From: an uncultured Bacteroidota bacterium
Lineage (GTDB): Bacteria; Bacteroidota; Bacteroidia; B-17B0; Aurantibacillaceae
Direction: 5' to 3'
Assembly: GCA_937873155.1 (NCBI GenBank)
Contig: CALMVZ010000012.1
Span: forward strand, 62,001-126,000
DNA: 64,000 bases
In this document: piece after piece, positions 1 to 64,000 of the stretch
How the letters are laid out: every line of letters starts with the position of its first letter
Position numbering within the stretch: the stretch's first letter is position 1
Notes under the pieces: generated by a model
Databases searched by the model: none
What the model was told of the DNA's origin: nothing
Seen by the model: the letters and a program-made list of their open reading frames with translations, nothing else
Position numbers and translations under genes: made by a program

Positions 1-63
1 AAATAGGCTATCCACTTAAGAGGTTTCATATATTAAATGTAACAATTAATCCGTAACCAGGCT

Positions 64-1254
64 TTACTGCCTGAACTTCATCCTGAATTCCAGGCCGCTG
101 TTATTGATGAAGCTATGCTCAGCATTGATCTGTTCTGCTAAAGATCTTATTAGTTCGATCCCTAAAGAATTTGGTTTATTCTGATTGCCCTTCTCAATCC
201 CTGGCCCATTGTCTTTTACGATCAACTCATTAAAACCCTCATTCTTTTTTAAACTGATGTCTATTTCAATAAGTTTTCCTTTTTCACCGGCGTGCTTATA
301 TGAATTAGTGATCAATTCATTCAAAATTAAACCGCAGGGAATGGCATTACTCAATTCAAGGAATACATCTTCCATATCAAGGTTGGTTTTAACAGTTTTA
401 GATCCGTTCAAAGAATTAATAATATCCTTCACCAGGTCCTTCGCATATTCATTAAAATTCAAACTAACTATACTTTTGCTGTTAAACACTTTCTGGTGGA
501 CCAAAGCCATGGAATATACCCGGCTTCGGCATTCTTCTAATGCTTCTCTAACCTCGTATGAATCTGAAGAATTCTTTTTCAAACTCAGCAGACTGGTTAC
601 AATATTCATGTTATTCTTAACACGATGGAATACTTCTGCCAATAATATTTCCTTCTCGTTGAGCATACTTTTTATAAGACGTTCCTGTGCCAAAGATTCT
701 TTAACAACAACAACAATAAAAGCAATTGCTGTAAAAAAGCCGAGGATCATATTAAAGACCGCCAGATCACTTTCCATTTCAGGGCTTATCAACTTTGCCA
801 TTACCTGATATTTAAAACCAAAAGCAATAGCAATGATCGAAAAAAAGCATAATAAACCTAAAGCAATCAGGTGCTTAATAGTTTCGCGTCTGCCCAGTAA
901 TTGAACTAATGAAATGATCACAGGAAAATAAAACACAATTACATAAGAATGTATCCCCTCAGCCATATTTATGAAAAAGAAAAATATAAAACCGATCAAA
1001 TAAAAAGCGTAGGCTCCCCAAACATAATTCCTGAAGTAATTCAATATAAGTACAAAAGGCGCCGCAAAAAAAGCAAATACTAAATAGACAATGAATTGAA
1101 AGTATCCTAAACTCAAAAAGAAAATGGTGCCAGCCACCATATTAAACATTGCTATAAGAGTTACTATGTTTATCTTCCTGGTCAAATACATTTCCCAGGG
1201 CTGGAAGTTTGGCTTTACACCAATATTAAGGACCTTATTTAGTACAGTACTCAT
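64..1254 (-). CDS. membrane sensor histidine kinase, HisKA_2 type
   Basis: The N-terminal half (about residues 30-190) holds roughly six hydrophobic segments and no recognisable extracellular ligand domain, so it is an integral inner-membrane sensor. It is followed by the dimerisation/phosphoacceptor motif FHRVKNN (His near residue 210), typical of HisKA_2 kinases, and then a HATPase_c domain with an N box (LILNELITNSYKHA) and a G1 box (KDNGPGIEKG). The reading frame is open to a TTG at 1266, but the ATG at 1254 (MSTVLNKVLN) is preferred: it lies 4 nt after the stop of the upstream ABC-F gene, suggesting co-transcription. No response regulator is adjacent, so its partner is encoded elsewhere. 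The kinase assignment is firm; the signal is unknown. Confidence 0.85.
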   Translation of the reverse strand: MSTVLNKVLNIGVKPNFQPWEMYLTRKINIVTLIAMFNMVAGTIFFLSLGYFQFIVYLVFAFFAAPFVLILNYFRNYVWGAYAFYLIGFIFFFFINMAEGIHSYVIVFYFPVIISLVQLLGRRETIKHLIALGLLCFFSIIAIAFGFKYQVMAKLISPEMESDLAVFNMILGFFTAIAFIVVVVKESLAQERLIKSMLNEKEILLAEVFHRVKNNMNIVTSLLSLKKNSSDSYEVREALEECRSRVYSMALVHQKVFNSKSIVSLNFNEYAKDLVKDIINSLNGSKTVKTNLDMEDVFLELSNAIPCGLILNELITNSYKHAGEKGKLIEIDISLKKNEGFNELIVKDNGPGIEKGNQNKPNSLGIELIRSLAEQINAEHSFINNSGLEFRMKFRQ

Positions 1255-1258
1255 CGTG

Positions 1259-3157
1259 CTAGCCAAGTTTATCCTGCAACTCCAGCCATCTCATCGATTT
1301 AATATCTAACTCTTCAGAAATAGTTTTCAGCACTGCACTTATTCCATTCAACTCCTCGTAATTCGTAGTTGCAGATAATTTTGTTTCAAGATCTGCTTTA
1401 TTTCTTTCAAGTGACGCGATTTCTTTTTCCAGCGTCTCCATCTCATGTTTTTCTTTAAAAGATAGCCGTTTCGAATTATCCTGTTTAGGTTTTTCTATCG
1501 CAGCAACTTCGGCTTTGACCTCAATTTCGGCTTCAAGTTTAACCGACTTTTCCTCTGCTTTTTGATCCTGCTTCCATTCCCTGTATTCAGTATAATTTCC
1601 GGGATAATCTTTTATCTGTCCGTCACCTTCGAAAACAAAAACATGGTCCACTAATTTATCTACAAAGTAACGGTCGTGAGACACGATCATAACGCAACCG
1701 CCAAAGTCTGCTAAGAATTCCTCCAGTACCTGTAAAGTTGGAATATCAAGATCATTGGTAGGCTCATCTAATATTAAGAAATTCGGATTCTTTTGAAGTA
1801 CGGTTAAAAGGTATAATCTTCTTTTCTCTCCACCGCTTAATTTTTTCACATAACTATATTGCACATCGGGCGGAAAATTGAAGCGTGTTAATAATTGGGA
1901 TGCTGATAGCTGGGTACCGTTAGCTAATGGAATAAAATCTGCAATATCACGAACTACTTCAATTACGCGTTTATCCTCACTCACTTTAATTCCGCCTTGC
2001 GAATAATAACCGAAAATAACTGTTTCACCGGTCTGGATCTTTCCTGTATCGTAAGACTCTAAACCTTGCAAAATATTCAAGAACGTACTCTTTCCTACTC
2101 CGTTCTTTCCAATGACACCGATCTTCTCCCCTTTTTTGAAAGTATAAGAGAACGGATCCAGTATTTTTTTATTACCGTAAGCTTTTGAAATTTTAATGAG
2201 CTCAAGAATTTTAGAACCCAGGCGTTCCATTTTCACACTAAGTTCAACCTGCTTATCAATTCTTTTTTGTTTTGCTTTTTGTTCAATATCACTGAACGCA
2301 TCCACGCGGGATTTTGATTTTACGGTGCGGGCCTTCGGCATTTTGCGTACCCATTCCAATTCACGGCGGTATAAATTGCGTGCTTTATCGATCTCTGAAT
2401 TTTGATTTGCCTCTCGTTCTGCTTTTTTAGTTACAAAGTAACTGTAATCACCCTTGTATTCATAAAGAACAGTATTATCCAATTCCAGAACCGAATTACA
2501 CACAGCATCTAAGAAATATCTATCGTGAGTTACTAATAAAATACTGATCGATTCTTTGGCAATATAATTCTCCAGCCATTCGATCATTTCAATATCTAAA
2601 TGGTTGGTCGGCTCATCCATGATCAGAAGATCCGGTTTATTGATCAACACCTGCGCCAAAGCCAGACGTTTCTTTTGTCCGCCGCTTAAAGTACTGATGA
2701 GTTGTGTAAAATTACTAAGTTCCAAACGCGATAAGATCTCTTTCACCGTCTTCTCATAATCCCAGGCATTCAGTTCGTTCATCTCTGCCAAAGAGGACTC
2801 CAACAGATCGGCCGCACTTGCATGTCCTTCTTCCGATAATGTTACCGCCTTTTCGTAAGCCTTAATGCATTTGGTTAATTTATTATCCGATGAAAAAACA
2901 TGATCTATAACCGATAAACTCTCGTTCAATACAATATCCTGGTCTAAGAATGAAACAGTGATGTCTTTTCTGAAAACCGCTTCTCCGCTGTCAGCGATCT
3001 CATTTCCTTTTAATATCTTGAATAAAGTGGATTTCCCGCTGCCGTTCTTCGCCACTAAAGCCATCCTGTCGCCCATATTGATCCCGAAAGAAATATTGCG
3101 GAATAAAACACGGTCGCCGTAAGATTTAGAGAGATTATTGACAGAAAGGAGGTTCAT
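1259..3157 (-). CDS. ABC-F family ATPase (Uup/EttA-like, ribosome-associated)
   Basis: This is a soluble duplicated ATPase of 632 aa with no membrane domain. Domain 1 carries Walker A (KNGSGKST), signature LSGGQKKRLALAQ and Walker B (LLIMDEPTNHLDI). Domain 2 carries GKNGVGKST, LSGGEKRRLYLLTV and FLILDEPTNDLDI. The linker between the domains is long and basic, as expected of the ABC-F P-site tRNA interaction motif. The C-terminus (about residues 540-632) is a charged coiled coil like the Uup DNA/RNA-binding tail. ABC-F proteins act on the translating ribosome, and some confer protection from ribosome-targeting antibiotics; nothing here distinguishes housekeeping from resistance. The gene precedes the histidine kinase on the same strand. 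Confidence 0.9.
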   Translation of the reverse strand: MNLLSVNNLSKSYGDRVLFRNISFGINMGDRMALVAKNGSGKSTLFKILKGNEIADSGEAVFRKDITVSFLDQDIVLNESLSVIDHVFSSDNKLTKCIKAYEKAVTLSEEGHASAADLLESSLAEMNELNAWDYEKTVKEILSRLELSNFTQLISTLSGGQKKRLALAQVLINKPDLLIMDEPTNHLDIEMIEWLENYIAKESISILLVTHDRYFLDAVCNSVLELDNTVLYEYKGDYSYFVTKKAEREANQNSEIDKARNLYRRELEWVRKMPKARTVKSKSRVDAFSDIEQKAKQKRIDKQVELSVKMERLGSKILELIKISKAYGNKKILDPFSYTFKKGEKIGVIGKNGVGKSTFLNILQGLESYDTGKIQTGETVIFGYYSQGGIKVSEDKRVIEVVRDIADFIPLANGTQLSASQLLTRFNFPPDVQYSYVKKLSGGEKRRLYLLTVLQKNPNFLILDEPTNDLDIPTLQVLEEFLADFGGCVMIVSHDRYFVDKLVDHVFVFEGDGQIKDYPGNYTEYREWKQDQKAEEKSVKLEAEIEVKAEVAAIEKPKQDNSKRLSFKEKHEMETLEKEIASLERNKADLETKLSATTNYEELNGISAVLKTISEELDIKSMRWLELQDKLG

Positions 3158-3160
3158 ATA

Positions 3161-3191
3161 AGGTAAAAGGGATGAGGGATAAGGGACAATG
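3161..3191. repeat. left arm of an imperfect inverted repeat flanking the four-helix-bundle gene
   Basis: These 31 nt, rich in GGGATRAGGGA, match the reverse complement of 3608-3638 at 23 of 31 positions with no gaps. The arm begins 4 nt after the ABC-F start codon. Confidence 0.55.
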
Positions 3192-3199
3192 GGTTATGT

Positions 3200-3559
3200 T
3201 TATTTGCCGGCAGAAGATTTTTTAATTGCCGCAAAGATATTCCTTATTTCTTCAGCTTCCTTGATAAATTTTGGAAATTCGTCAGAATGTTTTTCCTCAT
3301 GTAGCTCCTTTAAGATCTTTAGCCAATAAACGCTTTCCCCGGATTCCTTATAGCAGATCCCGACTTTATTGACAAAATCTCTTTTAGAAACAGCTGCCTG
3401 AGCTTCTTCATAATTAGAGCCTATAGAAGCCGATGATCTGGCAACCTGCCCTTTAGGAATTCTGTCTATATAATAATCCGGTAACTTTTTTAAGAGCCTC
3501 AAAGTATTAACTCCAAAATAAAACGTTCTATCCGGTAATAATTTTGTTTTTTGCTCCAT
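3200..3559 (-). CDS. four-helix-bundle protein (S23 / 23S rRNA-IVP family)
   Basis: The product has the family pattern: an N-terminal helix (RTFYFGVNTLRLLKKLP), then IPKGQVARSSASIGSNYEEA, then KVGICYKESGESVYWLKIL. Such proteins are found inside 23S rRNA intervening sequences and as free-standing genes, and share their fold with the Avd accessory protein of diversity-generating retroelements; their molecular role is poorly defined. The frame is open to an ATG at 3613, but the ATG at 3559 (MEQKTKLLPD) fits the family start better, and the extra 18 residues run into the flanking inverted repeat. No reverse transcriptase or rRNA is nearby. Confidence 0.75.
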   Translation of the reverse strand: MEQKTKLLPDRTFYFGVNTLRLLKKLPDYYIDRIPKGQVARSSASIGSNYEEAQAAVSKRDFVNKVGICYKESGESVYWLKILKELHEEKHSDEFPKFIKEAEEIRNIFAAIKKSSAGK

Positions 3560-3607
3560 TAATTCAATTTTTGTATATAAAACATTACTCCTGTTAATCC
3601 TCCGTTC

Positions 3608-3638
3608 CATCATCCCTTATCCTTATTACATCTTACCT
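3608..3638. repeat. right arm of an imperfect inverted repeat flanking the four-helix-bundle gene
   Basis: This is the reverse-complement partner of 3161-3191 (23 of 31 identical). It ends directly against the stop codon of the cdaA gene at 3639. Together the two arms delimit a 478-bp segment whose only gene is the four-helix-bundle gene. Confidence 0.55.
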
Positions 3639-4439
3639 TTACTTAATGTTCTTTTCGATGAGGAATCTGAGTTTTTCCCTGTTAAGATTAGCGTTTATTT
3701 CACCCGCTATGGTCAGCGATACACCGCCGGTCTGCTCTGATACCGTTATTGCAATGGCATCTGTCGTTTCCGTGATCCCGACTGCAGCACGATGTCTCAT
3801 TCCAAAATGGGCCGGAAAGTTTTCTTTTTCAGTAACAGGTAAGACGCAACGCGCTGCAATTATCCGGTTATTCTTAATAATGACGGCTCCATCATGCAAA
3901 GGAGAATTCTTAAAGAAGATATTTTCCAGCATCCTGTCCGTTAAACCTGAATCAATGGGCTCACCTGAATTTATATAGAATTTAAGATCCGACTTCCGTG
4001 AAACTATGATCAATGCTCCTGTTTTAGTTTCACTCATGCTGAAACAAGCATTCACAATGGCATCTACATCTAAATCGATCTCTTCTGACTCGGCAGCGCC
4101 CATTTTAAATTTAAGGAGGTTCTTCCAGTTACGGCTGCGGATGAATTCATTTGAACCGATATACAATAAGAATTTACGGATCTCTTGCTGAAATACGATC
4201 ATAATAGTGATCACCCCAACATTCACAAATTTCCCCATCAATGAACTGAGCAATTTCAGATCAAGGGCGCGGATCATGATCCATAAAAAATAGATCACAG
4301 CTAATCCGATAAAAATATTTACAGCAGATGTTCCTTTTACCATATTATAGAGTAAATACAATATGACTGCTACGAGGAAAATATCAATAGCATCGGTAAC
4401 CGAAAAAGAAAGGAATAATATGAAATTACAGAACAACAT
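3639..4439 (-). CDS. cdaA: membrane diadenylate cyclase CdaA (c-di-AMP synthase)
   Basis: It condenses two ATP to the second messenger c-di-AMP. Three N-terminal hydrophobic segments (about residues 5-90) anchor it in the inner membrane, followed by a short coiled region and a DisA_N cyclase domain with the signature motifs DGA (residues 183-185, SPLHDGAVII) and RHR (215-217, GMRHRAAVG). Length (266 aa) is normal for CdaA/DacA. Its start codon shares one base with the stop of the upstream exopolyphosphatase gene (TAATG), indicating translational coupling. No CdaR or GlmM neighbour is present, unlike the Firmicutes arrangement. Confidence 0.92.
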   Translation of the reverse strand: MLFCNFILFLSFSVTDAIDIFLVAVILYLLYNMVKGTSAVNIFIGLAVIYFLWIMIRALDLKLLSSLMGKFVNVGVITIMIVFQQEIRKFLLYIGSNEFIRSRNWKNLLKFKMGAAESEEIDLDVDAIVNACFSMSETKTGALIIVSRKSDLKFYINSGEPIDSGLTDRMLENIFFKNSPLHDGAVIIKNNRIIAARCVLPVTEKENFPAHFGMRHRAAVGITETTDAIAITVSEQTGGVSLTIAGEINANLNREKLRFLIEKNIK

Positions 4440-5326
4440 TATTTTTTCTTCGCTTTATGCGCTTCGTAAAGATCGTGAATGATACCATCAGACAAACCGA
4501 TCTGCGGAACATAGATCTTATCAATATCGGCTGTTTTCATTATAGTTAAGAATATTTTAGCCGCGGGAACAATTACATCGGCGCGATCCGGTTTTAACCC
4601 TAAACGTTCTATACGTTCTTCATAAGTATAGGATGATAGCATTTCATACTGGCCTTTCAGTTTGTCGTAGCTTAAATGCTTAGTTTCTTTTTTGTTGGCC
4701 ATTTTGAAGATCTTGTTGATGTTACCTCCCGAACCAATGGCATTCAATGGGTGGATACCAACAGTACTCCTCTTTAACCAGGCCCTCATTTCTTCCCATT
4801 CATCTTTTTCATCTTTGTTCAATAACATCCTCACCGTTCCGATATTGAATGATTTTGCCGCAATTACCTTCTGATTGAAATACAAAGTTAACTCAGTACT
4901 TCCTCCACCCACGTCGATATACAAATAAGCGTATTTCGGGTTCAATAATTCCTCAATGTGATTAGAGAAGACGAGGTCCGCTTCCAGTTTACCATCGATG
5001 ATCTCGACATTGATCCCGGATTCTTTTTTTGCGCGTGCAATGATATCTACACCATTAGAAGCGTCACGCATCGCACTGGTTGCAACGGCACGATAAGATG
5101 TCACATCATAAGCTTTTATTAATTCACTGAAGCCGCGTAATGAAGTGATCAGGCGTTCCTCTTTTTGTTCGGATATTTTTCCTTTTGTAAACACATCTTC
5201 ACCTAAACGGATCGGCATACGGATGAGTTCTTCTTTCGAGTAATGGGGTTTACCGCTTACTTCATATACACGGCAAAACAAGAGCCTCATCGCGTTACTT
5301 CCTATATCAATTGCTGCAAAGATCAT
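4439..5326 (-). CDS. ppx: exopolyphosphatase / guanosine pentaphosphatase (Ppx/GppA family)
   Basis: It hydrolyses terminal phosphate from inorganic polyphosphate and/or pppGpp. The ASKHA-fold phosphate-binding motifs are visible: AIDIGSNAMRLL at the N-terminus and YIDVGGGSTEL near residue 138. At 295 aa it is the short two-domain form typical of Bacteroidota, lacking the C-terminal HD-like domains of E. coli Ppx. It overlaps the end of ppk1 by 4 bp (ATGA), so synthesis and degradation of polyphosphate are encoded in one transcript. Whether it prefers polyP or pppGpp cannot be read from sequence. Confidence 0.9.
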   Translation of the reverse strand: MIFAAIDIGSNAMRLLFCRVYEVSGKPHYSKEELIRMPIRLGEDVFTKGKISEQKEERLITSLRGFSELIKAYDVTSYRAVATSAMRDASNGVDIIARAKKESGINVEIIDGKLEADLVFSNHIEELLNPKYAYLYIDVGGGSTELTLYFNQKVIAAKSFNIGTVRMLLNKDEKDEWEEMRAWLKRSTVGIHPLNAIGSGGNINKIFKMANKKETKHLSYDKLKGQYEMLSSYTYEERIERLGLKPDRADVIVPAAKIFLTIMKTADIDKIYVPQIGLSDGIIHDLYEAHKAKKK

Positions 5327-7431
5327 TTACTGTAGCTTAGTTCTTTTTTAGTTGATTTTAAATACTGTTCGTTATCCTCCTTCAGATAATTGTAAATTTC
5401 ATCCTGCACCCGTGTTTTTTTGTCACCGGGCTTAGGTTTTACATATTTATTTTCAAGGTCTTTATCCAGTATCCTTACTTTTGTATTTCCCGACAACTGG
5501 ATATTGATAATATCCTTTAATTGTTTTCTTACTTCCTTATCATAGATCGGAACCGCTACTTCACTCCTGCTGTCTAAATTCCTGCTCATCCAATCGGCAG
5601 ATGTGATATAAATTTTTTCATCGCCGTTATTATGGAAAATGAAAACCCGTGTATGTTCTAAATATTTATCCACGATACTAAAGGCCTGGATATTCTCGCT
5701 GTATCCTTCAATACCGGTAACTAAAGAACAAGCACCCCTTATAATGAGTTTGATCTTCACTCCAGCATTCGATGCTTCGTATAACTTTAAGATCATTTCA
5801 CGGTCTACCAGGCTATTCATCTTTAAAATGATCGAAGCTTTTTTTCCTGCCTTCGCATGAGCAATTTCTTTATTGATATGGGAAGTAAAGATCTTGCGCA
5901 TGTAGAATGGCGCCACTGCCAAATGTTTAAAGTTCCCAACCTTAAAATTATCCACGTAGAACTCAAATACTTTTGCCACTTCTTCAGTAATTCGTTTATC
6001 GCAGGTGATCAAACTGAAATCTGTATAAATGCGGGCGGTACGCTCGTTAAAGTTTCCTGTACCAATGTGCGCGCACCTGATCTCTTTTCCTTTTATCTTA
6101 GAAGTGATCAGGCATAATTTAGAGTGTACTTTTAATCCGGTCACACCATAGATAACCTGTGCGCCTTCGTCCTGCAACTTACTCGCCCAATAAATATTAT
6201 TCTCTTCATCAAAGCGGGCCTGCAATTCAACTAACACAGTCACTTTTTTGCCATTCTTAACTGCGTTCACTAATGCATTTGCAATCCGCGAAGCATCCGC
6301 CATACGGTACAATGTTATCTTTATAGACTCAACGATCGGGTCAATTGAAGCCTCGCGTAATAAATTGATAATGTGATTGAACGTGTGATAAGGATAATGC
6401 AGAAGTATATCCTTATGCATCGCTGTCTTTAAAATGGTCTCCTTATTGTGAATTAAAAACTTATGCTCTAATGGCGTTGGATGTTTGTATATTAGTTTCT
6501 TCTCGCCTAACGTAGGGAAATTGATGAAGTCTTTAAAGTTGTGATAACGTCCGCCCGGAATAGCATTATCCTTTTTGTTCATGTTCAGTTTTTTCATGAT
6601 GAACGATAACATATCATTCGGCATCGCGGCGTCATAAACAAAACGAACCGGCAATCCTTTTTTCCGGTCTTTAACGCCTTTCGAAATCTTTTCGAGCATG
6701 CTCTTGCTTACATCGTTGTCAATATCCAACTCAGCATCACGGGTGAGTTTAATATTGTACGACTCTAAAGCCTTATAACCGAAAACTTCGAAGATCTCAT
6801 CTACGCAAAACCGGATAATATCATCCAGGAGAATAACATACTTGTTCTCATTCTCTAAAGGCAACACTACAAAACGGTTAGTGGCCTTAGAAGGGATTTC
6901 GATCAAAGCATATTTTATTTTCTTTTTCTCATCACTTGAAATAAGCTTTGTGAACAAATACCCCGATTTATCTTTCATGTAAGGAAAAGACCGTACTTCA
7001 TCTACCATGATAGGAAATAAAGCCGGCATGATATCTGTATGAAAATATTCCTTCACAAAAGGAATTTGATATTTGGTGAGTTGCTTTTCGTTAATGATAA
7101 ATATCTTGTGATCTGCTAATTCTTTCAGGATCCTGGCATAGATCTCCTCGAAGCGGATCTGCTGTTCAATTACTTTCCGTTGTAATTTTGGAAGTAACTC
7201 AACAGGATCATCACCATAAAGTCCTAAAGCTTTTTTTCCAAGTTTACTTAAACGGCGGACCGTTGCAACACGTACGCGGTAAAACTCGTCGCGGTTATTG
7301 CTGAAGATACCTAAGAACTTTACTCTCTCAATCAAAGGGGTTGTTTCATCCGAAGCCTCCTGAAGTACCCTTTCGTTGAACGAAAGCCAGCTGATCTCAC
7401 GGTTGATGTAGGGAATGGATTTTTTTTTCAT
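5323..7431 (-). CDS. ppk1: polyphosphate kinase 1
   Basis: It reversibly polymerises the gamma phosphate of ATP into polyphosphate. Full length (702 aa), with the PP_kinase N, middle and two PLD-like C-terminal domains. The autophosphorylated histidine is expected at His436 in TGLKVHSKLCLIT. The N-terminus (YINREISWLSFNERVL) and the region around ARFDEENNIYWA are strongly family-like. It lies in the middle of a tight operon: the sixA-like stop abuts its start and its own stop overlaps ppx by 4 bp. Confidence 0.95.
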   Translation of the reverse strand: MKKKSIPYINREISWLSFNERVLQEASDETTPLIERVKFLGIFSNNRDEFYRVRVATVRRLSKLGKKALGLYGDDPVELLPKLQRKVIEQQIRFEEIYARILKELADHKIFIINEKQLTKYQIPFVKEYFHTDIMPALFPIMVDEVRSFPYMKDKSGYLFTKLISSDEKKKIKYALIEIPSKATNRFVVLPLENENKYVILLDDIIRFCVDEIFEVFGYKALESYNIKLTRDAELDIDNDVSKSMLEKISKGVKDRKKGLPVRFVYDAAMPNDMLSFIMKKLNMNKKDNAIPGGRYHNFKDFINFPTLGEKKLIYKHPTPLEHKFLIHNKETILKTAMHKDILLHYPYHTFNHIINLLREASIDPIVESIKITLYRMADASRIANALVNAVKNGKKVTVLVELQARFDEENNIYWASKLQDEGAQVIYGVTGLKVHSKLCLITSKIKGKEIRCAHIGTGNFNERTARIYTDFSLITCDKRITEEVAKVFEFYVDNFKVGNFKHLAVAPFYMRKIFTSHINKEIAHAKAGKKASIILKMNSLVDREMILKLYEASNAGVKIKLIIRGACSLVTGIEGYSENIQAFSIVDKYLEHTRVFIFHNNGDEKIYITSADWMSRNLDSRSEVAVPIYDKEVRKQLKDIINIQLSGNTKVRILDKDLENKYVKPKPGDKKTRVQDEIYNYLKEDNEQYLKSTKKELSYSK

Positions 7432-7935
7432 TTACTGCTTAAAACTTTTCGGAAACTTATTCATTAATAATTTACCTTCCTTTTTATCAAGGATATCTTT
7501 CCAGTCCTTGATCTCGAAACCAATTTTTATGATCCCGCAGGTAGGTACATTATCGAATAAAAGATCTTTATTTAATTCGTTACTCAATTCAGTTAGCATC
7601 GGATTATGACCAAATACCATCAATCGGTTCACTTTGTTATTGATCTGCGAAATGCTTTTTAAATAACTTTTCACAAAACTCTCATACAAATTTTCGTCAA
7701 TCAGAATTTCACGCTCAGGCATTCCGAAAGTGCGGGCAAAAATAAAGGCGGTATTCAAAGCCCTGGTAGCCGGACTAGAGACGATCTGATCGGGTAAACC
7801 CATCTCTTCCTTGTACCATTTACTTAACATGTAAGCATCCTGGTATCCCCTTTCCCCCAATGGGCGATCAATATCCTTAATGCTCTCATTAGTCCAGTCT
7901 GATTTGGCGTGTCTTACTAAAATAAGCTCCTTCAT
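7432..7935 (-). CDS. SixA-type phosphohistidine phosphatase (histidine phosphatase superfamily)
   Basis: A small (167 aa) single-domain histidine phosphatase with the catalytic RHG-like motif LVRHAKSDW at the N-terminus and the second histidine in VFGHNPMLTEL. E. coli SixA dephosphorylates phosphohistidine on phosphotransfer proteins; in Bacteroidota the substrate is unknown. As first gene of the operon with ppk1, ppx and cdaA, a link to phosphohistidine (Ppk1 itself is autophosphorylated on His) or to polyphosphate is possible but is inference. Confidence 0.82.
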   Translation of the reverse strand: MKELILVRHAKSDWTNESIKDIDRPLGERGYQDAYMLSKWYKEEMGLPDQIVSSPATRALNTAFIFARTFGMPEREILIDENLYESFVKSYLKSISQINNKVNRLMVFGHNPMLTELSNELNKDLLFDNVPTCGIIKIGFEIKDWKDILDKKEGKLLMNKFPKSFKQ

Positions 7936-8075
7936 GATTAGCTGAATTTGTTTATAAATATGCGCATTTGTAAGCTATAAAAGTTATAAATTTACGTAAA
8001 GTCTTAGGTGAATTATTAGCAACAAATCAACAATAATTGACCTTACTGTCACCTTGTACGAATAACTCTATTGAT

Positions 8076-9290
8076 ATGAACGAAATTATTTGTCCTAATT
8101 GCAAAAAAACCTTTAAAGTGGACGAAGCTGGTTTTGCGGATATTCTTAAGCAAGTGAGGGATCACAAATTTGAAGAGGAGCTTAAGACCAGATTAACCCT
8201 TGCAGAAAAAGATAAGGACAGTGCTGTTAAACTTGCAGAAGCCACGATTAAGAACTCTCTCCAGGAACAACTTGCAAAAAAAGAAGCTGAGTTAACTCAA
8301 CTGAAAGCAAAGATCGACAATGCTGAAATAGCTAAAAAACTTGCTGTTAATGAAGCGCTTCAAAAAATAGAAAAAGAACGGGATACCCTGGCGAATGATA
8401 TAAAGAACAAAGAATTAGAAAAACAAAATCTTGAAATATCATTAAAGCAAAAATTTTCGGCCGAACTTCAGAACAAGGAAGCGATCATCAAGTATAAAGA
8501 TGAAGAAATAGCGCGTGTTAAAGACATGAAGCAAAAACTTTCAACTAAAATGTTAGGTGAAACGCTCGAACAACATTGCGAGATCGAATTTAACAAACTT
8601 CGCGCAACAGCATTTCAGAACGCTTATTTTGAGAAGGACAATGACTCAAGTTCAGGCAGTAAAGGTGATTTTATTTATAGGGAAAAAGACTCTTCAGGAA
8701 ATGAGATCATTTCAATTATGTTTGAGATGAAGAATGAATCTGATCAGACGGCTACTAAAAAAAAGAATGAGGATTTTTTAAAAGAACTTGATAAAGACCG
8801 TAATGAAAAGAAATGCGAGTATGCGGTTCTTGTTTCATTATTGGAAGCAGAAAGTGAATTTTACAATACCGGAATTGTTGATGTATCGCACAAATACAGT
8901 AAAATGTATGTCGTACGTCCGCAGTTTTTCATTCCAATTATTACCTTACTTCGCAATGCAGCTATGAATTCTATGCAATACAAAGCAGAATTGGCGTTAG
9001 TAAAAAGCCAGAATATTGATATCACAAATTTTGAAGAGAATATTCAAACATTTAAAGAAGGATTTGCTAAAAACTATGACCTGGCCAGCAGGCAATTTAA
9101 GGCTGCAATTGAAGAAATAGATAAGACCATCATCCATCTTCAAAAAACAAAAGATAATCTTCTTTCATCAGTAAACAATCTCCGTCTTGCCAATAATAAA
9201 GCTGAAGATCTGACCATTAAAAAATTGACAAAAGGAAATCCTACAATGACCGCTAAATTTGATGAATTGAACAAAAAAACTGAGAAATGA
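8076..9290 (+). CDS. DUF2130 domain protein with long coiled coil
   Basis: The start [20 protein letters not shown] carries a CxxC pair resembling a zinc-ribbon half. Residues about 40-160 are a strongly charged coiled coil (K/E rich). The C-terminal half holds the DUF2130 core, with the stretch around [12 protein letters not shown], then [21 protein letters not shown], resembling restriction-endonuclease-like folds, and a further coiled tail. The frame is open upstream to a TTG at 8037, but the ATG at 8076 is the natural start. The stop overlaps the next small gene by 4 bp. Function is unknown. Confidence 0.8.
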
Positions 9291-9487
9291 AGGAAGAAAA
9301 TAATTTCCATAATGACCCGCAGAACTGGAAACTTGGCATTTTTTATTTCAATCCTAAAGATAAAAGGGTTTTGGTTTTAAAGCGTATGCCCGGATTAGGA
9401 GTGACATTTAATTTTGGAAATCCATTTACAGTTATAGCAATTTTACTAACAGTAATTCTTATTGGTATCTTCAGTAAAACCAGTTAG
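9287..9487 (+). CDS. small membrane protein, DUF5808-like
   Basis: This 66-residue protein begins with a conserved-looking motif ([20 protein letters not shown], then [18 protein letters not shown]) and ends in one transmembrane helix (about residues 45-62). The pattern, in which a protein describes a modest two-residue-spaced aromatic core followed by GLGxTxNFxNP, matches the DUF5808 family. It overlaps the DUF2130 gene by 4 bp (ATGA), so the two are very likely translated together. Function is unknown. Confidence 0.7.
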
Positions 9488-9583
9488 CGATTCTTCCAGT
9501 CTTCCAAACTCATTTCAAATTTAGTTTCGCCTCTTTGGGAATGCCGGTTCTTTAAACAGATTTTCTTTTAAGGAATCTTTCAT
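9484..9583 (-). pseudogene. possible frameshifted remnant of a small protein
   Basis: On the minus strand an ATG at 9583 opens MKDSLKENLFKEPAFPK. After a +1 shift near 9532 the frame continues as [15 protein letters not shown] and stops at 9484. That stop interleaves with the stop of the DUF5808 gene (TTAG), the same convergent overlap seen at four other gene pairs in the window. One inserted base would explain the break. The family is not recognised, and it could be chance. Confidence 0.3.
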
Positions 9584-9608
9584 ACTTTTAAAATTCTAAA
9601 TGGAAATA

Positions 9609-9666
9609 TTTCGGGTTTGGGGTTTCGTGTGAGATACCTGGATAATCCGAAACACTAAACTCGAAA
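9609..9666. repeat. inverted repeat, GTTTCGAGTTTAGTGTTTCG type
   Basis: Left arm 9609-9627 and right arm 9648-9666 match as reverse complements at 16 of 19 positions, with a 20-nt loop. It sits just downstream of the DinB gene and belongs to a class of short AAAC/GTTT-rich repeats common between Bacteroidota genes. It has no T-tract of a classical terminator. Confidence 0.55.
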
Positions 9667-9668
9667 CA

Positions 9669-10199
9669 TTAATTCAATGTACTCTGCTTTATTAGTTTTA
9701 CAATTGCCCTCATATCCGCCAGATGATGATCGTCGTGTTCCGCAGTAAAAAACGCAACATCAACCGGGCGCATCATTGTTTGTAACCGAGGATGCATAGC
9801 TTTATGCTTATGCGTTTCATCATCGAGCGCTTCGAGGCGATCAACGAATTGTTTACGCTTCATGAAGAACTCACCGATCAATTCTTCTTTTGATCTTGCA
9901 TTATGATTGGCATCATAAGTTTTTTTGTTTTTCATGTCAGCAGGACGCAGAGTTTCTTTCCGCTCTAAAAAATCATCAATTCTTCCTTCGTGCAGATCTT
10001 CCAGGTCAGATAAATGCCCGATGTGTTCTTTTATACTCCACTCACCATTTGGTTTAAACTCACAATTTTCTTCAGAAAGTGAATTGATCATATAGATGAT
10101 CCGTATCTCAGTTCCTTTTAAACGTTCCAATATATCAGCCAGCCAACCTTCAGGAAAGTCGAACGTGAATTTTCTATCGGTCCATTTAGCACGATTCAT
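9669..10199 (-). CDS. DinB family protein (putative metal-dependent hydrolase/transferase)
   Basis: A four-helix DinB/YfiT-fold protein of 176 aa. The metal-binding histidines fit the usual three positions: the one in SIKEHIGHLSDLEDLH and the cluster HDDHHLADMRAI near the C-terminus. Members act in thiol transfer or detoxification in some bacteria, but most, including this one, have no known substrate. Its start overlaps the OsmC stop by one base (TAATG), pointing to a two-gene operon for thiol/peroxide stress, which is inference. Confidence 0.8.
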   Translation of the reverse strand: MNRAKWTDRKFTFDFPEGWLADILERLKGTEIRIIYMINSLSEENCEFKPNGEWSIKEHIGHLSDLEDLHEGRIDDFLERKETLRPADMKNKKTYDANHNARSKEELIGEFFMKRKQFVDRLEALDDETHKHKAMHPRLQTMMRPVDVAFFTAEHDDHHLADMRAIVKLIKQSTLN

Positions 10200-10609
10200 T
10201 AGGCTAATGTTGCTTCAAGGCCAATTTGAGTATTCAATAATTTCGAGATCGGGCAAGTTTTTGATGCTTCATCCGCAATTTTATCGAATGCTTCTTTAGT
10301 GATATTTTTAATTGAAGCTTTTAGTTTAAGATTCGAACTTACAACAGCTCCGTTATCTAAAGTCACTTCACAATTCGTTTCTAATTTATCAGGAGTGAAA
10401 CCAGCATTAGTAAAAAGGAATGCACATTTCATTGAGAAACAACTTGCATGCGCAGCTGCAATCAATTCTTCAGGATTTGTTCCCGGTCCGCTTACAAAAC
10501 GGGTTGTATATGAATACGGGACGTTCTTAAGAACACCACTGTTTGCACTAATTGTACCTGAACCTTCTTTTCCGGTTCCCTGCCATACGGCGCTTGCGTT
10601 ACTTTTCAT
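10199..10609 (-). CDS. osmC: OsmC family peroxiredoxin
   Basis: It reduces organic hydroperoxides using paired cysteines. These are visible as Cys57 (AAAHASCFSM) and Cys119 (EASKTCPISKLL), the canonical peroxidatic and resolving positions. The N-terminus (SNASAVWQGTGKEGSGTISA) matches the OsmC rather than the Ohr subgroup, and the 136-aa length is normal. It is translationally coupled to the DinB gene downstream. Confidence 0.9.
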   Translation of the reverse strand: MKSNASAVWQGTGKEGSGTISANSGVLKNVPYSYTTRFVSGPGTNPEELIAAAHASCFSMKCAFLFTNAGFTPDKLETNCEVTLDNGAVVSSNLKLKASIKNITKEAFDKIADEASKTCPISKLLNTQIGLEATLA

Positions 10610-10652
10610 AGATTAAAATTTAAATTGAACCATAAATATAAAATAAGTTTTG

Positions 10653-11171
10653 TTATAAATACTTACACATTAGCAAGTCGTTCTGATCATCAGTCCCTAA
10701 CCTGAAAACGTGTTTTCCAAAGACCTTAAAGCCCCATTTCTCATAGAACTGTATCGCTTTAGGGTTAAACTCCCATACTCCTAACCAGATGATCTTAATA
10801 CCTTTTACTTTTGCAAGATCAATAACGAATTGCATTAAAGTGGCTCCGATTTTTTTACCCTGGTATGCCTCGTACACATAAATACGGGCGATCTCTAAAC
10901 ACTCAGAATTTTCAAACTCCTTGTTCGGGGCTTTTCTGAATTTCACATATCCCGCCAATTTATTATCTAAAAAAACCATGTGATACTCAGTATCTTTATC
11001 TGCTATTTCTTTCTGTATTGCTTGAAGGTTAAAACACTCCTTCAGAAACATATCCATATTCTCTTTGGTATTCTGTGCCGCAAAAGTTTCCACGAAAGTT
11101 TCTACACTTATCTTCTCTAATGCCGGGACGTCTTCCGGCCCGGCTTTCCTTATAATTAGTTGAGAACTCAT
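10653..11171 (-). CDS. GNAT family N-acetyltransferase
   Basis: It has an acetyl-CoA binding GNAT fold: motif A is visible in LEIARIYVYEAYQGKKIGATLMQFVIDLA (shown here in parts: IARIYV, then YQGKKIGATLM) and motif B in NPKAIQFYEKWGFKVFGKHVF. At 172 aa it is close to the PaiA/spermidine-acetyltransferase-like group. The substrate is not predictable. It is a single gene, 42 nt upstream of osmC on the same strand. Confidence 0.85.
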   Translation of the reverse strand: MSSQLIIRKAGPEDVPALEKISVETFVETFAAQNTKENMDMFLKECFNLQAIQKEIADKDTEYHMVFLDNKLAGYVKFRKAPNKEFENSECLEIARIYVYEAYQGKKIGATLMQFVIDLAKVKGIKIIWLGVWEFNPKAIQFYEKWGFKVFGKHVFRLGTDDQNDLLMCKYL

Positions 11172-11209
11172 GAGGCGCTAATCTACATAATTATTATATT
11201 TACCAACCT

Positions 11210-11599
11210 ATGGAAGTCCCGAAAAATGCCATTGAAGTGACCTGTTACTGGACCTGGATGGGAGAAGACGGAATTGCCCGTACCAAAGTAAAGCCGAATT
11301 CGGAGATCACCCTGAACCACGCCATAGAAAATTCGAAAGCTGTTAATTCGCTTTACAGAGATAAAAAATTCCCGATTCTTATCGATTCACGCGGTATCCG
11401 TTCTATGACCCGTGACGCAAGGGAGTTTTTCTCTACCCGCGGAAGGGAAACGAATACCTGTGCGTTCGGAATTATTATTAAATCACCTATCAGCAGGGCT
11501 GTTGGCAATTTTTTTCTTGGAATAAACAAGCCCGCGGTGCCTACCCGTTTATTTGATAATGAAGAAAACGCAGTTGAATGGCTTAAACATCATTTGTAA
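11210..11599 (+). CDS. small STAS/SpoIIAA-like protein (DUF7793-like)
   Basis: 129 aa, no membrane segment, no signal peptide. It has alternating strands and helices (FPILIDSRGIRSMTRDAREFF, shown only in part: LIDSRGIRSMTRDARE; then FGIIIKSPISRAVGNFFLG and a C-terminal ENAVEWLKHHL). The C-terminal aspartate/tryptophan helix is shared with the product of 30349-30747, a likely paralogue. The stop overlaps the histidine kinase start by one base (TAATG), so it is probably a signalling partner or input module of that kinase. Exact role unknown. Confidence 0.65.
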   Translation: MEVPKNAIEVTCYWTWMGEDGIARTKVKPNSEITLNHAIENSKAVNSLYRDKKFPILIDSRGIRSMTRDAREFFSTRGRETNTCAFGIIIKSPISRAVGNFFLGINKPAVPTRLFDNEENAVEWLKHHL

Positions 11600-12420
11600 T
11601 GGTAAGGTACGATAACACATCACTTTCAAAGAATGCAAGGGCCAATGAGATCCTTGAAGTGGTGTTGTCATTCGCCCGGATGGATTTTTCACATAAAGTA
11701 CCAATCAGTGAAGATGATGATGTATTTGATGGCATAGGTGCGGGTGTGAACATGCTGGGAGAAGAATTAAGACACTCCGCCCTCACCATAAAAGAAAAAG
11801 AGCATTTACTCCGTGAGAAGGAACACCTTTTAAAAGAGATCCATCACCGTGTAAAAAATAATCTGCAGATCGTTTCCAGTTTACTGAACCTTCAGTCTGA
11901 CAGCATTGTAGACCCGAAATTACTTTTACTGATCAAAGAAAGTCATAACCGCATTAACTCAATGGCGCTGGTACATGAAATGCTTTACAAATCTACAAAT
12001 CTCCGTACCATAGAACTGAAAGAATATATAGAGCTTTTGTCAAGCAGTGTGAATATGTCGTATTCATCTCCCGCAAAGGAGATCAGTTTTAACTATGCTA
12101 TTGAGACCGGTGTTTTTTTGGATATCGACATGATGATCCCGATCGGATTAATTTTAAATGAGATCTTAAGTAACTCTTTTAAATACGCATTTGAAGGCAA
12201 GAAAAAAGGTGTTATTGGCATCACGCTTAAACGTAAAGGCCAGGAATTAAACCTAATTGTTTGTGATGATGGAATTGGCCTGGAAAAGAAATTTGATATA
12301 AAGAAACAAAATAGCTTAGGTATGCAACTGATCCACATGTTAGGTGAACAGATCGATGCTAAAATGAAAGTTTCGTCGAAGAACGGCGCTTGTTACGATA
12401 TAACTTTTCCATTGAAATAA
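11599..12420 (+). CDS. cytosolic sensor histidine kinase, HisKA_2 type
   Basis: 273 aa with no transmembrane segment. Residues 15-60 (FARMDFSHKVPISEDDDVFD) form a short HAMP-like/sensor linker, followed by a charged coil, the phosphoacceptor motif EIHHRVKNNLQIVSSLL (His82/83) and a HATPase domain with LILNEILSNSFKYAF, CDDGIGLEKK and NSLGMQLI. It lies between a small STAS-like protein and an OmpR-type regulator with 1-nt spacing, so the three form one signalling operon. The signal is presumably brought by the small protein or a separate partner. Confidence 0.88.
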   Translation: MVRYDNTSLSKNARANEILEVVLSFARMDFSHKVPISEDDDVFDGIGAGVNMLGEELRHSALTIKEKEHLLREKEHLLKEIHHRVKNNLQIVSSLLNLQSDSIVDPKLLLLIKESHNRINSMALVHEMLYKSTNLRTIELKEYIELLSSSVNMSYSSPAKEISFNYAIETGVFLDIDMMIPIGLILNEILSNSFKYAFEGKKKGVIGITLKRKGQELNLIVCDDGIGLEKKFDIKKQNSLGMQLIHMLGEQIDAKMKVSSKNGACYDITFPLK

Positions 12421-12421
12421 A

Positions 12422-13111
12422 ATGCAGAAACCAACCATTTTAATAGTTGAAGATGAGGAAAGTTTAGGTAAAACCCTTTTACTTAATCTTGAATTGGAGA
12501 ATTATAATGTAAAGCTGGCGGACAATGGAAAACTGGCTCTTCAATTATTCAACGACAACAATAAGAACTTTGATCTTGTACTATTGGATGTGATGCTTCC
12601 TGAGATAAATGGCTTTGAATTGTGCCGGAAATTCAAAACTGTAAATCCTTCTGTTCCTGTTATATTTTTAACAGCAAAGAATCAAACTTCCGAAAAGATC
12701 TCCGGATTAAAACTAGGAGCTGATGATTATATCACGAAACCGTTTGAGTTGGAAGAATTACTGTTAAGAATTCAGAATGTGATCAAGAGAAATGCAAAAC
12801 AAGGTTCTTCCCTGTTCGAATTCGGAAAATGCAGTATCAATTTTGAAACATTTGAGATCAAGGATATAAAAGGGGAAGTAAGCACCTTATCGAAACGCGA
12901 AATTGGTCTTTTGAAATTATTGACCGATAATGAGAATAAAGTTATTTCCCGCGACCAGATCATTGAAGAATTATGGAGCGAGAAAGAAAATTCTTCTTCC
13001 CGCACAATAGACAATTACATTTTAGGATTCAGAAAATATTTTGAGATCAATGCCAAAGATCCAAAGCATTTCCATTCTATAAGAGGTGTTGGGTATAAAT
13101 TTACCCGTTAG
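12422..13111 (+). CDS. OmpR/PhoB-type response regulator
   Basis: The receiver domain has the acidic pocket VEDEES, phosphoacceptor Asp56 (LVLLDVMLPE) and conserved Lys106 (ITKPFELEELL). The C-terminal winged-helix Trans_reg_C domain ends in FHSIRGVGYKFTR, the standard DNA-recognition/wing signature. It starts 1 nt after the histidine kinase stop and is its likely partner. HisKA_2 kinases more often pair with LytTR or output-less regulators, so this pairing with an OmpR-type regulator is slightly unusual. Its 3' end overlaps the convergent DUF4476 gene by 11 bp. Confidence 0.93.
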   Translation: MQKPTILIVEDEESLGKTLLLNLELENYNVKLADNGKLALQLFNDNNKNFDLVLLDVMLPEINGFELCRKFKTVNPSVPVIFLTAKNQTSEKISGLKLGADDYITKPFELEELLLRIQNVIKRNAKQGSSLFEFGKCSINFETFEIKDIKGEVSTLSKREIGLLKLLTDNENKVISRDQIIEELWSEKENSSSRTIDNYILGFRKYFEINAKDPKHFHSIRGVGYKFTR

Positions 13112-13805
13112 GATTCTTCGCGCACCAATCCTGCAGATCCTTCTTATAACTATCGAAGGTCATTACATCCACAACTTTATAGTAGTTCTTTTTATCCAGA
13201 GTTCTTTTGTATAAGAATTTACCAGCATCTGCTTTTTTTGAATCAAAACTGAATATTTTAACCAATTCTGCTGCTTGTCCTGAAGAAATATGCTCGTCAT
13301 TAAATAAGAACTTCATTTTCGACATTTTCTTATCATCAAAACTTTCAGCTTTCACTGAATTGAATTTTGCTTTAAAATCCTGATCTTTCATTTCAGTAAT
13401 CGCTGCAACTGTCGGTGTTGCCGGAACTGTTGGAGTTGGTGTAACAGATGGATTTGAAACAGGAGGAACAGCATCAAACTTAATTTTACTCTCTAAGTTC
13501 AAAGCATAAGCACCATACTGATCTTTATCAAGGGTATAAACAGTTTCGAATCCCGGTGTGCTTGTAATATTAAAGTTAATCGGAAAATTATTCCGCGGGA
13601 ACCAAAGTTTTACTTTATAATCAGCCTCATCAGCATATTCCAGAACGACTTTTGTTTTATAGTCGTTGATCCATCGCACACCATTGAAAGAGATCATGAA
13701 CGATTGATTTTCTTTACTGTATACAGTTATTCTTCCGTAATTCTGTGCATCCAGCACAAGAACAGAAACTAAAGCTAAAAGGGTAAATAGTTTTTTCATA
13801 TACAT
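13101..13805 (-). CDS. secreted DUF4476 domain protein
   Basis: 234 aa with an N-terminal signal peptide (MKKLFTLLALVSVLVLDAQ). The first part is beta-rich, a Pro/Thr-rich linker spans about residues 118-138, and the C-terminal ~95 residues hold the DUF4476 repeat (MKDQDFKAKFNSVKAESFDD, then GQAAELVKIFSFDSKK). DUF4476 proteins are exported Bacteroidota proteins of unknown function; the domain resembles one also found in eukaryotic proteins. It is monocistronic and convergent with the response regulator. Confidence 0.8.
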   Translation of the reverse strand: MYMKKLFTLLALVSVLVLDAQNYGRITVYSKENQSFMISFNGVRWINDYKTKVVLEYADEADYKVKLWFPRNNFPINFNITSTPGFETVYTLDKDQYGAYALNLESKIKFDAVPPVSNPSVTPTPTVPATPTVAAITEMKDQDFKAKFNSVKAESFDDKKMSKMKFLFNDEHISSGQAAELVKIFSFDSKKADAGKFLYKRTLDKKNYYKVVDVMTFDSYKKDLQDWCAKNPNG

Positions 13806-14000
13806 TAATAAGGCAGGGGCTATACCTCGATTTTAAGAAATTTGGTAAATGAACCTGTCGATAAATGAGGTCTGAGCCATAAGCTTTTAAAGATAAGAGT
13901 TTTTATGAAAATAAAATTATCAAAATATATACCGTTTTCGCACTTAAAACTCGCTATTTTACTATATTTATAACCCTTACAATACTATAGAAAAAGTACT

Positions 14001-16100
14001 ATGAATACACTCAATAATTATGCCTGTGGACAATGGGTTGCGGGATCAGAAAAAGGACAGGAATTGTTTAACGCTATTACCGGCGAAGCAATCGCTACAG
14101 CGAGCAGTAAAGGGTTGGATTTTGAAAAAATGTGCGATTATGCACGAACTGTTGGCGGACCGAAATTAAGAAAGATGACATTCCATGAAAGAGGAATGAT
14201 GCTGAAAGCATTAGCTACTCATTTGATAAGTAAGAAAGAAGATTTTTATAAAGTGAGCTGGGCAACCGGTGCAACCCGTATTGACAGCTGGGTGGATATT
14301 GAAGGCGGTATCGGAAACTTATTTGCTTATGCTTCATTAAGGAGACAGTTCCCGAATGAAACTTATTGTTATGACGGGGATGTTGCGAAATTAAGTAAGA
14401 ACAATACATTTATTGGTCATCACATTTGTGTGCCGAAAGAAGGTGTTGCGATCCATATCAACGCTTTCAATTTCCCTGTATGGGGCATGTTAGAGAAAGT
14501 TGCTGTGAATTGGTTAGCCGGAGTTCCTGCTATCGTAAAACCGGCAACAGTAACTTCATTCTTAACTGAAGCTGTTGTAAAAGAAATTATTGCAAGTAAA
14601 ATCTTACCTGAAGGTGCTTTACAATTAATTTGCGGAAGCGCGAATGGAATACTTGACCATGTGATGAACCAGGATATCGTTACGTTCACCGGAAGTGCTT
14701 CAACAGGAAAAATGTTGAAGTCACATAAACGTTTATTAGAAGAGTCCGTTCATTTCAATATGGAAGCGGATTCATTGAATTGTTGTGTATTGGGAAGTGA
14801 TGTTACACCTGATAAACCTGAATTCGATCTTTTCATTAAAGAAGTGACAAGAGAAATCACCACAAAAGCTGGACAAAAATGTACTGCTATCAGAAGAATT
14901 ATAGTTCCGGAGAATTTAGTAGAAGACGTTCAAATAGCTTTAGGTAAGCGTTTAGCGCAAACCGTTATCGGAGATCCGAATGTGGAAGGTGTGAGGATGG
15001 GTTCATTGGCAGGACAATCCCAATTACTGGAAGTAAAAGAAAAAGTTGAACAGCTAAGCAAAACACAAAAAATAATTATTGGCGACTTCGAAAAATTTGA
15101 AGTGAAAGGTGCAGATAAGAAAAAAGGGGCTTTCATGCCGCCGATCATTTTTTTGAATGATTCTCCATTTAAAAATACAGATTGTCACAGTGTAGAAGCA
15201 TTCGGCCCGGTGAGTACGTTGATGCCTTATAAAACTTTAGACGAAGCTATTCAATTAAGTAAATTAGGAAAAGGTTCGTTGGTAAGTTCAATTGTAACAG
15301 CTGATGATAAAATTGCACGTATGTATGTGATCGGTGCTGCTTGTATGCACGGACGTATTTTAGTTCTGAATTCAGAGTGTGCGAAAGAAAGTACGGGTCA
15401 TGGTTCTCCAATGCCAATGTTAGTGCATGGTGGTCCGGGCCGCGCTGGTGGAGGTGAAGAAATGGGCGGCAAACGCGGTGTGTTCCACTATTTACAGCGC
15501 ACAGCAATACAAGGTTCTCCTACAACTATCACAAATATCCTGAACAGTTATCAATACGGCGGAAAATATAAAGTAAAAGGCGTTCACCCGTTCCGCCAGT
15601 TCTTCGAAGATCTTGAAGTTGGGGAAACACTGATCACCCCTACTCATACTGTTGCTGAAGAAGACATCATTAACTTCGCGAATCTGAGCGGTGATAAATT
15701 CTACGCACATATGGAAGAAGGTTCCCTGGAAGGAACAATTTTCAAACGCACAGTTGCTCACGGTTATTTTATTTTATCAAGAGCTGCAGGTTTATTTGTT
15801 GATCCGCCTAAAGGGCCGGTGTTATTAAATTATGGCATTGACGAATGCCGTTTCACCAAACCAATTTATCCGGGTATGACAATCGGTGTACGTTTCACCT
15901 GTAAAGAAAAGTTAGAGAACGATAAACCATTAACTGCCGCGAACGGTGAAGAAGTTAAAGTGGGAATTGTAAAATGGGTAGTTGATATCTATGACGCCAG
16001 TCCGCAGGAAGTGCGTGACAAATTAGGATTAGAAGGTGCCACAGGAGATACAGCAGGGATCGCTACTATTTTAACGATGGTGAAGAAGAAAGAACAATAA
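14001..16100 (+). CDS. paaZ: PaaZ-type bifunctional aldehyde dehydrogenase / MaoC hydratase
   Basis: It is a fusion of an NAD(P)-dependent aldehyde dehydrogenase (residues ~1-520) and a C-terminal MaoC hot-dog hydratase (~525-690). The dehydrogenase catalytic residues are present: Glu255 (FNMEADSLN) and Cys294 (AGQKCTAIRR). The hydratase dyad is likely Asp565 and His587 (LSGDKFYAH, VAHGYF). E. coli PaaZ (681 aa) opens the oxepin-CoA ring and oxidises the resulting aldehyde in phenylacetate degradation. No other paa gene lies nearby, so either the pathway is scattered or the enzyme serves another CoA-ester route. Confidence 0.9.
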   Translation: MNTLNNYACGQWVAGSEKGQELFNAITGEAIATASSKGLDFEKMCDYARTVGGPKLRKMTFHERGMMLKALATHLISKKEDFYKVSWATGATRIDSWVDIEGGIGNLFAYASLRRQFPNETYCYDGDVAKLSKNNTFIGHHICVPKEGVAIHINAFNFPVWGMLEKVAVNWLAGVPAIVKPATVTSFLTEAVVKEIIASKILPEGALQLICGSANGILDHVMNQDIVTFTGSASTGKMLKSHKRLLEESVHFNMEADSLNCCVLGSDVTPDKPEFDLFIKEVTREITTKAGQKCTAIRRIIVPENLVEDVQIALGKRLAQTVIGDPNVEGVRMGSLAGQSQLLEVKEKVEQLSKTQKIIIGDFEKFEVKGADKKKGAFMPPIIFLNDSPFKNTDCHSVEAFGPVSTLMPYKTLDEAIQLSKLGKGSLVSSIVTADDKIARMYVIGAACMHGRILVLNSECAKESTGHGSPMPMLVHGGPGRAGGGEEMGGKRGVFHYLQRTAIQGSPTTITNILNSYQYGGKYKVKGVHPFRQFFEDLEVGETLITPTHTVAEEDIINFANLSGDKFYAHMEEGSLEGTIFKRTVAHGYFILSRAAGLFVDPPKGPVLLNYGIDECRFTKPIYPGMTIGVRFTCKEKLENDKPLTAANGEEVKVGIVKWVVDIYDASPQEVRDKLGLEGATGDTAGIATILTMVKKKEQ

Positions 16101-16114
16101 CTTATTTAAAGCAT

Positions 16115-17575
16115 ATGTCATTTAGAAAGTTCATCTTTTTATTGTTAGCATTTGCTTACTTAGCTTCTTATTCCCAACGCAAAAGAGAGATTGATTCCCT
16201 GGAATTTGCTTTCAAAAATTGCAAAGATGATAAAACAAAAGTGCTTCTTTATGAAGCGCTTTCGAAATTGCACGGTAAAAATGACCAGGTTAAAGGCTTA
16301 AAGCTGGCTGAAGAAGGTTTAGTATTCGCGAAAAAAATTAATTACGAGGTTGGCGAAGCACACATGATGGAAGCCTTTGCTTCGAATTACTTCAACAGCA
16401 AACCCGTTCTGTCGAAAGAATATTTTGATAAAGCAAGAGTTATATATAACCGGCATAATGAAAAAGCAAGGGAAGGTTATGTGACCGGAGCGGTAGGAAG
16501 CTGCCTGATGAAAGAAGGTAATTATAAAGCAGCTTCAGAAGCTTATTTAACTTCTTTGAACCTTCTTGAAAAATACGGTGATAAAAAAGAAATGGGTCAA
16601 ATGCTAAACAACATGATGGCTCTCAACATTTATATCGGAAATTATAATGAAGCATTGAATTATGGATACAGGTCGTTAAAATTGAAAAAAGAAATTGGCG
16701 ATATTCCCGGATTAGCTTCGATATATGGGAACATAGGAACTTGTTTTTATAACATGGGTCAGCATGATTCTTCCTTAGCCAACAATCTACGTGCTATTGA
16801 AATAAGAAAGAGCCTGAATGATATTGATGGATTAGCTTTAAGTTGCAACAACATTGCAGGAGATTATGCTCAGAGGAATGATTACAGGAAAGCAGCAAAA
16901 TATCTCGGGCTGGCAAAGAATGCATATGAACATAATGGAGATCTTGCAGGCCTGACCTTATGTTTGACGAACATGGCAGAACTTCAGGCTTTGCAGGGAG
17001 AGTTTGGCGCTGCGTTAACGAATTGTAACAGAGGATTGAAAATTGCTAAAGAGATCGAATCACTTGATGATACCAAGAATGCTTTAAAAGTGCTTTCAGG
17101 GATACAGGAGAAAATGGGAAAACATAAAGATGCTTTGATCTCATTTAAAGAGTATACAACCATTAAAGACAGTTTAGGAGATATTGAACGCGGAAATAAT
17201 ATCATGGAGATCCAGGCTAAATTCGAAAGTGAGAAAAAAGAAGAACAGATCAAAGTTCTTGAAAAGAATAAAAAGATCCAGGAATTAGAATTGACCAATA
17301 AAGAAGAGAATATACGGCAACACCGCATTATCCTATTCTTCATTTCAGGCGGCTTCGCAATAGTCATTATTCTTTCATTCTTCATTTTTAAAAGTTACCG
17401 GGAAAAGAAAAAAGCGAACATCATTATATCCCTCCAAAAACAAGAGGTTGAAAAAGCAAAAGAATTAGTGGAAGAAAAACAAAAAGAGATAATCGATAGT
17501 ATCCTCTATGCTAAACGAATCCAGCAAAGTTTGATGCCAACAGAAAAATATATTGAACGGAATTTAAAAAAATAA
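16115..17575 (+). CDS. TPR membrane protein with signalling coiled coil, lacking an output domain
   Basis: 486 aa: signal peptide (first ~20 residues), about eight tetratricopeptide repeats (to ~380), a coiled coil, one transmembrane helix (~404-424), then a cytoplasmic coiled coil ending in DSILYAKRIQQSLMPTEKYI and a short tail. In Bacteroidota the same TPR-TM-coil layout, with the string SIxYAKRIQ, normally leads into a SpoIIE/PP2C phosphatase or other output domain. Here the protein stops right after it. The gene at 17906-19363 has the same ending, so this is either a genuine short form or parallel loss. Confidence 0.8.
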   Translation: MSFRKFIFLLLAFAYLASYSQRKREIDSLEFAFKNCKDDKTKVLLYEALSKLHGKNDQVKGLKLAEEGLVFAKKINYEVGEAHMMEAFASNYFNSKPVLSKEYFDKARVIYNRHNEKAREGYVTGAVGSCLMKEGNYKAASEAYLTSLNLLEKYGDKKEMGQMLNNMMALNIYIGNYNEALNYGYRSLKLKKEIGDIPGLASIYGNIGTCFYNMGQHDSSLANNLRAIEIRKSLNDIDGLALSCNNIAGDYAQRNDYRKAAKYLGLAKNAYEHNGDLAGLTLCLTNMAELQALQGEFGAALTNCNRGLKIAKEIESLDDTKNALKVLSGIQEKMGKHKDALISFKEYTTIKDSLGDIERGNNIMEIQAKFESEKKEEQIKVLEKNKKIQELELTNKEENIRQHRIILFFISGGFAIVIILSFFIFKSYREKKKANIIISLQKQEVEKAKELVEEKQKEIIDSILYAKRIQQSLMPTEKYIERNLKK

Positions 17576-17577
17576 AT

Positions 17578-17901
17578 ATGCCCTGGAAAAAACCAATCCC
17601 ACAAACCAATTATTACGCTGTAATTTTTGCATCAAGTAAATCCGACAACCTGGAAGGTTACGCAGAAATGGATGAACTCACTTTAAAATTAGCGCAGGAA
17701 CAACCCGGCTTTTTAGGTTATGAAAGTGCCGGCGACCACAAAGCAGGGATTTTCATTTCCTATTGGGAAAGTATGGAAGCTATTAATGGCTGGAGGCAAA
17801 ATTCAACTCACTTAATGGCAAAAGCACAGGCAGGAAAATGGTACAAACGTTATTTGAGCCAGATCTGTAAGGTTGAGAATTCCCGTTTACACGAAATTTA
17901 A
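17578..17901 (+). CDS. antibiotic biosynthesis monooxygenase (ABM) family protein
   Basis: A 107-aa ferredoxin-like-fold protein. It shows the family features YYAVIFASSKSDNLEGYAEM, PGFLGYESAG and the ISYWESMEAINGWRQNSTHL block with the aromatic/His pattern of ABM-domain heme or quinone-binding monooxygenases. It starts 2 nt after the stop of the first TPR gene and ends 4 nt before the next, so the three probably form one operon. Substrate unknown; many such proteins are housekeeping, not antibiotic-related. Confidence 0.8.
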   Translation: MPWKKPIPQTNYYAVIFASSKSDNLEGYAEMDELTLKLAQEQPGFLGYESAGDHKAGIFISYWESMEAINGWRQNSTHLMAKAQAGKWYKRYLSQICKVENSRLHEI

Positions 17902-17905
17902 ACTA

Positions 17906-19363
17906 TTGAGAAAAATAAAATACATACTTACCCTTTCGTTACTTTTGGCGGATCTTCAGTATTACTCACAAGTTAATACTACTCCTGTTGATTCGATCAG
18001 ATATCAACTTAATTACAAAAGCCCTAACGATAGTTTAAAGCTCAGAAATTTAAAAGAATTATCTGTAGCTTTTTTAGCTATATCCGAATTTGACTCAAGT
18101 ATTTATTACTCCAACAAAGGATTAGATCTGGCCTTAAAAACGAAAAACTATTTTTGGGAAATAAGTTTTAATAGCGGCATCGGAGTAGCCAATTGGAGCA
18201 AAGGTGATTATGATAAAGCTATCTTATATTTTGAAACCGGTTTAAAAAGAGCTAAAGAAACCGGTGAAAACCGAAATCTTTCAAATCTGTTTAATAATAT
18301 TGGCCTGGTTTATTGGGACAGATCTGATTTTCCGAAAGCACTTGACTATTTTTTAAAATCACTTAAAATGGATGAAGTGAAAAAGAATAAGGAAGGAATG
18401 TCTTCCAGTTTAATGAATATTGGGTTAGTTTATAGTGATATGAAAGATTATAAAAGCGCTCTAAATTATTATTACAAGTCGCTTATCCTTTGTACACAGG
18501 TTGGGGATGAAAACGGCAAAGCTTCAGCCTACATTAATATCGGACAAGTATATAGTCATCTTAATGATATAGAAAAATCGATGGTATACGATTTAAAGGC
18601 CTTGCAAATCAGCGAGCGTACCGGCGATAAACGCAATCTTGCATTAATAAATAACAATATCGGAACTTTATATAGCGCAAAAAACAATTATAATTTAGCA
18701 CAAAAGTATTATGATGTGGCGTTAGAAAACTATCGTTTAATTGGCGATTTTGGCGGCCAAGTGTTAACTCTGAACAATCTTGGTGATTTATTATTAACAT
18801 CGAAACGATTTAAGGACGCCCTTATACCATTTGAACAAGCACTGAAAATTGAAAACGAATTAGGATTGATTGACGATGCAAGTTCAACAAGAAAAGGTTT
18901 AGCCATTGCTTATCACGGCCTGAAAGATTTTGAAAAAGCTTACGATAATTATGTTTTACATAATAAGCTTAGTGATAGTATATCAAAGTTAAGAAACCTG
19001 ACTGAGATCAGCAGTATGCAAAAATCAATTGAATTAAAAGAAAAAGAACTTGAGTTAACCATTGAAAAAGAAAAAGAACTGGCTGTAAAAGAAGTTGAAA
19101 AACAAAAGCAGGTTTATATTATTATAAGCGTGATAGTTGTTCTGGGACTAACGCTTATGTTCGCTTTCTTTTTATTCAGACGGTTTAGGGTCACCCAGCA
19201 ACAAAAAGAAATAATTGAGAAACAAAAACATTTAGTGGAGGAAAAGCAAAAAGAAATAATAGACAGCATACGCTACGCTAAACGCATTCAGCAAAGTCTC
19301 ATCACAAACGAAAAGTACATTCAAAAAAACATCTACCGTTTAAAACAGAACAGAAAGATCTAA
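17906..19363 (+). CDS. TPR membrane protein with signalling coiled coil, lacking an output domain (second copy)
   Basis: Paralogue of the gene at 16115. It has a signal peptide (MRKIKYILTLSLLLADLQYYSQ when read from the TTG at 17906), eight or so TPR units with a strong 40-residue period, a coiled coil, one TM helix (~410-430) and a cytoplasmic coil ending DSIRYAKRIQQSLITNEKYI plus a basic tail. The frame is open to a TTG at 17873, but that would overlap the upstream gene and bury the signal peptide. No ATG is available near the start. It ends in a 4-bp convergent overlap with the HAD gene. Confidence 0.78.
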   Translation: MRKIKYILTLSLLLADLQYYSQVNTTPVDSIRYQLNYKSPNDSLKLRNLKELSVAFLAISEFDSSIYYSNKGLDLALKTKNYFWEISFNSGIGVANWSKGDYDKAILYFETGLKRAKETGENRNLSNLFNNIGLVYWDRSDFPKALDYFLKSLKMDEVKKNKEGMSSSLMNIGLVYSDMKDYKSALNYYYKSLILCTQVGDENGKASAYINIGQVYSHLNDIEKSMVYDLKALQISERTGDKRNLALINNNIGTLYSAKNNYNLAQKYYDVALENYRLIGDFGGQVLTLNNLGDLLLTSKRFKDALIPFEQALKIENELGLIDDASSTRKGLAIAYHGLKDFEKAYDNYVLHNKLSDSISKLRNLTEISSMQKSIELKEKELELTIEKEKELAVKEVEKQKQVYIIISVIVVLGLTLMFAFFLFRRFRVTQQQKEIIEKQKHLVEEKQKEIIDSIRYAKRIQQSLITNEKYIQKNIYRLKQNRKI

Positions 19364-20043
19364 AGAATTTTTCTTAATTCCGGTAATGAATTAACAGAAC
19401 TGATATCAGGATGCTCTGCTTTCGGGGTTTGGCCGAAATAAACAGCTTTCCACCCTGCTCCGATCGCACCTTCAATATCGCTCACCCAGTTATCGCCGAT
19501 CATGATACATTTATCAGAAGTTGTATTGGCAAGGCGTTCTCCTAACCTGAAAATATCAACATGTGGTTTGGTCATGCCGTGCTCTTCAGAAATGATAATG
19601 TGCTTGAAATAATTCCGCAAACCGCAATTATCGATCTTTATATTTTGTACTTCCGCGAAACCGTTGGTGATGATGTGCAAATGGTATTTTACACTTAATT
19701 CATCTAACAATTCAATACAACCGGGCATCAGATGTTTTGAATAAGGCGAGATCTTTACATAATCTTCAGCGATAGATCGGCTCAACCGGAGATCATTCAA
19801 TCCAAAATTCAGAAATGTATCGTAGAATCTTTTATAGCGTAGTTCTTCTTTCTTGATCTTATTGAAATAATACAAATGCCAGAGTTCATCATTCTTCTTA
19901 TAATAATATTCATGGAACTCCGCGAAACCAACACCCAAACGTTTTTCAAAGTTATTGGCGTTGAATAAATTCTGCAATACTGTTCTTGAATTCGTGTCAA
20001 AATCCCAAAGTGTATTATCCAGATCGAAGAATAAATGCGTCAT
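19360..20043 (-). CDS. HAD-family nucleotidase, YjjG-like
   Basis: The HAD catalytic motif I is at the very N-terminus (MTHLFFDLDNTLWDFDTN), with motif II around IITNGF and motif III/IV in EHGMTKPHVDIF and MIGDNWVSDIEGAIGAGW. Size (227 aa) and the DLDNTLWD signature match the YjjG group of pyrimidine 5'-nucleotidases. The frame extends upstream to 20103, but the ATG at 20043 starts directly with motif I and overlaps the upstream gene's stop by 4 bp (ATGA). Confidence 0.85.
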   Translation of the reverse strand: MTHLFFDLDNTLWDFDTNSRTVLQNLFNANNFEKRLGVGFAEFHEYYYKKNDELWHLYYFNKIKKEELRYKRFYDTFLNFGLNDLRLSRSIAEDYVKISPYSKHLMPGCIELLDELSVKYHLHIITNGFAEVQNIKIDNCGLRNYFKHIIISEEHGMTKPHVDIFRLGERLANTTSDKCIMIGDNWVSDIEGAIGAGWKAVYFGQTPKAEHPDISSVNSLPELRKIL

Positions 20044-20510
20044 AGTACTTTTGAGAAGGTGTCGTAGAAAAATAAAAGCAGGAAATAAACTGTGATATTC
20101 CAAACCACAGCCACGATGCTAAAAACAAGTATCACTTTCTTTTTGTCTTTATAGAACCTTTCAGCAATAAAAGTACCAACCGGCATTGATATACCTAATT
20201 GCGTAACAATGGCAATGCCCCAAATGCCAAAACGCCTTTTTACTTTAATAATACGGCGGTTGCCTTTTGTAAACACTTTAGGGTGATGATGGCTCCTGAA
20301 ATATTGCATTTTAGCATTGTGCCACCATTTCATTAGCACCGCACTTACGTTAGTGAATAAAATTGCGCCGATGATCCCGCCCGAACAAGTAGTGGCGATA
20401 ACTTTCATAAAATTGAAATTGAACAAAGCAACGGCCGATGGCACTGCTACTTTACCAAAACCAAAAAAGCTTGTTAAGAACACCGAGAATATTTTCCAGA
20501 AATCTTCCAC
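20040..20510 (-). CDS. small inner-membrane protein, unknown
   Basis: 156 aa with about four hydrophobic segments (near residues 5-30, 38-60, 95-115, 125-150) separated by a very basic histidine-containing loop (FRSHHHPKVFTKGNRRIIKVKRRFG, given in part: SHHHPKVFTKGNRRIIKV). The layout resembles small SNARE/multidrug-export-like membrane proteins but no diagnostic motif is seen. It is coupled to the HAD gene by a 4-bp overlap. Function not recognised. Confidence 0.6.
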   Translation of the reverse strand: MEDFWKIFSVFLTSFFGFGKVAVPSAVALFNFNFMKVIATTCSGGIIGAILFTNVSAVLMKWWHNAKMQYFRSHHHPKVFTKGNRRIIKVKRRFGIWGIAIVTQLGISMPVGTFIAERFYKDKKKVILVFSIVAVVWNITVYFLLLFFYDTFSKVL

Positions 20511-20721
20511 TTAAATCGAAGTCAAATAAACTGCTCTAATCATTAATAAACAAATATAGGGTGTTAATTAAAGCTTTTTTTAGTTATAAAATTCAGCTTC
20601 TCTTTTCCACAAAGTGGTGGCTTTGCCAAAAGCTACCAAAGGGCATTTTTACTGGTTCAAAATGGCTTTTTATGGCATAAATCACAGGTTCCTAAAACTA
20701 CCTAAAACGGTGTATTTTTTA

Positions 20722-20751
20722 TTGTTAGCAATGTTTAAATTGTTACCTTTA
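20722..20751 (+). promoter_or_regulatory. Bacteroidota-type promoter of the glutamate dehydrogenase gene
   Basis: TTG at 20722-20724, 19 nt, then TACCTTTA at 20744-20751, fitting the TTTG / TAnnTTTG consensus of the Bacteroidota housekeeping sigma factor. It lies 29 nt before the ATG. Confidence 0.55.
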
Positions 20752-20779
20752 CACCCCAGTTAACTATACACATTTTATT

Positions 20780-22057
20780 ATGTCTACAAAAACTGCAAAC
20801 GCAGAAGCTTCAAACCACGAAAGTATGTTTGATGCTGTATTAGCCCGCCTGGATGTTGCGGCTAAATTAATGAACCTTTCTGATGACGTTAAATCGATCT
20901 TAAAAAACCCTCTTAAACAGGTAAAAGTAAGTTTACCGGTTATGATGGATAATGGAAAAATACAGGTATTTGAAGGTTACCGTGTTGTTCACTCTGTAGC
21001 TATTGGCCCTTCTAAAGGTGGTATCCGTTATGCAATGGATGTTAACCAGGATGAAGTAATGGCTTTAGCTGCATGGATGAGCTTTAAATGTGCTGTTGCA
21101 AATTTACCTTATGGTGGTGCAAAAGGCGGTATCAAATGTGATCCCCGTGCTATGAGCGTAGGTGAATTAGAGCGTTTATCCCGTGCTTATGCAAAATCGA
21201 TGAAAGATGTGTTTGGAGTAAATAAAGATATTCCTGCTCCTGATATGGGAACCAGCGGCCGTGAGATGGCATGGATCCTCGATGAATTCAATAAGATCAC
21301 AGGAGAAGATTCTCCCGGTGTTATCACCGGTAAACCAATTGCATTAGGCGGTTCTTTAGGTCGTGACGCAGCTACAGGACGTGGTGTTATGGTTAACTCT
21401 TTAGCAGCCTTGAAAAAAATGGGATTGAATCCTAAAGATGTTATTGCTGTTGTACAAGGTTTCGGAAACGTTGGTTCACACTCGGCCCGTTTATTAAATG
21501 AGAAAGGTGTTAAGATCGTAGGTATTGGTGATCACACTGCTTCTTATTACAATGAAAAAGGTATTGATATCAGATCAGCATTAGAATTTTCAGCCAAAAA
21601 TAAAAATACATTAAAAGGATTCACTGGCGCAACTGAAATTGCACACGACCAGTTATTATTAACTAAGTGCGATCTTTTAGTTCCTGCAGCTTTACAAAAC
21701 GTGATCAACGAAGAGTACGCTCAAAAGATCCAGGCGAAACTTATTGTAGAAGGTGCCAACGGGCCTACAATGCCGGAAGCTGACCACGTATTAAATGAAA
21801 GGAAAATCATCGTTGTTCCGGATATTTTAGCGAATAGTGGCGGTGTTACCGTATCTTATTTTGAGTGGGTACAGAATAAAGCAGGTTATTACTGGACAGA
21901 AGAAGAAGTTAATTCTAAGCATGACCATAAAATGGAGATTGCTTTCAGCAATGTTTGGAATAACGCTGAAAAGTTCAAATGCAGCATGCGTATTGCAGCC
22001 TATATCACAGCTTTACAGAAGATAGAGCAAGGTGTTAAATTAAAGGGAAATTATTAG
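20780..22057 (+). CDS. gdhA: glutamate dehydrogenase (Glu/Leu/Phe/Val dehydrogenase family)
   Basis: It interconverts glutamate and 2-oxoglutarate plus ammonia. The substrate domain carries GPSKGGIRY, WMSFKCAVANLPYGGAKGGI and PAPDMGTSGREMAWI; the Rossmann half carries VVQGFGNVGSHSARLL. At 425 aa it belongs to the shorter hexameric group (RocG/GudB-like) rather than the 450-aa NADP-specific E. coli type, so a catabolic NAD role is plausible but is not proven. It is monocistronic, with its own promoter. Confidence 0.92.
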   Translation: MSTKTANAEASNHESMFDAVLARLDVAAKLMNLSDDVKSILKNPLKQVKVSLPVMMDNGKIQVFEGYRVVHSVAIGPSKGGIRYAMDVNQDEVMALAAWMSFKCAVANLPYGGAKGGIKCDPRAMSVGELERLSRAYAKSMKDVFGVNKDIPAPDMGTSGREMAWILDEFNKITGEDSPGVITGKPIALGGSLGRDAATGRGVMVNSLAALKKMGLNPKDVIAVVQGFGNVGSHSARLLNEKGVKIVGIGDHTASYYNEKGIDIRSALEFSAKNKNTLKGFTGATEIAHDQLLLTKCDLLVPAALQNVINEEYAQKIQAKLIVEGANGPTMPEADHVLNERKIIVVPDILANSGGVTVSYFEWVQNKAGYYWTEEEVNSKHDHKMEIAFSNVWNNAEKFKCSMRIAAYITALQKIEQGVKLKGNY

Positions 22058-22146
22058 TATATTGATTTTCAGTATATTAACAAATTTCTGTTTATATTAA
22101 TACCCCGGTTCAACGAATTTTATAGCTCATAGCTTAATAATTCCGC

Positions 22147-22154
22147 TATTTTTG
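22147..22154 (+). promoter_or_regulatory. -7 box TATTTTTG upstream of plsY
   Basis: An exact match to TAnnTTTG, 21 nt before the TTG start of plsY. A -33 element is not obvious. Confidence 0.35.
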
Positions 22155-22174
22155 CTTAACTCAAACTTAAAGTT

Positions 22175-22810
22175 TTGGAAATACTCTATATAACTTTATT
22201 TCTTTTTGCGGCCTACATTTTAGGTTCCATCCCCACTTCCATCTGGATAGGCAAGTTTTTCTATAATATTGACGTCCGCGAGTTTGGAAGTGGTAATGCC
22301 GGGGCTACTAATACCTTCAGGGTGCTGGGTAAAAAAGCCGGGATCCCTGTATTGGTCATAGATATCCTTAAAGGTACCGCCGCAGTTTCCCTTTCTTTTT
22401 TAAGCGGGTTCCATACTGATACTACTTTCTTTACCAATTTCCAGATCGGGTTAGGAATTGCGGCTTTGATCGGACATATCTTCCCGGTTTTTGCAGGATT
22501 CAGAGGCGGTAAAGGAGTTGCGACTATTTTAGGAGTTGTAATGTGTATCACGCCTGTTTCATGTTCGGTAGCGCTCTTGGTTTTCCTTATCGTGTTATTC
22601 AGTACCCGTTATGTATCATTAGGTTCTATGTTAGCAGGTATCAGTTACCCTATCATTCTGAATTTATTCATGCATAATACAGATGTGGTTTTGATCGTGT
22701 TCTCTATCCTCACAGCAGTTCTCCTGATCATAACTCACCGTAAGAACATCATCCGTTTACTGAATAAACAGGAAGCACGCGTTAATATCTACAATAAAAC
22801 GGCTCATTAA
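22175..22810 (+). CDS. plsY: glycerol-3-phosphate acyltransferase PlsY
   Basis: This inner-membrane enzyme transfers acyl groups from acyl-phosphate to glycerol-3-phosphate, the first step in phospholipid synthesis. The three PlsY motifs are visible: GSIPTSIWIG with EFGSGNAGATNTFRVLG, GHIFPVFAGFRGGKGVAT, and the later STRYVSLGSML loop. About five transmembrane helices; 211 aa is normal. The start is a TTG (MEILYITLF); no in-frame ATG exists before the first helix. Confidence 0.93.
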   Translation: MEILYITLFLFAAYILGSIPTSIWIGKFFYNIDVREFGSGNAGATNTFRVLGKKAGIPVLVIDILKGTAAVSLSFLSGFHTDTTFFTNFQIGLGIAALIGHIFPVFAGFRGGKGVATILGVVMCITPVSCSVALLVFLIVLFSTRYVSLGSMLAGISYPIILNLFMHNTDVVLIVFSILTAVLLIITHRKNIIRLLNKQEARVNIYNKTAH

Positions 22811-22886
22811 CCGTTAATATTTCCTATTATTCCCGATAATATTCCCACAATTACATTTTTGGCAATACATTTGTTTTAATACATAT

Positions 22887-24182
22887 ATGAAGCTCTGTTA
22901 TTCTTATACTTTATTCTTTGTCTTTATACTTACTGCTGGCTTTTCGCAGGATGATTACGCCAATGATAATGAACTCCGTTACGAAGACTATATCTATAAA
23001 CCGAATATCAAAACTGTTCAGCTTCACGAAACATCATGGGAGTTTTCTTTGCCCTTAATTAAATTCAACCAGGGAGAACAACTCCTTTTAAGTTTTGATG
23101 ATCTGGATGCAGATAAGAAACAATATTCGATGACCATTGTGCATTGCGATGCGAAATGGAATCCATCGGATCTGATGATCTCAGAATACATCCAGGGATT
23201 TTTCGATCTCAATATTTTGAATTTTAATTTCTCAGTCAACACGCTTCAAAAATACACACACTACTCTATTGCATTCCCGACAAACAATATGCAGCTGACC
23301 AAATCAGGAAATTATTTAGTGTACGTGTACCTGGATGGTGACAAAACCAAACCTGTTCTCTCGCGCCGTTTTATGGTGTATGAAGAAAAAGTAAGTGTGC
23401 TGGCTAATATTAAACAAGCGATCGGTAACGACGAGCAGTACGAAAAACAACACATGGATTTTTCTATTGTGAATACCTCCTATAACATCACCAACTCTCA
23501 CGTCGACCTGAAAGTTGTACTGACTCAAAATTACCGTTGGGATAATGCGGTGTATGACATCAAGCCAACTTTCAATACACCAACACAGTTAACTTATAGT
23601 TTAGATGATGCCAGTACGTTTAACGGAGGGAATGAGTTTCGTTATTTTGATACACGCTCCATGCGTACTTATACGGAACGTGTTAATAAGATCTACAAAG
23701 ACAGTACCAATCATTACCGCGCTGATCTTACAAATGATCCGAACCGAAGTTACCTGAATTATATTTTTTACAATGACCTGAACGGAGGGTTTTTAATTAA
23801 GAACAAAGATATGGCCACCAACCAGGATATTGAGGCCGATTATGTCTGGGTGAATTTCTTTATGCCATTTGATAATCCGACACCTGAAGGAAATTTTTAT
23901 GTTCTTGGTAAACTTACCAATTGGAAAATGGATAAAGTGAACCGCATGAGCTACAATTACACGCGCCAGGGCTACGAATGTACTTTATATATTAAGCAAG
24001 GCTATTACAATTATATTTACGCATTTTTAAAAGACAAAAGCAAAGCCGGGGATGAAACTTTAACAGAAGGCAACCACTGGGAAACCGAGAACGATTATAT
24101 AATTTACGTCTACCACCGGGCAAGAGGAACTTATTACGATCAGTTGATCGGTATGAGGAAGTTTAATTCGAGGAAGAATTGA
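22887..24182 (+). CDS. type IX secretion system plug protein (DUF5103)
   Basis: 431 aa with a signal peptide (first ~20 residues, ending near GFSQ). The N-terminal region (YKPNIKTVQLHETSWEFS, then MTIVHCDAKWNPSDLM and EYIQGF) matches the DUF5103 family, now described as the first domain of the plug protein that closes the SprA translocon of the T9SS. The C-terminal part contains a CBM-like beta domain (PTPEGNFYVLGKLTNWKMD). Its presence shows that the organism has a T9SS, consistent with the sorting signal in 35498-36145. Confidence 0.85.
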   Translation: MKLCYSYTLFFVFILTAGFSQDDYANDNELRYEDYIYKPNIKTVQLHETSWEFSLPLIKFNQGEQLLLSFDDLDADKKQYSMTIVHCDAKWNPSDLMISEYIQGFFDLNILNFNFSVNTLQKYTHYSIAFPTNNMQLTKSGNYLVYVYLDGDKTKPVLSRRFMVYEEKVSVLANIKQAIGNDEQYEKQHMDFSIVNTSYNITNSHVDLKVVLTQNYRWDNAVYDIKPTFNTPTQLTYSLDDASTFNGGNEFRYFDTRSMRTYTERVNKIYKDSTNHYRADLTNDPNRSYLNYIFYNDLNGGFLIKNKDMATNQDIEADYVWVNFFMPFDNPTPEGNFYVLGKLTNWKMDKVNRMSYNYTRQGYECTLYIKQGYYNYIYAFLKDKSKAGDETLTEGNHWETENDYIIYVYHRARGTYYDQLIGMRKFNSRKN

Positions 24183-24189
24183 TTGTAAT

Positions 24190-24267
24190 GGTGCCTTCGA
24201 CAAGCTCAGGCACCGCGTTTTCAAAACAGTTTTAGAAGCAAGGCGGTCACTGAGCTTGTCGAAGTGC
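24190..24267. repeat. REP-like inverted repeat with CTTCGACAAGCTCAG core
   Basis: The left arm (24190-24213) contains CTTCGACAAGCTCAG and the right arm (24243-24267) its exact 15-nt complement, plus additional pairing on both sides; the loop is about 29 nt. This core is one of the commonest dispersed palindromes between Bacteroidota genes. It lies 8 nt after the plug-protein stop and may work as a transcript end. Confidence 0.7.
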
Positions 24268-24274
24268 CGCTTCA

Positions 24275-24352
24275 CTATTCCACCAACAATTTTCTTCGCA
24301 GCACTTTATCATTTGTGCTTGCTTCTATAAAGTAAAGTCCTGATTTGCGCCA
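24275..24352 (-). pseudogene. fossil 3' end of a T9SS-sorted protein gene
   Basis: On the minus strand a 25-codon frame reads WRKSGLYFIEASTNDKVLRR followed by KLLVE and a TAG stop at 24275. This is a good match to the last strand pair of the type A sorting domain (pattern sGlYfi...ndkvlrrKLLVe). The frame is closed upstream by a TAA at 24353-24355 and there is no room for the rest of a gene, so it looks like the tail of a deleted secreted protein. Confidence 0.55.
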
Positions 24353-24370
24353 TTAAACAGCAAAAAAAGG

Positions 24371-25732
24371 TTATTCCTCCCCTTTTCTTGCCTTTTCGTA
24401 ATCCGGAGGGCTGATCAATTTCTCTAAATTCGGTGAAGTCTCAACCCTGAATAAAGCATCTATGTATGCCTCTTTGGTCATGCTATCGAAATGGATCACA
24501 CCACGGCGGTATTGGTACATTTGAAAGCAGTTTATCAGGACTAAAATTCCTAATACACTCATTACAGCTTTATTCAAGATGATTTTATTGACGAATACAG
24601 CAAACGCTATAATCAAGAACGGATAAATATCTATCATTGCTCTCAATCCATAAGAACCACCATACCACCAGCACCACCAGGATACGACCACGTAAACATA
24701 AACCACGAATAAAATCCCGGACGGCCAGCTGAATTCTTTCTTTGTTTTGAACAACATGAACAAACCTACCAATGAAAAGATCATAATTGGTGAATACAAT
24801 AACCAGCCTTTCCGGAATCCGAACAACCCTTCAATTAAATGCGGATTTCCAAAATAAAATTGCTCGCCAATATAGGAATTGAAGAAATAATGTCCGGTGA
24901 TCCATTTCCAATACAATAATTGCGGTAAAAAAACTAAAACCGATAATATGATCATGAGAAAAACAAAAGTTCCATGACGGATAAAAAGAAAAATCCTGTG
25001 CTTTAATCCGGTTAAACTGGTCACACCAAAGAAGACCAGGAACAGAATAAATAGAATATTAACGGGACGAATCAATACGATCAACCCAAAAGTTAAGCCG
25101 AGAATTACCGTTGTTTTTATATCCGGTTTCAATAACCACCTTATACCGTACCAAATAAAAATACAGGCCAGACAAAACGTGTGCGCATGACTCATGGCTC
25201 CTTGCACAGAAGCGTAATAAAACAAATTACTTCCGAACAGAACAAAAAGAAAAGTGAAAGCGATCACTTTCTCTGAAAAATACAAAAGCAACAATCTCCT
25301 TAAAAAAAACAATCCAATTACCAAATAAAACAATCCTGAGAACTGGATCATGAATTGATAAGGTTCAGAATAACCGTCAGCGGCATAACCAAAAACTTTC
25401 GCAGTAATATGAGCAACCGCAAAGAATGGTAAATACATCACCGACATCCCCATGCTGGTCTTGATCACATAATTGCCATTCGGACATAATTGGGGATTGT
25501 ATTGTTTATTGTCTTTGTAGAATTGAGGGTCCGAATCAAAGAATTTTAGAGTCAGATCATTTTTTATAAAAACAGCCGGTAAATAACTGTAATAACTGGT
25601 CACATCCCAATCGATCACGCTTTTTTTGGTCCACTTGTCTACATTCCCATTTACCCAAATGCAGGAAATAATTAAAGCAAGGATCACTACTATACTCGGA
25701 CAACGTTTAAGATATTTGATCAGATTAGTCAA
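24371..25732 (-). CDS. polytopic membrane protein, glycosyltransferase-like
   Basis: 453 aa with about ten to eleven transmembrane helices. The first periplasmic loop carries WDVTSYYSYLPAVFIKNDL, with an aspartate positioned as in GT39/ArnT-type (GT-C fold) glycosyltransferases, and later loops contain RPVNILF and a Trp-rich VVSWWCWWYGGSYGLR block. No nucleotide-sugar domain. A role in transferring sugars from a polyprenyl carrier is plausible but unproven. Its start overlaps the end of the FtsX-like gene by 8 bp. Confidence 0.65.
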   Translation of the reverse strand: MTNLIKYLKRCPSIVVILALIISCIWVNGNVDKWTKKSVIDWDVTSYYSYLPAVFIKNDLTLKFFDSDPQFYKDNKQYNPQLCPNGNYVIKTSMGMSVMYLPFFAVAHITAKVFGYAADGYSEPYQFMIQFSGLFYLVIGLFFLRRLLLLYFSEKVIAFTFLFVLFGSNLFYYASVQGAMSHAHTFCLACIFIWYGIRWLLKPDIKTTVILGLTFGLIVLIRPVNILFILFLVFFGVTSLTGLKHRIFLFIRHGTFVFLMIILSVLVFLPQLLYWKWITGHYFFNSYIGEQFYFGNPHLIEGLFGFRKGWLLYSPIMIFSLVGLFMLFKTKKEFSWPSGILFVVYVYVVVSWWCWWYGGSYGLRAMIDIYPFLIIAFAVFVNKIILNKAVMSVLGILVLINCFQMYQYRRGVIHFDSMTKEAYIDALFRVETSPNLEKLISPPDYEKARKGEE

Positions 25733-27005
25733 ACCTCAAAGTTTTAATTGGTGTGATACGTGTTAGAATTAAAGTCGGGAAGAACATCATGAGCATGCAA
25801 CTGATGATAATTCCCGCATTCAATACCAAAATATGAATCGCATTAAAGATCACCGGAACATATTCTACATAATAAGTATCGCTGTCTAATTTTGCTAAAT
25901 GAAAAAAATATTGAAGAAGAACTGCGGTGATCCCGATTAAATTTCCGATCAACAGACCTTTCCACAATAATTTCAATGAAACATAGAAAAACACTTTTCT
26001 CACACTTATATTACTCATACCCATCGATTTCACAAGGCCGATCATATTCGCGCGTTCTAAAATTAAAATGAGCAAAGCAGTGATCATATTCACACCGGCA
26101 ACCATTAACATTAAACTGATGATGATAATTCCATTCACATCCACCATTCCTAGCCATGAGAAAATATTCTCGTACGCTTCATTCACCGGCATAATTCGAT
26201 AATTGTACCCTAAAAGGTCTTGTATTTTCCCTACATCTGAATCCAGGGTTTTAAAATCATTTAAAAATAATTCGTAACTGCCTGCCTCTCCATTCTCCCA
26301 ATAATTTAATTTTTGGATCTGTTTCAGATCCACAACAGCCAAATTCTCATCAAACTCCGCAAAGCCTGTATTAAAGATCCCGCAAACTTTAAAACTTCTC
26401 GACCGCTTTTCCAATTCAATATAATCACGCACATTGGAAGTGGAATCATTTATTTTTTTACTCGTTAAAAAATAAGCCAGCAGTTTTTGCCCTGTTTTAA
26501 TATTTAATTTATCTGCTAATTTTTTCGAGACCATTATATCCCGGCTGACCCCTGTATCGGTATAAACAGGCAAATGACCTTCGCTTAAATAGTTCTTAAA
26601 AAAACTGAAATCAAATTCTGAAGAAACGCCTTTTAACAATACTCCTTCATTTTCAGTTTTGGTTTTAATGATCCCGTTCTTTATAGCTGTTGGTTGTATA
26701 TGTTTAACAAAAGGGAGTTCTTTAAGTATTTTTAGCGTATCGGCAGGTAATTTAATCGGGTCGGGTTCGTTACTGTTATTCAGACTCATTTTACTTATGG
26801 TAATATGAGAAGTAATACCTGTTATCTTAGTGATTATCTCTTGTTTAAAGCCAAGTACAATAGCAACAGTGAGGATCATTACACTTATCCCAAGTGCAAT
26901 TCCGATGATCCCGATTTTCACAATGGGTTTAGAAATGTTATTTTTACCCTTATTTGCTAAAGTTATCCTGTCAGCTATGAATCTTTCTATACTCACTATA
27001 AACAA
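25725..27005 (-). CDS. FtsX-like ABC transporter permease (LolC/LolE-like)
   Basis: 426 aa with an N-terminal transmembrane helix (~28-52), a large periplasmic MacB_PCD-type domain (~55-270) and three C-terminal helices with the FtsX motif region (ILILERANMIGLVKSMGMSN). This is the LolCE layout of lipoprotein-release permeases. The ATPase partner is not adjacent. No ATG exists at the start: candidates are TTG at 27005 or GTG at 26996. The start lies only 12 bp from that of the divergent namZ-like gene. Confidence 0.82.
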   Translation of the reverse strand: MFIVSIERFIADRITLANKGKNNISKPIVKIGIIGIALGISVMILTVAIVLGFKQEIITKITGITSHITISKMSLNNSNEPDPIKLPADTLKILKELPFVKHIQPTAIKNGIIKTKTENEGVLLKGVSSEFDFSFFKNYLSEGHLPVYTDTGVSRDIMVSKKLADKLNIKTGQKLLAYFLTSKKINDSTSNVRDYIELEKRSRSFKVCGIFNTGFAEFDENLAVVDLKQIQKLNYWENGEAGSYELFLNDFKTLDSDVGKIQDLLGYNYRIMPVNEAYENIFSWLGMVDVNGIIIISLMLMVAGVNMITALLILILERANMIGLVKSMGMSNISVRKVFFYVSLKLLWKGLLIGNLIGITAVLLQYFFHLAKLDSDTYYVEYVPVIFNAIHILVLNAGIIISCMLMMFFPTLILTRITPIKTLRFD

Positions 27006-27017
27006 AAGTACTATTTA

Positions 27018-28199
27018 ATGCGCATCTTTTTACTCGCTATATTCGTTTTTACAACTCTCTTTTCAAAGGCGCAAAGTTTAAAAGTATTGACTGAAGCCGA
27101 TGTTACAACAGGTGCACAGCAATTCGAACTCTATCTACCAAAACTAAAAGGCAAGAAGGTGGCTATTGTGACCAACATCAGCGGCATGGTTGGCAATAAA
27201 AGTATTGTGGATACACTTCTGAAGCTTAAAGTAACTATCAAGAAAATATTTGGTCCCGAACATGGCTTTCGTGGAACTTCAGATGCGGGCGAAAAAGTAA
27301 AAAGCAATATTGATAAGAAAACAAAGATCCCTGTTATCTCTTTGTACGGCTCTCATAAAAAACCAACGGCTGAAGATCTGAAGGGTATTGATGTTGTGGT
27401 TTACGATATCCAGGATGTTGGCGTTCGTTTTTATACGTTCATTTCTACACTAACGTATGTAATGCAAGCATGCGCCGAACAACAAAAAGAATTAATTATT
27501 TTGGATCGTCCGAACCCGAATGGATTTTATGTTGACGGCCCGGTGATGGAAGATAAATACAAAAGTTTTTTAGGACTACACAATGTGCCTTTAGTTTACG
27601 GAATGACCACAGGTGAATATGCGCAGATGGTAAATGGAGAAAGATGGTTCACGGAAAAAGTATTTTGTAATTTGACGGTCATACCTTTGAAAAATTACGA
27701 CCACAACTGTACTTATGTTCTGCCTGTGAAGCCATCGCCTAACCTTCCTAATTTGAATTCTGTTCTCCTCTATCCGTCATTAGGATTGTTTGAAGGAACC
27801 ATCATGAGTTTAGGTCGTGGTACTGATATGCCATTCGAAGTATTGGGGCATCCTTTATACAGCCATAAAACATTTAGCTTCATGCCAAAGAGTAATGCCA
27901 TCAGTAAAGAGCCGAAATATTTTAATAAGGTGTGCTATGGTGTTGACCTGAGAAAAGAAAATTGGGTTAAGAATCATCCAAGGAAAATAGAATTGAAATG
28001 GTTGGTTGATTTTTATGCCGATTTAAATGACACCACATTTATGGATAAGAACTTTAACTGGCACAGCGGAAATAATGAATTGCAAGATCAAATCAAAAAA
28101 GGTGTCTCCGAAAGCGATATCCGCCGTTGCTGGCAGAACGAGATAGTAGAATTCAAAGCGATCCGGAAGAAGTATCTTTTGTACAAAGATTTTGAGTAG
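27018..28199 (+). CDS. namZ: exo-beta-N-acetylmuramidase NamZ-like (DUF1343)
   Basis: 393 aa with a signal peptide (MRIFLLAIFVFTTLFSKAQS). The catalytic domain shows the DUF1343 signatures VAIVTNISGMVG, FGPEHGFRG, VVYDIQDVGVRFYTFIST, LDRPNPNGFYVDGPV and FEGTIMSLGRGTDMPFEVLG. Characterised members (glycosidase family GH171) remove N-acetylmuramic acid from peptidoglycan fragments. It is therefore likely a periplasmic cell-wall-recycling enzyme. It is divergent from the LolC/E-like permease with 12 bp between starts. Confidence 0.88.
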   Translation: MRIFLLAIFVFTTLFSKAQSLKVLTEADVTTGAQQFELYLPKLKGKKVAIVTNISGMVGNKSIVDTLLKLKVTIKKIFGPEHGFRGTSDAGEKVKSNIDKKTKIPVISLYGSHKKPTAEDLKGIDVVVYDIQDVGVRFYTFISTLTYVMQACAEQQKELIILDRPNPNGFYVDGPVMEDKYKSFLGLHNVPLVYGMTTGEYAQMVNGERWFTEKVFCNLTVIPLKNYDHNCTYVLPVKPSPNLPNLNSVLLYPSLGLFEGTIMSLGRGTDMPFEVLGHPLYSHKTFSFMPKSNAISKEPKYFNKVCYGVDLRKENWVKNHPRKIELKWLVDFYADLNDTTFMDKNFNWHSGNNELQDQIKKGVSESDIRRCWQNEIVEFKAIRKKYLLYKDFE

Positions 28200-28386
28200 A
28201 ACAGTAGCACGTTAGCGTTTCCTATAAAAATTATGTCTCGATATGGGTAAACAGACCTTTTGTCGAAAGCAGCTTATACCTATTACAAAATCAGTGGAAT
28301 TATGTAACTTTAAAAGCGTTAAGGAAGCTTAAAAATGTAATTATAGTCGGCATTTAACGTTATGTTTGTGACCGTAACGGGCCTTT

Positions 28387-28797
28387 ATGACCAAGAAACC
28401 AACATCTAAAATTTCCACCAAAAAAGAAATACTTGAGAAACTGCATCAGAAAATGATCCAGGAGGTTCGGGATTTTGCCATTATCTTAATGGATATAGAC
28501 GGGACTATTTTATCATGGAACACCGGTGCTGAAAAGATCAAAGGTTATAAAGCTGAAGATATCATCGGGCAAAACTTCAGGATATTTTATATGCCTAAAG
28601 ACCGGGAAGCTAAATTGCCTGAACAGTTAATTGAACTCGCAAAGAAAGAAGGGCGCGCTAAACATATCGGAAGACGTGTTAGAAAAGACGGTTCCATTTT
28701 CTGGGGCAGCGTACTTATCACAGCCCTGCACGATGATGACGGAAATGTTATCGGGTTCACTAAACTAACCAGTGAGATCGATCCGAATTACAAATAA
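28387..28797 (+). CDS. stand-alone PAS domain protein
   Basis: 136 aa: a charged N-terminal helix, then one PAS domain (about 22-128) with the hallmark segments DFAIILMDIDGTILSWNTGA, EDIIGQNFRIFY and RRVRKDGSIFWGSVLITAL, ending in the PAC-like GFTKLTSEID. No kinase, cyclase or DNA-binding domain follows. It may bind a small ligand and act on a separate kinase. About 187 bp of non-coding DNA precede it, in which I see only a possible -7 box (TAACTTTA at about 28306). Confidence 0.75.
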   Translation: MTKKPTSKISTKKEILEKLHQKMIQEVRDFAIILMDIDGTILSWNTGAEKIKGYKAEDIIGQNFRIFYMPKDREAKLPEQLIELAKKEGRAKHIGRRVRKDGSIFWGSVLITALHDDDGNVIGFTKLTSEIDPNYK

Positions 28798-28869
28798 CGC
28801 ATACTTGCTTACCTTATACAGAATGTTTATTTTTATTGAACGGATCAGGGTCGGCTAAAAAACATTTCT

Positions 28870-29313
28870 ATGAAATACACTAACGAAGTTGAAATAAATA
28901 AACCTCTTGAAGAAGTAATACCGTTATTCGATAATCCTGATAATCTTTATAAATGGATGGAAGGTTTACAAAGCTTCGAGCATATCAGCGGAACACCGGG
29001 GCAACCCGGAGCAAAATCAAAACTTAAATTCAAGGTTGGCAAACGCGAAATGGTATTGATAGAGACCGTTACCGTCCGCAACCTCCCGAAAGAATTCACC
29101 GGCACTTACGAATCTGAAAATGGCAAAGGTGCTTTGAATATTGTACGGAATGAATTCGTGAAATTATCTCCTGCAAAAACAAAATATATCAGTGAAAGTG
29201 AATTTCAATTCAAAGGTTTCATGGCTATCATTGCTGTTCTAATGAAAGGTGCTTTTAAAAAACAATCGTTAAAGTATATCACGAATTTCAAGAATTTCGC
29301 TGAGAGTGACTGA
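28870..29313 (+). CDS. SRPBCC / START-like family protein
   Basis: 147 aa with the polyketide-cyclase/SRPBCC layout: strand-helix start (EVEINKPLEEVIPLFDNPDN), central sheet (KSKLKFKVGKREMVLIETV) and the long C-terminal helix (MKGAFKKQSLKYITNFKNFA) closing a hydrophobic cavity. Binds an unknown lipophilic ligand. It stands alone between the PAS and YitT genes. Confidence 0.78.
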   Translation: MKYTNEVEINKPLEEVIPLFDNPDNLYKWMEGLQSFEHISGTPGQPGAKSKLKFKVGKREMVLIETVTVRNLPKEFTGTYESENGKGALNIVRNEFVKLSPAKTKYISESEFQFKGFMAIIAVLMKGAFKKQSLKYITNFKNFAESD

Positions 29314-29377
29314 CTGTTTCCCCGCTTCTTTTACCCCATTTTCATAAAGGCAAATACTTTTTGTATATTGCAGTTGT

Positions 29378-30352
29378 ATGCTTGATTTTTTAAAGAAAAT
29401 AATCATCCGGTCTGCACTTAAGGACAAAAAAAAGAGCGCCGATCCTAATAAATATTCGGGTTATTTCATTGCAAAGGCGTACCGAGAATTCTCTATAAAA
29501 ATTAAACGTTGGCTGAAAGATACTATTTTGATCTCAGCAGGGATAGTTTCCGCTTCTTTCGGTTTCAAAGCATTCTTATTATCTAATAAATTCATTGATG
29601 GCGGTGCGACAGGCATCTCACTTCTTATTTCAGCTTTAACTGAGATTCCTTTATCATTGCTCATAGTTTGTATTAATGTTCCTTTTGTCGTTTTAGGTTA
29701 TAAGGTATTAGGCAGGCAATTTGCGGTGAAAACAGCCTTGGCAATAACAGGTCTGGCTATATGCGTAGGTACTTTAACTTTTCCTAACGTAACTGATGAT
29801 AATCTATTGGTGGCTGTGTTCGGTGGATTTTTTCTTGGAGCAGGAATCGGATTAGCAGTCCGTGGTGGTGCCGTTATTGATGGTACTGAAGTCCTCGCTA
29901 TATTCTTAAGTAAGAAATTAGGAACCACTATCGGCGATATCATTATCCTTATCAATGTTCTGATCTTCTCTGCTGCAGCTTACTTTTTATCAATAGAGAT
30001 CGCTTTGTACTCAATGATCACCTACTTGTCCGCTTCAAAAACCTTAGATTTTATCATTGAGGGTATTGAAGAATACATTGGTGTGACAATTGTTTCTTCC
30101 CGGAGTGAAGAGGTCAGGAAGAATATCATCAATGTCATGGGCCGCGGTGTTACCGTTTACAGCGGCAAACGTGGCTTCGGTAAAAAAGGTGAATCCCAGG
30201 AAATTGATATCATCTATACAGTTGTCACCCGCTTAGAGCTGAATAAATTAAATACCGAAATAGAGAAAATAGATCCGGGTGCATTCGTGGTGATGAATTC
30301 TGTAAAAGATACTAAAGGCGGAATGATAAAACGCCGTCCGCTCGATCACTAA
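29378..30352 (+). CDS. YitT family membrane protein (DUF161/DUF2179)
   Basis: 324 aa: five to six transmembrane helices (about 45-235) with the YitT features NKFIDGGATGISLLIS, LGYKVLGRQFAVKT and GGAVIDGTEVLAI, followed by the cytoplasmic DUF2179 domain (ITIVSSRSEEVRKNI-like start, VMGRGVTVYSGKRGFGKKGE). The N-terminal ~40 residues are a basic extension beyond the usual family start. Family members are inner-membrane proteins of unknown transport role. Ends in a 4-bp stop overlap with the convergent gene. Confidence 0.85.
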   Translation: MLDFLKKIIIRSALKDKKKSADPNKYSGYFIAKAYREFSIKIKRWLKDTILISAGIVSASFGFKAFLLSNKFIDGGATGISLLISALTEIPLSLLIVCINVPFVVLGYKVLGRQFAVKTALAITGLAICVGTLTFPNVTDDNLLVAVFGGFFLGAGIGLAVRGGAVIDGTEVLAIFLSKKLGTTIGDIIILINVLIFSAAAYFLSIEIALYSMITYLSASKTLDFIIEGIEEYIGVTIVSSRSEEVRKNIINVMGRGVTVYSGKRGFGKKGESQEIDIIYTVVTRLELNKLNTEIEKIDPGAFVVMNSVKDTKGGMIKRRPLDH

Positions 30353-30747
30353 CTTGCCTTTCTTAAAATCGCAGGTTCCAAACTTTCAAACCATGCTTTT
30401 GCTGCATCTAAAGAAAGAAAAGCTTTGGTCTTGATATTCGGCCTGTCGAACATAGCATACAATTTGCTTCTTGTATAGTCAACACCGTAACGGGTTATTG
30501 TAGCGATTGCTTTTATATTCTCAGGATTCGGATTTGCTGCAGCAAGTGCTAAAGCACCATCAGTTATGTCTTTTGCGTTCGACATATTTATTACATAGTA
30601 AAAATCCTGGTCGCCGGTTAATTTTTTCCTGCACATGATCTGGTTGATCAGTACCTCTTCGTCAATAATTAGCCCTTGGTTGTACTCTACTAATAGAATG
30701 CCATTCTCAAAGGTCATTTTTCCGCTTTCAAAATTAATTGTATCCAT
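30349..30747 (-). CDS. small STAS/SpoIIAA-like protein (DUF7793-like), paralogue of 11210-11599
   Basis: 132 aa, soluble, with a beta-start (GKMTFENGILLVEYNQGLII), a central YYVINMSNAKDIT strand followed by a helix, then KLYAMFDRPNIKTKAFLSLD and the closing helix AAKAWFESLEP. The order of secondary structure and the final D-x-A-x-x-W-x-(E/K) helix match the product of 11210-11599. Not near a kinase. Function unknown; anti-sigma-antagonist-like folds are a reasonable guess. Confidence 0.6.
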   Translation of the reverse strand: MDTINFESGKMTFENGILLVEYNQGLIIDEEVLINQIMCRKKLTGDQDFYYVINMSNAKDITDGALALAAANPNPENIKAIATITRYGVDYTRSKLYAMFDRPNIKTKAFLSLDAAKAWFESLEPAILRKAS

Positions 30748-30756
30748 AATAGTTGG

Positions 30757-30779
30757 TTTTATGCCGAAGGCATCCCTCC
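30757..30779. repeat. REP-like palindrome, GGGATGCCTTCGGCATAAAAC type
   Basis: ATGCC-GAA-GGCAT forms a five-pair hairpin in the 5' leader of the minus-strand gene. The same sequence, in the other orientation and with one extra base, occurs inside the prmA coding region at 62245-62267. Confidence 0.55.
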
Positions 30780-30877
30780 GGGAAATTTAAAATGAAACTA
30801 CTATAACAACTTTTGTTTTTAAAGGCCAAAAAAAAGAATTTCTGGCAGATGTAAGGTTTTTTTGAAATTTGGCAGGC

Positions 30878-31405
30878 TTAAGCCGGCCTGCGCTTCATGA
30901 AAACGGTAATGATGAAAGAAAACGCAAAAGAAAGAAGAAAGAAAGAGAACAATTTAGCAGTAACGGCTTTCATAGGAGAAAGCGCTGCTATGTTTTCATC
31001 AATAATGCCCCGGAACATGCCCGGGTTCAATTTACTGGGATTTGCCTTTGCCATACGGTTAAGGTATTCTAAATAATCAGGGCCATTATAATACTGAACT
31101 GAGATCTCCTGAAGCTTCCAGATAAATTCTATGTAAGTATAACAACTTAATATTATAACCGAAACGCCGAAAATGGTCAGGCCGGTCTTCATGGCATCAC
31201 GGCCGGTTATAAAACCACCGTTCTCTACATCACGCACGTATTTAATGGCAATGATCATGAACGGAATGATCATGAGTACGGAAATGAAATGCGAATAATA
31301 AAAACCAAAATTGGTTAATTGCTGGCCGCTAAGGATAATGATCAATTTATAAATGATCACACAAACACTGTAAATAATTCCAAGTATGAGGGCTCTTTTG
31401 TTCAT
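30878..31405 (-). CDS. DUF4199 family membrane protein
   Basis: 175 aa with four transmembrane helices (about 8-27, 35-55, 72-93, 148-168). The segment GFITGRDAMKTGLTIFGVSV is characteristic of DUF4199, a Bacteroidota family of unknown function often next to glycosyltransferases. It lies downstream of rho on the same strand, separated by an inverted repeat, and is probably transcribed on its own. Confidence 0.75.
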   Translation of the reverse strand: MNKRALILGIIYSVCVIIYKLIIILSGQQLTNFGFYYSHFISVLMIIPFMIIAIKYVRDVENGGFITGRDAMKTGLTIFGVSVIILSCYTYIEFIWKLQEISVQYYNGPDYLEYLNRMAKANPSKLNPGMFRGIIDENIAALSPMKAVTAKLFSFFLLSFAFSFIITVFMKRRPA

Positions 31406-31423
31406 ATGAGTTTGTAGTGTTTA

Positions 31424-31495
31424 GTTCGGAGTTCGTAGATGTTAGTTTTTAAGAGTCTTATTGTAAAAAAAATCTACCAGCTACGAACTACCAAC
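31424..31495. repeat. inverted repeat, TACGAACTACCAAC type
   Basis: Arms 31424-31445 and 31474-31495 are complementary at 18 of 22 positions, with a 28-nt AT-rich loop. It separates rho from the DUF4199 gene. Sequences of this TACGAACTAC type recur between Bacteroidota genes. Confidence 0.6.
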
Positions 31496-31506
31496 TCCAA
31501 ACCGGT

Positions 31507-32913
31507 TTATCCGTTCATACTAATTAAAAATTCTTCATTACTTTGTGTTCTTCTTAAACGGTCTTGTAAGAATTCCATTGCTTCCTGGGGCGTCATATCA
31601 CTTAAATGTTTACGCAATACCCACAATCTGCTTAACATGTCTTTTTCAATCAAAAGATCATCACGACGTGTTGAAGAGGCCACAAGATCAATAGCCGGAT
31701 AAACACGGCGGTTAGATAACTTACGGTCTAACTGTAATTCCATATTACCTGTTCCCTTAAATTCTTCGAAGATCACCTCGTCCATTTTTGAACCGGTTTC
31801 CGTTAATGCAGTTGCGATAATAGTTAATGAACCGCCATTCTCAATTTTACGCGCAGCGCCGAAGAATCTTTTTGGTTTGTGTAAGGCGTTCGCATCCACC
31901 CCACCCGTTAATACTTTACCCGATGCAGGAGAAACTGTATTATAAGCCCGCGCTAAACGTGTGATACTATCTAATAAAATAACAACATCGTGTCCGCACT
32001 CTACCAAACGCTTTGCTTTTTCTAAAACTATATTGGCGATTTTTACATGTTTATCAGCAGGCTCATCAAATGTTGATGCAACAACTTCAGCTTTTACACT
32101 GCGCGCCATGTCGGTTACCTCTTCCGGACGTTCATCGATCAATAAGATCATCAAATAAATTTCAGGATGATTGTAAGCAATGGCATTCGCTACTTCTTTT
32201 AACAGTACTGTTTTACCGGTTTTAGGCTGTGCAACGATCAATCCGCGCTGACCTTTACCTATAGGCGCAAACATATCCATGATACGTGTGCTTAAGGTTT
32301 CTTGCGGATGTCCTGTCAGTTTAATTTTTTCGTTAGGGAATAATGGTGTTAAATAATCGAATACAACACGGTCACGCACAAATGCAGGTTCGCGGCCATT
32401 GATGTTCTCTACTTTAATTAACGGGAAATATTTTTCGCCTTCTTTCGGAGGACGGATACCGCCTTTTACAACGTCACCGGTTTTTAATCCGAATAATTTT
32501 ATTTGTGATTGCGAAACGTAAACATCGTCAGGTGAATTTAAATAATGGTAATCCGAACTACGTAAAAAACCATAACCATCCGGCATGATCTCTAAAACAC
32601 CTTCAGCAAAAACGATGCCGTCGAAATTATAATATACTTTCTCAGGTTTTTTGTCCCGATGGCTATCGGGATCAGTTTGCTCGTTCTGGTCAGACATTCC
32701 TGTATTCTCATTACCACTATTAATGTTTTGAGATTGAGCCTCACTAGATACAACGGTTTCTTCAACAAGAGGCTTCACTTCTTCCTCCCGGAGTACTTCT
32801 TCTGTATCAGCTACAGGTTGAACGGTATCTTCAATAATAGGATCTAATTTTACGATCTTACGGGGACGTTTTTCGCGTTCAGGTCCGTCTTTTTTTCCGG
32901 TTAATTTAGCCAT
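31507..32913 (-). CDS. rho: transcription termination factor Rho
   Basis: A hexameric RNA helicase that ends transcription. The ATPase core has Walker [13 protein letters not shown] and Walker [17 protein letters not shown], with the Q/R-loop regions in [12 protein letters not shown] and RRVYPAIDL. An OB-fold RNA-binding domain precedes it ([20 protein letters not shown]). The first ~100 residues are an acidic, low-complexity extension rich in E, V and Q, as in other Bacteroidota Rho proteins. Codons for DPDSHRDKK in that extension coincide with a REP-like palindrome (32652-32671). Confidence 0.95.
32652..32671. repeat. REP-like palindrome inside the rho coding sequence
   Basis: TCCCGAT-GGCT-ATCGGGA forms a 7-bp stem with a 4-nt loop. 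It matches the dispersed ATCCCGATAGCTATCGGGA family found between genes in Bacteroidota. Read on the minus strand it encodes part of DPDSHRDKK in the variable N-terminal extension. Confidence 0.6.
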
Positions 32914-33129
32914 AGGGTGTTTTTAATATTGAAATTCAATTATTTTGATTGAGATTATAAGACAAAGGGGAGTTTATCAAACGTTTGTTTGACAGATTTA
33001 ATTAAGAGATTAATTATTTAGATGTTTTGTATTAATAAGTATTTTTCTGATTGTTGAACCGCAAGATCATGTGGTTCTCAGATTACGTAGTACAAGTATA
33101 GGTATAATTTCCGAAACCAAAAAATATTT

Positions 33130-33621
33130 TTAATGAAAAATGAAACTAGTTACCAGGTCGCGGTTGCCTGCTTGTGAATGGCAGCCGGTGCAAATAGAAT
33201 GATCCGATTTAACACTGTGTTTTACATTAAAACCGGGTGTGTATTCCGCCCAGATCCACGAGCCGCTTAGTTTATACATCAGGGCATATTCTTTCAGATT
33301 GCTTCCTGAAAAAATTTCCTTAACGATCATTGAGCCATTAGCAAAAGTACCACCAACAGGTAATTTTCCGTTATCGGTTAATTGCGAAAAAGCCTGGTGA
33401 TTGAACTTTAATCTGAATGTTCCATGCGGCCCGTTTGTTCCCGGATAGATAGTATTAGGGTCATTTTTATAAAAAACAAAAGCTGAATTATTCTTGCAGC
33501 TATCATACAAAGCACGGTCTGAATATGCCAAGGAAGGATCCCTGCCCTTATCTTTTGTACACGAATATAGAATTGCGGCAAAAAGTACAACAATAAGGCT
33601 TAATTGAATAAATAACTTCAT
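33130..33621 (-). CDS. lipoprotein with c-type heme site, cytochrome P460-like
   Basis: 163 aa. The signal peptide ends in a lipobox (AAILYSC, Cys21). The mature part carries ending motif CTGCH (144-148), a covalent heme c attachment site, followed by GNRDLVTSFIFH. The order (YKNDPNTIYPGTNGPHG, MIVKEIF, then WIWAEYTPG before the CxxCH) resembles the cytochrome P460 family of small single-heme proteins. A periplasmic outer-membrane-anchored electron-transfer or peroxidase-like role is inferred. It starts 5 nt after the upstream hypothetical gene's stop, so it may be in the purB operon. Confidence 0.72.
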   Translation of the reverse strand: MKLFIQLSLIVVLFAAILYSCTKDKGRDPSLAYSDRALYDSCKNNSAFVFYKNDPNTIYPGTNGPHGTFRLKFNHQAFSQLTDNGKLPVGGTFANGSMIVKEIFSGSNLKEYALMYKLSGSWIWAEYTPGFNVKHSVKSDHSICTGCHSQAGNRDLVTSFIFH

Positions 33622-33626
33622 TTATA

Positions 33627-34094
33627 TTAAGACGAAATACCCTCTGAATACTTACTTAACCAGGTACTTTTAAGCGGTTTTTTCCAGTCTTTTAACTCCT
33701 GGGAAGACGTAATTGCCGTGTCAAATACAGTGGTCTGCTCATTAATGGTTCCTGAAGTCAGAAGTTCCTTTATTTTAGATGAATGGATTATCATCAAATC
33801 ATCATTCACTTCCAAAGCCACCAATAAACGGTTTAATAGCTGGATATCAAATTCCTTTTCTTGTATTTGTATAAACCTTTGCAGTTTATCGATGCTGCAG
33901 CCGCTGGCATTGTAAGCACTCTCATCCACTTTAACAATCAGCAAACGATTCTTATATAATTCAAAGCTTGCACTTAAAGGTTGGTCGTGCGCCGTCCATG
34001 ATCCCGTAAAACCTTTACAGTTCTGTAAGAATTGATCAAGCTCTGAACCACTAAGCTCTTTACTTAAAACATATATCCAGATCTTTTCTGCCAT
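33627..34094 (-). CDS. conserved Bacteroidota hypothetical protein
   Basis: 155 aa, soluble, with the conserved-looking core TGSWTAHDQPLSASFELYKN, LLIVKVDESAYNASGCSIDK and a helical C-terminus. Homologues are often labelled "ABC transporter ATPase", but no Walker A, signature or Walker B motif is present, so that name should not be copied. The SGCSID cysteine is a candidate functional residue. The ATG shares one base with the purB stop (TAATG), so it is in the purB transcript. Confidence 0.65.
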   Translation of the reverse strand: MAEKIWIYVLSKELSGSELDQFLQNCKGFTGSWTAHDQPLSASFELYKNRLLIVKVDESAYNASGCSIDKLQRFIQIQEKEFDIQLLNRLLVALEVNDDLMIIHSSKIKELLTSGTINEQTTVFDTAITSSQELKDWKKPLKSTWLSKYSEGISS

Positions 34095-35449
34095 TAGAAT
34101 TTCGGATTGACACCGATGTAATTCTGCGGTGTGATCTTTTTTAGTTCTGTTTTTATCTCAGCACTCACACTTAAAGTCTCAATGAACGCGTGCATCGAAG
34201 TTTTAGTGATCTGTGTATTAGTTCTTGTGAGATCTTTTAACGCTTCATAAGGTTTTGGGTAACCCTCCCGGCGCAAAATAGTTTGAATTGCTTCAGCAAC
34301 TACTGCCCAATTTTCTTCAAGGTCATTATCAATAGCTTTTTCGTTCAGGATCAGTTTATCCAATCCTTTTAAAATACTCTTGAAAGAAATAAGCATATGT
34401 GATAAAGGAATACCAAGATTTCTCAGTACAGTACTATCCGTAAGATCACGCTGCAAACGCGAAACCGGTAATTTAACAGCTAAATATTCTAAAGTAGCAT
34501 TCGCCATTCCTAAATTTCCTTCTGCATTCTCAAAATCGATCGGGTTCACTTTATGCGGCATTGCCGATGAACCTATCTCGCCTGTTTTTAATTTCTGTTT
34601 GAAATATTCAACGCTTATATACGACCATATATCACGGCAAAGATCGATCAAAATAGTATTGATCCTCTTACATGCATCGCAATAAGCTGCTAAATTATCG
34701 TAATGCTCAATTTGTGTTGTGAATTGCGAACGTGACAAACCTAAATTCTTATTTACAAAATCATTCCCGAATTTTATCCAATCGTGTTTCGGATAAGCAA
34801 CGCAATGTGCATTGAAATTCCCTGTGGCCCCGCCGAATTTCGCCGAGTATTCAACTGATTTTAATTGTTGCACCTGTTTTTCCAGGCGTTCAACAAACAC
34901 ATAGATCTCTTTTCCTAAACGGGTTGGTGTTGCGGGCTGACCATGTGTACGTGCTAACATACTTACATTTTCCCATGCCTTGCTTTGTAATTTTAACTTA
35001 GCAATAACCGCTTCAATTTGTTTTAAAAGGGTGTTGTTTGTAGCATCTTTTAATGATAAAGGAACAGCTGTATTATTTATATCCTGGGAAGTTAATCCGA
35101 AATGAACGAACTCTAAATGTTTCTCTAAACCTACTGACAGTAATTTCTCTTTAACGAAATACTCAACCGCTTTTACATCGTGATTCGTTGTTTTTTCAGT
35201 GTCTTTTATCTTTTGCGCGTCTTCCAAAGAAAATCCGTTGATCACATTCCGTAATTCATTCTTTTGCTTGGTATCTAACGGTTTTAATTGCGGCAAATTG
35301 AAATCGCAAAGGGCAATGAAATATTCAACTTCTATCTGAACTCTGTACTTTATTAAGCCGAATTCAGAGAAATAAGCCGAAAGTTCTTCTGTTGTTTTGC
35401 GGTATCTTCCATCGACCGGAGAGATCGCAGTAAGGGCATTCAAATCCAT
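34094..35449 (-). CDS. purB: adenylosuccinate lyase
   Basis: It catalyses two fumarate-releasing steps of purine synthesis. The fumarase/aspartase-superfamily signature GSSAMPHKVNPIDFENAEGN is visible, with the catalytic serine in the GSSAMPHKVNP loop; other family segments are TSQDINNTAVPLSLK and ARTHGQPATPTRLGKE. At 451 aa it is the long E. coli-like form. The frame begins at a TTG (35467), but MDLNALTAISPVDGRY from the ATG at 35449 is the family start. Confidence 0.95.
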   Translation of the reverse strand: MDLNALTAISPVDGRYRKTTEELSAYFSEFGLIKYRVQIEVEYFIALCDFNLPQLKPLDTKQKNELRNVINGFSLEDAQKIKDTEKTTNHDVKAVEYFVKEKLLSVGLEKHLEFVHFGLTSQDINNTAVPLSLKDATNNTLLKQIEAVIAKLKLQSKAWENVSMLARTHGQPATPTRLGKEIYVFVERLEKQVQQLKSVEYSAKFGGATGNFNAHCVAYPKHDWIKFGNDFVNKNLGLSRSQFTTQIEHYDNLAAYCDACKRINTILIDLCRDIWSYISVEYFKQKLKTGEIGSSAMPHKVNPIDFENAEGNLGMANATLEYLAVKLPVSRLQRDLTDSTVLRNLGIPLSHMLISFKSILKGLDKLILNEKAIDNDLEENWAVVAEAIQTILRREGYPKPYEALKDLTRTNTQITKTSMHAFIETLSVSAEIKTELKKITPQNYIGVNPKF

Positions 35450-35497
35450 AAAAAAAGTAAAGGACAAAGATACGGTTTTATTAGGAAATAAAGGGGC

Positions 35498-36145
35498 TTA
35501 TTTTAAAGTGAACTTTTGACTGTTCAGGGCCTTACCTTCAAGGGATTTAACACTCACAGAATAGACACCTTTCGTCAGGTCTGCCACATCTAAAACAAGT
35601 TTATCGTCAGATACCACTTCGCTGATAACAACCTGTTGTTTACCTGTAGCATCAAATACTTCAACAACAATTTCATTGGCATTGTATGAAGAAGCCAGGT
35701 TTAAAAGACCAGGTGTTTTATCAGGATAAACAATAACAAAAACTTCCTTGTTACGCTCTACTGTTTTAACCTCAGAATATTCCACTGCTTTACTTTTCTC
35801 TAAGCCCTCAACTCTTAACCTGTAATACGAAATACCTTTTAAGGGCGCTTCATCAAAATACTCGTAATAAAGCACGTGATCGCTGTTCTCGGCAGCTTTG
35901 ATCTTGCTTACAGAAGCCCATTTTTTACCATCAACACTTCTCTCTACATAAATATGATTAGCGTTCTTTTCGGTAACAGTTGCCCAGCTAAGTGCCACTT
36001 TGTTTTCCATATCATTCACCTGGAAAGAGCTTAACTCAACAGATGACTCCCCATAACCAATAAAGCCCGCATAAGGTACCGGAACAATGCTTCCGTTAGC
36101 CAATAAGGCTACGACGAATAAGCATATGGTTAGTCTGAGTTTCAT
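35498..36145 (-). CDS. secreted protein with T9SS type A sorting domain
   Basis: 215 aa: signal peptide (first ~18 residues), then a fibronectin-III-like segment of the kind common in T9SS cargo (VNDMENKVALSWATVTEKNA, then YVERSVDGKKW and YYRLRVEG), and a C-terminal sorting domain (LDVADLTKGVYSVSVKSLEG, ending QKFTLK). Such proteins are carried across the outer membrane by the type IX system and attached to the cell surface. There is no catalytic domain; a surface or adhesive role is possible. Confidence 0.8.
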   Translation of the reverse strand: MKLRLTICLFVVALLANGSIVPVPYAGFIGYGESSVELSSFQVNDMENKVALSWATVTEKNANHIYVERSVDGKKWASVSKIKAAENSDHVLYYEYFDEAPLKGISYYRLRVEGLEKSKAVEYSEVKTVERNKEVFVIVYPDKTPGLLNLASSYNANEIVVEVFDATGKQQVVISEVVSDDKLVLDVADLTKGVYSVSVKSLEGKALNSQKFTLK

Positions 36146-36253
36146 AATAACGAGGACGAAAGTACTAAATTAAATGAAAGCTCCTAAAATAGTAATCAAC
36201 AATTTGATCCCCATAAATACTATTGGCAAGGCTGGTTTTTACCCCAATTTGCT

Positions 36254-36261
36254 TAACTTTG
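36254..36261 (+). promoter_or_regulatory. -7 box TAACTTTG upstream of the first TPP riboswitch
   Basis: An exact TAnnTTTG match, 10 nt before the aptamer begins. The -33 region is weak. Confidence 0.45.
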
Positions 36262-36270
36262 GCGCAAATT

Positions 36271-36341
36271 AGGGGTGCCCGCCATGGTGGGCTGAGAGAA
36301 TACCCTCACTACCTGATGCAGATAATGCTGCCGAAGGGAAA
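36271..36341 (+). promoter_or_regulatory. TPP riboswitch (THI element) upstream of pnuT
   Basis: All conserved blocks are in order: GGGGTGCC, GGCTGAGAGAATACCC, ACCTGATGCAGATAATGCTG and CGAAGGGAA. The aptamer binds thiamine pyrophosphate and normally lowers expression when TPP is plentiful. A C-rich run just before the pnuT start (ACCCCCT, 36363-36369) could pair with the 5' GGGGT strand as an anti-aptamer; this is inference. Confidence 0.93.
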
Positions 36342-36384
36342 TTGAAGTGAACCTTTCTCATATACCCCCTGTTTTTAATGTTTT

Positions 36385-36930
36385 ATGACCGTACTTGGAA
36401 TAATTTCCCTTGTTTTCGGGGTGTTGGGTGTTTTACTCACTATCCGGCAGAGCATTTTGTGCTGGCCGGCTGCATTGATCTCAGTTGTAACCTCAGGTTA
36501 TGAATTCTATGAGAGCCGTTTATTTGGTGATTTCGCTTTGCAAATATTCTATTTTATCAGTGGTGTTTACGGATGGTTCTATTGGGAACGGAATAAAGGG
36601 AAAATATTTGTTGTTACTATTCTCCCCATAAAGTTCATAATTCCATTAATAGTTGTAACACTTTTGCAGGCAGTTATCTATTACTTTGTATTAAGTTATT
36701 TCAAAGGTGATCAGGTGGTATTCGACGCTATTCTAACCGCGTGCAGTATCACAGCTACTTATATGATGACCAAAAAATGGCTGGAGAATTGGTTCTGCTG
36801 GGTTCTTATAGATTTCGCATACATTATTTTATACATACTAAAAGGTCTTTGGCTATATGCCATTTTATATTTCGTATTCACAGTAATGGCCGCTTATGGT
36901 TTTTATAAATGGAAGAAGGAAAGATCATAA
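36385..36930 (+). CDS. pnuT: PnuC-family vitamin transporter, predicted thiamine transporter PnuT
   Basis: 181 aa, seven to eight transmembrane helices, with the PnuC-family features CWPAALISVVTSGYEFYESR and DFALQIFYFISGVYGWFYW. PnuC proteins carry nicotinamide riboside, but those behind TPP riboswitches have been assigned to thiamine (PnuT) by comparative genomics. The riboswitch immediately upstream supports that here. PnuC-type uptake works by facilitated diffusion and needs a kinase to trap the substrate; a candidate kinase overlaps its 3' end by 22 bp. Confidence 0.88.
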   Translation: MTVLGIISLVFGVLGVLLTIRQSILCWPAALISVVTSGYEFYESRLFGDFALQIFYFISGVYGWFYWERNKGKIFVVTILPIKFIIPLIVVTLLQAVIYYFVLSYFKGDQVVFDAILTACSITATYMMTKKWLENWFCWVLIDFAYIILYILKGLWLYAILYFVFTVMAAYGFYKWKKERS

Positions 36931-37451
36931 AAATAGCTGTTGTCGGTCCCGAAAGCACTGGAAAATCCACTTTGTGCAGATCACTTGCTGAACATTACAA
37001 AACAGTTTGCGTGCATGAGTATGCGCGCGAATATTTTACTAAGAAAAAGAACATTGATGATTTTTCATTGAGCGATCTCGAAACAGTTTATATTCATCAG
37101 CTCGGTAATGAAAAGAAGGCCTGTAAAACAGCGAACCGTTTCCTGTTTTGTGATACCACTTTAATAACCGGAAAGATCTGGTGCCTTGAAGATTTTAAAA
37201 AGGTTCCTTATTTTATATCTCATAACTTAACAAAAGTTACCTACGACCTTTATTTGCTATCCAACAATGATGTTGAATGGCAGAAAGATGAATTAAGAAA
37301 AGGTTCACATAACCGCGAGCATATCTTCCGACGCAATAAAGAAGAGCTGGATCTGTTGAATGCTACGTATAAAATAATAACCGGCACAAATGAACAGCGA
37401 TTGAAAAATGCGATAAAACATATTGATACCATGTTCGCAGTTACAAAATAG
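36909..37451 (+). CDS. NadR-like P-loop kinase, candidate thiamine kinase
   Basis: 180 aa with a P-loop GPESTGKST (13-21), then HEYAREYF and CDTTLITGKIW, all hallmarks of the ribosylnicotinamide-kinase domain of NadR. No nucleotidyltransferase domain is fused. It overlaps pnuT by 22 bp and is therefore under the TPP riboswitch, so thiamine (giving thiamine monophosphate) is the likelier substrate than nicotinamide riboside. In other Bacteroidota this position is occupied by a Tnr3-like thiamine pyrophosphokinase. Substrate assignment is inference from regulation and context. Confidence 0.75.
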   Translation: MEEGKIIKIAVVGPESTGKSTLCRSLAEHYKTVCVHEYAREYFTKKKNIDDFSLSDLETVYIHQLGNEKKACKTANRFLFCDTTLITGKIWCLEDFKKVPYFISHNLTKVTYDLYLLSNNDVEWQKDELRKGSHNREHIFRRNKEELDLLNATYKIITGTNEQRLKNAIKHIDTMFAVTK

Positions 37452-37455
37452 TAAG

Positions 37456-37463
37456 TATATTTG
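37456..37463 (+). promoter_or_regulatory. -7 box TATATTTG upstream of the second TPP riboswitch
   Basis: An exact TAnnTTTG match just after the kinase stop, with a TTCG 18 nt upstream as a possible -33 box. It suggests that the receptor gene has its own promoter. Confidence 0.45.
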
Positions 37464-37476
37464 TTACGAATCTATA

Positions 37477-37585
37477 GGGGTGCTTGTAAGTACTTTTTTT
37501 ACAGGCTGAGATCATACCCGTTACAATTCAAGTGCTCAACGCTTGATTGTATACACCTGATCAGGGTAATTCCTGCGTAGGGACA
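37477..37585 (+). promoter_or_regulatory. TPP riboswitch (THI element) upstream of the TonB receptor
   Basis: Conserved blocks GGGGTGCTT, GGCTGAGATCATACCCGTTAC, ACCTGATCAGGGTAATTCC and GCGTAGGGACA (each given in part) are present. There is a longer P3 arm than in the first copy: CAATTCAAG pairs with CTTGATTG (37524-37549). Downstream, two further hairpins are possible (37602-37625 and 37633-37658) before the ATG at 37675 and may serve as the expression platform. Confidence 0.92.
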
Positions 37586-37674
37586 AAAGTTAAAAGCAAA
37601 TGCGATCCCCTTCGTATTTGAATGTTTAACCTGTGAAGCAGAACAAAGTACGCTTCACGACAAGAAAAGAAAAA

Positions 37675-40107
37675 ATGAATTTAAAAAAACGGATCGCTAA
37701 TGGCTGTATAGCTATTGCATTTTTATGTGTTGGCGCAATTCAGGCTCAACACAAGATCATCGGCGTGGTTGCCGGGCCAAATGAAAAACCAATTCCTTAT
37801 GCCGCGGTTGGAATAAAGAACACATTCATTTCAACAATGGCGAATGGCGAAGGAAAGTTTGAGATCAAAAATCTTAAACCCGGAAAATACACTTTGGTAA
37901 CCCATTGTGTCGGATATAAACAGCATGTTGATTCACTGGATGTTTCCGGAGATGTTGTTATTGAAGTTGTTTTGAAAAAAGAAGATGTGAATCTCGATGA
38001 GATCGTAGTAAACTCTACCCGCGCGAATAAACAAAGCGGCATGGCCTATACCGAATTGAAGAAAGATGATATCGAAAAACAAAATCTCGGACAAGATATT
38101 CCGATGATCCTTAACACTGCACCTTCTGTTGTTGTAAATACAGATGCAGGAAACGGCGTTGGTTATACAGGATTGCGGATCCGCGGTACAGATGGGACCC
38201 GAATCAATGTTACAATTAACGGGATTCCTGTTAACGATGCGGAAAGCCAGGGAACTTATTTTGTCGATATGCCTGATCTTTTATCATCAGTGAACAGTAT
38301 CCAGATCCAAAGAGGTGTTGGTGCTTCCGGCAATGGTGCGGGTGCTTTCGGTGCGAGTATCAATATGCAGACAAACACATTGAATGAAAAACCTTACGCG
38401 CAATTAATAAATTCAGGCGGTTCATATAATACTTATAGAAATACTTTAGCTGCGGGAAGCGGTTTGATCAGTAACCATTGGGCTTTTGATGCGAGATTAA
38501 GCAGGATCGGAAGTGATGGATATATTGATCGTGCTAAATCAATATTGAATTCTTATTATGTTTCCGGCGGCTATTACAGTAACAAAACTGTTGTAAAAGC
38601 GATCATGTTTTCGGGAAACGAAAAAACTTACCAGGCATGGTATTATGTTCCTGAAGATTCAATTAAAAGAGGAAACAGAACTTATAATCCATCAGGAGAA
38701 TATTATGATGCGAACGGAAAAGTGCATTATTATGATAACGAAACTGATAATTACAAACAGGATAATTACCAATTGCATTTAGTTCAAACTATAAATGACA
38801 AGTTGAATTTTACTTTAGCAGGACATTATACTGAAGGAAAAGGTTATTACGAACAATACAGAAGCGGAGACGCATTAGCTGATTACGGAATTGCAGATGT
38901 TGTTGTGGATTCGATCACAACAATAACCAATACTGATCTTATCCGCCGCCGCTGGTTAGATAATGACTTCATTGGTGCTGTCGGGAATTTCAACTTCACG
39001 CCCAACTCAAAAGTAAAATTCACTTTAGGAGGAGGAACCAATCAATATTTTGGTCGCCATATGGGAGAAGTGATCTGGGCGCGTTATGCTTCTAACAGCG
39101 ATATCGGTAAGCGTTATTATTATAACCGCGCATTTAAAAATGATAATAATGTGTATTTGAAAACGAATATTAACTTCGTAAAGAATACTTCTGCGTTCAT
39201 TGATCTCCAGTACAGGAATGTATTTTATTCTTTCCAGGGCTTTGATTCTTCTCTAACCAAAGCACAACAGGGTGTTACTTATGATTTCTTTAATCCGAAA
39301 GTTGGTTTGAATTATAACCTCTCAGAGAAAGTAAGAATATATGCTTCTTACGCGGTTGCCAATAAAGAACCGAACAGAGATGATTTCACACAAAGCAGTA
39401 TCAAAAGCCGCCCGAAACATGAAACCTTGAATGATCTTGAAATTGGAGGAAGTTTTTCAGGAAAAGATATTTTTGTTGAAGCAAACGTTTATAACATGGA
39501 TTACACCAATCAGCTTGTGTTAAACGGAGCTGTTAATGATGTTGGTGCTTATAACCGAGTTAACGTAAAGAAAAGTTACCGTCGCGGTTTAGAATTACAG
39601 GCCGCTGTTAATCTTACTAAATATTTTACGTTAAGCGGGAATGTGACTTTATCTAAAAATAAGATCAAAAATTATGTTGAATTCTTAGACAGCGCCAGTG
39701 CTGATTGGAGCGTTTACAAACAAATGGAAATTAAATATTCAGAAACAGATATTTCTTTTTCACCAAATGTTACTTCTTGCGGAATCATAACATTTAAAGC
39801 AGGAGATCTGTTGAATATTTCATTGATCAATAAATATGTAGGCAGACAATATTTAGATAATACTTCAAACGTGAAACGTTCTATCAATCCTTATTCTGTT
39901 TTTGATGTGAAGTTAACATCAACTATCCAAACAAAATGGATCAAAGAAATTATGTTCATGGTCAGCTGTAATAACATTTTCAGTACCAAATATGAAACTA
40001 ACGGTTATACATTCAGTTATTATACAGATACAACTTTAAGTACCTTCAATTATATGGCACCCGCTGCTCCGTTCAATGTATTGGGTGGTGTTAGCTTAAA
40101 GTTCTAA
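37675..40107 (+). CDS. TonB-dependent receptor, predicted thiamine-specific
   Basis: 810 aa from the ATG at 37675 (the frame extends to a GTG at 37633 inside the riboswitch leader). A signal peptide (residues ~1-28) is followed by a CarboxypepD_reg-like domain (IIGVVAGPNEKPIPYAAVGI), the plug domain with RIRGTDGTRINVTINGIPVN and a ~22-strand beta barrel ending in LGGVSLKF. With a TPP riboswitch directly upstream, and PnuT and a kinase before it, this should be the outer-membrane importer for thiamine or a derivative (OMR1-like). Ends in a 4-bp convergent stop overlap with the LD-carboxypeptidase gene. Confidence 0.9.
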   Translation: MNLKKRIANGCIAIAFLCVGAIQAQHKIIGVVAGPNEKPIPYAAVGIKNTFISTMANGEGKFEIKNLKPGKYTLVTHCVGYKQHVDSLDVSGDVVIEVVLKKEDVNLDEIVVNSTRANKQSGMAYTELKKDDIEKQNLGQDIPMILNTAPSVVVNTDAGNGVGYTGLRIRGTDGTRINVTINGIPVNDAESQGTYFVDMPDLLSSVNSIQIQRGVGASGNGAGAFGASINMQTNTLNEKPYAQLINSGGSYNTYRNTLAAGSGLISNHWAFDARLSRIGSDGYIDRAKSILNSYYVSGGYYSNKTVVKAIMFSGNEKTYQAWYYVPEDSIKRGNRTYNPSGEYYDANGKVHYYDNETDNYKQDNYQLHLVQTINDKLNFTLAGHYTEGKGYYEQYRSGDALADYGIADVVVDSITTITNTDLIRRRWLDNDFIGAVGNFNFTPNSKVKFTLGGGTNQYFGRHMGEVIWARYASNSDIGKRYYYNRAFKNDNNVYLKTNINFVKNTSAFIDLQYRNVFYSFQGFDSSLTKAQQGVTYDFFNPKVGLNYNLSEKVRIYASYAVANKEPNRDDFTQSSIKSRPKHETLNDLEIGGSFSGKDIFVEANVYNMDYTNQLVLNGAVNDVGAYNRVNVKKSYRRGLELQAAVNLTKYFTLSGNVTLSKNKIKNYVEFLDSASADWSVYKQMEIKYSETDISFSPNVTSCGIITFKAGDLLNISLINKYVGRQYLDNTSNVKRSINPYSVFDVKLTSTIQTKWIKEIMFMVSCNNIFSTKYETNGYTFSYYTDTTLSTFNYMAPAAPFNVLGGVSLKF

Positions 40108-41132
40108 ATCACTGCAGTTTCGTTTAGTTTAATTGTACCAAGATCTGCATCCAGGCTCACTTCTGCCCCAACAGGCAGGGTGAGTTTATTTTCGATATGA
40201 CCTGTCATTAATCCATAAAAAACAGGTACCGTTAATAATTTAAAATGTTGCTCCAACACCTGCATATAATTAAATGCTTTTTGTGGTTCTTCTGCTTCAC
40301 ATTTTACGAATTTACCGATCGCTACCCCATGCAGTTGTTTAAACACGCCTGCTAATTTTAATTGAGTTAACATTCTGTCGATGCGGTAAGGCTCTTCAGT
40401 TGTTTCTTCCAGGAATAAGATCTTTCCTTTCCAATCCGGTAAATAACCAGAACCAATAAGGCTTGAAATAACAGTGAGATTCCCTCCTGCCAAAGTTCCG
40501 CTCGCTTTTCCTTTATTAAACGTGATGGTCATGTCCTCAACATTCGGGCCGGTAGGGAAAGCAGTTTGTTCGCCATTCATGACAACACTTTTAAAAACAG
40601 TAGTTGTCCATTCATTCCAGCCTGAATTTCCAACAGGGCCGTGAAAAGTTATTAAACCTGTTTTAGTATAAATAGCATTTAGCAAAGTGGTGATGTCGCT
40701 GAATCCTATCAACACTTTTGGATTTGCAGCGATCATTTTATAATCTAGTTTTTCTAAGATCCGTGCACAACCCCACCCTCCTTTCATGCAGAAAATTCCT
40801 TTTATATTCTTATCTGCGAAAAAACCGTTCAATTCTTTTGCACGGTCAGAATCCGTTCCCGAAAAATAACCGAGTTTTACTTTTAAAGTATTTCCGAGTA
40901 CAACATTGAAACCAAAACCTTTTAAAACGCCTGTGAATTTCTCAACCTGCGATTCATCCCAAACTGCTCCTGCCGGAGAAGTGATCGCGATCGTGTCCCC
41001 TGCTTTCAAACGCTTAGCTTTAATTTTGGGAGTTGGAGTTGTAAATTCCGCCAATGGCGTGAAGGATTGATTCAACAAAGCCAATGTAGAAAGCAAAGCT
41101 GTATTCTTAACAAAATCGCGGCGTGAATTCAT
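40104..41132 (-). CDS. LD-carboxypeptidase (peptidase S66), predicted Tat-exported
   Basis: 342 aa. The N-terminus MNSRRDFVKNTALLSTLALL has a twin-arginine signal (SRRDFVK) with a hydrophobic stretch. The S66 domain has the nucleophile-containing segment VLIGFSDITTLLNAIY and EETTEEPYRIDRML near the later catalytic Glu/His region. S66 enzymes cleave the terminal D-Ala from tetrapeptides in peptidoglycan recycling; most (LdcA) are cytoplasmic, so an exported version is noteworthy. The first ~28 residues are unusual for LdcA. Confidence 0.85.
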   Translation of the reverse strand: MNSRRDFVKNTALLSTLALLNQSFTPLAEFTTPTPKIKAKRLKAGDTIAITSPAGAVWDESQVEKFTGVLKGFGFNVVLGNTLKVKLGYFSGTDSDRAKELNGFFADKNIKGIFCMKGGWGCARILEKLDYKMIAANPKVLIGFSDITTLLNAIYTKTGLITFHGPVGNSGWNEWTTTVFKSVVMNGEQTAFPTGPNVEDMTITFNKGKASGTLAGGNLTVISSLIGSGYLPDWKGKILFLEETTEEPYRIDRMLTQLKLAGVFKQLHGVAIGKFVKCEAEEPQKAFNYMQVLEQHFKLLTVPVFYGLMTGHIENKLTLPVGAEVSLDADLGTIKLNETAVI

Positions 41133-41185
41133 AGAAAAGATATTAGTTCTATAAATATAAGAATTGAATTGTTTAATTTTAGATC

Positions 41186-41650
41186 ATGATACAAGAAACA
41201 ATTAACCGTTTGGATCATTTATTAAAAACGATCCCTGATCTTCTGAAACAAATTCCGGAAGCCGAATTCAAAAAGAAACCAAGACCGGAAAAATGGAGCA
41301 AGCAGGAAATACTCGGGCATTTAATTGACAGTGCTGCCAATAACCATCAGCGTTTTGTGAGGATACAGCATGAGATTGATCCATCGATCAGGTACGACCA
41401 GGATAAATGGAACGCGCATCATCATTATAACGACTTAGAAAAAAGTTTTGTGATCGAATTCTGGTGGCTGTACAATAAACACATTTTAGAACTCATCAAA
41501 AAGATCCCGCCGGAAAACCTGGAACGTACAGGGATCACTAATTCAAAAGTAACTTTAGGATGGCTGATCAATGATTATGTGATCCACTTGGAATATCACA
41601 TGAAACAGATCATTGATTTTCCTACAAAAGTTACAAAGTATCCGGTTTAA
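41186..41650 (+). CDS. DinB family protein
   Basis: 154 aa, four-helix DinB fold. Metal-ligand histidines are likely those in WSKQEILGHLIDSAANNHQR and VIHLEYHMKQI. It is more divergent from, and not adjacent to, the DinB gene at 9669. Function unknown. It is divergent from the LD-carboxypeptidase (53-bp gap) and overlaps the convergent SRPBCC gene by 20 bp. Confidence 0.8.
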   Translation: MIQETINRLDHLLKTIPDLLKQIPEAEFKKKPRPEKWSKQEILGHLIDSAANNHQRFVRIQHEIDPSIRYDQDKWNAHHHYNDLEKSFVIEFWWLYNKHILELIKKIPPENLERTGITNSKVTLGWLINDYVIHLEYHMKQIIDFPTKVTKYPV

Positions 41651-42116
41651 GGTACTTTTTCCACTCTTCACTTTCAGCAACCTGTTTTATAATTTGATTC
41701 CGTTGAACCAGGAATTTTTCAATGTGCGGTCTTACAACTAATGCCATAGCTATTTTTCCTAAAATACCTAAAGGCGCTTCCATTTCTAATTCATCAGTCA
41801 TTATACAAACCCCTCCATCCTCTTTGAAAAAATGTTGATGATAGAAATTTTTGAAAGCGCCTTTTTGCATTTCATCAGCAAAGTAAGTTGGTTGTTTCAT
41901 CGCTACGATCTTAGAAGTAAATTTCTGTGTTACTCCCAAATGTCTGCCTTCCCATGTGATCACATCATTTAATTTAACCAATCCTGTAGATACGCCGGCA
42001 ATGACTTTCTCATTGGTTTGAGAAGTACTGATCTTATGCAGATCGACAGAAAGAGATAATAAGAAACATCGTTCTATCGGCGCATTTATTTTTGTATGAA
42101 GGATCAGTTTCGTCAT
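41631..42116 (-). CDS. SRPBCC family protein (cluster of GbsR-type regulator)
   Basis: 161 aa with START/SRPBCC features: KLILHTKINAPIERCFLLSL at the start, WEGRHLGVTQKFTSKI in the sheet and a long helix at the C-terminus. Ligand unknown. The start lies 1 nt after the stop of the TIGR01777 gene, so it ends the operon that begins at 43831. In other bacteria SRPBCC and TIGR01777 genes are also neighbours. Confidence 0.8.
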   Translation of the reverse strand: MTKLILHTKINAPIERCFLLSLSVDLHKISTSQTNEKVIAGVSTGLVKLNDVITWEGRHLGVTQKFTSKIVAMKQPTYFADEMQKGAFKNFYHQHFFKEDGGVCIMTDELEMEAPLGILGKIAMALVVRPHIEKFLVQRNQIIKQVAESEEWKKYLKPDTL

Positions 42117-42117
42117 T

Positions 42118-43038
42118 TTATGTAAACCTCGCTTCTAAATTCTTCACGCATTCTTCCATCGTCTTGAATTTAAATTCAAATCCTTCTTTCATTGCACGAT
42201 CTGAAATTACATTCCTGCTTTTCAAAACTAATTCTGTTTCTGTTCCCATAAAGAATGCGCCTATCGCTAACATCCATTCCGTAGCAGGCAATCCAAAAGG
42301 AACGCCTAAAACTTTCCTGTAAACTTTCATCATGTCGTTGTTACGGATCGGATGCGGCGCAGCAACGTTGTATGGTCCGGCTGCATTTTTGTTATTGATC
42401 AGCCATTCTACCATCCTGCAAAAATCTTCTACATGGATCCAACTGACAAATTGGGTTCCGCTTCCCATTTTTCCACCGAGAAAACGTTTGGTAAGTTTTC
42501 TTAGGACAGGAAATACACCTGCATTCTTTCCCATGACCATGGAGATGCGTAAATTTATTTTCCTGGTATTCGGAGTTAATGCTTCATTAAATACTTTCTC
42601 CCAGGCTTTACAAACTTCAACTGAGAAACCCTCTCCTGCTTCCCCATCGATCTCCGTCATTACTTTATCTTCACTGTAACGGTAATATGTTGCCGAGGCG
42701 GCATTCATCCAGACTTTTGGAGCGTCTTTGCAATTCGCTATTGCTTTTCCAAGAATTGCGGTTGAATCTAATCTTGATGAGAATATCAAAGCTTTATTCT
42801 TATCCGTGTATCTGCAATCTACACTTCTGCCGCAGAGATTGATCACACAATCCGCTCCTTCCAAATGTTGCGACCAATCGCCAAGAGTTTTTGCATCCCA
42901 CAAAACATGTTTTACATTGGCGTAATTTTTCTTTGGGGAACGGGTTAAGACAATGTATTCATCAAATTTACCGTTGAAATAATGAATGAGTGCATCACCT
43001 AAAAAACCTGATCCTCCCGCTATAACTAACTTTTTCAT
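42118..43038 (-). CDS. TIGR01777 family NAD-binding epimerase-like protein (SDR fold)
   Basis: 306 aa extended SDR. The Rossmann motif VIAGGSGFLGDALIHYF is at the N-terminus, with DCVINLCGRSVD and MNAASATYYRYSEDK (the YxxxK/Y region is present as TYYRYSEDK). The C-terminal third carries the DUF1731 tail (VPFGLPATEWMLAIGAFFMG). TIGR01777 proteins (E. coli YfcH) have no known substrate. Belongs to the operon downstream of the second GbsR-type palindrome. Confidence 0.88.
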   Translation of the reverse strand: MKKLVIAGGSGFLGDALIHYFNGKFDEYIVLTRSPKKNYANVKHVLWDAKTLGDWSQHLEGADCVINLCGRSVDCRYTDKNKALIFSSRLDSTAILGKAIANCKDAPKVWMNAASATYYRYSEDKVMTEIDGEAGEGFSVEVCKAWEKVFNEALTPNTRKINLRISMVMGKNAGVFPVLRKLTKRFLGGKMGSGTQFVSWIHVEDFCRMVEWLINNKNAAGPYNVAAPHPIRNNDMMKVYRKVLGVPFGLPATEWMLAIGAFFMGTETELVLKSRNVISDRAMKEGFEFKFKTMEECVKNLEARFT

Positions 43039-43049
43039 GCGTTTAAATT

Positions 43050-43460
43050 TTAAATTTGTTCATTTATATTCTGTACTTGCTGCACTTTAGGTTTAGGCAA
43101 CATTAGCATGATAAAAAAGTTTAAGAACAATAATAGACCTAAAATTAAAGTAAAACTTCCCAACTTAATAGCTAATTCTTCAATGGTTTGCTGAGTAGTG
43201 TGCAAATAATCGTAAACCATTCTGTTGCCTTCCCAGCGTGGATTTTCACGAATTCTCATTTTCATAAAAGAACACCCGAAAGCTAAAAGATAAAATCCTG
43301 TTTGCAATAAATTATTAGTTGCAGTAGCAGCAAGATCGCGGCCTTTGAAGGCATCAATTAAAAATACTTTAGAGTTTTTGTGGAGCGTTCTTGCGATCCA
43401 AATACTTAATCCCAGGGTTACAGGTATGTAAACCAAATAGGCAATGACATTGTAGTTCAT
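43050..43460 (-). CDS. membrane protein, paralogue 1 of a tandem pair
   Basis: 136 aa with about three transmembrane helices (near 6-25, 42-65, 100-122). The start NVIAYLVYIPVTLGLSIWIA, a basic HKNSKVFL segment and TATNNLLQTGFYLLAFGCSF align with the next gene (IAYIIYLSLSLFTVLWVG, HRNGKDYLF, EASNNFLYIGYCLVNSGFAF), so they are a tandem duplication. It overlaps that gene by 4 bp. Function unknown; inner membrane. Confidence 0.65.
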   Translation of the reverse strand: MNYNVIAYLVYIPVTLGLSIWIARTLHKNSKVFLIDAFKGRDLAATATNNLLQTGFYLLAFGCSFMKMRIRENPRWEGNRMVYDYLHTTQQTIEELAIKLGSFTLILGLLLFLNFFIMLMLPKPKVQQVQNINEQI

Positions 43461-43831
43461 GAGTTTTGTTTTTTAAGGTTAATATTTCGTTTATTGATAA
43501 AAAGATTGATAATTTTTGGCGCGAGTAACATATTCACAAAATGCACCGCGCCAAGAGATGCATAAATTATTCCGGTCGACCTGGAAATGAATTCAAGAAC
43601 TTCAGTGAAACTTTTAAGCATTTCGCAAGTATTTAAAAAGTAAAACGCAAAGCCGCTGTTCACTAAACAATAACCGATATAGAGAAAATTATTCGAAGCT
43701 TCACTTAATCCTTTATCAGGACATTCGGCGAACAAATAATCTTTCCCGTTCCGGTGAAGGATCTTCCCCACCCATAAAACCGTGAAAAGACTAAGCGAGA
43801 GGTAAATTATGTATGCTATTGTGTTGAACAT
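43457..43831 (-). CDS. membrane protein, paralogue 2 of a tandem pair
   Basis: 124 aa, about three transmembrane helices, and a basic C-terminal tail. Clear similarity to the gene at 43050-43460 as described there. It is the first gene after the palindrome at 43880-43900 and is probably the first gene of an operon continuing to 41631. Function unknown. Confidence 0.65.
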   Translation of the reverse strand: MFNTIAYIIYLSLSLFTVLWVGKILHRNGKDYLFAECPDKGLSEASNNFLYIGYCLVNSGFAFYFLNTCEMLKSFTEVLEFISRSTGIIYASLGAVHFVNMLLAPKIINLFINKRNINLKKQNS

Positions 43832-43845
43832 GTTTTCTTTTATTA

Positions 43846-43875
43846 AAGTGAAGTGTGCTTTGCCTTACTTCACTT
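43846..43875. repeat. inverted repeat AAGTGAAGT / ACTTCACTT in a leader
   Basis: A perfect 9-bp stem (43846-43854 with 43867-43875) with a 12-nt loop, between the palindromic operator and the start of the membrane gene at 43831. It may be a leader hairpin or an additional protein-binding site. Confidence 0.45.
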
Positions 43876-43879
43876 ATCG

Positions 43880-43900
43880 AACTTTCAATAATTATTGAAA
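43880..43900. promoter_or_regulatory. palindromic operator, second copy (AACTTTCAATAATTATTGAAA)
   Basis: The 21 nt are identical to 44881-44901 and include the perfect 18-bp palindrome TTTCAATAATTATTGAAA. It lies between the membrane gene ending at 43918 and the tandem membrane pair, upstream of 43831. Likely binding site of the GbsR-type regulator encoded at 44337-44843. Confidence 0.75.
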
Positions 43901-43917
43901 CATATAAATAAATTTTT

Positions 43918-44337
43918 TTACTTTTTATAACAGCGTACAAGGTCAATTACACTAATGATAAAATAATACATCACCGGTATCCAAGCGGAGATTATTCCAG
44001 CGAAAAATTCATCATCACCCATTGATCTCACATTACTCATTAGAACAAATACTATCCAGAAAATGATATAAAGCAAACCTAGGATCCAATATATACCCAA
44101 CAACCAGTTGAATTGTTTTTGAACGAGTCGTAAAATACTTGTTACAAAAGCATGAATAACCTGGTAACCTCCAATAAAAATGAATGCTACTCCAACAATA
44201 ATACCCAGATCCTGCAATAAATAATAATCCGGGAGATCGCTTCTGTTTCTATCCACATAACAAAAGATCATACACACAAGCGTGATGATGATCGCTAAAC
44301 CCTGAACTACAACATTTATGATCCTTCTTATTTTCAT
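43918..44337 (-). CDS. four-helix membrane protein of the GbsR cluster
   Basis: 139 aa with four transmembrane helices (about 8-28, 42-62, 78-100, 112-133). No recognisable motif; basic ends. The ATG shares one base with the stop of the GbsR-type regulator gene (TAATG), indicating coupled translation and the same regulation. Function not recognised. Confidence 0.65.
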   Translation of the reverse strand: MKIRRIINVVVQGLAIIITLVCMIFCYVDRNRSDLPDYYLLQDLGIIVGVAFIFIGGYQVIHAFVTSILRLVQKQFNWLLGIYWILGLLYIIFWIVFVLMSNVRSMGDDEFFAGIISAWIPVMYYFIISVIDLVRCYKK

Positions 44338-44843
44338 TACTTGAATAATTTAAATAGTGCGCTTACAATGGCATTCTCATCCAGTTTTACCGCCTTATCA
44401 AAAGCGAAATCAGCTTTCTCCACTACCCGTTCAATATTAGTTACAGATTCTACAAAAGCTTTATGACGTTTATCGTTCTTATCGCCTTTTACGTTCTTTA
44501 ATTCTTCCAGAACATTTAATACAGGCTCGATTTCCCGTTTGCGTCGTTCTTTTATAATTTGCTTGGCAACTTTCCAGATATCTTTTTCTGCAACAAAAAA
44601 ATCCTTGCGCTCGCCCGATTTCAATTCTTTAAACGCTAAACCCCAATCTAAAAGATCGCGGAGATTCATATTTGCATTACCACGGGATATCTTTAATTGT
44701 TCCATCACATCTTCAGTACTCAAAGGTTCAGGACTAATTAATAACAAAGCATGCACCTGTGCCATGGTGCGGCTGATACCCCAACTGCTCCCTAAAGTGC
44801 CCCAGGTTTGAATGAATTTATCTTTTGCTTCGTGGTAGTTCAT
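44337..44843 (-). CDS. GbsR/MarR-type transcriptional regulator
   Basis: 168 aa. The start EAKDKFIQTWGTLGSSWGIS and the winged helix (ALLLISPEPLSTEDVMEQLK, ISRGNANMNLRDLLDWGLA) match the GbsR group of MarR-like repressors; a helical dimerisation tail follows. A perfect 24-bp palindrome lies 37 nt upstream of its start, covering the -33 box of its own promoter, so negative autoregulation is likely. A second copy controls the genes further down. The effector is unknown. Confidence 0.85.
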   Translation of the reverse strand: MNYHEAKDKFIQTWGTLGSSWGISRTMAQVHALLLISPEPLSTEDVMEQLKISRGNANMNLRDLLDWGLAFKELKSGERKDFFVAEKDIWKVAKQIIKERRKREIEPVLNVLEELKNVKGDKNDKRHKAFVESVTNIERVVEKADFAFDKAVKLDENAIVSALFKLFK

Positions 44844-44858
44844 GATCGAAATCTGGAG

Positions 44859-44889
44859 TAAAGATATGGTAAACTTATTTAACTTTCAA
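44859..44889 (-). promoter_or_regulatory. promoter of the GbsR-type operon
   Basis: On the minus strand TTG at 44889-44887, 20 nt, then TATCTTTA at 44866-44859, a close match to TTTG/TAnnTTTG. The TTG falls inside the palindromic operator at 44881-44904. Confidence 0.6.
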
Positions 44890-44904
44890 TAATTATTGAA
44901 AGTT
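44881..44904. promoter_or_regulatory. perfect 24-bp palindromic operator of the GbsR-type regulator
   Basis: The sequence AACTTTCAATAATTATTGAA followed by AGTT equals its own reverse complement over all 24 positions. It covers the -33 element of the regulator's promoter, and 21 nt recur at 43880-43900. Confidence 0.8.
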
Positions 44905-44976
44905 TTATTAACAAATAATGTACTTCCTCCTAACTGTTTGATTACTAAGGGATCATAAAGCGAAGTGGGATGTTTT

Positions 44977-45200
44977 TTACCGATATTAAATCCCTACGGG
45001 ATTTTCCATCATTAGCTTGTGGCTTTATTACCGATATTTAATCCCTACGGGATTTTTGATCATTAGATTGTACTATGTTACCGATATTTAATCCCAACGG
45101 GATTTTTGATCATTAGCTTGTATTGTGTTACCGATATTTAGTCCCTACGGGATTTTTTATCATTAGATTGTATTGTGTTACCAATATTTAGTCCCTACGG
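44977..45200. repeat. tandem array of 50/51-bp units containing a palindrome
   Basis: Four and a half direct units start at 44977, 45028, 45079 (offset by one), 45129 and 45179. Each begins TTACCGATATTTAATCCCTA followed by CGGGATTTTT, then ATCATTAG(C/A)TTGTATTGTG. The AATCCC-TAC-GGGATT part is an inverted repeat. Both the palindrome and the filler are conserved between units, and the last unit is cut off after CTACGG. No gene is present from 44905 to 45357. Confidence 0.85.
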
Positions 45201-45230
45201 TACATATAGTTAACATTTTCCGTTCGCCCT

Positions 45231-45298
45231 AATATCCCGTAGGGATTTAATATCGGTAAGAATCCTAACCAAAACCTTTATTATCCCGTAGGGATAAA
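45231..45298. repeat. two inverted copies of the 50-bp repeat core
   Basis: 45231-45259 holds AATATCCCGTAGGGATTTAA followed by TATCGGTAA, the reverse complement of the direct-unit core; 45281-45296 holds a shorter TTATCCCGTAGGGATA. The array is thus flanked on its right by copies in the opposite orientation. Confidence 0.75.
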
Positions 45299-45318
45299 AC
45301 ATATTTGGAACCTAATAA

Positions 45319-45351
45319 TTGTAGAAGCAGCTCACAAATTAATTATCTTTG
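45319..45351 (+). promoter_or_regulatory. promoter of mtaB, nearly leaderless
   Basis: TTG at 45319-45321, 22 nt, then TATCTTTG (45344-45351), an exact TAnnTTTG box. The ATG at 45358 is only 6 nt beyond the box, so the transcript must be leaderless or have a leader of a few nucleotides. Confidence 0.6.
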
Positions 45352-45357
45352 CAGCCC

Positions 45358-46701
45358 ATGTCTTTTTCAGGAAAAACGGTCGCTTTTCATACACTCGGAT
45401 GTAAATTAAACTTCTCCGAGACCTCAACCATTGCCAGGTTGATGGTAGAAAAAGGCTTTAATAAAGTAGACTTCTCGAAACCGGCTGATGTTTATGTGAT
45501 CAATACCTGTTCTGTAACAGAGAACGCGGATAAAGAATGTAAGCAAATTGTAAAACAGGCATTAAATAATAATCCTGAAGCTTTTGTAGCGATAGTTGGT
45601 TGTTATGCTCAGTTGAAACCTGAACAGATCGCGCAGATAGAAGGCGTTGATGTTGTTTTGGGTGCGACTGAAAAATTCAAGCTTTTAAATTATATCCACT
45701 TTAGTAAGAATGATAATACACTGATCCAGGCTTGCGAGATAAGTGATGCTGATTTTTTTGTGGATGCTTATTCGGTTGGTGACAGAACCCGCTCTTTTTT
45801 AAAAGTTCAGGATGGTTGTGATTACAGTTGTACATTTTGTACTATTCCTTTAGCCCGTGGAAAAAGCAGAAGCGATATTATTGAGAATGTTGTAGCAAAT
45901 GCAAACAAGATCGCTGCGAGCGGTGTGAAAGAAATTGTGTTGACCGGAGTTAACATTGGAGATTTTGGTTACGGAAGAGATATTGATGGCGATGTAAAGA
46001 AGAGAAAAGAATATAATTTCACTGATCTTGTTAAAGAGTTAGATAAAGTTGAGAATGTAGAGCGTTTCCGTATTTCTTCGATAGAACCTAACTTGTTAAA
46101 AGATGAGATCATTGAATTTGTGGCTAAGTCAAACAGATTTATGCCGCATTTTCACATTCCTTTACAAAGCGGGAATAATGATCTTTTAAAAAGAATGAAA
46201 CGCCGTTACTTGCGGGAATTGTATTCTGATCGGGTTGCGAAAATAAAATCATTGATGCCTGATTGTTGTATTGGTGTTGATGTGATTGTTGGTTTTCCGG
46301 GCGAGACCGAAGAACAATTCTTAGATACTTATAATTTCATTAACGGTTTAGATGTTTCTTACCTGCATATCTTCACTTACAGTGAGCGTGATAATACAGA
46401 AGCGATCTTAATGGAGAATCCGGTTCCGATGGCTGAACGCAAACGCCGAAACAAAATGTTACGTATCCTTTCTGCAAAAAAACTCCGTGCTTTTTACGAA
46501 ACACAATTAGGAAAAACCTCAACCGTCATATTTGAACACGAAAGCAAAGGTGATTTTATGTTTGGCTTTACAGAGAACTACGTAAAAGTAAAACATCCCT
46601 ACTCTGCCGAATTAGTGAATACTTCTCTGGAAGTTATTTTAGATTCTTTTGATGAGGAGGGGAATGTTATTGTGAAACTGAAAACAGGAGTTTTAGTTTA
46701 G
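45358..46701 (+). CDS. mtaB: tRNA t6A37 methylthiotransferase MtaB
   Basis: It methylthiolates t6A37 of tRNA to ms2t6A. The N-terminal UPF0004 domain has the cysteines of TLGCKLNFSET, NTCSVTENADK and VGCYAQLKP; the radical-SAM triad is CDYSCTFCTIP; a TRAM domain closes the protein. The LGCKLN string (rather than LGCxxN of MiaB/RimO) is typical of MtaB. The frame opens at a TTG (45349), but the ATG at 45358 (MSFSGKTVAFHTLGCK) is the start. It ends in a 4-bp overlap with ispE. Confidence 0.93.
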   Translation: MSFSGKTVAFHTLGCKLNFSETSTIARLMVEKGFNKVDFSKPADVYVINTCSVTENADKECKQIVKQALNNNPEAFVAIVGCYAQLKPEQIAQIEGVDVVLGATEKFKLLNYIHFSKNDNTLIQACEISDADFFVDAYSVGDRTRSFLKVQDGCDYSCTFCTIPLARGKSRSDIIENVVANANKIAASGVKEIVLTGVNIGDFGYGRDIDGDVKKRKEYNFTDLVKELDKVENVERFRISSIEPNLLKDEIIEFVAKSNRFMPHFHIPLQSGNNDLLKRMKRRYLRELYSDRVAKIKSLMPDCCIGVDVIVGFPGETEEQFLDTYNFINGLDVSYLHIFTYSERDNTEAILMENPVPMAERKRRNKMLRILSAKKLRAFYETQLGKTSTVIFEHESKGDFMFGFTENYVKVKHPYSAELVNTSLEVILDSFDEEGNVIVKLKTGVLV

Positions 46702-47504
46702 GAGCAAAAACTCAAATAATTATTTGGGAATTTCATCTCCGGTTTAGTTTTAAAGATCCCGAAAACAGCACTTCCGCTTCCGCTTAATGAAGCATAGACG
46801 GCTCCGTTTTTATAAAGATCATTTTTCAGTCTTTCTATTTCAGGATACTTTTTAAAAATGCTTTTCTCGAAATCATTCGCTAAAAGTGTTTTCCAATTTT
46901 CGATCGGCTCTTTTGAAACGATCTCTTTAACCGACCTGGAAGGTTGAGAAGGAACACACCCTTCATAGGCTTCCTTGGTATTTGAATGGACCCCAGGATA
47001 AACTACTAAAATATAGTAACCGTTAAGATCAATACTAATACTTTCAAACTCGTCACCCTTTCCTTTGGCAAAAACAGGGGTGTTTTCTATGAAAAAAGCG
47101 CAGTCGGACCCCAGTTTTTTGGCCATTTCTGTTAATTTTTCTGTTGATAAGTTGAGTTTAAGTTGTTTATTAGCCAATTTCAGGAAAAAAGCGGCATCTG
47201 AACTACCTCCCCCAAGTCCGGCCCCCATTGGTAAAACCTTATGCAAATACACTTTTAAAGGGGGCAATTTCTGAACTTCTTCCAGCAATTTAAAAGCCTT
47301 AAAAATGATGTTTTCCTCACTATTCCCTTCCACTTTTAAGCCTGATATAAAAAGCTCAAAAGGTTGGTTTCCGCCTTCAATAATTTCAAGGGCATCCGAC
47401 CAATTTACAGGGTAAAAAACGGTCTCAATATTATGAAAACCATCGGGCCGTTTTTGGGTGATATTCAGGCCAAGGTTGATCTTACAGGCCGGGAAACCGA
47501 TCAT
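46698..47504 (-). CDS. ispE: 4-diphosphocytidyl-2-C-methyl-D-erythritol kinase
   Basis: It phosphorylates CDP-ME in the MEP isoprenoid pathway. GHMP-kinase features: start FPACKINLGLNITQKRPDGF, ATP loop VLPMGAGLGGGSSDAAFFL and C-terminal ASLSGSGSAVFGIF. Length 268 aa, slightly short of the E. coli enzyme (283), as is usual in Bacteroidota. Convergent with mtaB with interleaved stops. Confidence 0.93.
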   Translation of the reverse strand: MIGFPACKINLGLNITQKRPDGFHNIETVFYPVNWSDALEIIEGGNQPFELFISGLKVEGNSEENIIFKAFKLLEEVQKLPPLKVYLHKVLPMGAGLGGGSSDAAFFLKLANKQLKLNLSTEKLTEMAKKLGSDCAFFIENTPVFAKGKGDEFESISIDLNGYYILVVYPGVHSNTKEAYEGCVPSQPSRSVKEIVSKEPIENWKTLLANDFEKSIFKKYPEIERLKNDLYKNGAVYASLSGSGSAVFGIFKTKPEMKFPNNYLSFCS

Positions 47505-47575
47505 TTTTTTACAAATTTTGGCTTAATTAATATTTTTCACTAAATTGCATCAATTATTTTAAAAAAAGCACAACC

Positions 47576-48658
47576 ATGAAAAATAAAAATTTTACTATTG
47601 GTTTAACACTATTACTTGCAAGCGCATTCTTCTTAACAGATTGTACTAAAGGCAAAAAGAACGAACCACCATCACCGGATTACGAATTTGAATCAACTAT
47701 TGAAATGAATAGAATGCAAATCATCCTTAGTGATATTCATGAGATCTGTGCTGTTACGTCCGCTGGTTCTTATTCAAGTTTATTACCTTGGATGAGTCAT
47801 ACTCCAATGACAACTCTTCAGGGAACCAATACTATCAATTCTGTTGCCGCTACAGTTGGCGCTACTGTTCTTCCCAGCCCATTAAACTTTGAGGCAACAT
47901 TTAACAATACAATCGGTAAAGACGGCCATGTCAGAAATGGTAAATTAATATTTTATGCAGGCGCAACAACTACAGTTCCGGCATGTGAATATTATGATCA
48001 ACCGGGTTGGACAGCTGTTGTTACCGGTGTTAATTATTCAATTGACGATTATTCTGTGGCTATTAATAGTATGACGATCACCAATACAACTATTGTTGGT
48101 TTTCCTGCTTCACCAAATACACCATCAAATACTGCCTTAACATGGAGACAGGATGCTGATGTAACTATTACCCGCGCGGTGGGTTCAAGTACACAAACTA
48201 ACAGTTTCAAAGGTACTATCTATAAAACATTATTGAATACTAATACCGGTGTTTTCTTATCAGTTCCAACTGCAACAAATGGTATCGGATACGCTCAAAC
48301 AACATTTACAGCCTACAAACCTTCACCACGCCAAATATTCTGTGAAAAACAATGGGCCAGCTATTCAGGTCAGGGTAACGGAAGTCTTCAGGATGCAGGT
48401 CCTTATGGTGTAACATTTAGTGGCCTTACACGTAATTTTAATGCTTCTCCTGAAAAATTCCTTTCTATTACTACTTCACCAACTATCACTCCGGGATTTG
48501 TTACTCCTGAAAGACATCCGTTCTTGTCAGGTACAATGAGCTTTAAGCCGGGGGCTAAACCAACACGTGATGTTGATTTTGGTTCAAATGATCATTTTGA
48601 TTACAATGCTAAAGTCACTATATCAGGTATCACTTACGATGTAGATTGTAAAGATTAA
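47576..48658 (+). CDS. secreted lipoprotein, unknown
   Basis: 360 aa. The signal peptide ends with a lipobox (ASAFFLTDC, Cys near residue 23). The remainder is Thr/Ser-rich and beta-rich, with pieces such as TWRQDADVTITRAVGSSTQT and a C-terminal segment (MSFKPGAKPTRDVDFGSNDH). No family recognised; Bacteroidota surface lipoproteins are often of this style. It is monocistronic, with a strong terminator. Confidence 0.7.
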   Translation: MKNKNFTIGLTLLLASAFFLTDCTKGKKNEPPSPDYEFESTIEMNRMQIILSDIHEICAVTSAGSYSSLLPWMSHTPMTTLQGTNTINSVAATVGATVLPSPLNFEATFNNTIGKDGHVRNGKLIFYAGATTTVPACEYYDQPGWTAVVTGVNYSIDDYSVAINSMTITNTTIVGFPASPNTPSNTALTWRQDADVTITRAVGSSTQTNSFKGTIYKTLLNTNTGVFLSVPTATNGIGYAQTTFTAYKPSPRQIFCEKQWASYSGQGNGSLQDAGPYGVTFSGLTRNFNASPEKFLSITTSPTITPGFVTPERHPFLSGTMSFKPGAKPTRDVDFGSNDHFDYNAKVTISGITYDVDCKD

Positions 48659-48680
48659 GAAAAGAGATATTAATGAAAAC

Positions 48681-48718
48681 AAAAGGGCCCTGAATTTCTT
48701 CAGGGCCCTTTTGTTTTT
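48681..48718 (+). terminator. intrinsic terminator after the lipoprotein gene
   Basis: A 13-bp perfect stem (AAAAGGGCCCTGA with TCAGGGCCCTTTT), 6-nt loop, followed by TTGTTTTT. It is the clearest rho-independent terminator in the window. Confidence 0.92.
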
Positions 48719-48806
48719 ACCACGTCGGACTTTGGTATTATGATTATTCAGCACATAAATTCAAAGTGTTCAATAAGCCCTGTCGGAAAGTCCTGCGTGG
48801 TAAAAA
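48714..48806. repeat. 93-bp element with 20-bp terminal inverted repeats
   Basis: Ends 48714-48733 and 48787-48806 are complementary at 18 of 20 positions (TTTTTACCACG..GGACTTT). The interior (about 53 nt) is AT-rich and encodes nothing. Size and structure fit a MITE or REP-like element; it abuts the dnaJ stop on its other side. Confidence 0.65.
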
Positions 48807-48823
48807 CAGGATCCTGAGAAAAA

Positions 48824-49972
48824 CTATTCAAAGTACTCTTTCATTCTATCGAAAAAGCTTTTCTCTTTCTTATTTAAATTAGGCTGGAAATTCTTAGAAG
48901 CTTTTAAATTCTCCATCATGTTCCTTTCGTCAGCCGATAAATTAGCAGGTGTATAAATGTTCACATCCACTAACAGATCACCTTTACCATACCCATTTAT
49001 CTCAGGTATACCTTTTCCTTTTAAACGGAGCATTTTACCTCCTTGTGTTCCGGGATCGATCTTGATCTTCACTTTACCATCTATGGTCGGAATTTCAACC
49101 TGTGTCCCTAATGCAGCATCAGGGAAACTAATGAAGAGGTGATAAATTAAATTATTTCCCTCGCGTTTTAATTCGGGGTGCTCTTCTTCTTCAATTAAAA
49201 TTAAAAGATCACCATTCATTCCGCCACGCGGCGCAGCATTGCCTTTCCCGCTCATGGATAACTGCATCCCTTCTGCAACACCGGCCGGAATATTCACTGC
49301 TATCACTTCTTCACCACGTACAATTCCATCACCGTGACAAGTATTACATTTGTCTTTGATTATTTTTCCTTCACCATGACAAGCGCTACAGGTAGTTTGC
49401 GTTTTCATGGCTCCTAAAATAGTTTGCTGAACCCTTGTTTGAACACCGGTACCGCTGCAGACCCTGCAAGTATCGTAATTACCATTTTTTGCGCCTGAAC
49501 CTTTACAGGTATTACAAGACACATGTTTGGTCACCTTTAATTTTTTCTCTATACCATGTGCGATCTCATTCAGGTTCAATTTTACTTTTATGCGTAGATT
49601 TGAACCCCGGTTCACTCTTCTTCCGCCTCCACCGCCTCCGAAACCACCGCCAAATCCTCCTCCGAAAATATCCCCGAACTGGCTGAAAATATCATCCATA
49701 TTCATTCCGCCGCCACCAAAACCTCCGCCTCCGTTACCTGAAGCTCCTCCAACACCTGCATGTCCGAACTGATCGTAACGCTGGCGTTTTTCGGGGTTAC
49801 TTAAAACCTCATAGGCTTCAGCAGCTTCTTTGAATTTTTCTTCTGCACCTTTATCATCCGGGTTCTTATCGGGATGGTATTTAATAGCCAGCTTACGATA
49901 AGCTTTTTTGATCTCGTCTTCACCCGCATTTTTGGCGACGCCCAGAATTTCGTAATAATCTCTTTTTGCCAT
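48824..49972 (-). CDS. dnaJ: chaperone DnaJ (Hsp40)
   Basis: 382 aa. The J domain has the HPD tripeptide ([12 protein letters not shown]). A very Gly-rich G/F segment follows (about 72-115). The zinc domain has the CxxCxGxG repeats ([32 protein letters not shown]). The C-terminal client-binding domain is intact. It recruits DnaK, which is not in the window. Follows grpE by 3 nt, so grpE-dnaJ is one operon. Confidence 0.96.
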
Positions 49973-49975
49973 GAC

Positions 49976-50512
49976 TTAGTTTGCAACCACCACTTTAGCG
50001 TAACGAATCACTTTATCTCCAAGTTTATATCCTTTTTCAACCTCATCAACCACTTTGCCTTTTTGATTTTCTTCAGTTGCAGGAATGTGTGTGATAGCCT
50101 CCATAGTATCTGCATTAAAATCCTGGCCAATACTATCAAAAGCGGTTAAACCCTTCAATTGGGTACTATTCTTCAATTTATTATATATCAACGTAATACC
50201 TTCTTTTATCGGAGCAGCTTCTTCAACATTCTCGTTAGCCTTTATAGCTCTCTCAAAATCGTCGATCACCGGTAAAACAGACTTCAAAACATCTTCAGAG
50301 GCAGTTCTTATCAACTCAGCTTTTTCCTTTATGGTACGCTTTCTGAAATTATCGAACTCCGAATAAAGTCTCAGGTATTTATCATTCAATTCAGCGATCT
50401 GTTTTTTAAGCTTTTCCTCCTCTGAAACTGACGTATTTTCACTGTTCGTGTCAGTAACCGGTTTCTCTTCTTCGCTTAAATTCTGTTCATTATTTGTATT
50501 CTCTTCGTTCAT
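49976..50512 (-). CDS. grpE: nucleotide exchange factor GrpE
   Basis: 178 aa. The acidic N-terminal tail (~1-45), a long coiled coil (LKKQIAELNDKYLRLYSEFD, NFRKRTIKEK) and the C-terminal beta domain ending in VEKGYKLGDKVIRYAKVVV are all typical. It releases ADP from DnaK. It is cotranscribed with dnaJ. Confidence 0.95.
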   Translation of the reverse strand: MNEENTNNEQNLSEEEKPVTDTNSENTSVSEEEKLKKQIAELNDKYLRLYSEFDNFRKRTIKEKAELIRTASEDVLKSVLPVIDDFERAIKANENVEEAAPIKEGITLIYNKLKNSTQLKGLTAFDSIGQDFNADTMEAITHIPATEENQKGKVVDEVEKGYKLGDKVIRYAKVVVAN

Positions 50513-50592
50513 TGCAATATGCCACTTTTAGGTTCAGGCGGGCAAAGATAAGCAATCAATAATGTTGCCAATGGAATTATAAGGAAATATTG

Positions 50593-51891
50593 TCAGTTTT
50601 TATTGAAATTGAACTCTGTACGGCGGTTAAATTCATGCTCTTTGTCAGAACATTCAACCCCGTTCAAACAGCGGTTTTTAATGGCAGATTCGCCTTTTCC
50701 GATAGCTTTTAACCTTGATTTATCAATGCCTTTCGAAGCCAGGTAATCAATAACGGCATTAGACCTTTTTTGAGATAAAGCCAAATTTGAAGCATCATCC
50801 CCGCGGGCGTCGGTATGAGAGCTTACATCCAGTTTCACTTTAGGGTTTGCATTTAAGATCGCTATCACTTTATCCAATACTAATTCACCTTCAAATGTGA
50901 TGTTGAATTTACCGGATTCGTAATAAATGTTCTCAGAGGTTAATAAACTTTTCTGGCCTGACTTATCGAATTTCTTATACTTCAAAGTAATGTCATCTTC
51001 ATCTTCTATAGGCGAAAGCGTAACAACATCAGCTTTTAATAATTTATATTCGAAATCGCCCTTTAAGGTTTTTTTTAGTTCTGTTATGATCTCACCTGTT
51101 AATTTGGCAAGAAAAACCATTGGATTGTTCTTTACTTTTTCAGTTGGCGCGATCCGTATTGTCAAAGCTTGTGTTGTATCCACTTTACTGAAAGTAAAAT
51201 CGCCGTAAGCATCAGTTGTGGTTGATTTGATCGTATCTTCTTTATGATTCAATAAATAAACAGAATGCTGGATCAATGGTGTCTTTTCTTTTTCGCCAAT
51301 TAAAACTTTACCGGCAATATCAGCAGTTGAACTTGACGCATTGGTCCTGCAAATACTCCTGAAAGCTTCTTCCAAAGCTTGCGCGCTATCCGTCTCTAAC
51401 CATAAACGGCCTTTTGGGTTTACTAAAAAGAAAGAGGGAAATTTATCCGCGGCAAATACTTTTACTACTTCATCCTTCAGTCCTTTTTTAGCAAGATAAT
51501 TTGTTTTTTTTCCGTTAAATTTTGAGTTGACCAGGTTACCATCCTCTAAATATTTTTTCCAGGTCTCAGGCTTCTCTTCAGCACAAATAGTGATATATTC
51601 AATTTCAGAAGCGCCTTTACAAGCGTTATTCTGAAAACGGTTTAAGGTCTGTTCTAATTTCTGGTTGATCTCGACGATCTGTTTCAGCGGTTGTTGAGTT
51701 GTAAAAAACAAAACTAACACAAATTTATCAGTCATTGTTTTTCCATTCGGAAGATCAATGTCTGTTTTTTTATCGTTGCTATTATAAACTGCTACCCGTG
51801 AAAAAGGAATTTTTTCTCCTTCACGTAATTTTTTTTGTCCGAATCCGATAAGGACCGGAAAGAAAAATATAATAGCAAGGAGTTTTTTCAT
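50593..51891 (-). CDS. OmpA-family protein with cysteine-less thioredoxin-like domain (second)
   Basis: 432 aa from the ATG at 51891. Signal peptide; a thioredoxin-like domain (~40-175) whose active-site position reads LFFTTQQPLKQIVEI, with no CxxC; a beta sandwich of carboxypeptidase-regulatory type (~195-290); and a C-terminal OmpA domain with the peptidoglycan-binding residues HTDARGDDASNLALSQKRS and NRRTEFNF. The product should be anchored to peptidoglycan. The start codon and the stop of the upstream gene overlap by one base. A TTG at 51894 precedes the ATG. Confidence 0.8.
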   Translation of the reverse strand: MKKLLAIIFFFPVLIGFGQKKLREGEKIPFSRVAVYNSNDKKTDIDLPNGKTMTDKFVLVLFFTTQQPLKQIVEINQKLEQTLNRFQNNACKGASEIEYITICAEEKPETWKKYLEDGNLVNSKFNGKKTNYLAKKGLKDEVVKVFAADKFPSFFLVNPKGRLWLETDSAQALEEAFRSICRTNASSSTADIAGKVLIGEKEKTPLIQHSVYLLNHKEDTIKSTTTDAYGDFTFSKVDTTQALTIRIAPTEKVKNNPMVFLAKLTGEIITELKKTLKGDFEYKLLKADVVTLSPIEDEDDITLKYKKFDKSGQKSLLTSENIYYESGKFNITFEGELVLDKVIAILNANPKVKLDVSSHTDARGDDASNLALSQKRSNAVIDYLASKGIDKSRLKAIGKGESAIKNRCLNGVECSDKEHEFNRRTEFNFNKN

Positions 51892-53111
51892 CAAGGTTTA
51901 AAAAACTTGAGTTCCGTTCTTACATTTTCTGCGTGTTCATCATCGGTACAATTCACTTTGTTCTTGCAGCCGTTCTTTAATTCCGATTCACCTTTTCCGA
52001 TCGGTTTCATTCTTACAGGCGCAATTCCTTTGGAAACCAGATAAGCTTTTACGGCGCTCGAACGTTTTTTTGACAACTCCAGATTATCCGCATCAGATCC
52101 GCGGCTATCGGTGTGAGTGATTATTTCCATTGTATAATCCTTATTCTTTGTGAGCATTGTTGCTACTTTATCTAATTCCGGACCGGAGCTTGGTTCTAAC
52201 TCAGTGCTGCCTTTCTTAAAAGTGATATTTGCATTGAAAGAGATCGCATTTTTTGTAGTGCTTGCCTCTTTATTGATCCCGCTTAAAGTAGCAACATCGG
52301 CAAGGGTTAAGGTGTATTCAAACTTTCCATCCATCCTTGGGATACCAGCAAATACAGCGCCGCCGCCGGTACTTAAAAAAGCCTTTTGTTTTCCTGATAA
52401 ACCAATTGTGTCAGTTCGTAAAACATACTCGGTTAAATATTTTACACCTGTAAATACAAAATGACCGCTTGCATCAGTTGTAGTACGGCTTAATGTATCT
52501 CCGAATTTATTCGTTAATATCATTTTCTCATTCTTCACAACATCCTTAGGGCTTTCGGAAGCCAGGAGCATTCCTTTGAGGTCACGTGTATTGGTTGGTG
52601 AGTTCTTTTTACCGTCCAATACTTCTTCAATTTGTAATTGTGTAGGATTTACCAAAAGTATTGTTCCGAATTCATCGATCAAAAGTGTAACAGGTAACTG
52701 CATAATTTTAAAATTACAAACCGACATATCTTTATACCCTTTCACTGCAATAAGATTGATCATCTTATCCATACCCATTGCTGCAATATCATCATACCAG
52801 GCTTTTCTATCACTTTGTAATGCAACACTAATAACCTCAAACCCTTCGGCATTCCTATAAGCAGTTGTACTATAACGGTTTTGAAGATCAATTGCGCGTG
52901 GAATAAACGGTTTTGATCTGGAAACACTTGATGACCAAAAATGCACGAGTACTAATTTATTCAGGTAAGGAAAAGTTAAACTTTGTAGTGTCCCCTGGTT
53001 ATCATTTAAAACTAATGGAGAAGCTTTATCGCCGTTCTTTAAAGCACAATTCTGTCCAAAAGCAAAGCTGCTGAACAGAACAAGAGCAATTATTTTACAG
53101 GCGATCTTCAT
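51891..53111 (-). CDS. OmpA-family protein with cysteine-less thioredoxin-like domain (first)
   Basis: 406 aa, same layout as the next gene: signal peptide, TlpA/AhpC-like domain in which the WCxxC site is replaced by VHFWSSSVSRSKPFIPRA, a regulatory-like beta domain, and an OmpA domain (HTDSRGSDADNLELSKKRS and NVRTELKF). It lies between a genuine TlpA-type lipoprotein and its own paralogue, with one-base coupling at both ends. Without cysteines it cannot do thiol chemistry; a structural or binding role is inferred. Confidence 0.8.
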   Translation of the reverse strand: MKIACKIIALVLFSSFAFGQNCALKNGDKASPLVLNDNQGTLQSLTFPYLNKLVLVHFWSSSVSRSKPFIPRAIDLQNRYSTTAYRNAEGFEVISVALQSDRKAWYDDIAAMGMDKMINLIAVKGYKDMSVCNFKIMQLPVTLLIDEFGTILLVNPTQLQIEEVLDGKKNSPTNTRDLKGMLLASESPKDVVKNEKMILTNKFGDTLSRTTTDASGHFVFTGVKYLTEYVLRTDTIGLSGKQKAFLSTGGGAVFAGIPRMDGKFEYTLTLADVATLSGINKEASTTKNAISFNANITFKKGSTELEPSSGPELDKVATMLTKNKDYTMEIITHTDSRGSDADNLELSKKRSSAVKAYLVSKGIAPVRMKPIGKGESELKNGCKNKVNCTDDEHAENVRTELKFFKP

Positions 53112-53677
53112 TATTGTTTTATGATCAATTTTTCCAATGCAGCTTCAAGATCAGGTCCTCTTAATGCTTTTCCGATTATTATTCCGTTACCATCAATTAA
53201 ATAATTAGTCGGAATTCCCTGCACACCATATTTTGCAGCAGCAGCATTATTCCATCCTAAAAGATCACTAACGTGATTTGGCCAAAGCAAATTATCTGCT
53301 CCGATAGCTGCCTGCCATGCATCCTTATTCATGTCAAGCGACACGCTGTAAACGGTAAATCCATTTCCATTCTTCAATTTCTGATCCTTGTACTTATTAT
53401 GAACAGCAACTACATTTGGATTTTCAACTCTGCAAGGCCTGCACCAGCTTGCCCAAAAATCGATCAGAACTACCTTTCCTTTTAGTGATGATAATTTTAT
53501 TGGCTGTCCTGCCGGATCCATCATTTCAATTTCAGGAGCTCTATTGCCAAGGTTCAATCCTTCAACAGATGCAACTGTGGTCTCTTCAGTTTTTGTTGCC
53601 CCGGATTTCTTTCCTCCGGCGCAGGAAGCGCAAATTGCAACGATCGTAATCAGAACTATTTGAAGATTTAATTTCAT
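53111..53677 (-). CDS. TlpA-like thiol-disulfide oxidoreductase lipoprotein
   Basis: 188 aa. The signal peptide ends in a lipobox with Cys19 (AICASCAGG). The thioredoxin domain has the active site WASWCRPCR (Cys79, Cys82) and the usual cis-Pro stretch (VQGIPTNYLID). It reduces disulfides in the periplasm. Its start overlaps the murA stop by 4 bp. Confidence 0.88.
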   Translation of the reverse strand: MKLNLQIVLITIVAICASCAGGKKSGATKTEETTVASVEGLNLGNRAPEIEMMDPAGQPIKLSSLKGKVVLIDFWASWCRPCRVENPNVVAVHNKYKDQKLKNGNGFTVYSVSLDMNKDAWQAAIGADNLLWPNHVSDLLGWNNAAAAKYGVQGIPTNYLIDGNGIIIGKALRGPDLEAALEKLIIKQ

Positions 53678-54978
53678 TTTCGTATGATCTCAGCACCAAT
53701 AGCATTTAAACGTCCGTCTATATTCTGGTAACCCCTGTCGATCTGGTTAATATTGAAAATCGTACTCTTTCCTTTTGCACTCATAGCAGCGATCAATAAC
53801 GATACACCTGCGCGGATATCAGGCGATGCCATTTGAATGGCTTTCAACTGAACTTTTTTATCAAGACCAATTACTGTGGCACGATGAGGGTCACATAAAA
53901 TAATTTGCGCGCCCATATCAATTAATTTATCTACGAAGAACAACCGGCTTTCGAACATTTTCTGGTGGATCATGATATTTCCGCGTGCTTGTGTAGCCGT
54001 TACCAGAACTATGCTCAGCAGATCGGGAGTGAATCCCGGCCAGATGGCGTCTGCCACAGTTAAAATAGATCCGTCAATAAAAGTATCGATCTCGTAATTT
54101 TTTTGCGACGGGATATAAATGTCATCACCCCTCCGCTCCATCTGAATTCCTAATTTTGAGAATACACGCGGAATACAACCTAAATTATCGTACGACACAT
54201 TTTTAATAGTTATCTCTGATTGTGTCATTGCTGCCATTCCAATGAAAGAGCCGATCTCGATCATATCCGGCAATAAACGGTGTGTTGTTCCGCCTAGTGA
54301 AGTAACACCTTCAATGGTCAACAGATTAGAACCAATACCACTGATCTTAGCCCCCATCCTTACCATCATCTTGCACAACTGCTGAATGTATGGTTCACAC
54401 GCTGCATTATAAATTGTAGTTGTTCCTTCAGCAAGAACTGCTGCCATTATTATATTTGCAGTTCCGGTAACCGAAGCTTCGTCGAGAAGCATGTAGCAAC
54501 CTTTTAATTTTTTTGCTTCTACTTTAAAAACTTCATTCTCGTTATCATAATCGAACTTAGCTCCTAAGTTTTCAAAACCAATGAAGTGCGTGTCCATCCT
54601 GCGGCGGCCAATTTTATCTCCGCCCGGTTTTGGCATGTAAGCACGACCGTATCTTGCTAACATAGGACCAATGATCATCACTGAACCTCTTAATCCTCCA
54701 CCCTTCTTTTTGAATTCAGGAGAAACTAAATAATCCACCTTCACATCATCCGATTGGAAAGTAAATTCTTCGTGTCCTGTCTTTTCAACTTTTACACCCA
54801 GGTCCCTGAGCAGGTCGATAAGTTTATTGATGTCAACAATATCGGGGATATTGCTTATTGTTACTTTTTCTTTGGTGAGAAGAACAGCGCAGATGATCTG
54901 CAAAGCTTCGTTCTTAGCGCCTTGTGGTATTATATCTCCTTTTAATTGCCTGCCGCCTGTTACTTCAAAAATGGCCAT
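53674..54978 (-). CDS. murA: UDP-N-acetylglucosamine 1-carboxyvinyltransferase MurA, Asp-type
   Basis: It transfers enolpyruvate to UDP-GlcNAc in the first committed step of peptidoglycan synthesis. 434 aa, with the N-terminal QGAKNEALQIICAVLLT and the loop MPKPGGDKIGRRRMDTH. The usual catalytic and fosfomycin-reactive Cys (C115 in E. coli) is Asp121 here. Asp at this position is known from Mycobacterium and Chlamydia and gives intrinsic fosfomycin resistance. Part of the DUF4290-murA-tlpA operon. Confidence 0.94.
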   Translation of the reverse strand: MAIFEVTGGRQLKGDIIPQGAKNEALQIICAVLLTKEKVTISNIPDIVDINKLIDLLRDLGVKVEKTGHEEFTFQSDDVKVDYLVSPEFKKKGGGLRGSVMIIGPMLARYGRAYMPKPGGDKIGRRRMDTHFIGFENLGAKFDYDNENEVFKVEAKKLKGCYMLLDEASVTGTANIIMAAVLAEGTTTIYNAACEPYIQQLCKMMVRMGAKISGIGSNLLTIEGVTSLGGTTHRLLPDMIEIGSFIGMAAMTQSEITIKNVSYDNLGCIPRVFSKLGIQMERRGDDIYIPSQKNYEIDTFIDGSILTVADAIWPGFTPDLLSIVLVTATQARGNIMIHQKMFESRLFFVDKLIDMGAQIILCDPHRATVIGLDKKVQLKAIQMASPDIRAGVSLLIAAMSAKGKSTIFNINQIDRGYQNIDGRLNAIGAEIIRK

Positions 54979-54995
54979 ATGGTTTAGTGCAGTTT

Positions 54996-55646
54996 TTAGT
55001 GTTTCTTATGTTTATGAAAATGTTTTTTATGTTTGTTGTTCTGGAATTTATGACGCGGTTTATTACTACCTCCCCTGTCTCCGGCATTTGTACTTTTTAC
55101 TAATTCAGAATGGGAACTCAACGCAACCGACTCATCCAATTTCAATTCACCGTCAGAAAGATCTGTCAGGTTCTTAAAAATAATGTCATCAGTAATAGCA
55201 TCCTTGTTCCAGTTGATATATGATTTCTTCAAATGATTTGCGATCAAACGGGTGAGTTCATCTTTTTCAGGGCCATCTTTTAAAGCTTTTGCTTTTTTGA
55301 TGATCGCTTCAATAGTTTTACCATAATGTTTGAATTTAATTTTACCTGCAGGATAGGTTAAACGCGCCGGTTTTTCTTTAAAAGTTTCAGGTTTTGGTCT
55401 CGGATACGGCGAATCCACATCCAGTTTGAATTCTGAAATGATGAAAAGGTGATCCCAAAGTTTATGCGTAAAATCGGCCACATCACGTAAATGCGGATTC
55501 AGGGCGCCCATCACCTGGATAATAGCTTTTGCGCACAAATTGCGCTCTTCACGGTTCTTTAAACTGCAACAATATTCGATCATGCTCTGCACATTTCTGC
55601 CATATTCCGGGATGATCATTTTCGGTCTTTCTGTATTGTATTCCAT
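54996..55646 (-). CDS. DUF4290 family protein
   Basis: 216 aa, mostly helical, with the start YNTERPKMIIPEYGRNVQSM and a basic, His/Lys-rich tail (HKFQNNKHKKHFHKHKKH). DUF4290 is Bacteroidota-specific and is often found next to murA; function unknown. The His/Lys tail suggests binding to nucleic acid or metal. It is 17 nt upstream of murA and probably starts the operon. Confidence 0.82.
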   Translation of the reverse strand: MEYNTERPKMIIPEYGRNVQSMIEYCCSLKNREERNLCAKAIIQVMGALNPHLRDVADFTHKLWDHLFIISEFKLDVDSPYPRPKPETFKEKPARLTYPAGKIKFKHYGKTIEAIIKKAKALKDGPEKDELTRLIANHLKKSYINWNKDAITDDIIFKNLTDLSDGELKLDESVALSSHSELVKSTNAGDRGGSNKPRHKFQNNKHKKHFHKHKKH

Positions 55647-55785
55647 AGTGTCGTTCTAAGCCATAAATATAGCGAAAAATAGGGCTGTTTTTGAAGTTTT
55701 TAACTATTTATTAACCAATGCACTGTTTATTTCGCCTTTTTCTATTTTTACAGTTCTTTATTGTAAAATTTAAAACAAAAAAATT

Positions 55786-56223
55786 ATGGATTTAAAAGTA
55801 GCGGTTACCAACATTGCAGCACGTTGGAATTACAAAGTAGATGAAATTTCTCCGGGAGTTTTCAGAATGGATGTTGCTATTAAAATGAAAGACGGCACTT
55901 TCCGTTACCAGTTTGTTTACGTTTGGGTTATTGCCGGTCGTTATTTCGGAAAAGATGTTGTTTACATGAACAGCCGTTGCGGTGAATTCTCTCAAAATCT
56001 TAACCTTTATAAACTGATCAAAGAAGGTGGTTACGGTACTTTCTCTTCTGTAACTGTTACAACTGATAAACGCGCTGACGGATCTCCTTGCGAAACTGTT
56101 ATCGTACAAGCGGTTCAGCCTATCGAGTTTACTAATGAAACTATCTTAAATGAGGTTATTTACGATGTAGCATTTAATGCTGATGCAATTGAATCTCTTT
56201 ATTTTGGCGGTGATAAAAATTAA
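55786..56223 (+). CDS. conserved small cytosolic protein, unknown
   Basis: 145 aa, no signal peptide. Beta-rich, with segments VFRMDVAIKMKDGTFRYQFV and CETVIVQAVQPIEFTNETIL, and a final acidic helix. The fold looks like YbjN/type III secretion chaperone types, but this is weak. A -7-like box (TATTTTTA, 55743-55750) precedes it. The 21-nt repeat array begins 18 nt after its stop. Confidence 0.6.
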   Translation: MDLKVAVTNIAARWNYKVDEISPGVFRMDVAIKMKDGTFRYQFVYVWVIAGRYFGKDVVYMNSRCGEFSQNLNLYKLIKEGGYGTFSSVTVTTDKRADGSPCETVIVQAVQPIEFTNETILNEVIYDVAFNADAIESLYFGGDKN

Positions 56224-56240
56224 ACAGTTAACAGGGAACC

Positions 56241-56513
56241 GCAATTCTTTAACATCAAGAGGCGATTCTTTAATGTAAAGAGGCGATTCTTTGAACAAAA
56301 GATGTAATTCTGACAGTCAGAGAAGTAATTCTTTAACAAGAAGAAGCGATTCTTTAACAAGAAGAAGCAATTCTTTAACAAGAAGAAGCGATTCTTTAAC
56401 AAGAAGAAGCGATTCTTTAACAAGAAGAAGCGATTCTTTGTGCTAAACATGTAATTCTGACTGTCAGACAAACGATTCGTAAATAAGGAACAGCAATTCT
56501 CCCGGAATCAGTT
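56241..56513. repeat. 21-nt tandem repeat array with mini-hairpins
   Basis: Thirteen units of 21 nt; consensus GCGATTCTTTAACAAGAAGA plus A. The central five to six units are almost identical; the outer ones diverge. Most units can form a small hairpin, and in diverged units both sides of the stem change together: TCTTTAATGTAAAGA, TCTGACAGTCAGA, TCTGACTGTCAGA and ATTCTCCCGGAAT all pair. The minus strand is also open over most of it (heptad KNRFFLL), but with no sign of a start region. Confidence 0.88.
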
Positions 56514-56557
56514 AAGTACAGTGTTGAATTTACATTACACACACTAACCATTAGCTA

Positions 56558-56605
56558 TTAACCTATAACGGATTACCAATAACTTTTAACCAATAACTAA
56601 TAACT
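56558..56605. repeat. AATAACTAATAAC-type spacer repeat
   Basis: The spacer before sucD carries CCTATAACGGATTACCAATA and ACTTTTAACCAATAACTAAT-like strings that recur at 61881-61935 before prmA. Low complexity, probably a dispersed repeat. Confidence 0.4.
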
Positions 56606-56640
56606 TTTCACTATCTTAGCACTTCTTAAAATTTAAACTT

Positions 56641-57525
56641 ATGTCAGTACTAGTAAATAAGAATTCCAAAATTATTGTTCAGGGTTTTACGGGCGGAGAA
56701 GGAACTTTCCATGCCACCCAGATGATCGAATACGGTTCGAATGTTGTAGGTGGAGTTACTCCCGGAAAAGGTGGTACTAAACACTTAGACAGGCCTGTAT
56801 TTAACACTGTGGCGGATGCTGTAAAAAATACCGGCGCTGACGTATCTATCATTTTTGTTCCGGCTGCTTTTGCTGCTGATGCAATTATGGAAGCTGCTGA
56901 TGCAGGAATTAAAGTTATAGTTTGCATCACAGAAGGTATCCCGGTGAAAGACATGATACTTACCAAAGAATACCTAAAGGGAAAAGACAGCCGTTTGATC
57001 GGCCCGAATTGTCCCGGAGTTATTACTGCAGGTGAAGCGAAAGTTGGTATTATGCCAGGCTTCGTTTTCAAAAAAGGTACTATCGGAATTGTTTCTAAAT
57101 CTGGAACTTTAACATACGAAGCGGCTGACCAGGTTGCGAAAGCAGGTTTAGGTGTAACAACTGCAATTGGTATTGGCGGTGATCCTATTATCGGAACAAC
57201 AACTAAAGAAGCTGTTGAGATGTTAATGAATGATCCTGAAACTGAAGGTATCGTTATGATCGGTGAGATCGGCGGAAGCTTAGAAGCTGATGCCGCTCGT
57301 TGGATCAAAGCGAATGGAAATAAAAAACCTGTTGTTGGCTTCATCGCCGGACAAACTGCTCCTAAAGGCCGTACAATGGGTCATGCGGGCGCAATTGTTG
57401 GCGGCGCTGATGATACTGCTCAAGCAAAAATGAAGATCTTAAAAGAGAACGGCATCCACGTTTGTGAGAGCCCTGCTGATATTGGTAAGACAATGGCCAG
57501 GGTTATGGGCAAGGTGCCTGCATAA
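56641..57525 (+). CDS. sucD: succinyl-CoA synthetase subunit alpha
   Basis: It forms the TCA-cycle ligase with SucC (not in the window). 294 aa. The CoA-binding Rossmann motif [20 protein letters not shown] is at the N-terminus, and the phosphohistidine is in [13 protein letters not shown] near residue 250. In many bacteria sucD follows sucC; here it stands alone, as is common in Bacteroidota. A -7-like box (TATCTTAG) lies at 56612-56619. Confidence 0.95.
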
Positions 57526-57573
57526 ACCTGTTGGTTCGGCAAGCTCACCATGACTCTGTCATATTAATGAGAT

Positions 57574-57607
57574 AAAACCTCAACAGAAATGTTGGGGTTT
57601 TTTATTT
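57574..57607. terminator. bidirectional intrinsic terminator between sucD and the patatin gene
   Basis: AAAACCTCAACA / TGTTGGGGTTTT forms a stem (one G-T mismatch) around a GAAA tetraloop, followed by TTTTTT on the plus strand; the minus strand also has a T-run (TTTTATC). Confidence 0.82.
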
Positions 57608-59908
57608 CTAGTCGATCGACTTCTTATTAAAGATAATGTAACCGAAGTGGAAGAAGAACGAAAAACTGTTCGGGTTTTTATCGTAATAATTCACGCCAAT
57701 ACTTAGCGGGCCAACAGGTGTGTTATATACTAAAGCTACAAGCCCGATAAAATTCCTGTAGAGAAACGGTTCTGTGTACTTTGCTTTTTGTTTATTGGTT
57801 GGAACAATTGAAGTTATGGGTTGGAACAAATAACCTTCGAAACGGATGTCAAATTTTTTCCAGGGTGTGGTGATAGCTTTTAAACCACCAGCTACGTACT
57901 GATGTGCCCTGTACTGCGGAATGAATAAAGTCTGACTTTCGAGTGTAGGATTGAATGCCGGCGCTGATAAAATAGTGGATGTATAATTCTTGAAGAAAGG
58001 TTGCGATGAATAAACACCTTCCAGGAAAACACCGATCTTAAATCCTTTGAATGTCCGGATGTAACTATCAAACGTCAATTTGAATTGCGTCCAGGTATGG
58101 TAAGGATAATTCCTTGTTTGAACTGTGTCCAGTGAAGTTGTACCTGGATAAAAACTTTCAGCGCCATCAATGAATTTAGCCCTGAAGTGTAACTTCGTTC
58201 CGTCAGTTGCGTATTGTTTCCTGTTCAGGGTATTCATTTCATAAGAGATCTGTCCGTAACCAAAATCAAAATAACTTGCGTCGGCAGTATCCAGTTTTGT
58301 AAAATTATCTGCCTGGTAATATTTGTTCCCCCACTCTGCATAGCCGCCCGAGATAACTACTTTGGAAGTATTTCCTAATGGTAAGCCGATATTCATTTCA
58401 CCAAAAACATCCTGCTGAACAAGGTAAGCCGGTTTTTCAAAATCATAGAACAAGGCACTGCTCCTGAAATAATCCCAGCGCGAATACGTGATACTTGGCT
58501 CAATATAAAAGGGAATTCTCGCCGGAAAATCAAGACGTAATTTTCCATGTCCGCTGCCATGAAGTTTCCCGTAATAACCATTGGCATAAGCAGTGAACCC
58601 TATCCTTCCAAGATGATTGTATTGTAAACCTAAGAACGCCTCACTGATCGGACGGTTAGAGATATTCCCGCCAATATCAACAAAAAAACTTTTCTCCTTT
58701 TTAGCCATCAGTTTCAATTTATAGAAACCTGTTCCGTTCGTATCTTTTTCAGCAATAGGATAAACTGATTTTATCTTATCATCACTCGTCAACCTGAAAT
58801 ATTGTTTCTTTAAGCGGGATAATGAGAACGGCTTGTTCTGGTAGAAAATACTGCTCCTGATAAAGTATTGTTGTTTTTTATTCACACCGTGTATCTCTAC
58901 CCTGTCAAAAATAACACTGTCTTTGATAGCAGCTTTTTTAAAGATCTCACGTCTCTTCTTTAACGCCTCATTATCTGCCATCCTTTCAACACATTGTTTT
59001 ATTTTTGGCATTTGTCGCATAGTTGAAACATACCCGCTATCGATCAAACGTTTTGCTTCTTCGAAATTAAAAATGTTCACATCGCACCATGGCTGAATAA
59101 GAACACCATTTTCACACACCGGTTTAAAATTAGTTTGCGTCATTAAAAGATGACGTAACTGCAGATACAAATTATCATCAGAAGGTGATTTCGTTTGTTC
59201 GGCTACTGATGAACCAATTATAAAATCCGGGTAGAATTCATCATACATCACATCCGTTGGTAAATTATTGTACAAGCCACCGTCAAATAATAATCGGCCT
59301 CCAATAGGGATCGGCCTTAAATAAAACGGATAACTCATGGAAGCGCGTATGGAAGAAGAAAGATCTCCGTCCCTGAAAATAACTGTTTCTTTACTCTCAA
59401 CATCGGATGCGATACAACGGTATGGGATCATCAAACTATCGAAATTATTTTTCGCATAGGCGTTCACCCCGGCAAAAGTTTCCATCAGGTAATAATCGAT
59501 AGGCACAGAATTGATCACATTAGTGGGAAGGTTATTAATGAATTTGGTATTGAACGAAATTTTAAAACTCTGCCAGGAAGCATAATCATCACGCTTTTTT
59601 AAAAAATACGTGTATTTAGCAGGCATATCACCCTTGGTTACTTGCTGGAAAAAGCCGGACTTCACCAAAGCTTCCATTTCGGCCGGCGAATATCCCGCTG
59701 CGTAATAGGCGCCGATCAAACTGCCGATAGAAGTTCCCGTAATGTAATCGACCGGGATATTATTTTCTTCAAGTGCTTTAAGAACACCAATGTGACAAAG
59801 GCCGCTCGATCCTCCTCCGCTCAATACCAAACCCACTTTTTGGGCAAATATGCCATTAACATAAAAAGCCAGTCCCAGAAGTAAAGAATATTTGGTTTTG
59901 AGTATCAA
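57608..59908 (-). CDS. patatin-like phospholipase with BamA-type beta barrel
   Basis: 766 aa. Signal peptide to about residue 22, then patatin domain: oxyanion loop LSGGGSSGLCHIGVL, nucleophile Ser60 in GTSIGSL and catalytic Asp in LLFDGGLYNNLP. A POTRA-like segment (~330-400) leads into a C-terminal barrel of the surface-antigen (Omp85) type, ending in NSFSFFFHFGYIIF. This is the type Vd (PlpD-like) autotransporter layout. Likely outer-membrane lipase; substrate unknown. Confidence 0.88.
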   Translation of the reverse strand: MILKTKYSLLLGLAFYVNGIFAQKVGLVLSGGGSSGLCHIGVLKALEENNIPVDYITGTSIGSLIGAYYAAGYSPAEMEALVKSGFFQQVTKGDMPAKYTYFLKKRDDYASWQSFKISFNTKFINNLPTNVINSVPIDYYLMETFAGVNAYAKNNFDSLMIPYRCIASDVESKETVIFRDGDLSSSIRASMSYPFYLRPIPIGGRLLFDGGLYNNLPTDVMYDEFYPDFIIGSSVAEQTKSPSDDNLYLQLRHLLMTQTNFKPVCENGVLIQPWCDVNIFNFEEAKRLIDSGYVSTMRQMPKIKQCVERMADNEALKKRREIFKKAAIKDSVIFDRVEIHGVNKKQQYFIRSSIFYQNKPFSLSRLKKQYFRLTSDDKIKSVYPIAEKDTNGTGFYKLKLMAKKEKSFFVDIGGNISNRPISEAFLGLQYNHLGRIGFTAYANGYYGKLHGSGHGKLRLDFPARIPFYIEPSITYSRWDYFRSSALFYDFEKPAYLVQQDVFGEMNIGLPLGNTSKVVISGGYAEWGNKYYQADNFTKLDTADASYFDFGYGQISYEMNTLNRKQYATDGTKLHFRAKFIDGAESFYPGTTSLDTVQTRNYPYHTWTQFKLTFDSYIRTFKGFKIGVFLEGVYSSQPFFKNYTSTILSAPAFNPTLESQTLFIPQYRAHQYVAGGLKAITTPWKKFDIRFEGYLFQPITSIVPTNKQKAKYTEPFLYRNFIGLVALVYNTPVGPLSIGVNYYDKNPNSFSFFFHFGYIIFNKKSID

Positions 59909-60002
59909 TTTTTTGTTTGTGTAAAAGTAAACTTTATCTAAAAACAGTTTTATATCCGCTTAATTTTTATTTAATTAGCGGTTTGTTCAAAACCCAAGTT
60001 TT

Positions 60003-61079
60003 GTGTTAAAATTTATTGCCAAAAAATGCTTTTACGGGGTCATCGTATTACTTGGGGTGATCACCACGGTTTTCTTCCTTTTTAACGTTTTACCGGGCGA
60101 CCCTGCATCTATTATGCTTGGCCAACGTGCCAATAAAGAGGCAGTTGAGGCTATTCACCGTGACTTAGGGACAAATTTGCCTGTAATGGAGCAATATGCT
60201 CTTTACCTGAACGACCTCTTTGTGGTTTCCGTTCACGATTATGAAGATACTGAAAGCCATTGGTACCTGAACCCTGATAAATACTCCTGGTTATCGCTTT
60301 TTAAAGTGGGAAAGTCGAAAGTGGTGGTATTAAAAGTACCGTATTTACGACGATCTTACATTACTAAACGGAGAGTTTCAGATATTATTTTAGAAACACT
60401 TCCTGAAACAGCAGTTTTAGCATTTACGTCCATCATCATAGCAACTATTATCGGCGTTTTCTTAGGAATTGTAGCTGCGGTAAAACGAAATACATTCTAC
60501 GATAAACTCTCGCTCGTCCTTTCTGTTCTCGGAATGGCGGCTCCATCTTTCTTTATCGGGTTGATCATCGCCTGGTTGTTTGGTTATGTATTAACGAAAT
60601 ACACTGGACTATCTCCAACCGGAAGTTTGTATGATATTGACGTTTGGAACGGAGAAGTGCTGAAACTCCAGAATTTAATTTTACCGGCTATTACATTAGG
60701 AATGCGTCCGCTTGCCATTGTAGTTCAATTAATGCGCAGTTCGCTTTTAGATGTGATGTCGCAGGATTATATCCGCACAGCAAAAGCAAAAGGACTGGGA
60801 TTTTATAAGATCATTTTGAAACATGCCTTGAAGAATGCGTTGAATCCTGTTGTAACTGCTATTTCAGGTTGGTTCGCAGGTTTAATGGCAGGTGCAGTGT
60901 TCGTTGAATTTATTTTCAGTTGGAAAGGTATCGGTTATGAAGTGTTTGAAGCGTTGACAAAGAATGATCTTCCTGTTGTAATGGGTGCTACTTTAATTTT
61001 CGCTACCATTTTCGTATTCATCAATATCCTTGTTGACATTGCTTACGGTATCCTCGATCCGCGTGTAAGAATAAAATAA
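60003..61079 (+). CDS. OppB/DppB-type ABC transporter permease
   Basis: 358 aa. N-terminal helix, a ~100-residue periplasmic insert, then a BPD_transp_1 domain with five helices and the EAA loop (YIRTAKAKGLGFYKIILKHA). Belongs to the peptide/nickel permease family. It starts with GTG. No binding protein, second permease or ATPase is adjacent; the partner DppC/D/F genes must be elsewhere. Confidence 0.88.
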   Translation: MLKFIAKKCFYGVIVLLGVITTVFFLFNVLPGDPASIMLGQRANKEAVEAIHRDLGTNLPVMEQYALYLNDLFVVSVHDYEDTESHWYLNPDKYSWLSLFKVGKSKVVVLKVPYLRRSYITKRRVSDIILETLPETAVLAFTSIIIATIIGVFLGIVAAVKRNTFYDKLSLVLSVLGMAAPSFFIGLIIAWLFGYVLTKYTGLSPTGSLYDIDVWNGEVLKLQNLILPAITLGMRPLAIVVQLMRSSLLDVMSQDYIRTAKAKGLGFYKIILKHALKNALNPVVTAISGWFAGLMAGAVFVEFIFSWKGIGYEVFEALTKNDLPVVMGATLIFATIFVFINILVDIAYGILDPRVRIK

Positions 61080-61080
61080 C

Positions 61081-61827
61081 ATGAACAGAAAAAAAATCGT
61101 TGCCGGTAACTGGAAAATGAACAAAACACTCAGCGAAGCCATTGAGCTGATGTCTGGCATTTTAAAAAATCCGGGTGATAATTCAGTAACAAAAATTGTT
61201 TTTCCTCCTTACCCTGTTATTTCAGCTATAACTAATTTCGTTGGCGCATCAGGCAGTTTTTCAACCGGCGCGCAAAATTGCAGCGAACATGCTTCCGGTG
61301 CCTTTACAGGTGAGGTTTCCGCAGCTATCATCAAATCTATAGGATGCAAATATGTTTTGGTTGGACATTCAGAACGCAGGCAATATTTTGGTGAGACGAA
61401 TGCTATTTCTTCTAAAAAAATAAAACTCGCACTTGAAAATAAATTAAATGTTATTTATTGCATCGGAGAAACTTTAGCTGAACGAAAAGCGAATACACAT
61501 TTCGATGTTGTAAAAACTCAATTAACTGAAGCGCTCCAGGGAATTGACCCGACAAATATCATTATCGCTTACGAACCTGTTTGGGCTATTGGTACCGGGG
61601 AAACTGCAACCCAGGCACAAGCCCAGGAAATGCATGCTCACATCCGCGTTTGTTTAAAGAATTTATTTAATAGTGATGTCGCGAATAACACGCCGATCCT
61701 TTATGGAGGAAGCTGCAATGCACAAAATGCGGCTGAATTATTTGCTTGTCCGGATATCGATGGCGGATTAATTGGCGGCGCTTCTTTGAAAGCTGATGAT
61801 TTCTGTAAGATCATCCGTTCGTTTTAA
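61081..61827 (+). CDS. tpiA: triosephosphate isomerase
   Basis: It interconverts DHAP and glyceraldehyde-3-phosphate. Catalytic residues Lys12 (NWKMNKT), His96 (VGHSERR) and Glu165 (AYEPVWAIGTG) are all visible; 248 aa is normal. It starts 1 nt after the permease stop and so probably shares that transcript. Confidence 0.97.
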   Translation: MNRKKIVAGNWKMNKTLSEAIELMSGILKNPGDNSVTKIVFPPYPVISAITNFVGASGSFSTGAQNCSEHASGAFTGEVSAAIIKSIGCKYVLVGHSERRQYFGETNAISSKKIKLALENKLNVIYCIGETLAERKANTHFDVVKTQLTEALQGIDPTNIIIAYEPVWAIGTGETATQAQAQEMHAHIRVCLKNLFNSDVANNTPILYGGSCNAQNAAELFACPDIDGGLIGGASLKADDFCKIIRSF

Positions 61828-61846
61828 AAAAGTTATTGGGTTATTT

Positions 61847-61919
61847 GTTATCCGTTATTAGGTTATAACAAAATTTTATAGCCTATAACTTAATAACCAA
61901 TAACTTTATAACGGATAAC
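61847..61919. repeat. inverted repeat GTTATCCGTTAT / ATAACGGATAAC before prmA
   Basis: Arms 61847-61858 and 61908-61919 are perfect 12-bp complements with a 49-nt loop, in a spacer made almost entirely of TAATAAC-like strings (61828-61935). Confidence 0.6.
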
Positions 61920-61935
61920 CTCATAACTAATAACC

Positions 61936-62787
61936 TTGAACTACATACAATATAATTTTACCGTTACCCCACCAGAACCCGGTTCCGATATTTTAATTTC
62001 TGTCATTGCTGAAATGGGTTTTGATAGCTTTGAAAGTAACGAGAACGGGTTTGTTGCTTACATTCCTGAAGACCTGAATTCAGGCATTGATCTTTCAGAA
62101 TTAAAGTTTGAAGATTTTTCTTATTCATTCTCTACCCAAAAAACACCACAGGTAAATTGGAATGAGGAATGGGAAAAGAATTTTTCTCCCGTAATTGTAA
62201 ATGATGACTGTATTATCCGGGCGCCATTCCACCACTTGTCCCAAGGGGATGCCTTCGGCAATAAAACTCATAAATACGATATCGTGATCATGCCTAAAAT
62301 GAGTTTTGGTACAGGTCATCATGATACCACCTGGCTTATGTGCAGGAATTTATTAGATCTCGATGTAAAAAATAAAACTCTTTTCGATATGGGAACCGGT
62401 ACAGGAGTTCTCGCGATCCTTGCTAAAAAATTGGGTGCGGCAACAATTGTAGGTAATGATATTGATGATTGGTCGGTTGAGAATGCCCTTGAAAATTGTG
62501 CAGCTAATGATTGTAAAGACATAAAGATCTTTAAAGGTGACGGCGATCTTCTTGCTTCAAAATCCTGTTACGATATCATTCTTGCTAATATCAATAAAAA
62601 CGTTCTCAAGTCCTATATTCCCCAACTTTCAAACGCTCTTAAACCAACCGGAATTCTGTTCATCAGCGGTTTCTTTAAAACCGATTGTGAAGAGTTAATT
62701 AATTTAGCTTCAATGCATTATTTACACCTAAATAAACAGGAAGTTAAGAACGATTGGGCTATGATCAGCTTTACAAAGGCCTCTTAG
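61936..62787 (+). CDS. prmA: ribosomal protein L11 methyltransferase
   Basis: It methylates L11 using S-adenosylmethionine. 283 aa. SAM-binding motif DMGTGTGVLAILAKKLGA and the catalytic-loop region ANINKNVL are visible; the N-terminal L11-binding domain is present. The start is a TTG directly at the end of the repeat-rich spacer. Codons for QGDAFGNK, before the conserved PKMSFGTGHH, coincide with the REP-like sequence at 62245-62267, suggesting an in-frame insertion. Confidence 0.92.
   Translation: MNYIQYNFTVTPPEPGSDILISVIAEMGFDSFESNENGFVAYIPEDLNSGIDLSELKFEDFSYSFSTQKTPQVNWNEEWEKNFSPVIVNDDCIIRAPFHHLSQGDAFGNKTHKYDIVIMPKMSFGTGHHDTTWLMCRNLLDLDVKNKTLFDMGTGTGVLAILAKKLGAATIVGNDIDDWSVENALENCAANDCKDIKIFKGDGDLLASKSCYDIILANINKNVLKSYIPQLSNALKPTGILFISGFFKTDCEELINLASMHYLHLNKQEVKNDWAMISFTKAS
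62245..62267. repeat. REP-like palindrome inside the prmA coding sequence
   Basis: GGGGATGCCTTCGGCAATAA plus AAC resembles the intergenic element at 30757-30779 in reverse orientation (GGGATGCCTTCGGCA-TAAAAC). It encodes part of QGDAFGNKT. Confidence 0.5.
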
Positions 62788-62857
62788 AAGTCCCTTTTTT
62801 TACATGTAATTATTCATAAAATATTAAAATAACCCCTCTTATCTTTAAATCTTAAGT

Positions 62858-62865
62858 TAAATTTG
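62858..62865 (+). promoter_or_regulatory. -7 box TAAATTTG upstream of trxB
   Basis: Exact TAnnTTTG match, 29 nt before the ATG; the -33 region is unclear. Confidence 0.4.
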
Positions 62866-62894
62866 CATCGCAAATAAGCACGAAAGGAATTTCT

Positions 62895-63836
62895 ATGTCA
62901 TCTGATAATATTATAAAATGCCTTATTATAGGCTCTGGTCCTGCCGGATACACTGCAGGCATTTATGCAGCACGCGCTGATCTGAAACCTATTATGTATA
63001 CCGGTATGCAGCCTGGCGGACAATTAACAATTACAACTGAAGTTGAAAATTATCCGGGTTATCCGAAAGGAACCCAGGGCCCGGAAATGATGGAAGATTT
63101 TAAAGCGCAGGCGGAACGTTTTGGTACTGATATCCGTTTTGGTTACGTGAACAAAGTTGATTTCAGTGGACCGATCCATAAGGTTTGGGTGGATGAAACT
63201 ACCGAATTACACGCTCATACAGTAATTATTGCTACAGGCGCATCTGCAAAATGGCTGGGCCTACCAAGCGAACAACGTTTGAATGGCTTTGGTGTTTCTG
63301 CATGTGCAGTTTGTGATGGATTCTTTTTTAAAGGACAGGATGTTGCGATCGTTGGCGCAGGAGATACTGCAGCTGAAGAAGCTACATACTTAGCAAAATT
63401 ATGTAAGAAAGTTTATATGATCGTCCGCCGCGGGGAAATGCGTGCCAGTAAAGCAATGCAGAACCGCGTTCTGAATACTCCGAACATTGAGGTTTTATGG
63501 GATTCTGAAACCGAAGAGATCTTAGGCGAAAAAGGTGTCAGTGGCGCGCGAATCAAAAATCTTAAAACAGGAGAAGTAAAAAATATTAATGTAACCGGGT
63601 TCTTCGTGGCTATTGGTCATACCCCGAACACTGCGATCTTTAAAGATTGGATCGATATGGATGAGCAAGGTTATATCAAAGCTGTTCCGGGTACAAGTAA
63701 AACTAATGTTAAAGGCGTATTCGCTGTTGGCGATGCTGCCGATAAAGTATACAGACAGGCCGTTACTGCTGCAGGTACCGGCTGCATGGGTGCACTCGAT
63801 GCAGAACGTTACTTAGCGGAAATTGGCATTCATTAA
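62895..63836 (+). CDS. trxB: thioredoxin reductase
   Basis: An FAD/NADPH enzyme that reduces thioredoxin. 313 aa. FAD motif IIGSGPAGYTAGIYAARA at the N-terminus, redox pair Cys137-AV-Cys140 (SACAVCDGFFF), NADPH motif VGAGDTAAEEA and the C-terminal VFAVGDAADKVYRQAV. It supplies reducing power for the TlpA-type proteins indirectly, if the usual route exists. Confidence 0.96.
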   Translation: MSSDNIIKCLIIGSGPAGYTAGIYAARADLKPIMYTGMQPGGQLTITTEVENYPGYPKGTQGPEMMEDFKAQAERFGTDIRFGYVNKVDFSGPIHKVWVDETTELHAHTVIIATGASAKWLGLPSEQRLNGFGVSACAVCDGFFFKGQDVAIVGAGDTAAEEATYLAKLCKKVYMIVRRGEMRASKAMQNRVLNTPNIEVLWDSETEEILGEKGVSGARIKNLKTGEVKNINVTGFFVAIGHTPNTAIFKDWIDMDEQGYIKAVPGTSKTNVKGVFAVGDAADKVYRQAVTAAGTGCMGALDAERYLAEIGIH

Positions 63837-63883
63837 GAATTTTGAAATTGCTTTTTTCAGCGCTTTTTTGTAAATTTATATAA

Positions 63884-64000
63884 ATGCGTTTAGCAGTTCT
63901 GATAGTCATTTTGTCCTTTAGTTCAGTTACCGGGTGGTCGCAGCGTTTTGCTGATCAGATACCAGGCATAAAACGTTATACCACCGACGAAGTTATTGAC
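63884..64000 (+). CDS. 5' end of a secreted protein gene (partial)
   Basis: The first 39 codons are in the window: MRLAVLIVILSFSSVTGWSQ is a signal peptide, followed by RFADQIPGIKRYTTDEVID. The last part is compatible with the start of a two-component-regulator beta-propeller sensor (RYTTxDGL-like), but too little is present. A TAAATTTA box lies at 63871-63878. The gene continues beyond 64000. Confidence 0.6.
   Translation, partial: MRLAVLIVILSFSSVTGWSQRFADQIPGIKRYTTDEVID

Follow-up and report, generated by a model that had tools for sequence, protein, structure and literature searches.

A tandem array upstream of sucD belongs to a class of noncoding intergenic repeats with a fixed 21-bp period

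Bacterial intergenic minisatellites, or VNTR loci, are composed of noncoding units joined head to tail, and such loci can be present or absent between species. Iterons are direct repeats of a single sequence, situated next to a rep gene at a replication origin, and LytTR-type direct repeats have a spacing of 21-22 bp, with two sites per operator and a family consensus. Far shorter intergenic repeats have also been described. TAACTGA heptamer arrays repeat one fixed 7-nt sequence in some Bacteroidetes and, in the main genome considered there, lie mostly near start codons (MacGregor, 2015; PMC4679880), and other bacterial repeats of 6-9 nt are described in a second source (PMC4692102). We found no account of an intergenic class with 21-nt units of the kind reported here in searches of open papers.

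The array that drew our attention is located in a 414-kb contig (G000:C12) of a 4.85-Mb genome, within what we call the window, meaning the whole stretch of 64,000 nucleotides that was analysed (G000:C12:62001-126000). The sucD of this genome shares 67-85% identity with that of 20 genomes under named records, most with a Fluviicola and a Cryomorphaceae genome, which makes it a probable member of Bacteroidota. A first-pass annotation of this DNA had described thirteen units in a shared 21-nt phase, situated between a hypothetical gene and sucD, and both statements held when the letters were re-checked and the neighbouring genes were compared with Pfam (Table 1). Each unit is exactly 21 nt long, an invariant ATTC begins every 21 nt from position 56244 to position 56496, and most other columns are variable. 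Within the array a double-core pattern is found 12 times, and the rest of the 64-kb window has two more; whole-window shuffles have a mean of 0.95 and a maximum of 4. Tandem Repeats Finder reports the array as 9.3 copies. Five of the 13 units are identical save one base, and units 3-4 and 10-11 resemble one duplicated block, which leaves far fewer than 13 independent units.

Table 1. Features in and around the 21-nt array of the window.
Feature	Position	Strand	Remarks
Tandem array, 13 x 21 nt	56241-56513		core GYRATTC (first G is A once) followed by 14 variable nt
Unit 4 (counted from ATTC)	56307-56327		palindromic TCTGACAGTCAGA form
Unit 11 (counted from ATTC)	56454-56474		TCTGACTGTCAGA form, kin of unit 4
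Five near-identical units	56328-56432		ATTCTTTAACAAGAAGAAGCR, recent expansion
Upstream gene, 145 aa	55786-56223	+	no Pfam match; also adjoins sucD in three congeners
sucD, succinyl-CoA ligase alpha subunit	56641-57525	+	downstream gene; CoA_binding, Ligase_CoA
83-aa open frame spanning the array	56220-56471	-	TTG start, KNRFFLL repeats; not considered a gene
TAAC-type repeats	56545-56604		separate the array from sucD; reported periods are 14 and 21

A blastn search of the same genome returned a sole other match to the array, 30 nt in apparent coding sequence (L002). Three of seven congeners (G002, G006 and G007) carry both flanking genes on one contig, and in all three the same gene pair is present and the array is absent, the gap between the 145-aa gene and sucD measuring 417 nt here versus 129, 48 and 48 nt there. 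The first-pass annotation had named simple slippage without preserved pairing in related strains, together with a lack of transcript or binding, as what would tell against it, and the absence of the array from these congeners goes part of the way in that direction.

Other repeats share the window with this array. The TAAC-type tract on the sucD side of the array has a similar tract at the same place in congener G002 (L004). Repeats of the TAACCAAT/TAACTAAT type, for which periods of 14, 15, 21 and 30 are reported, make up this tract (56545-56604) and a second one at 61875-61934, and they resemble the heptamer repeats of other bacteria. A 50-nt tandem array of 4.5 copies at 44952-45228 carries the dyad AATCCC-TAC-GGGATT. 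Because this array has kin at L338:13917 and L347:9174 of the same genome, with an inverted part alongside, we regard it as a dispersed repeat family.

When tandem repeats were surveyed more widely, the window array proved to be an ordinary-looking member of an unusual class of noncoding intergenic arrays that share a fixed 21-bp period. The class is dense in a second family member, G031 (listed with 7% contamination), where 800 kb contain 61 tandem arrays, 52 of them with periods divisible by 21; three other settings gave 43 of 49, 53 of 62 and 53 of 62. The 800 kb consists of whole stretches on contigs that had come up in earlier matches, and at least three of the 52 arrays were known beforehand (C52 near 101,100; C57 near 45,400; C16 near 121,800). 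Two contiguous 200-kb stretches of this genome hold 33 tandem arrays, 28 with a period of 21, 42 or 63, and a further 400 kb holds 28 arrays, 24 of them with multiples of 21. The genome that carries the window array is poorer, with four of 20 arrays in 864 kb at period 21 or 42 (the window array, L306:1214, L314:15690 and L351:10694). Twenty 20-kb stretches, drawn from 20 other family genomes, contain 11 arrays, of which the one at period 21 is in G021, a genome already known to carry such arrays. Within 340 kb from nine other families of the same taxonomic class, two of seven arrays have a period of 21, one of them over a short open frame.

Motif searches extended the survey. Matches to the core motif were present in 10 of 87 family genomes, most of them in G031 and G069, and a five-core motif was present in 37 of 395 genomes of the taxonomic class, where some matches are heptamer or coding repeats. 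Since loci from these scans (of genome contigs, viral sequences, the 87 family genomes and the 395 class genomes) were found by ATTC, their core is imposed by the search. The arrays hold 5-28 units. When 61 distinct G031 arrays were compared by blastn, 42 matched none of the rest and 19 had a relative at another locus; one sequence-specific protein therefore cannot read all of them.

Several individual loci deserve mention in their own right. Among the few G031 arrays off the 21-nt step is a 20-nt array with strong inverted repeats (AAAAGCTcAGCTTTT, AAAAACtttGTTTTT) at G031:C44:46995-47360 (L274:16995-17360). Outside Bacteroidota, Edaphobacillus lindanitolerans carries three adjacent 21-nt arrays (L091:7170-7670) with a core like GAATCCCTACCTAT and approximately seven freely variable nucleotides per unit. 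A preference for 21 nt in bacilli and cyanobacteria is hinted at by a set of loci that had itself been chosen with a 21-nt pattern. Locus L396 (G236:C7:32639-32916) is a 21-nt array with tetraloop-like hairpins (TTCC-TTCG-GGAA, TTCCC-TCG-GGAA and TTCC-CGAA-GGAA) that overlaps a 311-nt ORF.

The period itself is kept with great precision. In the 87 family genomes, four RATTC cores at a spacing of 21 gave 127 matches, overlaps included, which fall at 23 places in 10 genomes, compared to 1, 0 and 0 matches at spacings of 20, 22 and 24; among these places, those in G083 and G018 are coding repeats and that in G005 is a heptamer repeat. The same motif read backward gave 63 matches at a spacing of 21 and 0, 1 and 5 at 20, 22 and 24, indicating that the preference for this period is not tied to one sequence. 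Moreover, the forward motif gives none at 24, so multiples of three are not favoured as such, which argues against coding. Because the period is shared and most sequences are specific to their array, these observations hint that helical spacing matters more than the letters.

A second regularity resides within the unit. The power of column conservation at 10.5 nt is raised in two disjoint 400-kb samples (z 3.7 and 3.0) and in the other arrays, which are mostly motif-found (z 3.5), and the pooled, base-corrected value is z 5.6. Conserved columns also cluster, with a lag-1 autocorrelation of z 5.6 (5.0 after base correction) and a lag-10 autocorrelation that is not raised, and the standard deviation of column identity is 0.222 versus 0.164-0.200 under simulated drift. 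Phasing of A-tracts was rejected as a candidate explanation, given that AT content lacks 10.5-nt phasing (z -3.2). Taken singly, the window array falls short of significance for the 10.5-nt rhythm (p 0.076), a plain 21-nt wave giving p 0.018, and for the same rhythm the two arrays L306 and L314 of its own genome give p 0.18 and 0.08; neither of these two exhibits an excess of dyads or of folding.

The units are symmetric as well. Of 72 arrays, 37 have dyad arms separated by 10-12 nt, compared to 22.5 (sd 3.5) after column permutation; the pooled 72 count one array twice (L258 is L427). In a second G031 sample of 23 arrays, 22 of them new, complementary half-unit stems exceed those under three control letter-mappings by 0.70 bp (se 0.14). 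Whole-array folding of 49 arrays surpasses that after joint column permutation, with a mean z of -1.19 and -0.99 on the two strands, and best-dyad p-values (from 60 permutations) are skewed low, with 10 of 49 below 0.05 and one at 0.05 where about 2.5 would be expected. Arrays of at least six units entered the stem-covariation, half-unit, GU/AC, AT-phasing, 10.5-nt rhythm and dyad-arm analyses, and arrays of at least seven units entered those of autocorrelation, folding, best dyads and simulated drift. From set B of the stem-covariation and half-unit tests, nine loci were dropped (heptamer or near-identical repeats, the window locus, and one locus already in set A).

The first-pass annotation had read the window array as a hairpin preserved by changes on both sides of its stem, with a structured RNA as its first option. 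Long stems are indeed present: the nine distinct units have a stem sum of 38 bp versus 25.3 (sd 2.6) in shuffles, and they also exceed joint column permutations (p 0.001). A register-free comparison of each unit's own half-units with chimeras gave 4.33 versus 3.36 bp (p between 0.006 and 0.018 according to the cut chosen; p 0.12-0.92 with control letter-mappings), and p 0.004 with all window units (12 after rotation). Removing one TCTGAC unit moves this result to p 0.013-0.053, and removing both related TCTGAC units moves it to p 0.10-0.17, such that compensation in this array is suggestive and amounts to about one independent event. The hairpin forms cited in the annotation use three registers (i+j = 17, 20 and 18, counted from the A of ATTC), and at each fixed register pairing and covariation stay inside the spread that shuffles or slides give; the lowest tally, 38 of 500 shuffles, is for register 18 and counts cells with a change on either side of the stem at once. 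At fixed registers, the covariation test that the annotation had proposed for the array units went against it, with no register covarying and no pair predicted by RNAalifold. What stands of the claim is the long stems, the register-free signal is suggestive, and what falls is covariation in any one register.

Across the class, column pairs with z above 2 make up 4.6% for Watson-Crick pairing versus 4.1-4.8% for controls, and covarying stem pairs number 15 of 241 versus 22 of 208, 16 of 217 and 17 of 219. In the half-unit test of 48 arrays, the matched-minus-chimeric difference is 0.235 (se 0.041) versus 0.155-0.172 for control mappings, and 12 arrays reach p <= 0.05 versus 6-7. For the 16 ATTC-core arrays the difference is 0.273 (se 0.104) versus 0.003-0.090. 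The excess of half-unit covariation over controls in the second sample is 0.100 (se 0.070), with 5 of 23 arrays at p <= 0.05 and 7, 3 and 4 for the controls. Covariation in the class is at most weak. A few arrays look compensatory, above all G369:C64 (ATTCTT/AAGAAT, ATTCCA/TGGAAT, ATTCCT/AGGAAT; half-unit p 0.06); this one is open in four of six frames, overlaps a 335-nt ORF and may be coding. On the presumed transcript strand of 37 codirectional arrays, stem mismatches comprise 152 GU and 160 AC (p 0.69), whereas RNA pairing should favour GU, and so the pairing does not look as if it operates at the RNA level. A search of 55600-57000 with Rfam found no family near its gathering score.

A structured RNA whose hairpins are maintained by compensatory change would account for the above-chance stems, the register-free half-unit signal, the class-level half-unit difference and single striking arrays such as G369:C64. 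Nevertheless, we consider it very unlikely, because the window array lacks fixed-register covariation, class covariation of column pairs and stems does not rise above control mappings, the second-sample excess is small relative to its error, GU is no more frequent than AC, and Rfam is silent at this locus. Still less credible is a minus-strand coding repeat, seven codons to the unit, which the annotation had also raised. This idea draws on the 83-aa minus-strand frame and on the 22 of 51 arrays in the 800 kb of G031 that have one to four frames open, but the other 29 have stops in all six frames, the 83-aa frame has no Pfam match above cutoff, and changes in the arrays show no clear codon-position bias (arrays of at least five units, with L262 and L264 dropped as repeats of others). 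Coding on either strand was rejected on these grounds.

Of the 72 arrays, 37 lie between codirectional genes, 23 between divergent genes and 6 between convergent genes, with 6 at locus edges, as judged by a crude ORF caller. The 37 codirectional arrays begin a median of 59 nt past the upstream stop and end 126 nt before the next start. Among 30 scanned proteins of the 55 listed downstream of arrays, which include fumarase, alanyl- and another class-II tRNA synthetase and PGM/PMM, eight have no Pfam match and six are secreted with a Por_Secre_tail domain (a raw count). These 30 show no clear theme, and a common function of the downstream genes was set aside as a candidate.

Arrays are gained and lost between species. 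In the orthologous gap at the PGM/PMM gene (protein identity 93%), G031 and G021 both have a 21-nt array whose units are strongly diverged and share ATAAAACT by eye, and G027 and G015 have no array upstream of this gene, the upstream neighbour also differing in G027. One G031 array is missing upstream of the same gene in four of four relatives, and at two further sites G031 and G021 each have an array that is missing from the other. Two empty/filled pairs reveal no clean insertion, in that the differing segments hold other sequence too, and no target duplication by eye; L334 of G021 and L257 of G031 do not align across their arrays. Within G031, unit families are common to several loci, some in inverted orientation (for example L284/L292, L257/L281, L258/L265/L268 and L433/L439).

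Two dispersed elements were encountered at G031 loci. One is a repeat of approximately 95 nt (GGGCGTTCC..GTCGGGCTTTCC..AATCCCTAACGC) with internal inverted repeats, seen at L276, L277, L293, L294, L281, L275 and L263 and lying within about 65 nt of a 21-nt array in five of these seven loci. The other is an element of approximately 45 nt at L280, L289, L268, L287, L282 and L295, within about 115 nt of 21-nt arrays, some copies of which repeat GACCG at 21-nt spacing (GACCGTATTTTTGTTAAAATCGACCG) and resemble a two-site operator.

The main rival to a DNA-level role, and a strong one that we hold to be a real possibility, is that these are ordinary minisatellites, in which slippage during replication, or unequal recombination, has multiplied a local sequence that is tolerated between genes. 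Presence and absence between species, mostly private sequences, flanking genes without a functional theme among those scanned, class-wide column-pair tests without covariation, and a position between stop and start as if the arrays were confined to free space all agree with this explanation. Even the dyads could plausibly follow from it, as hairpins in the looped-out strand would help slippage and cause inverted repeats to be over-represented. However, slippage by itself does not pick 21 over 20, 22 or 24, it does not explain the 10.5-nt rhythm of conservation, and the heterogeneity of columns exceeds that of simulated drift. A fixed unit of free sequence would also be explained by a putative enzyme that copies or inserts two-turn segments, with 21 nt as its footprint and arrays spreading as families between loci. 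The 19 of 61 distinct G031 arrays with a relative elsewhere, some inverted, the dispersed repeats beside some arrays and the uneven distribution among relatives fit such an enzyme, but the two empty/filled site pairs show no clean insertion and, by eye, no target duplication, and we judge it unlikely.

We favour instead, with a probability of roughly 0.45, that these are DNA-level arrays in which each unit has a pair of conserved patches separated by one helical turn, and that a putative protein probably binds them on one face. The exact two-turn spacing, the free sequence, the dyad arms about one turn apart and the helical conservation favour a protein-recognised DNA array, and the dyads, the 10.5-nt rhythm and the equality of GU and AC indicate a feature of DNA, with two patches on one face, rather than of RNA. 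Each unit may be a binding site in DNA whose two contact patches share a helix face, the ligand would probably be a dimeric DNA-binding protein, and a row of such putative proteins could line one face of the intergenic DNA. Copy number may change by unit duplication and by copying between loci.

Slippage alone is not expected to yield tandem repeats of one exact length with arbitrary sequence. A bolder and rather doubtful extension of the protein-bound reading is that the arrays form a class of satellite DNA constrained in period and symmetry and not in sequence, serving as two-turn rulers for a putative architectural protein along one face. By extrapolation, a genome might carry some dozens and up to a few hundred such rulers between its genes, their sequences free between arrays and species. 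If the 21-bp step is due either to a protein that senses DNA geometry or to an enzyme by which two-turn segments are multiplied, the arrays would give direct access to the architecture of bacterial chromosomes or to a new mechanism of repeat formation.

Comparison with known systems places the arrays near several of them. The window array falls within the tandem unit range of about 10-60 nt that characterizes minisatellite and VNTR loci, but here the unit is fixed at 21 nt across unrelated sequences and conservation has a helical rhythm. The TAACTGA and 6-9-nt repeats similarly form many sets of short direct repeats between genes (PMC4679880; PMC4692102), and the heptamers, the nearest described system that we found, differ in that the units here are 21 nt long and of many sequences (PMC4679880). 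A heptamer substructure was rejected, there being no identity peak at lag 7 or 14 (0.26) in 50 arrays, and a CRISPR array was rejected because five units of the window array are nearly identical even in the would-be spacer part.

Like iterons and phased operators, the arrays consist of direct repeats, each about two helical turns long, in which a core is conserved and the remainder varies; unlike iterons, they occupy dozens of loci, with differing sequences, between ordinary genes. Plasmid iterons were rejected for the window array, for which blastn against 72,556 plasmid records (E 0.01, low-complexity filter on) gave no match and which lies in its large contig between a gene pair kept in congeners, and so was an adjacent replication initiator, the neighbours tested being the 145-aa gene without a Pfam match, DUF4290, sucD and a patatin-like protein. 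LytTR-type repeats are likewise direct repeats on the same face two turns apart, whereas the arrays here hold 5-28 units and no consensus common to all was seen. The arrangement that the first-pass annotation had offered as its other option, a protein-recognised DNA array with sites on one face of the helix, is borne out in part: two-turn spacing, one-face conservation with a 10.5-nt rhythm, and dyad arms about one turn apart, as in a phased protein-binding DNA array, are found at the level of the class, and the window array by itself does not reach significance for the rhythm (p 0.076).
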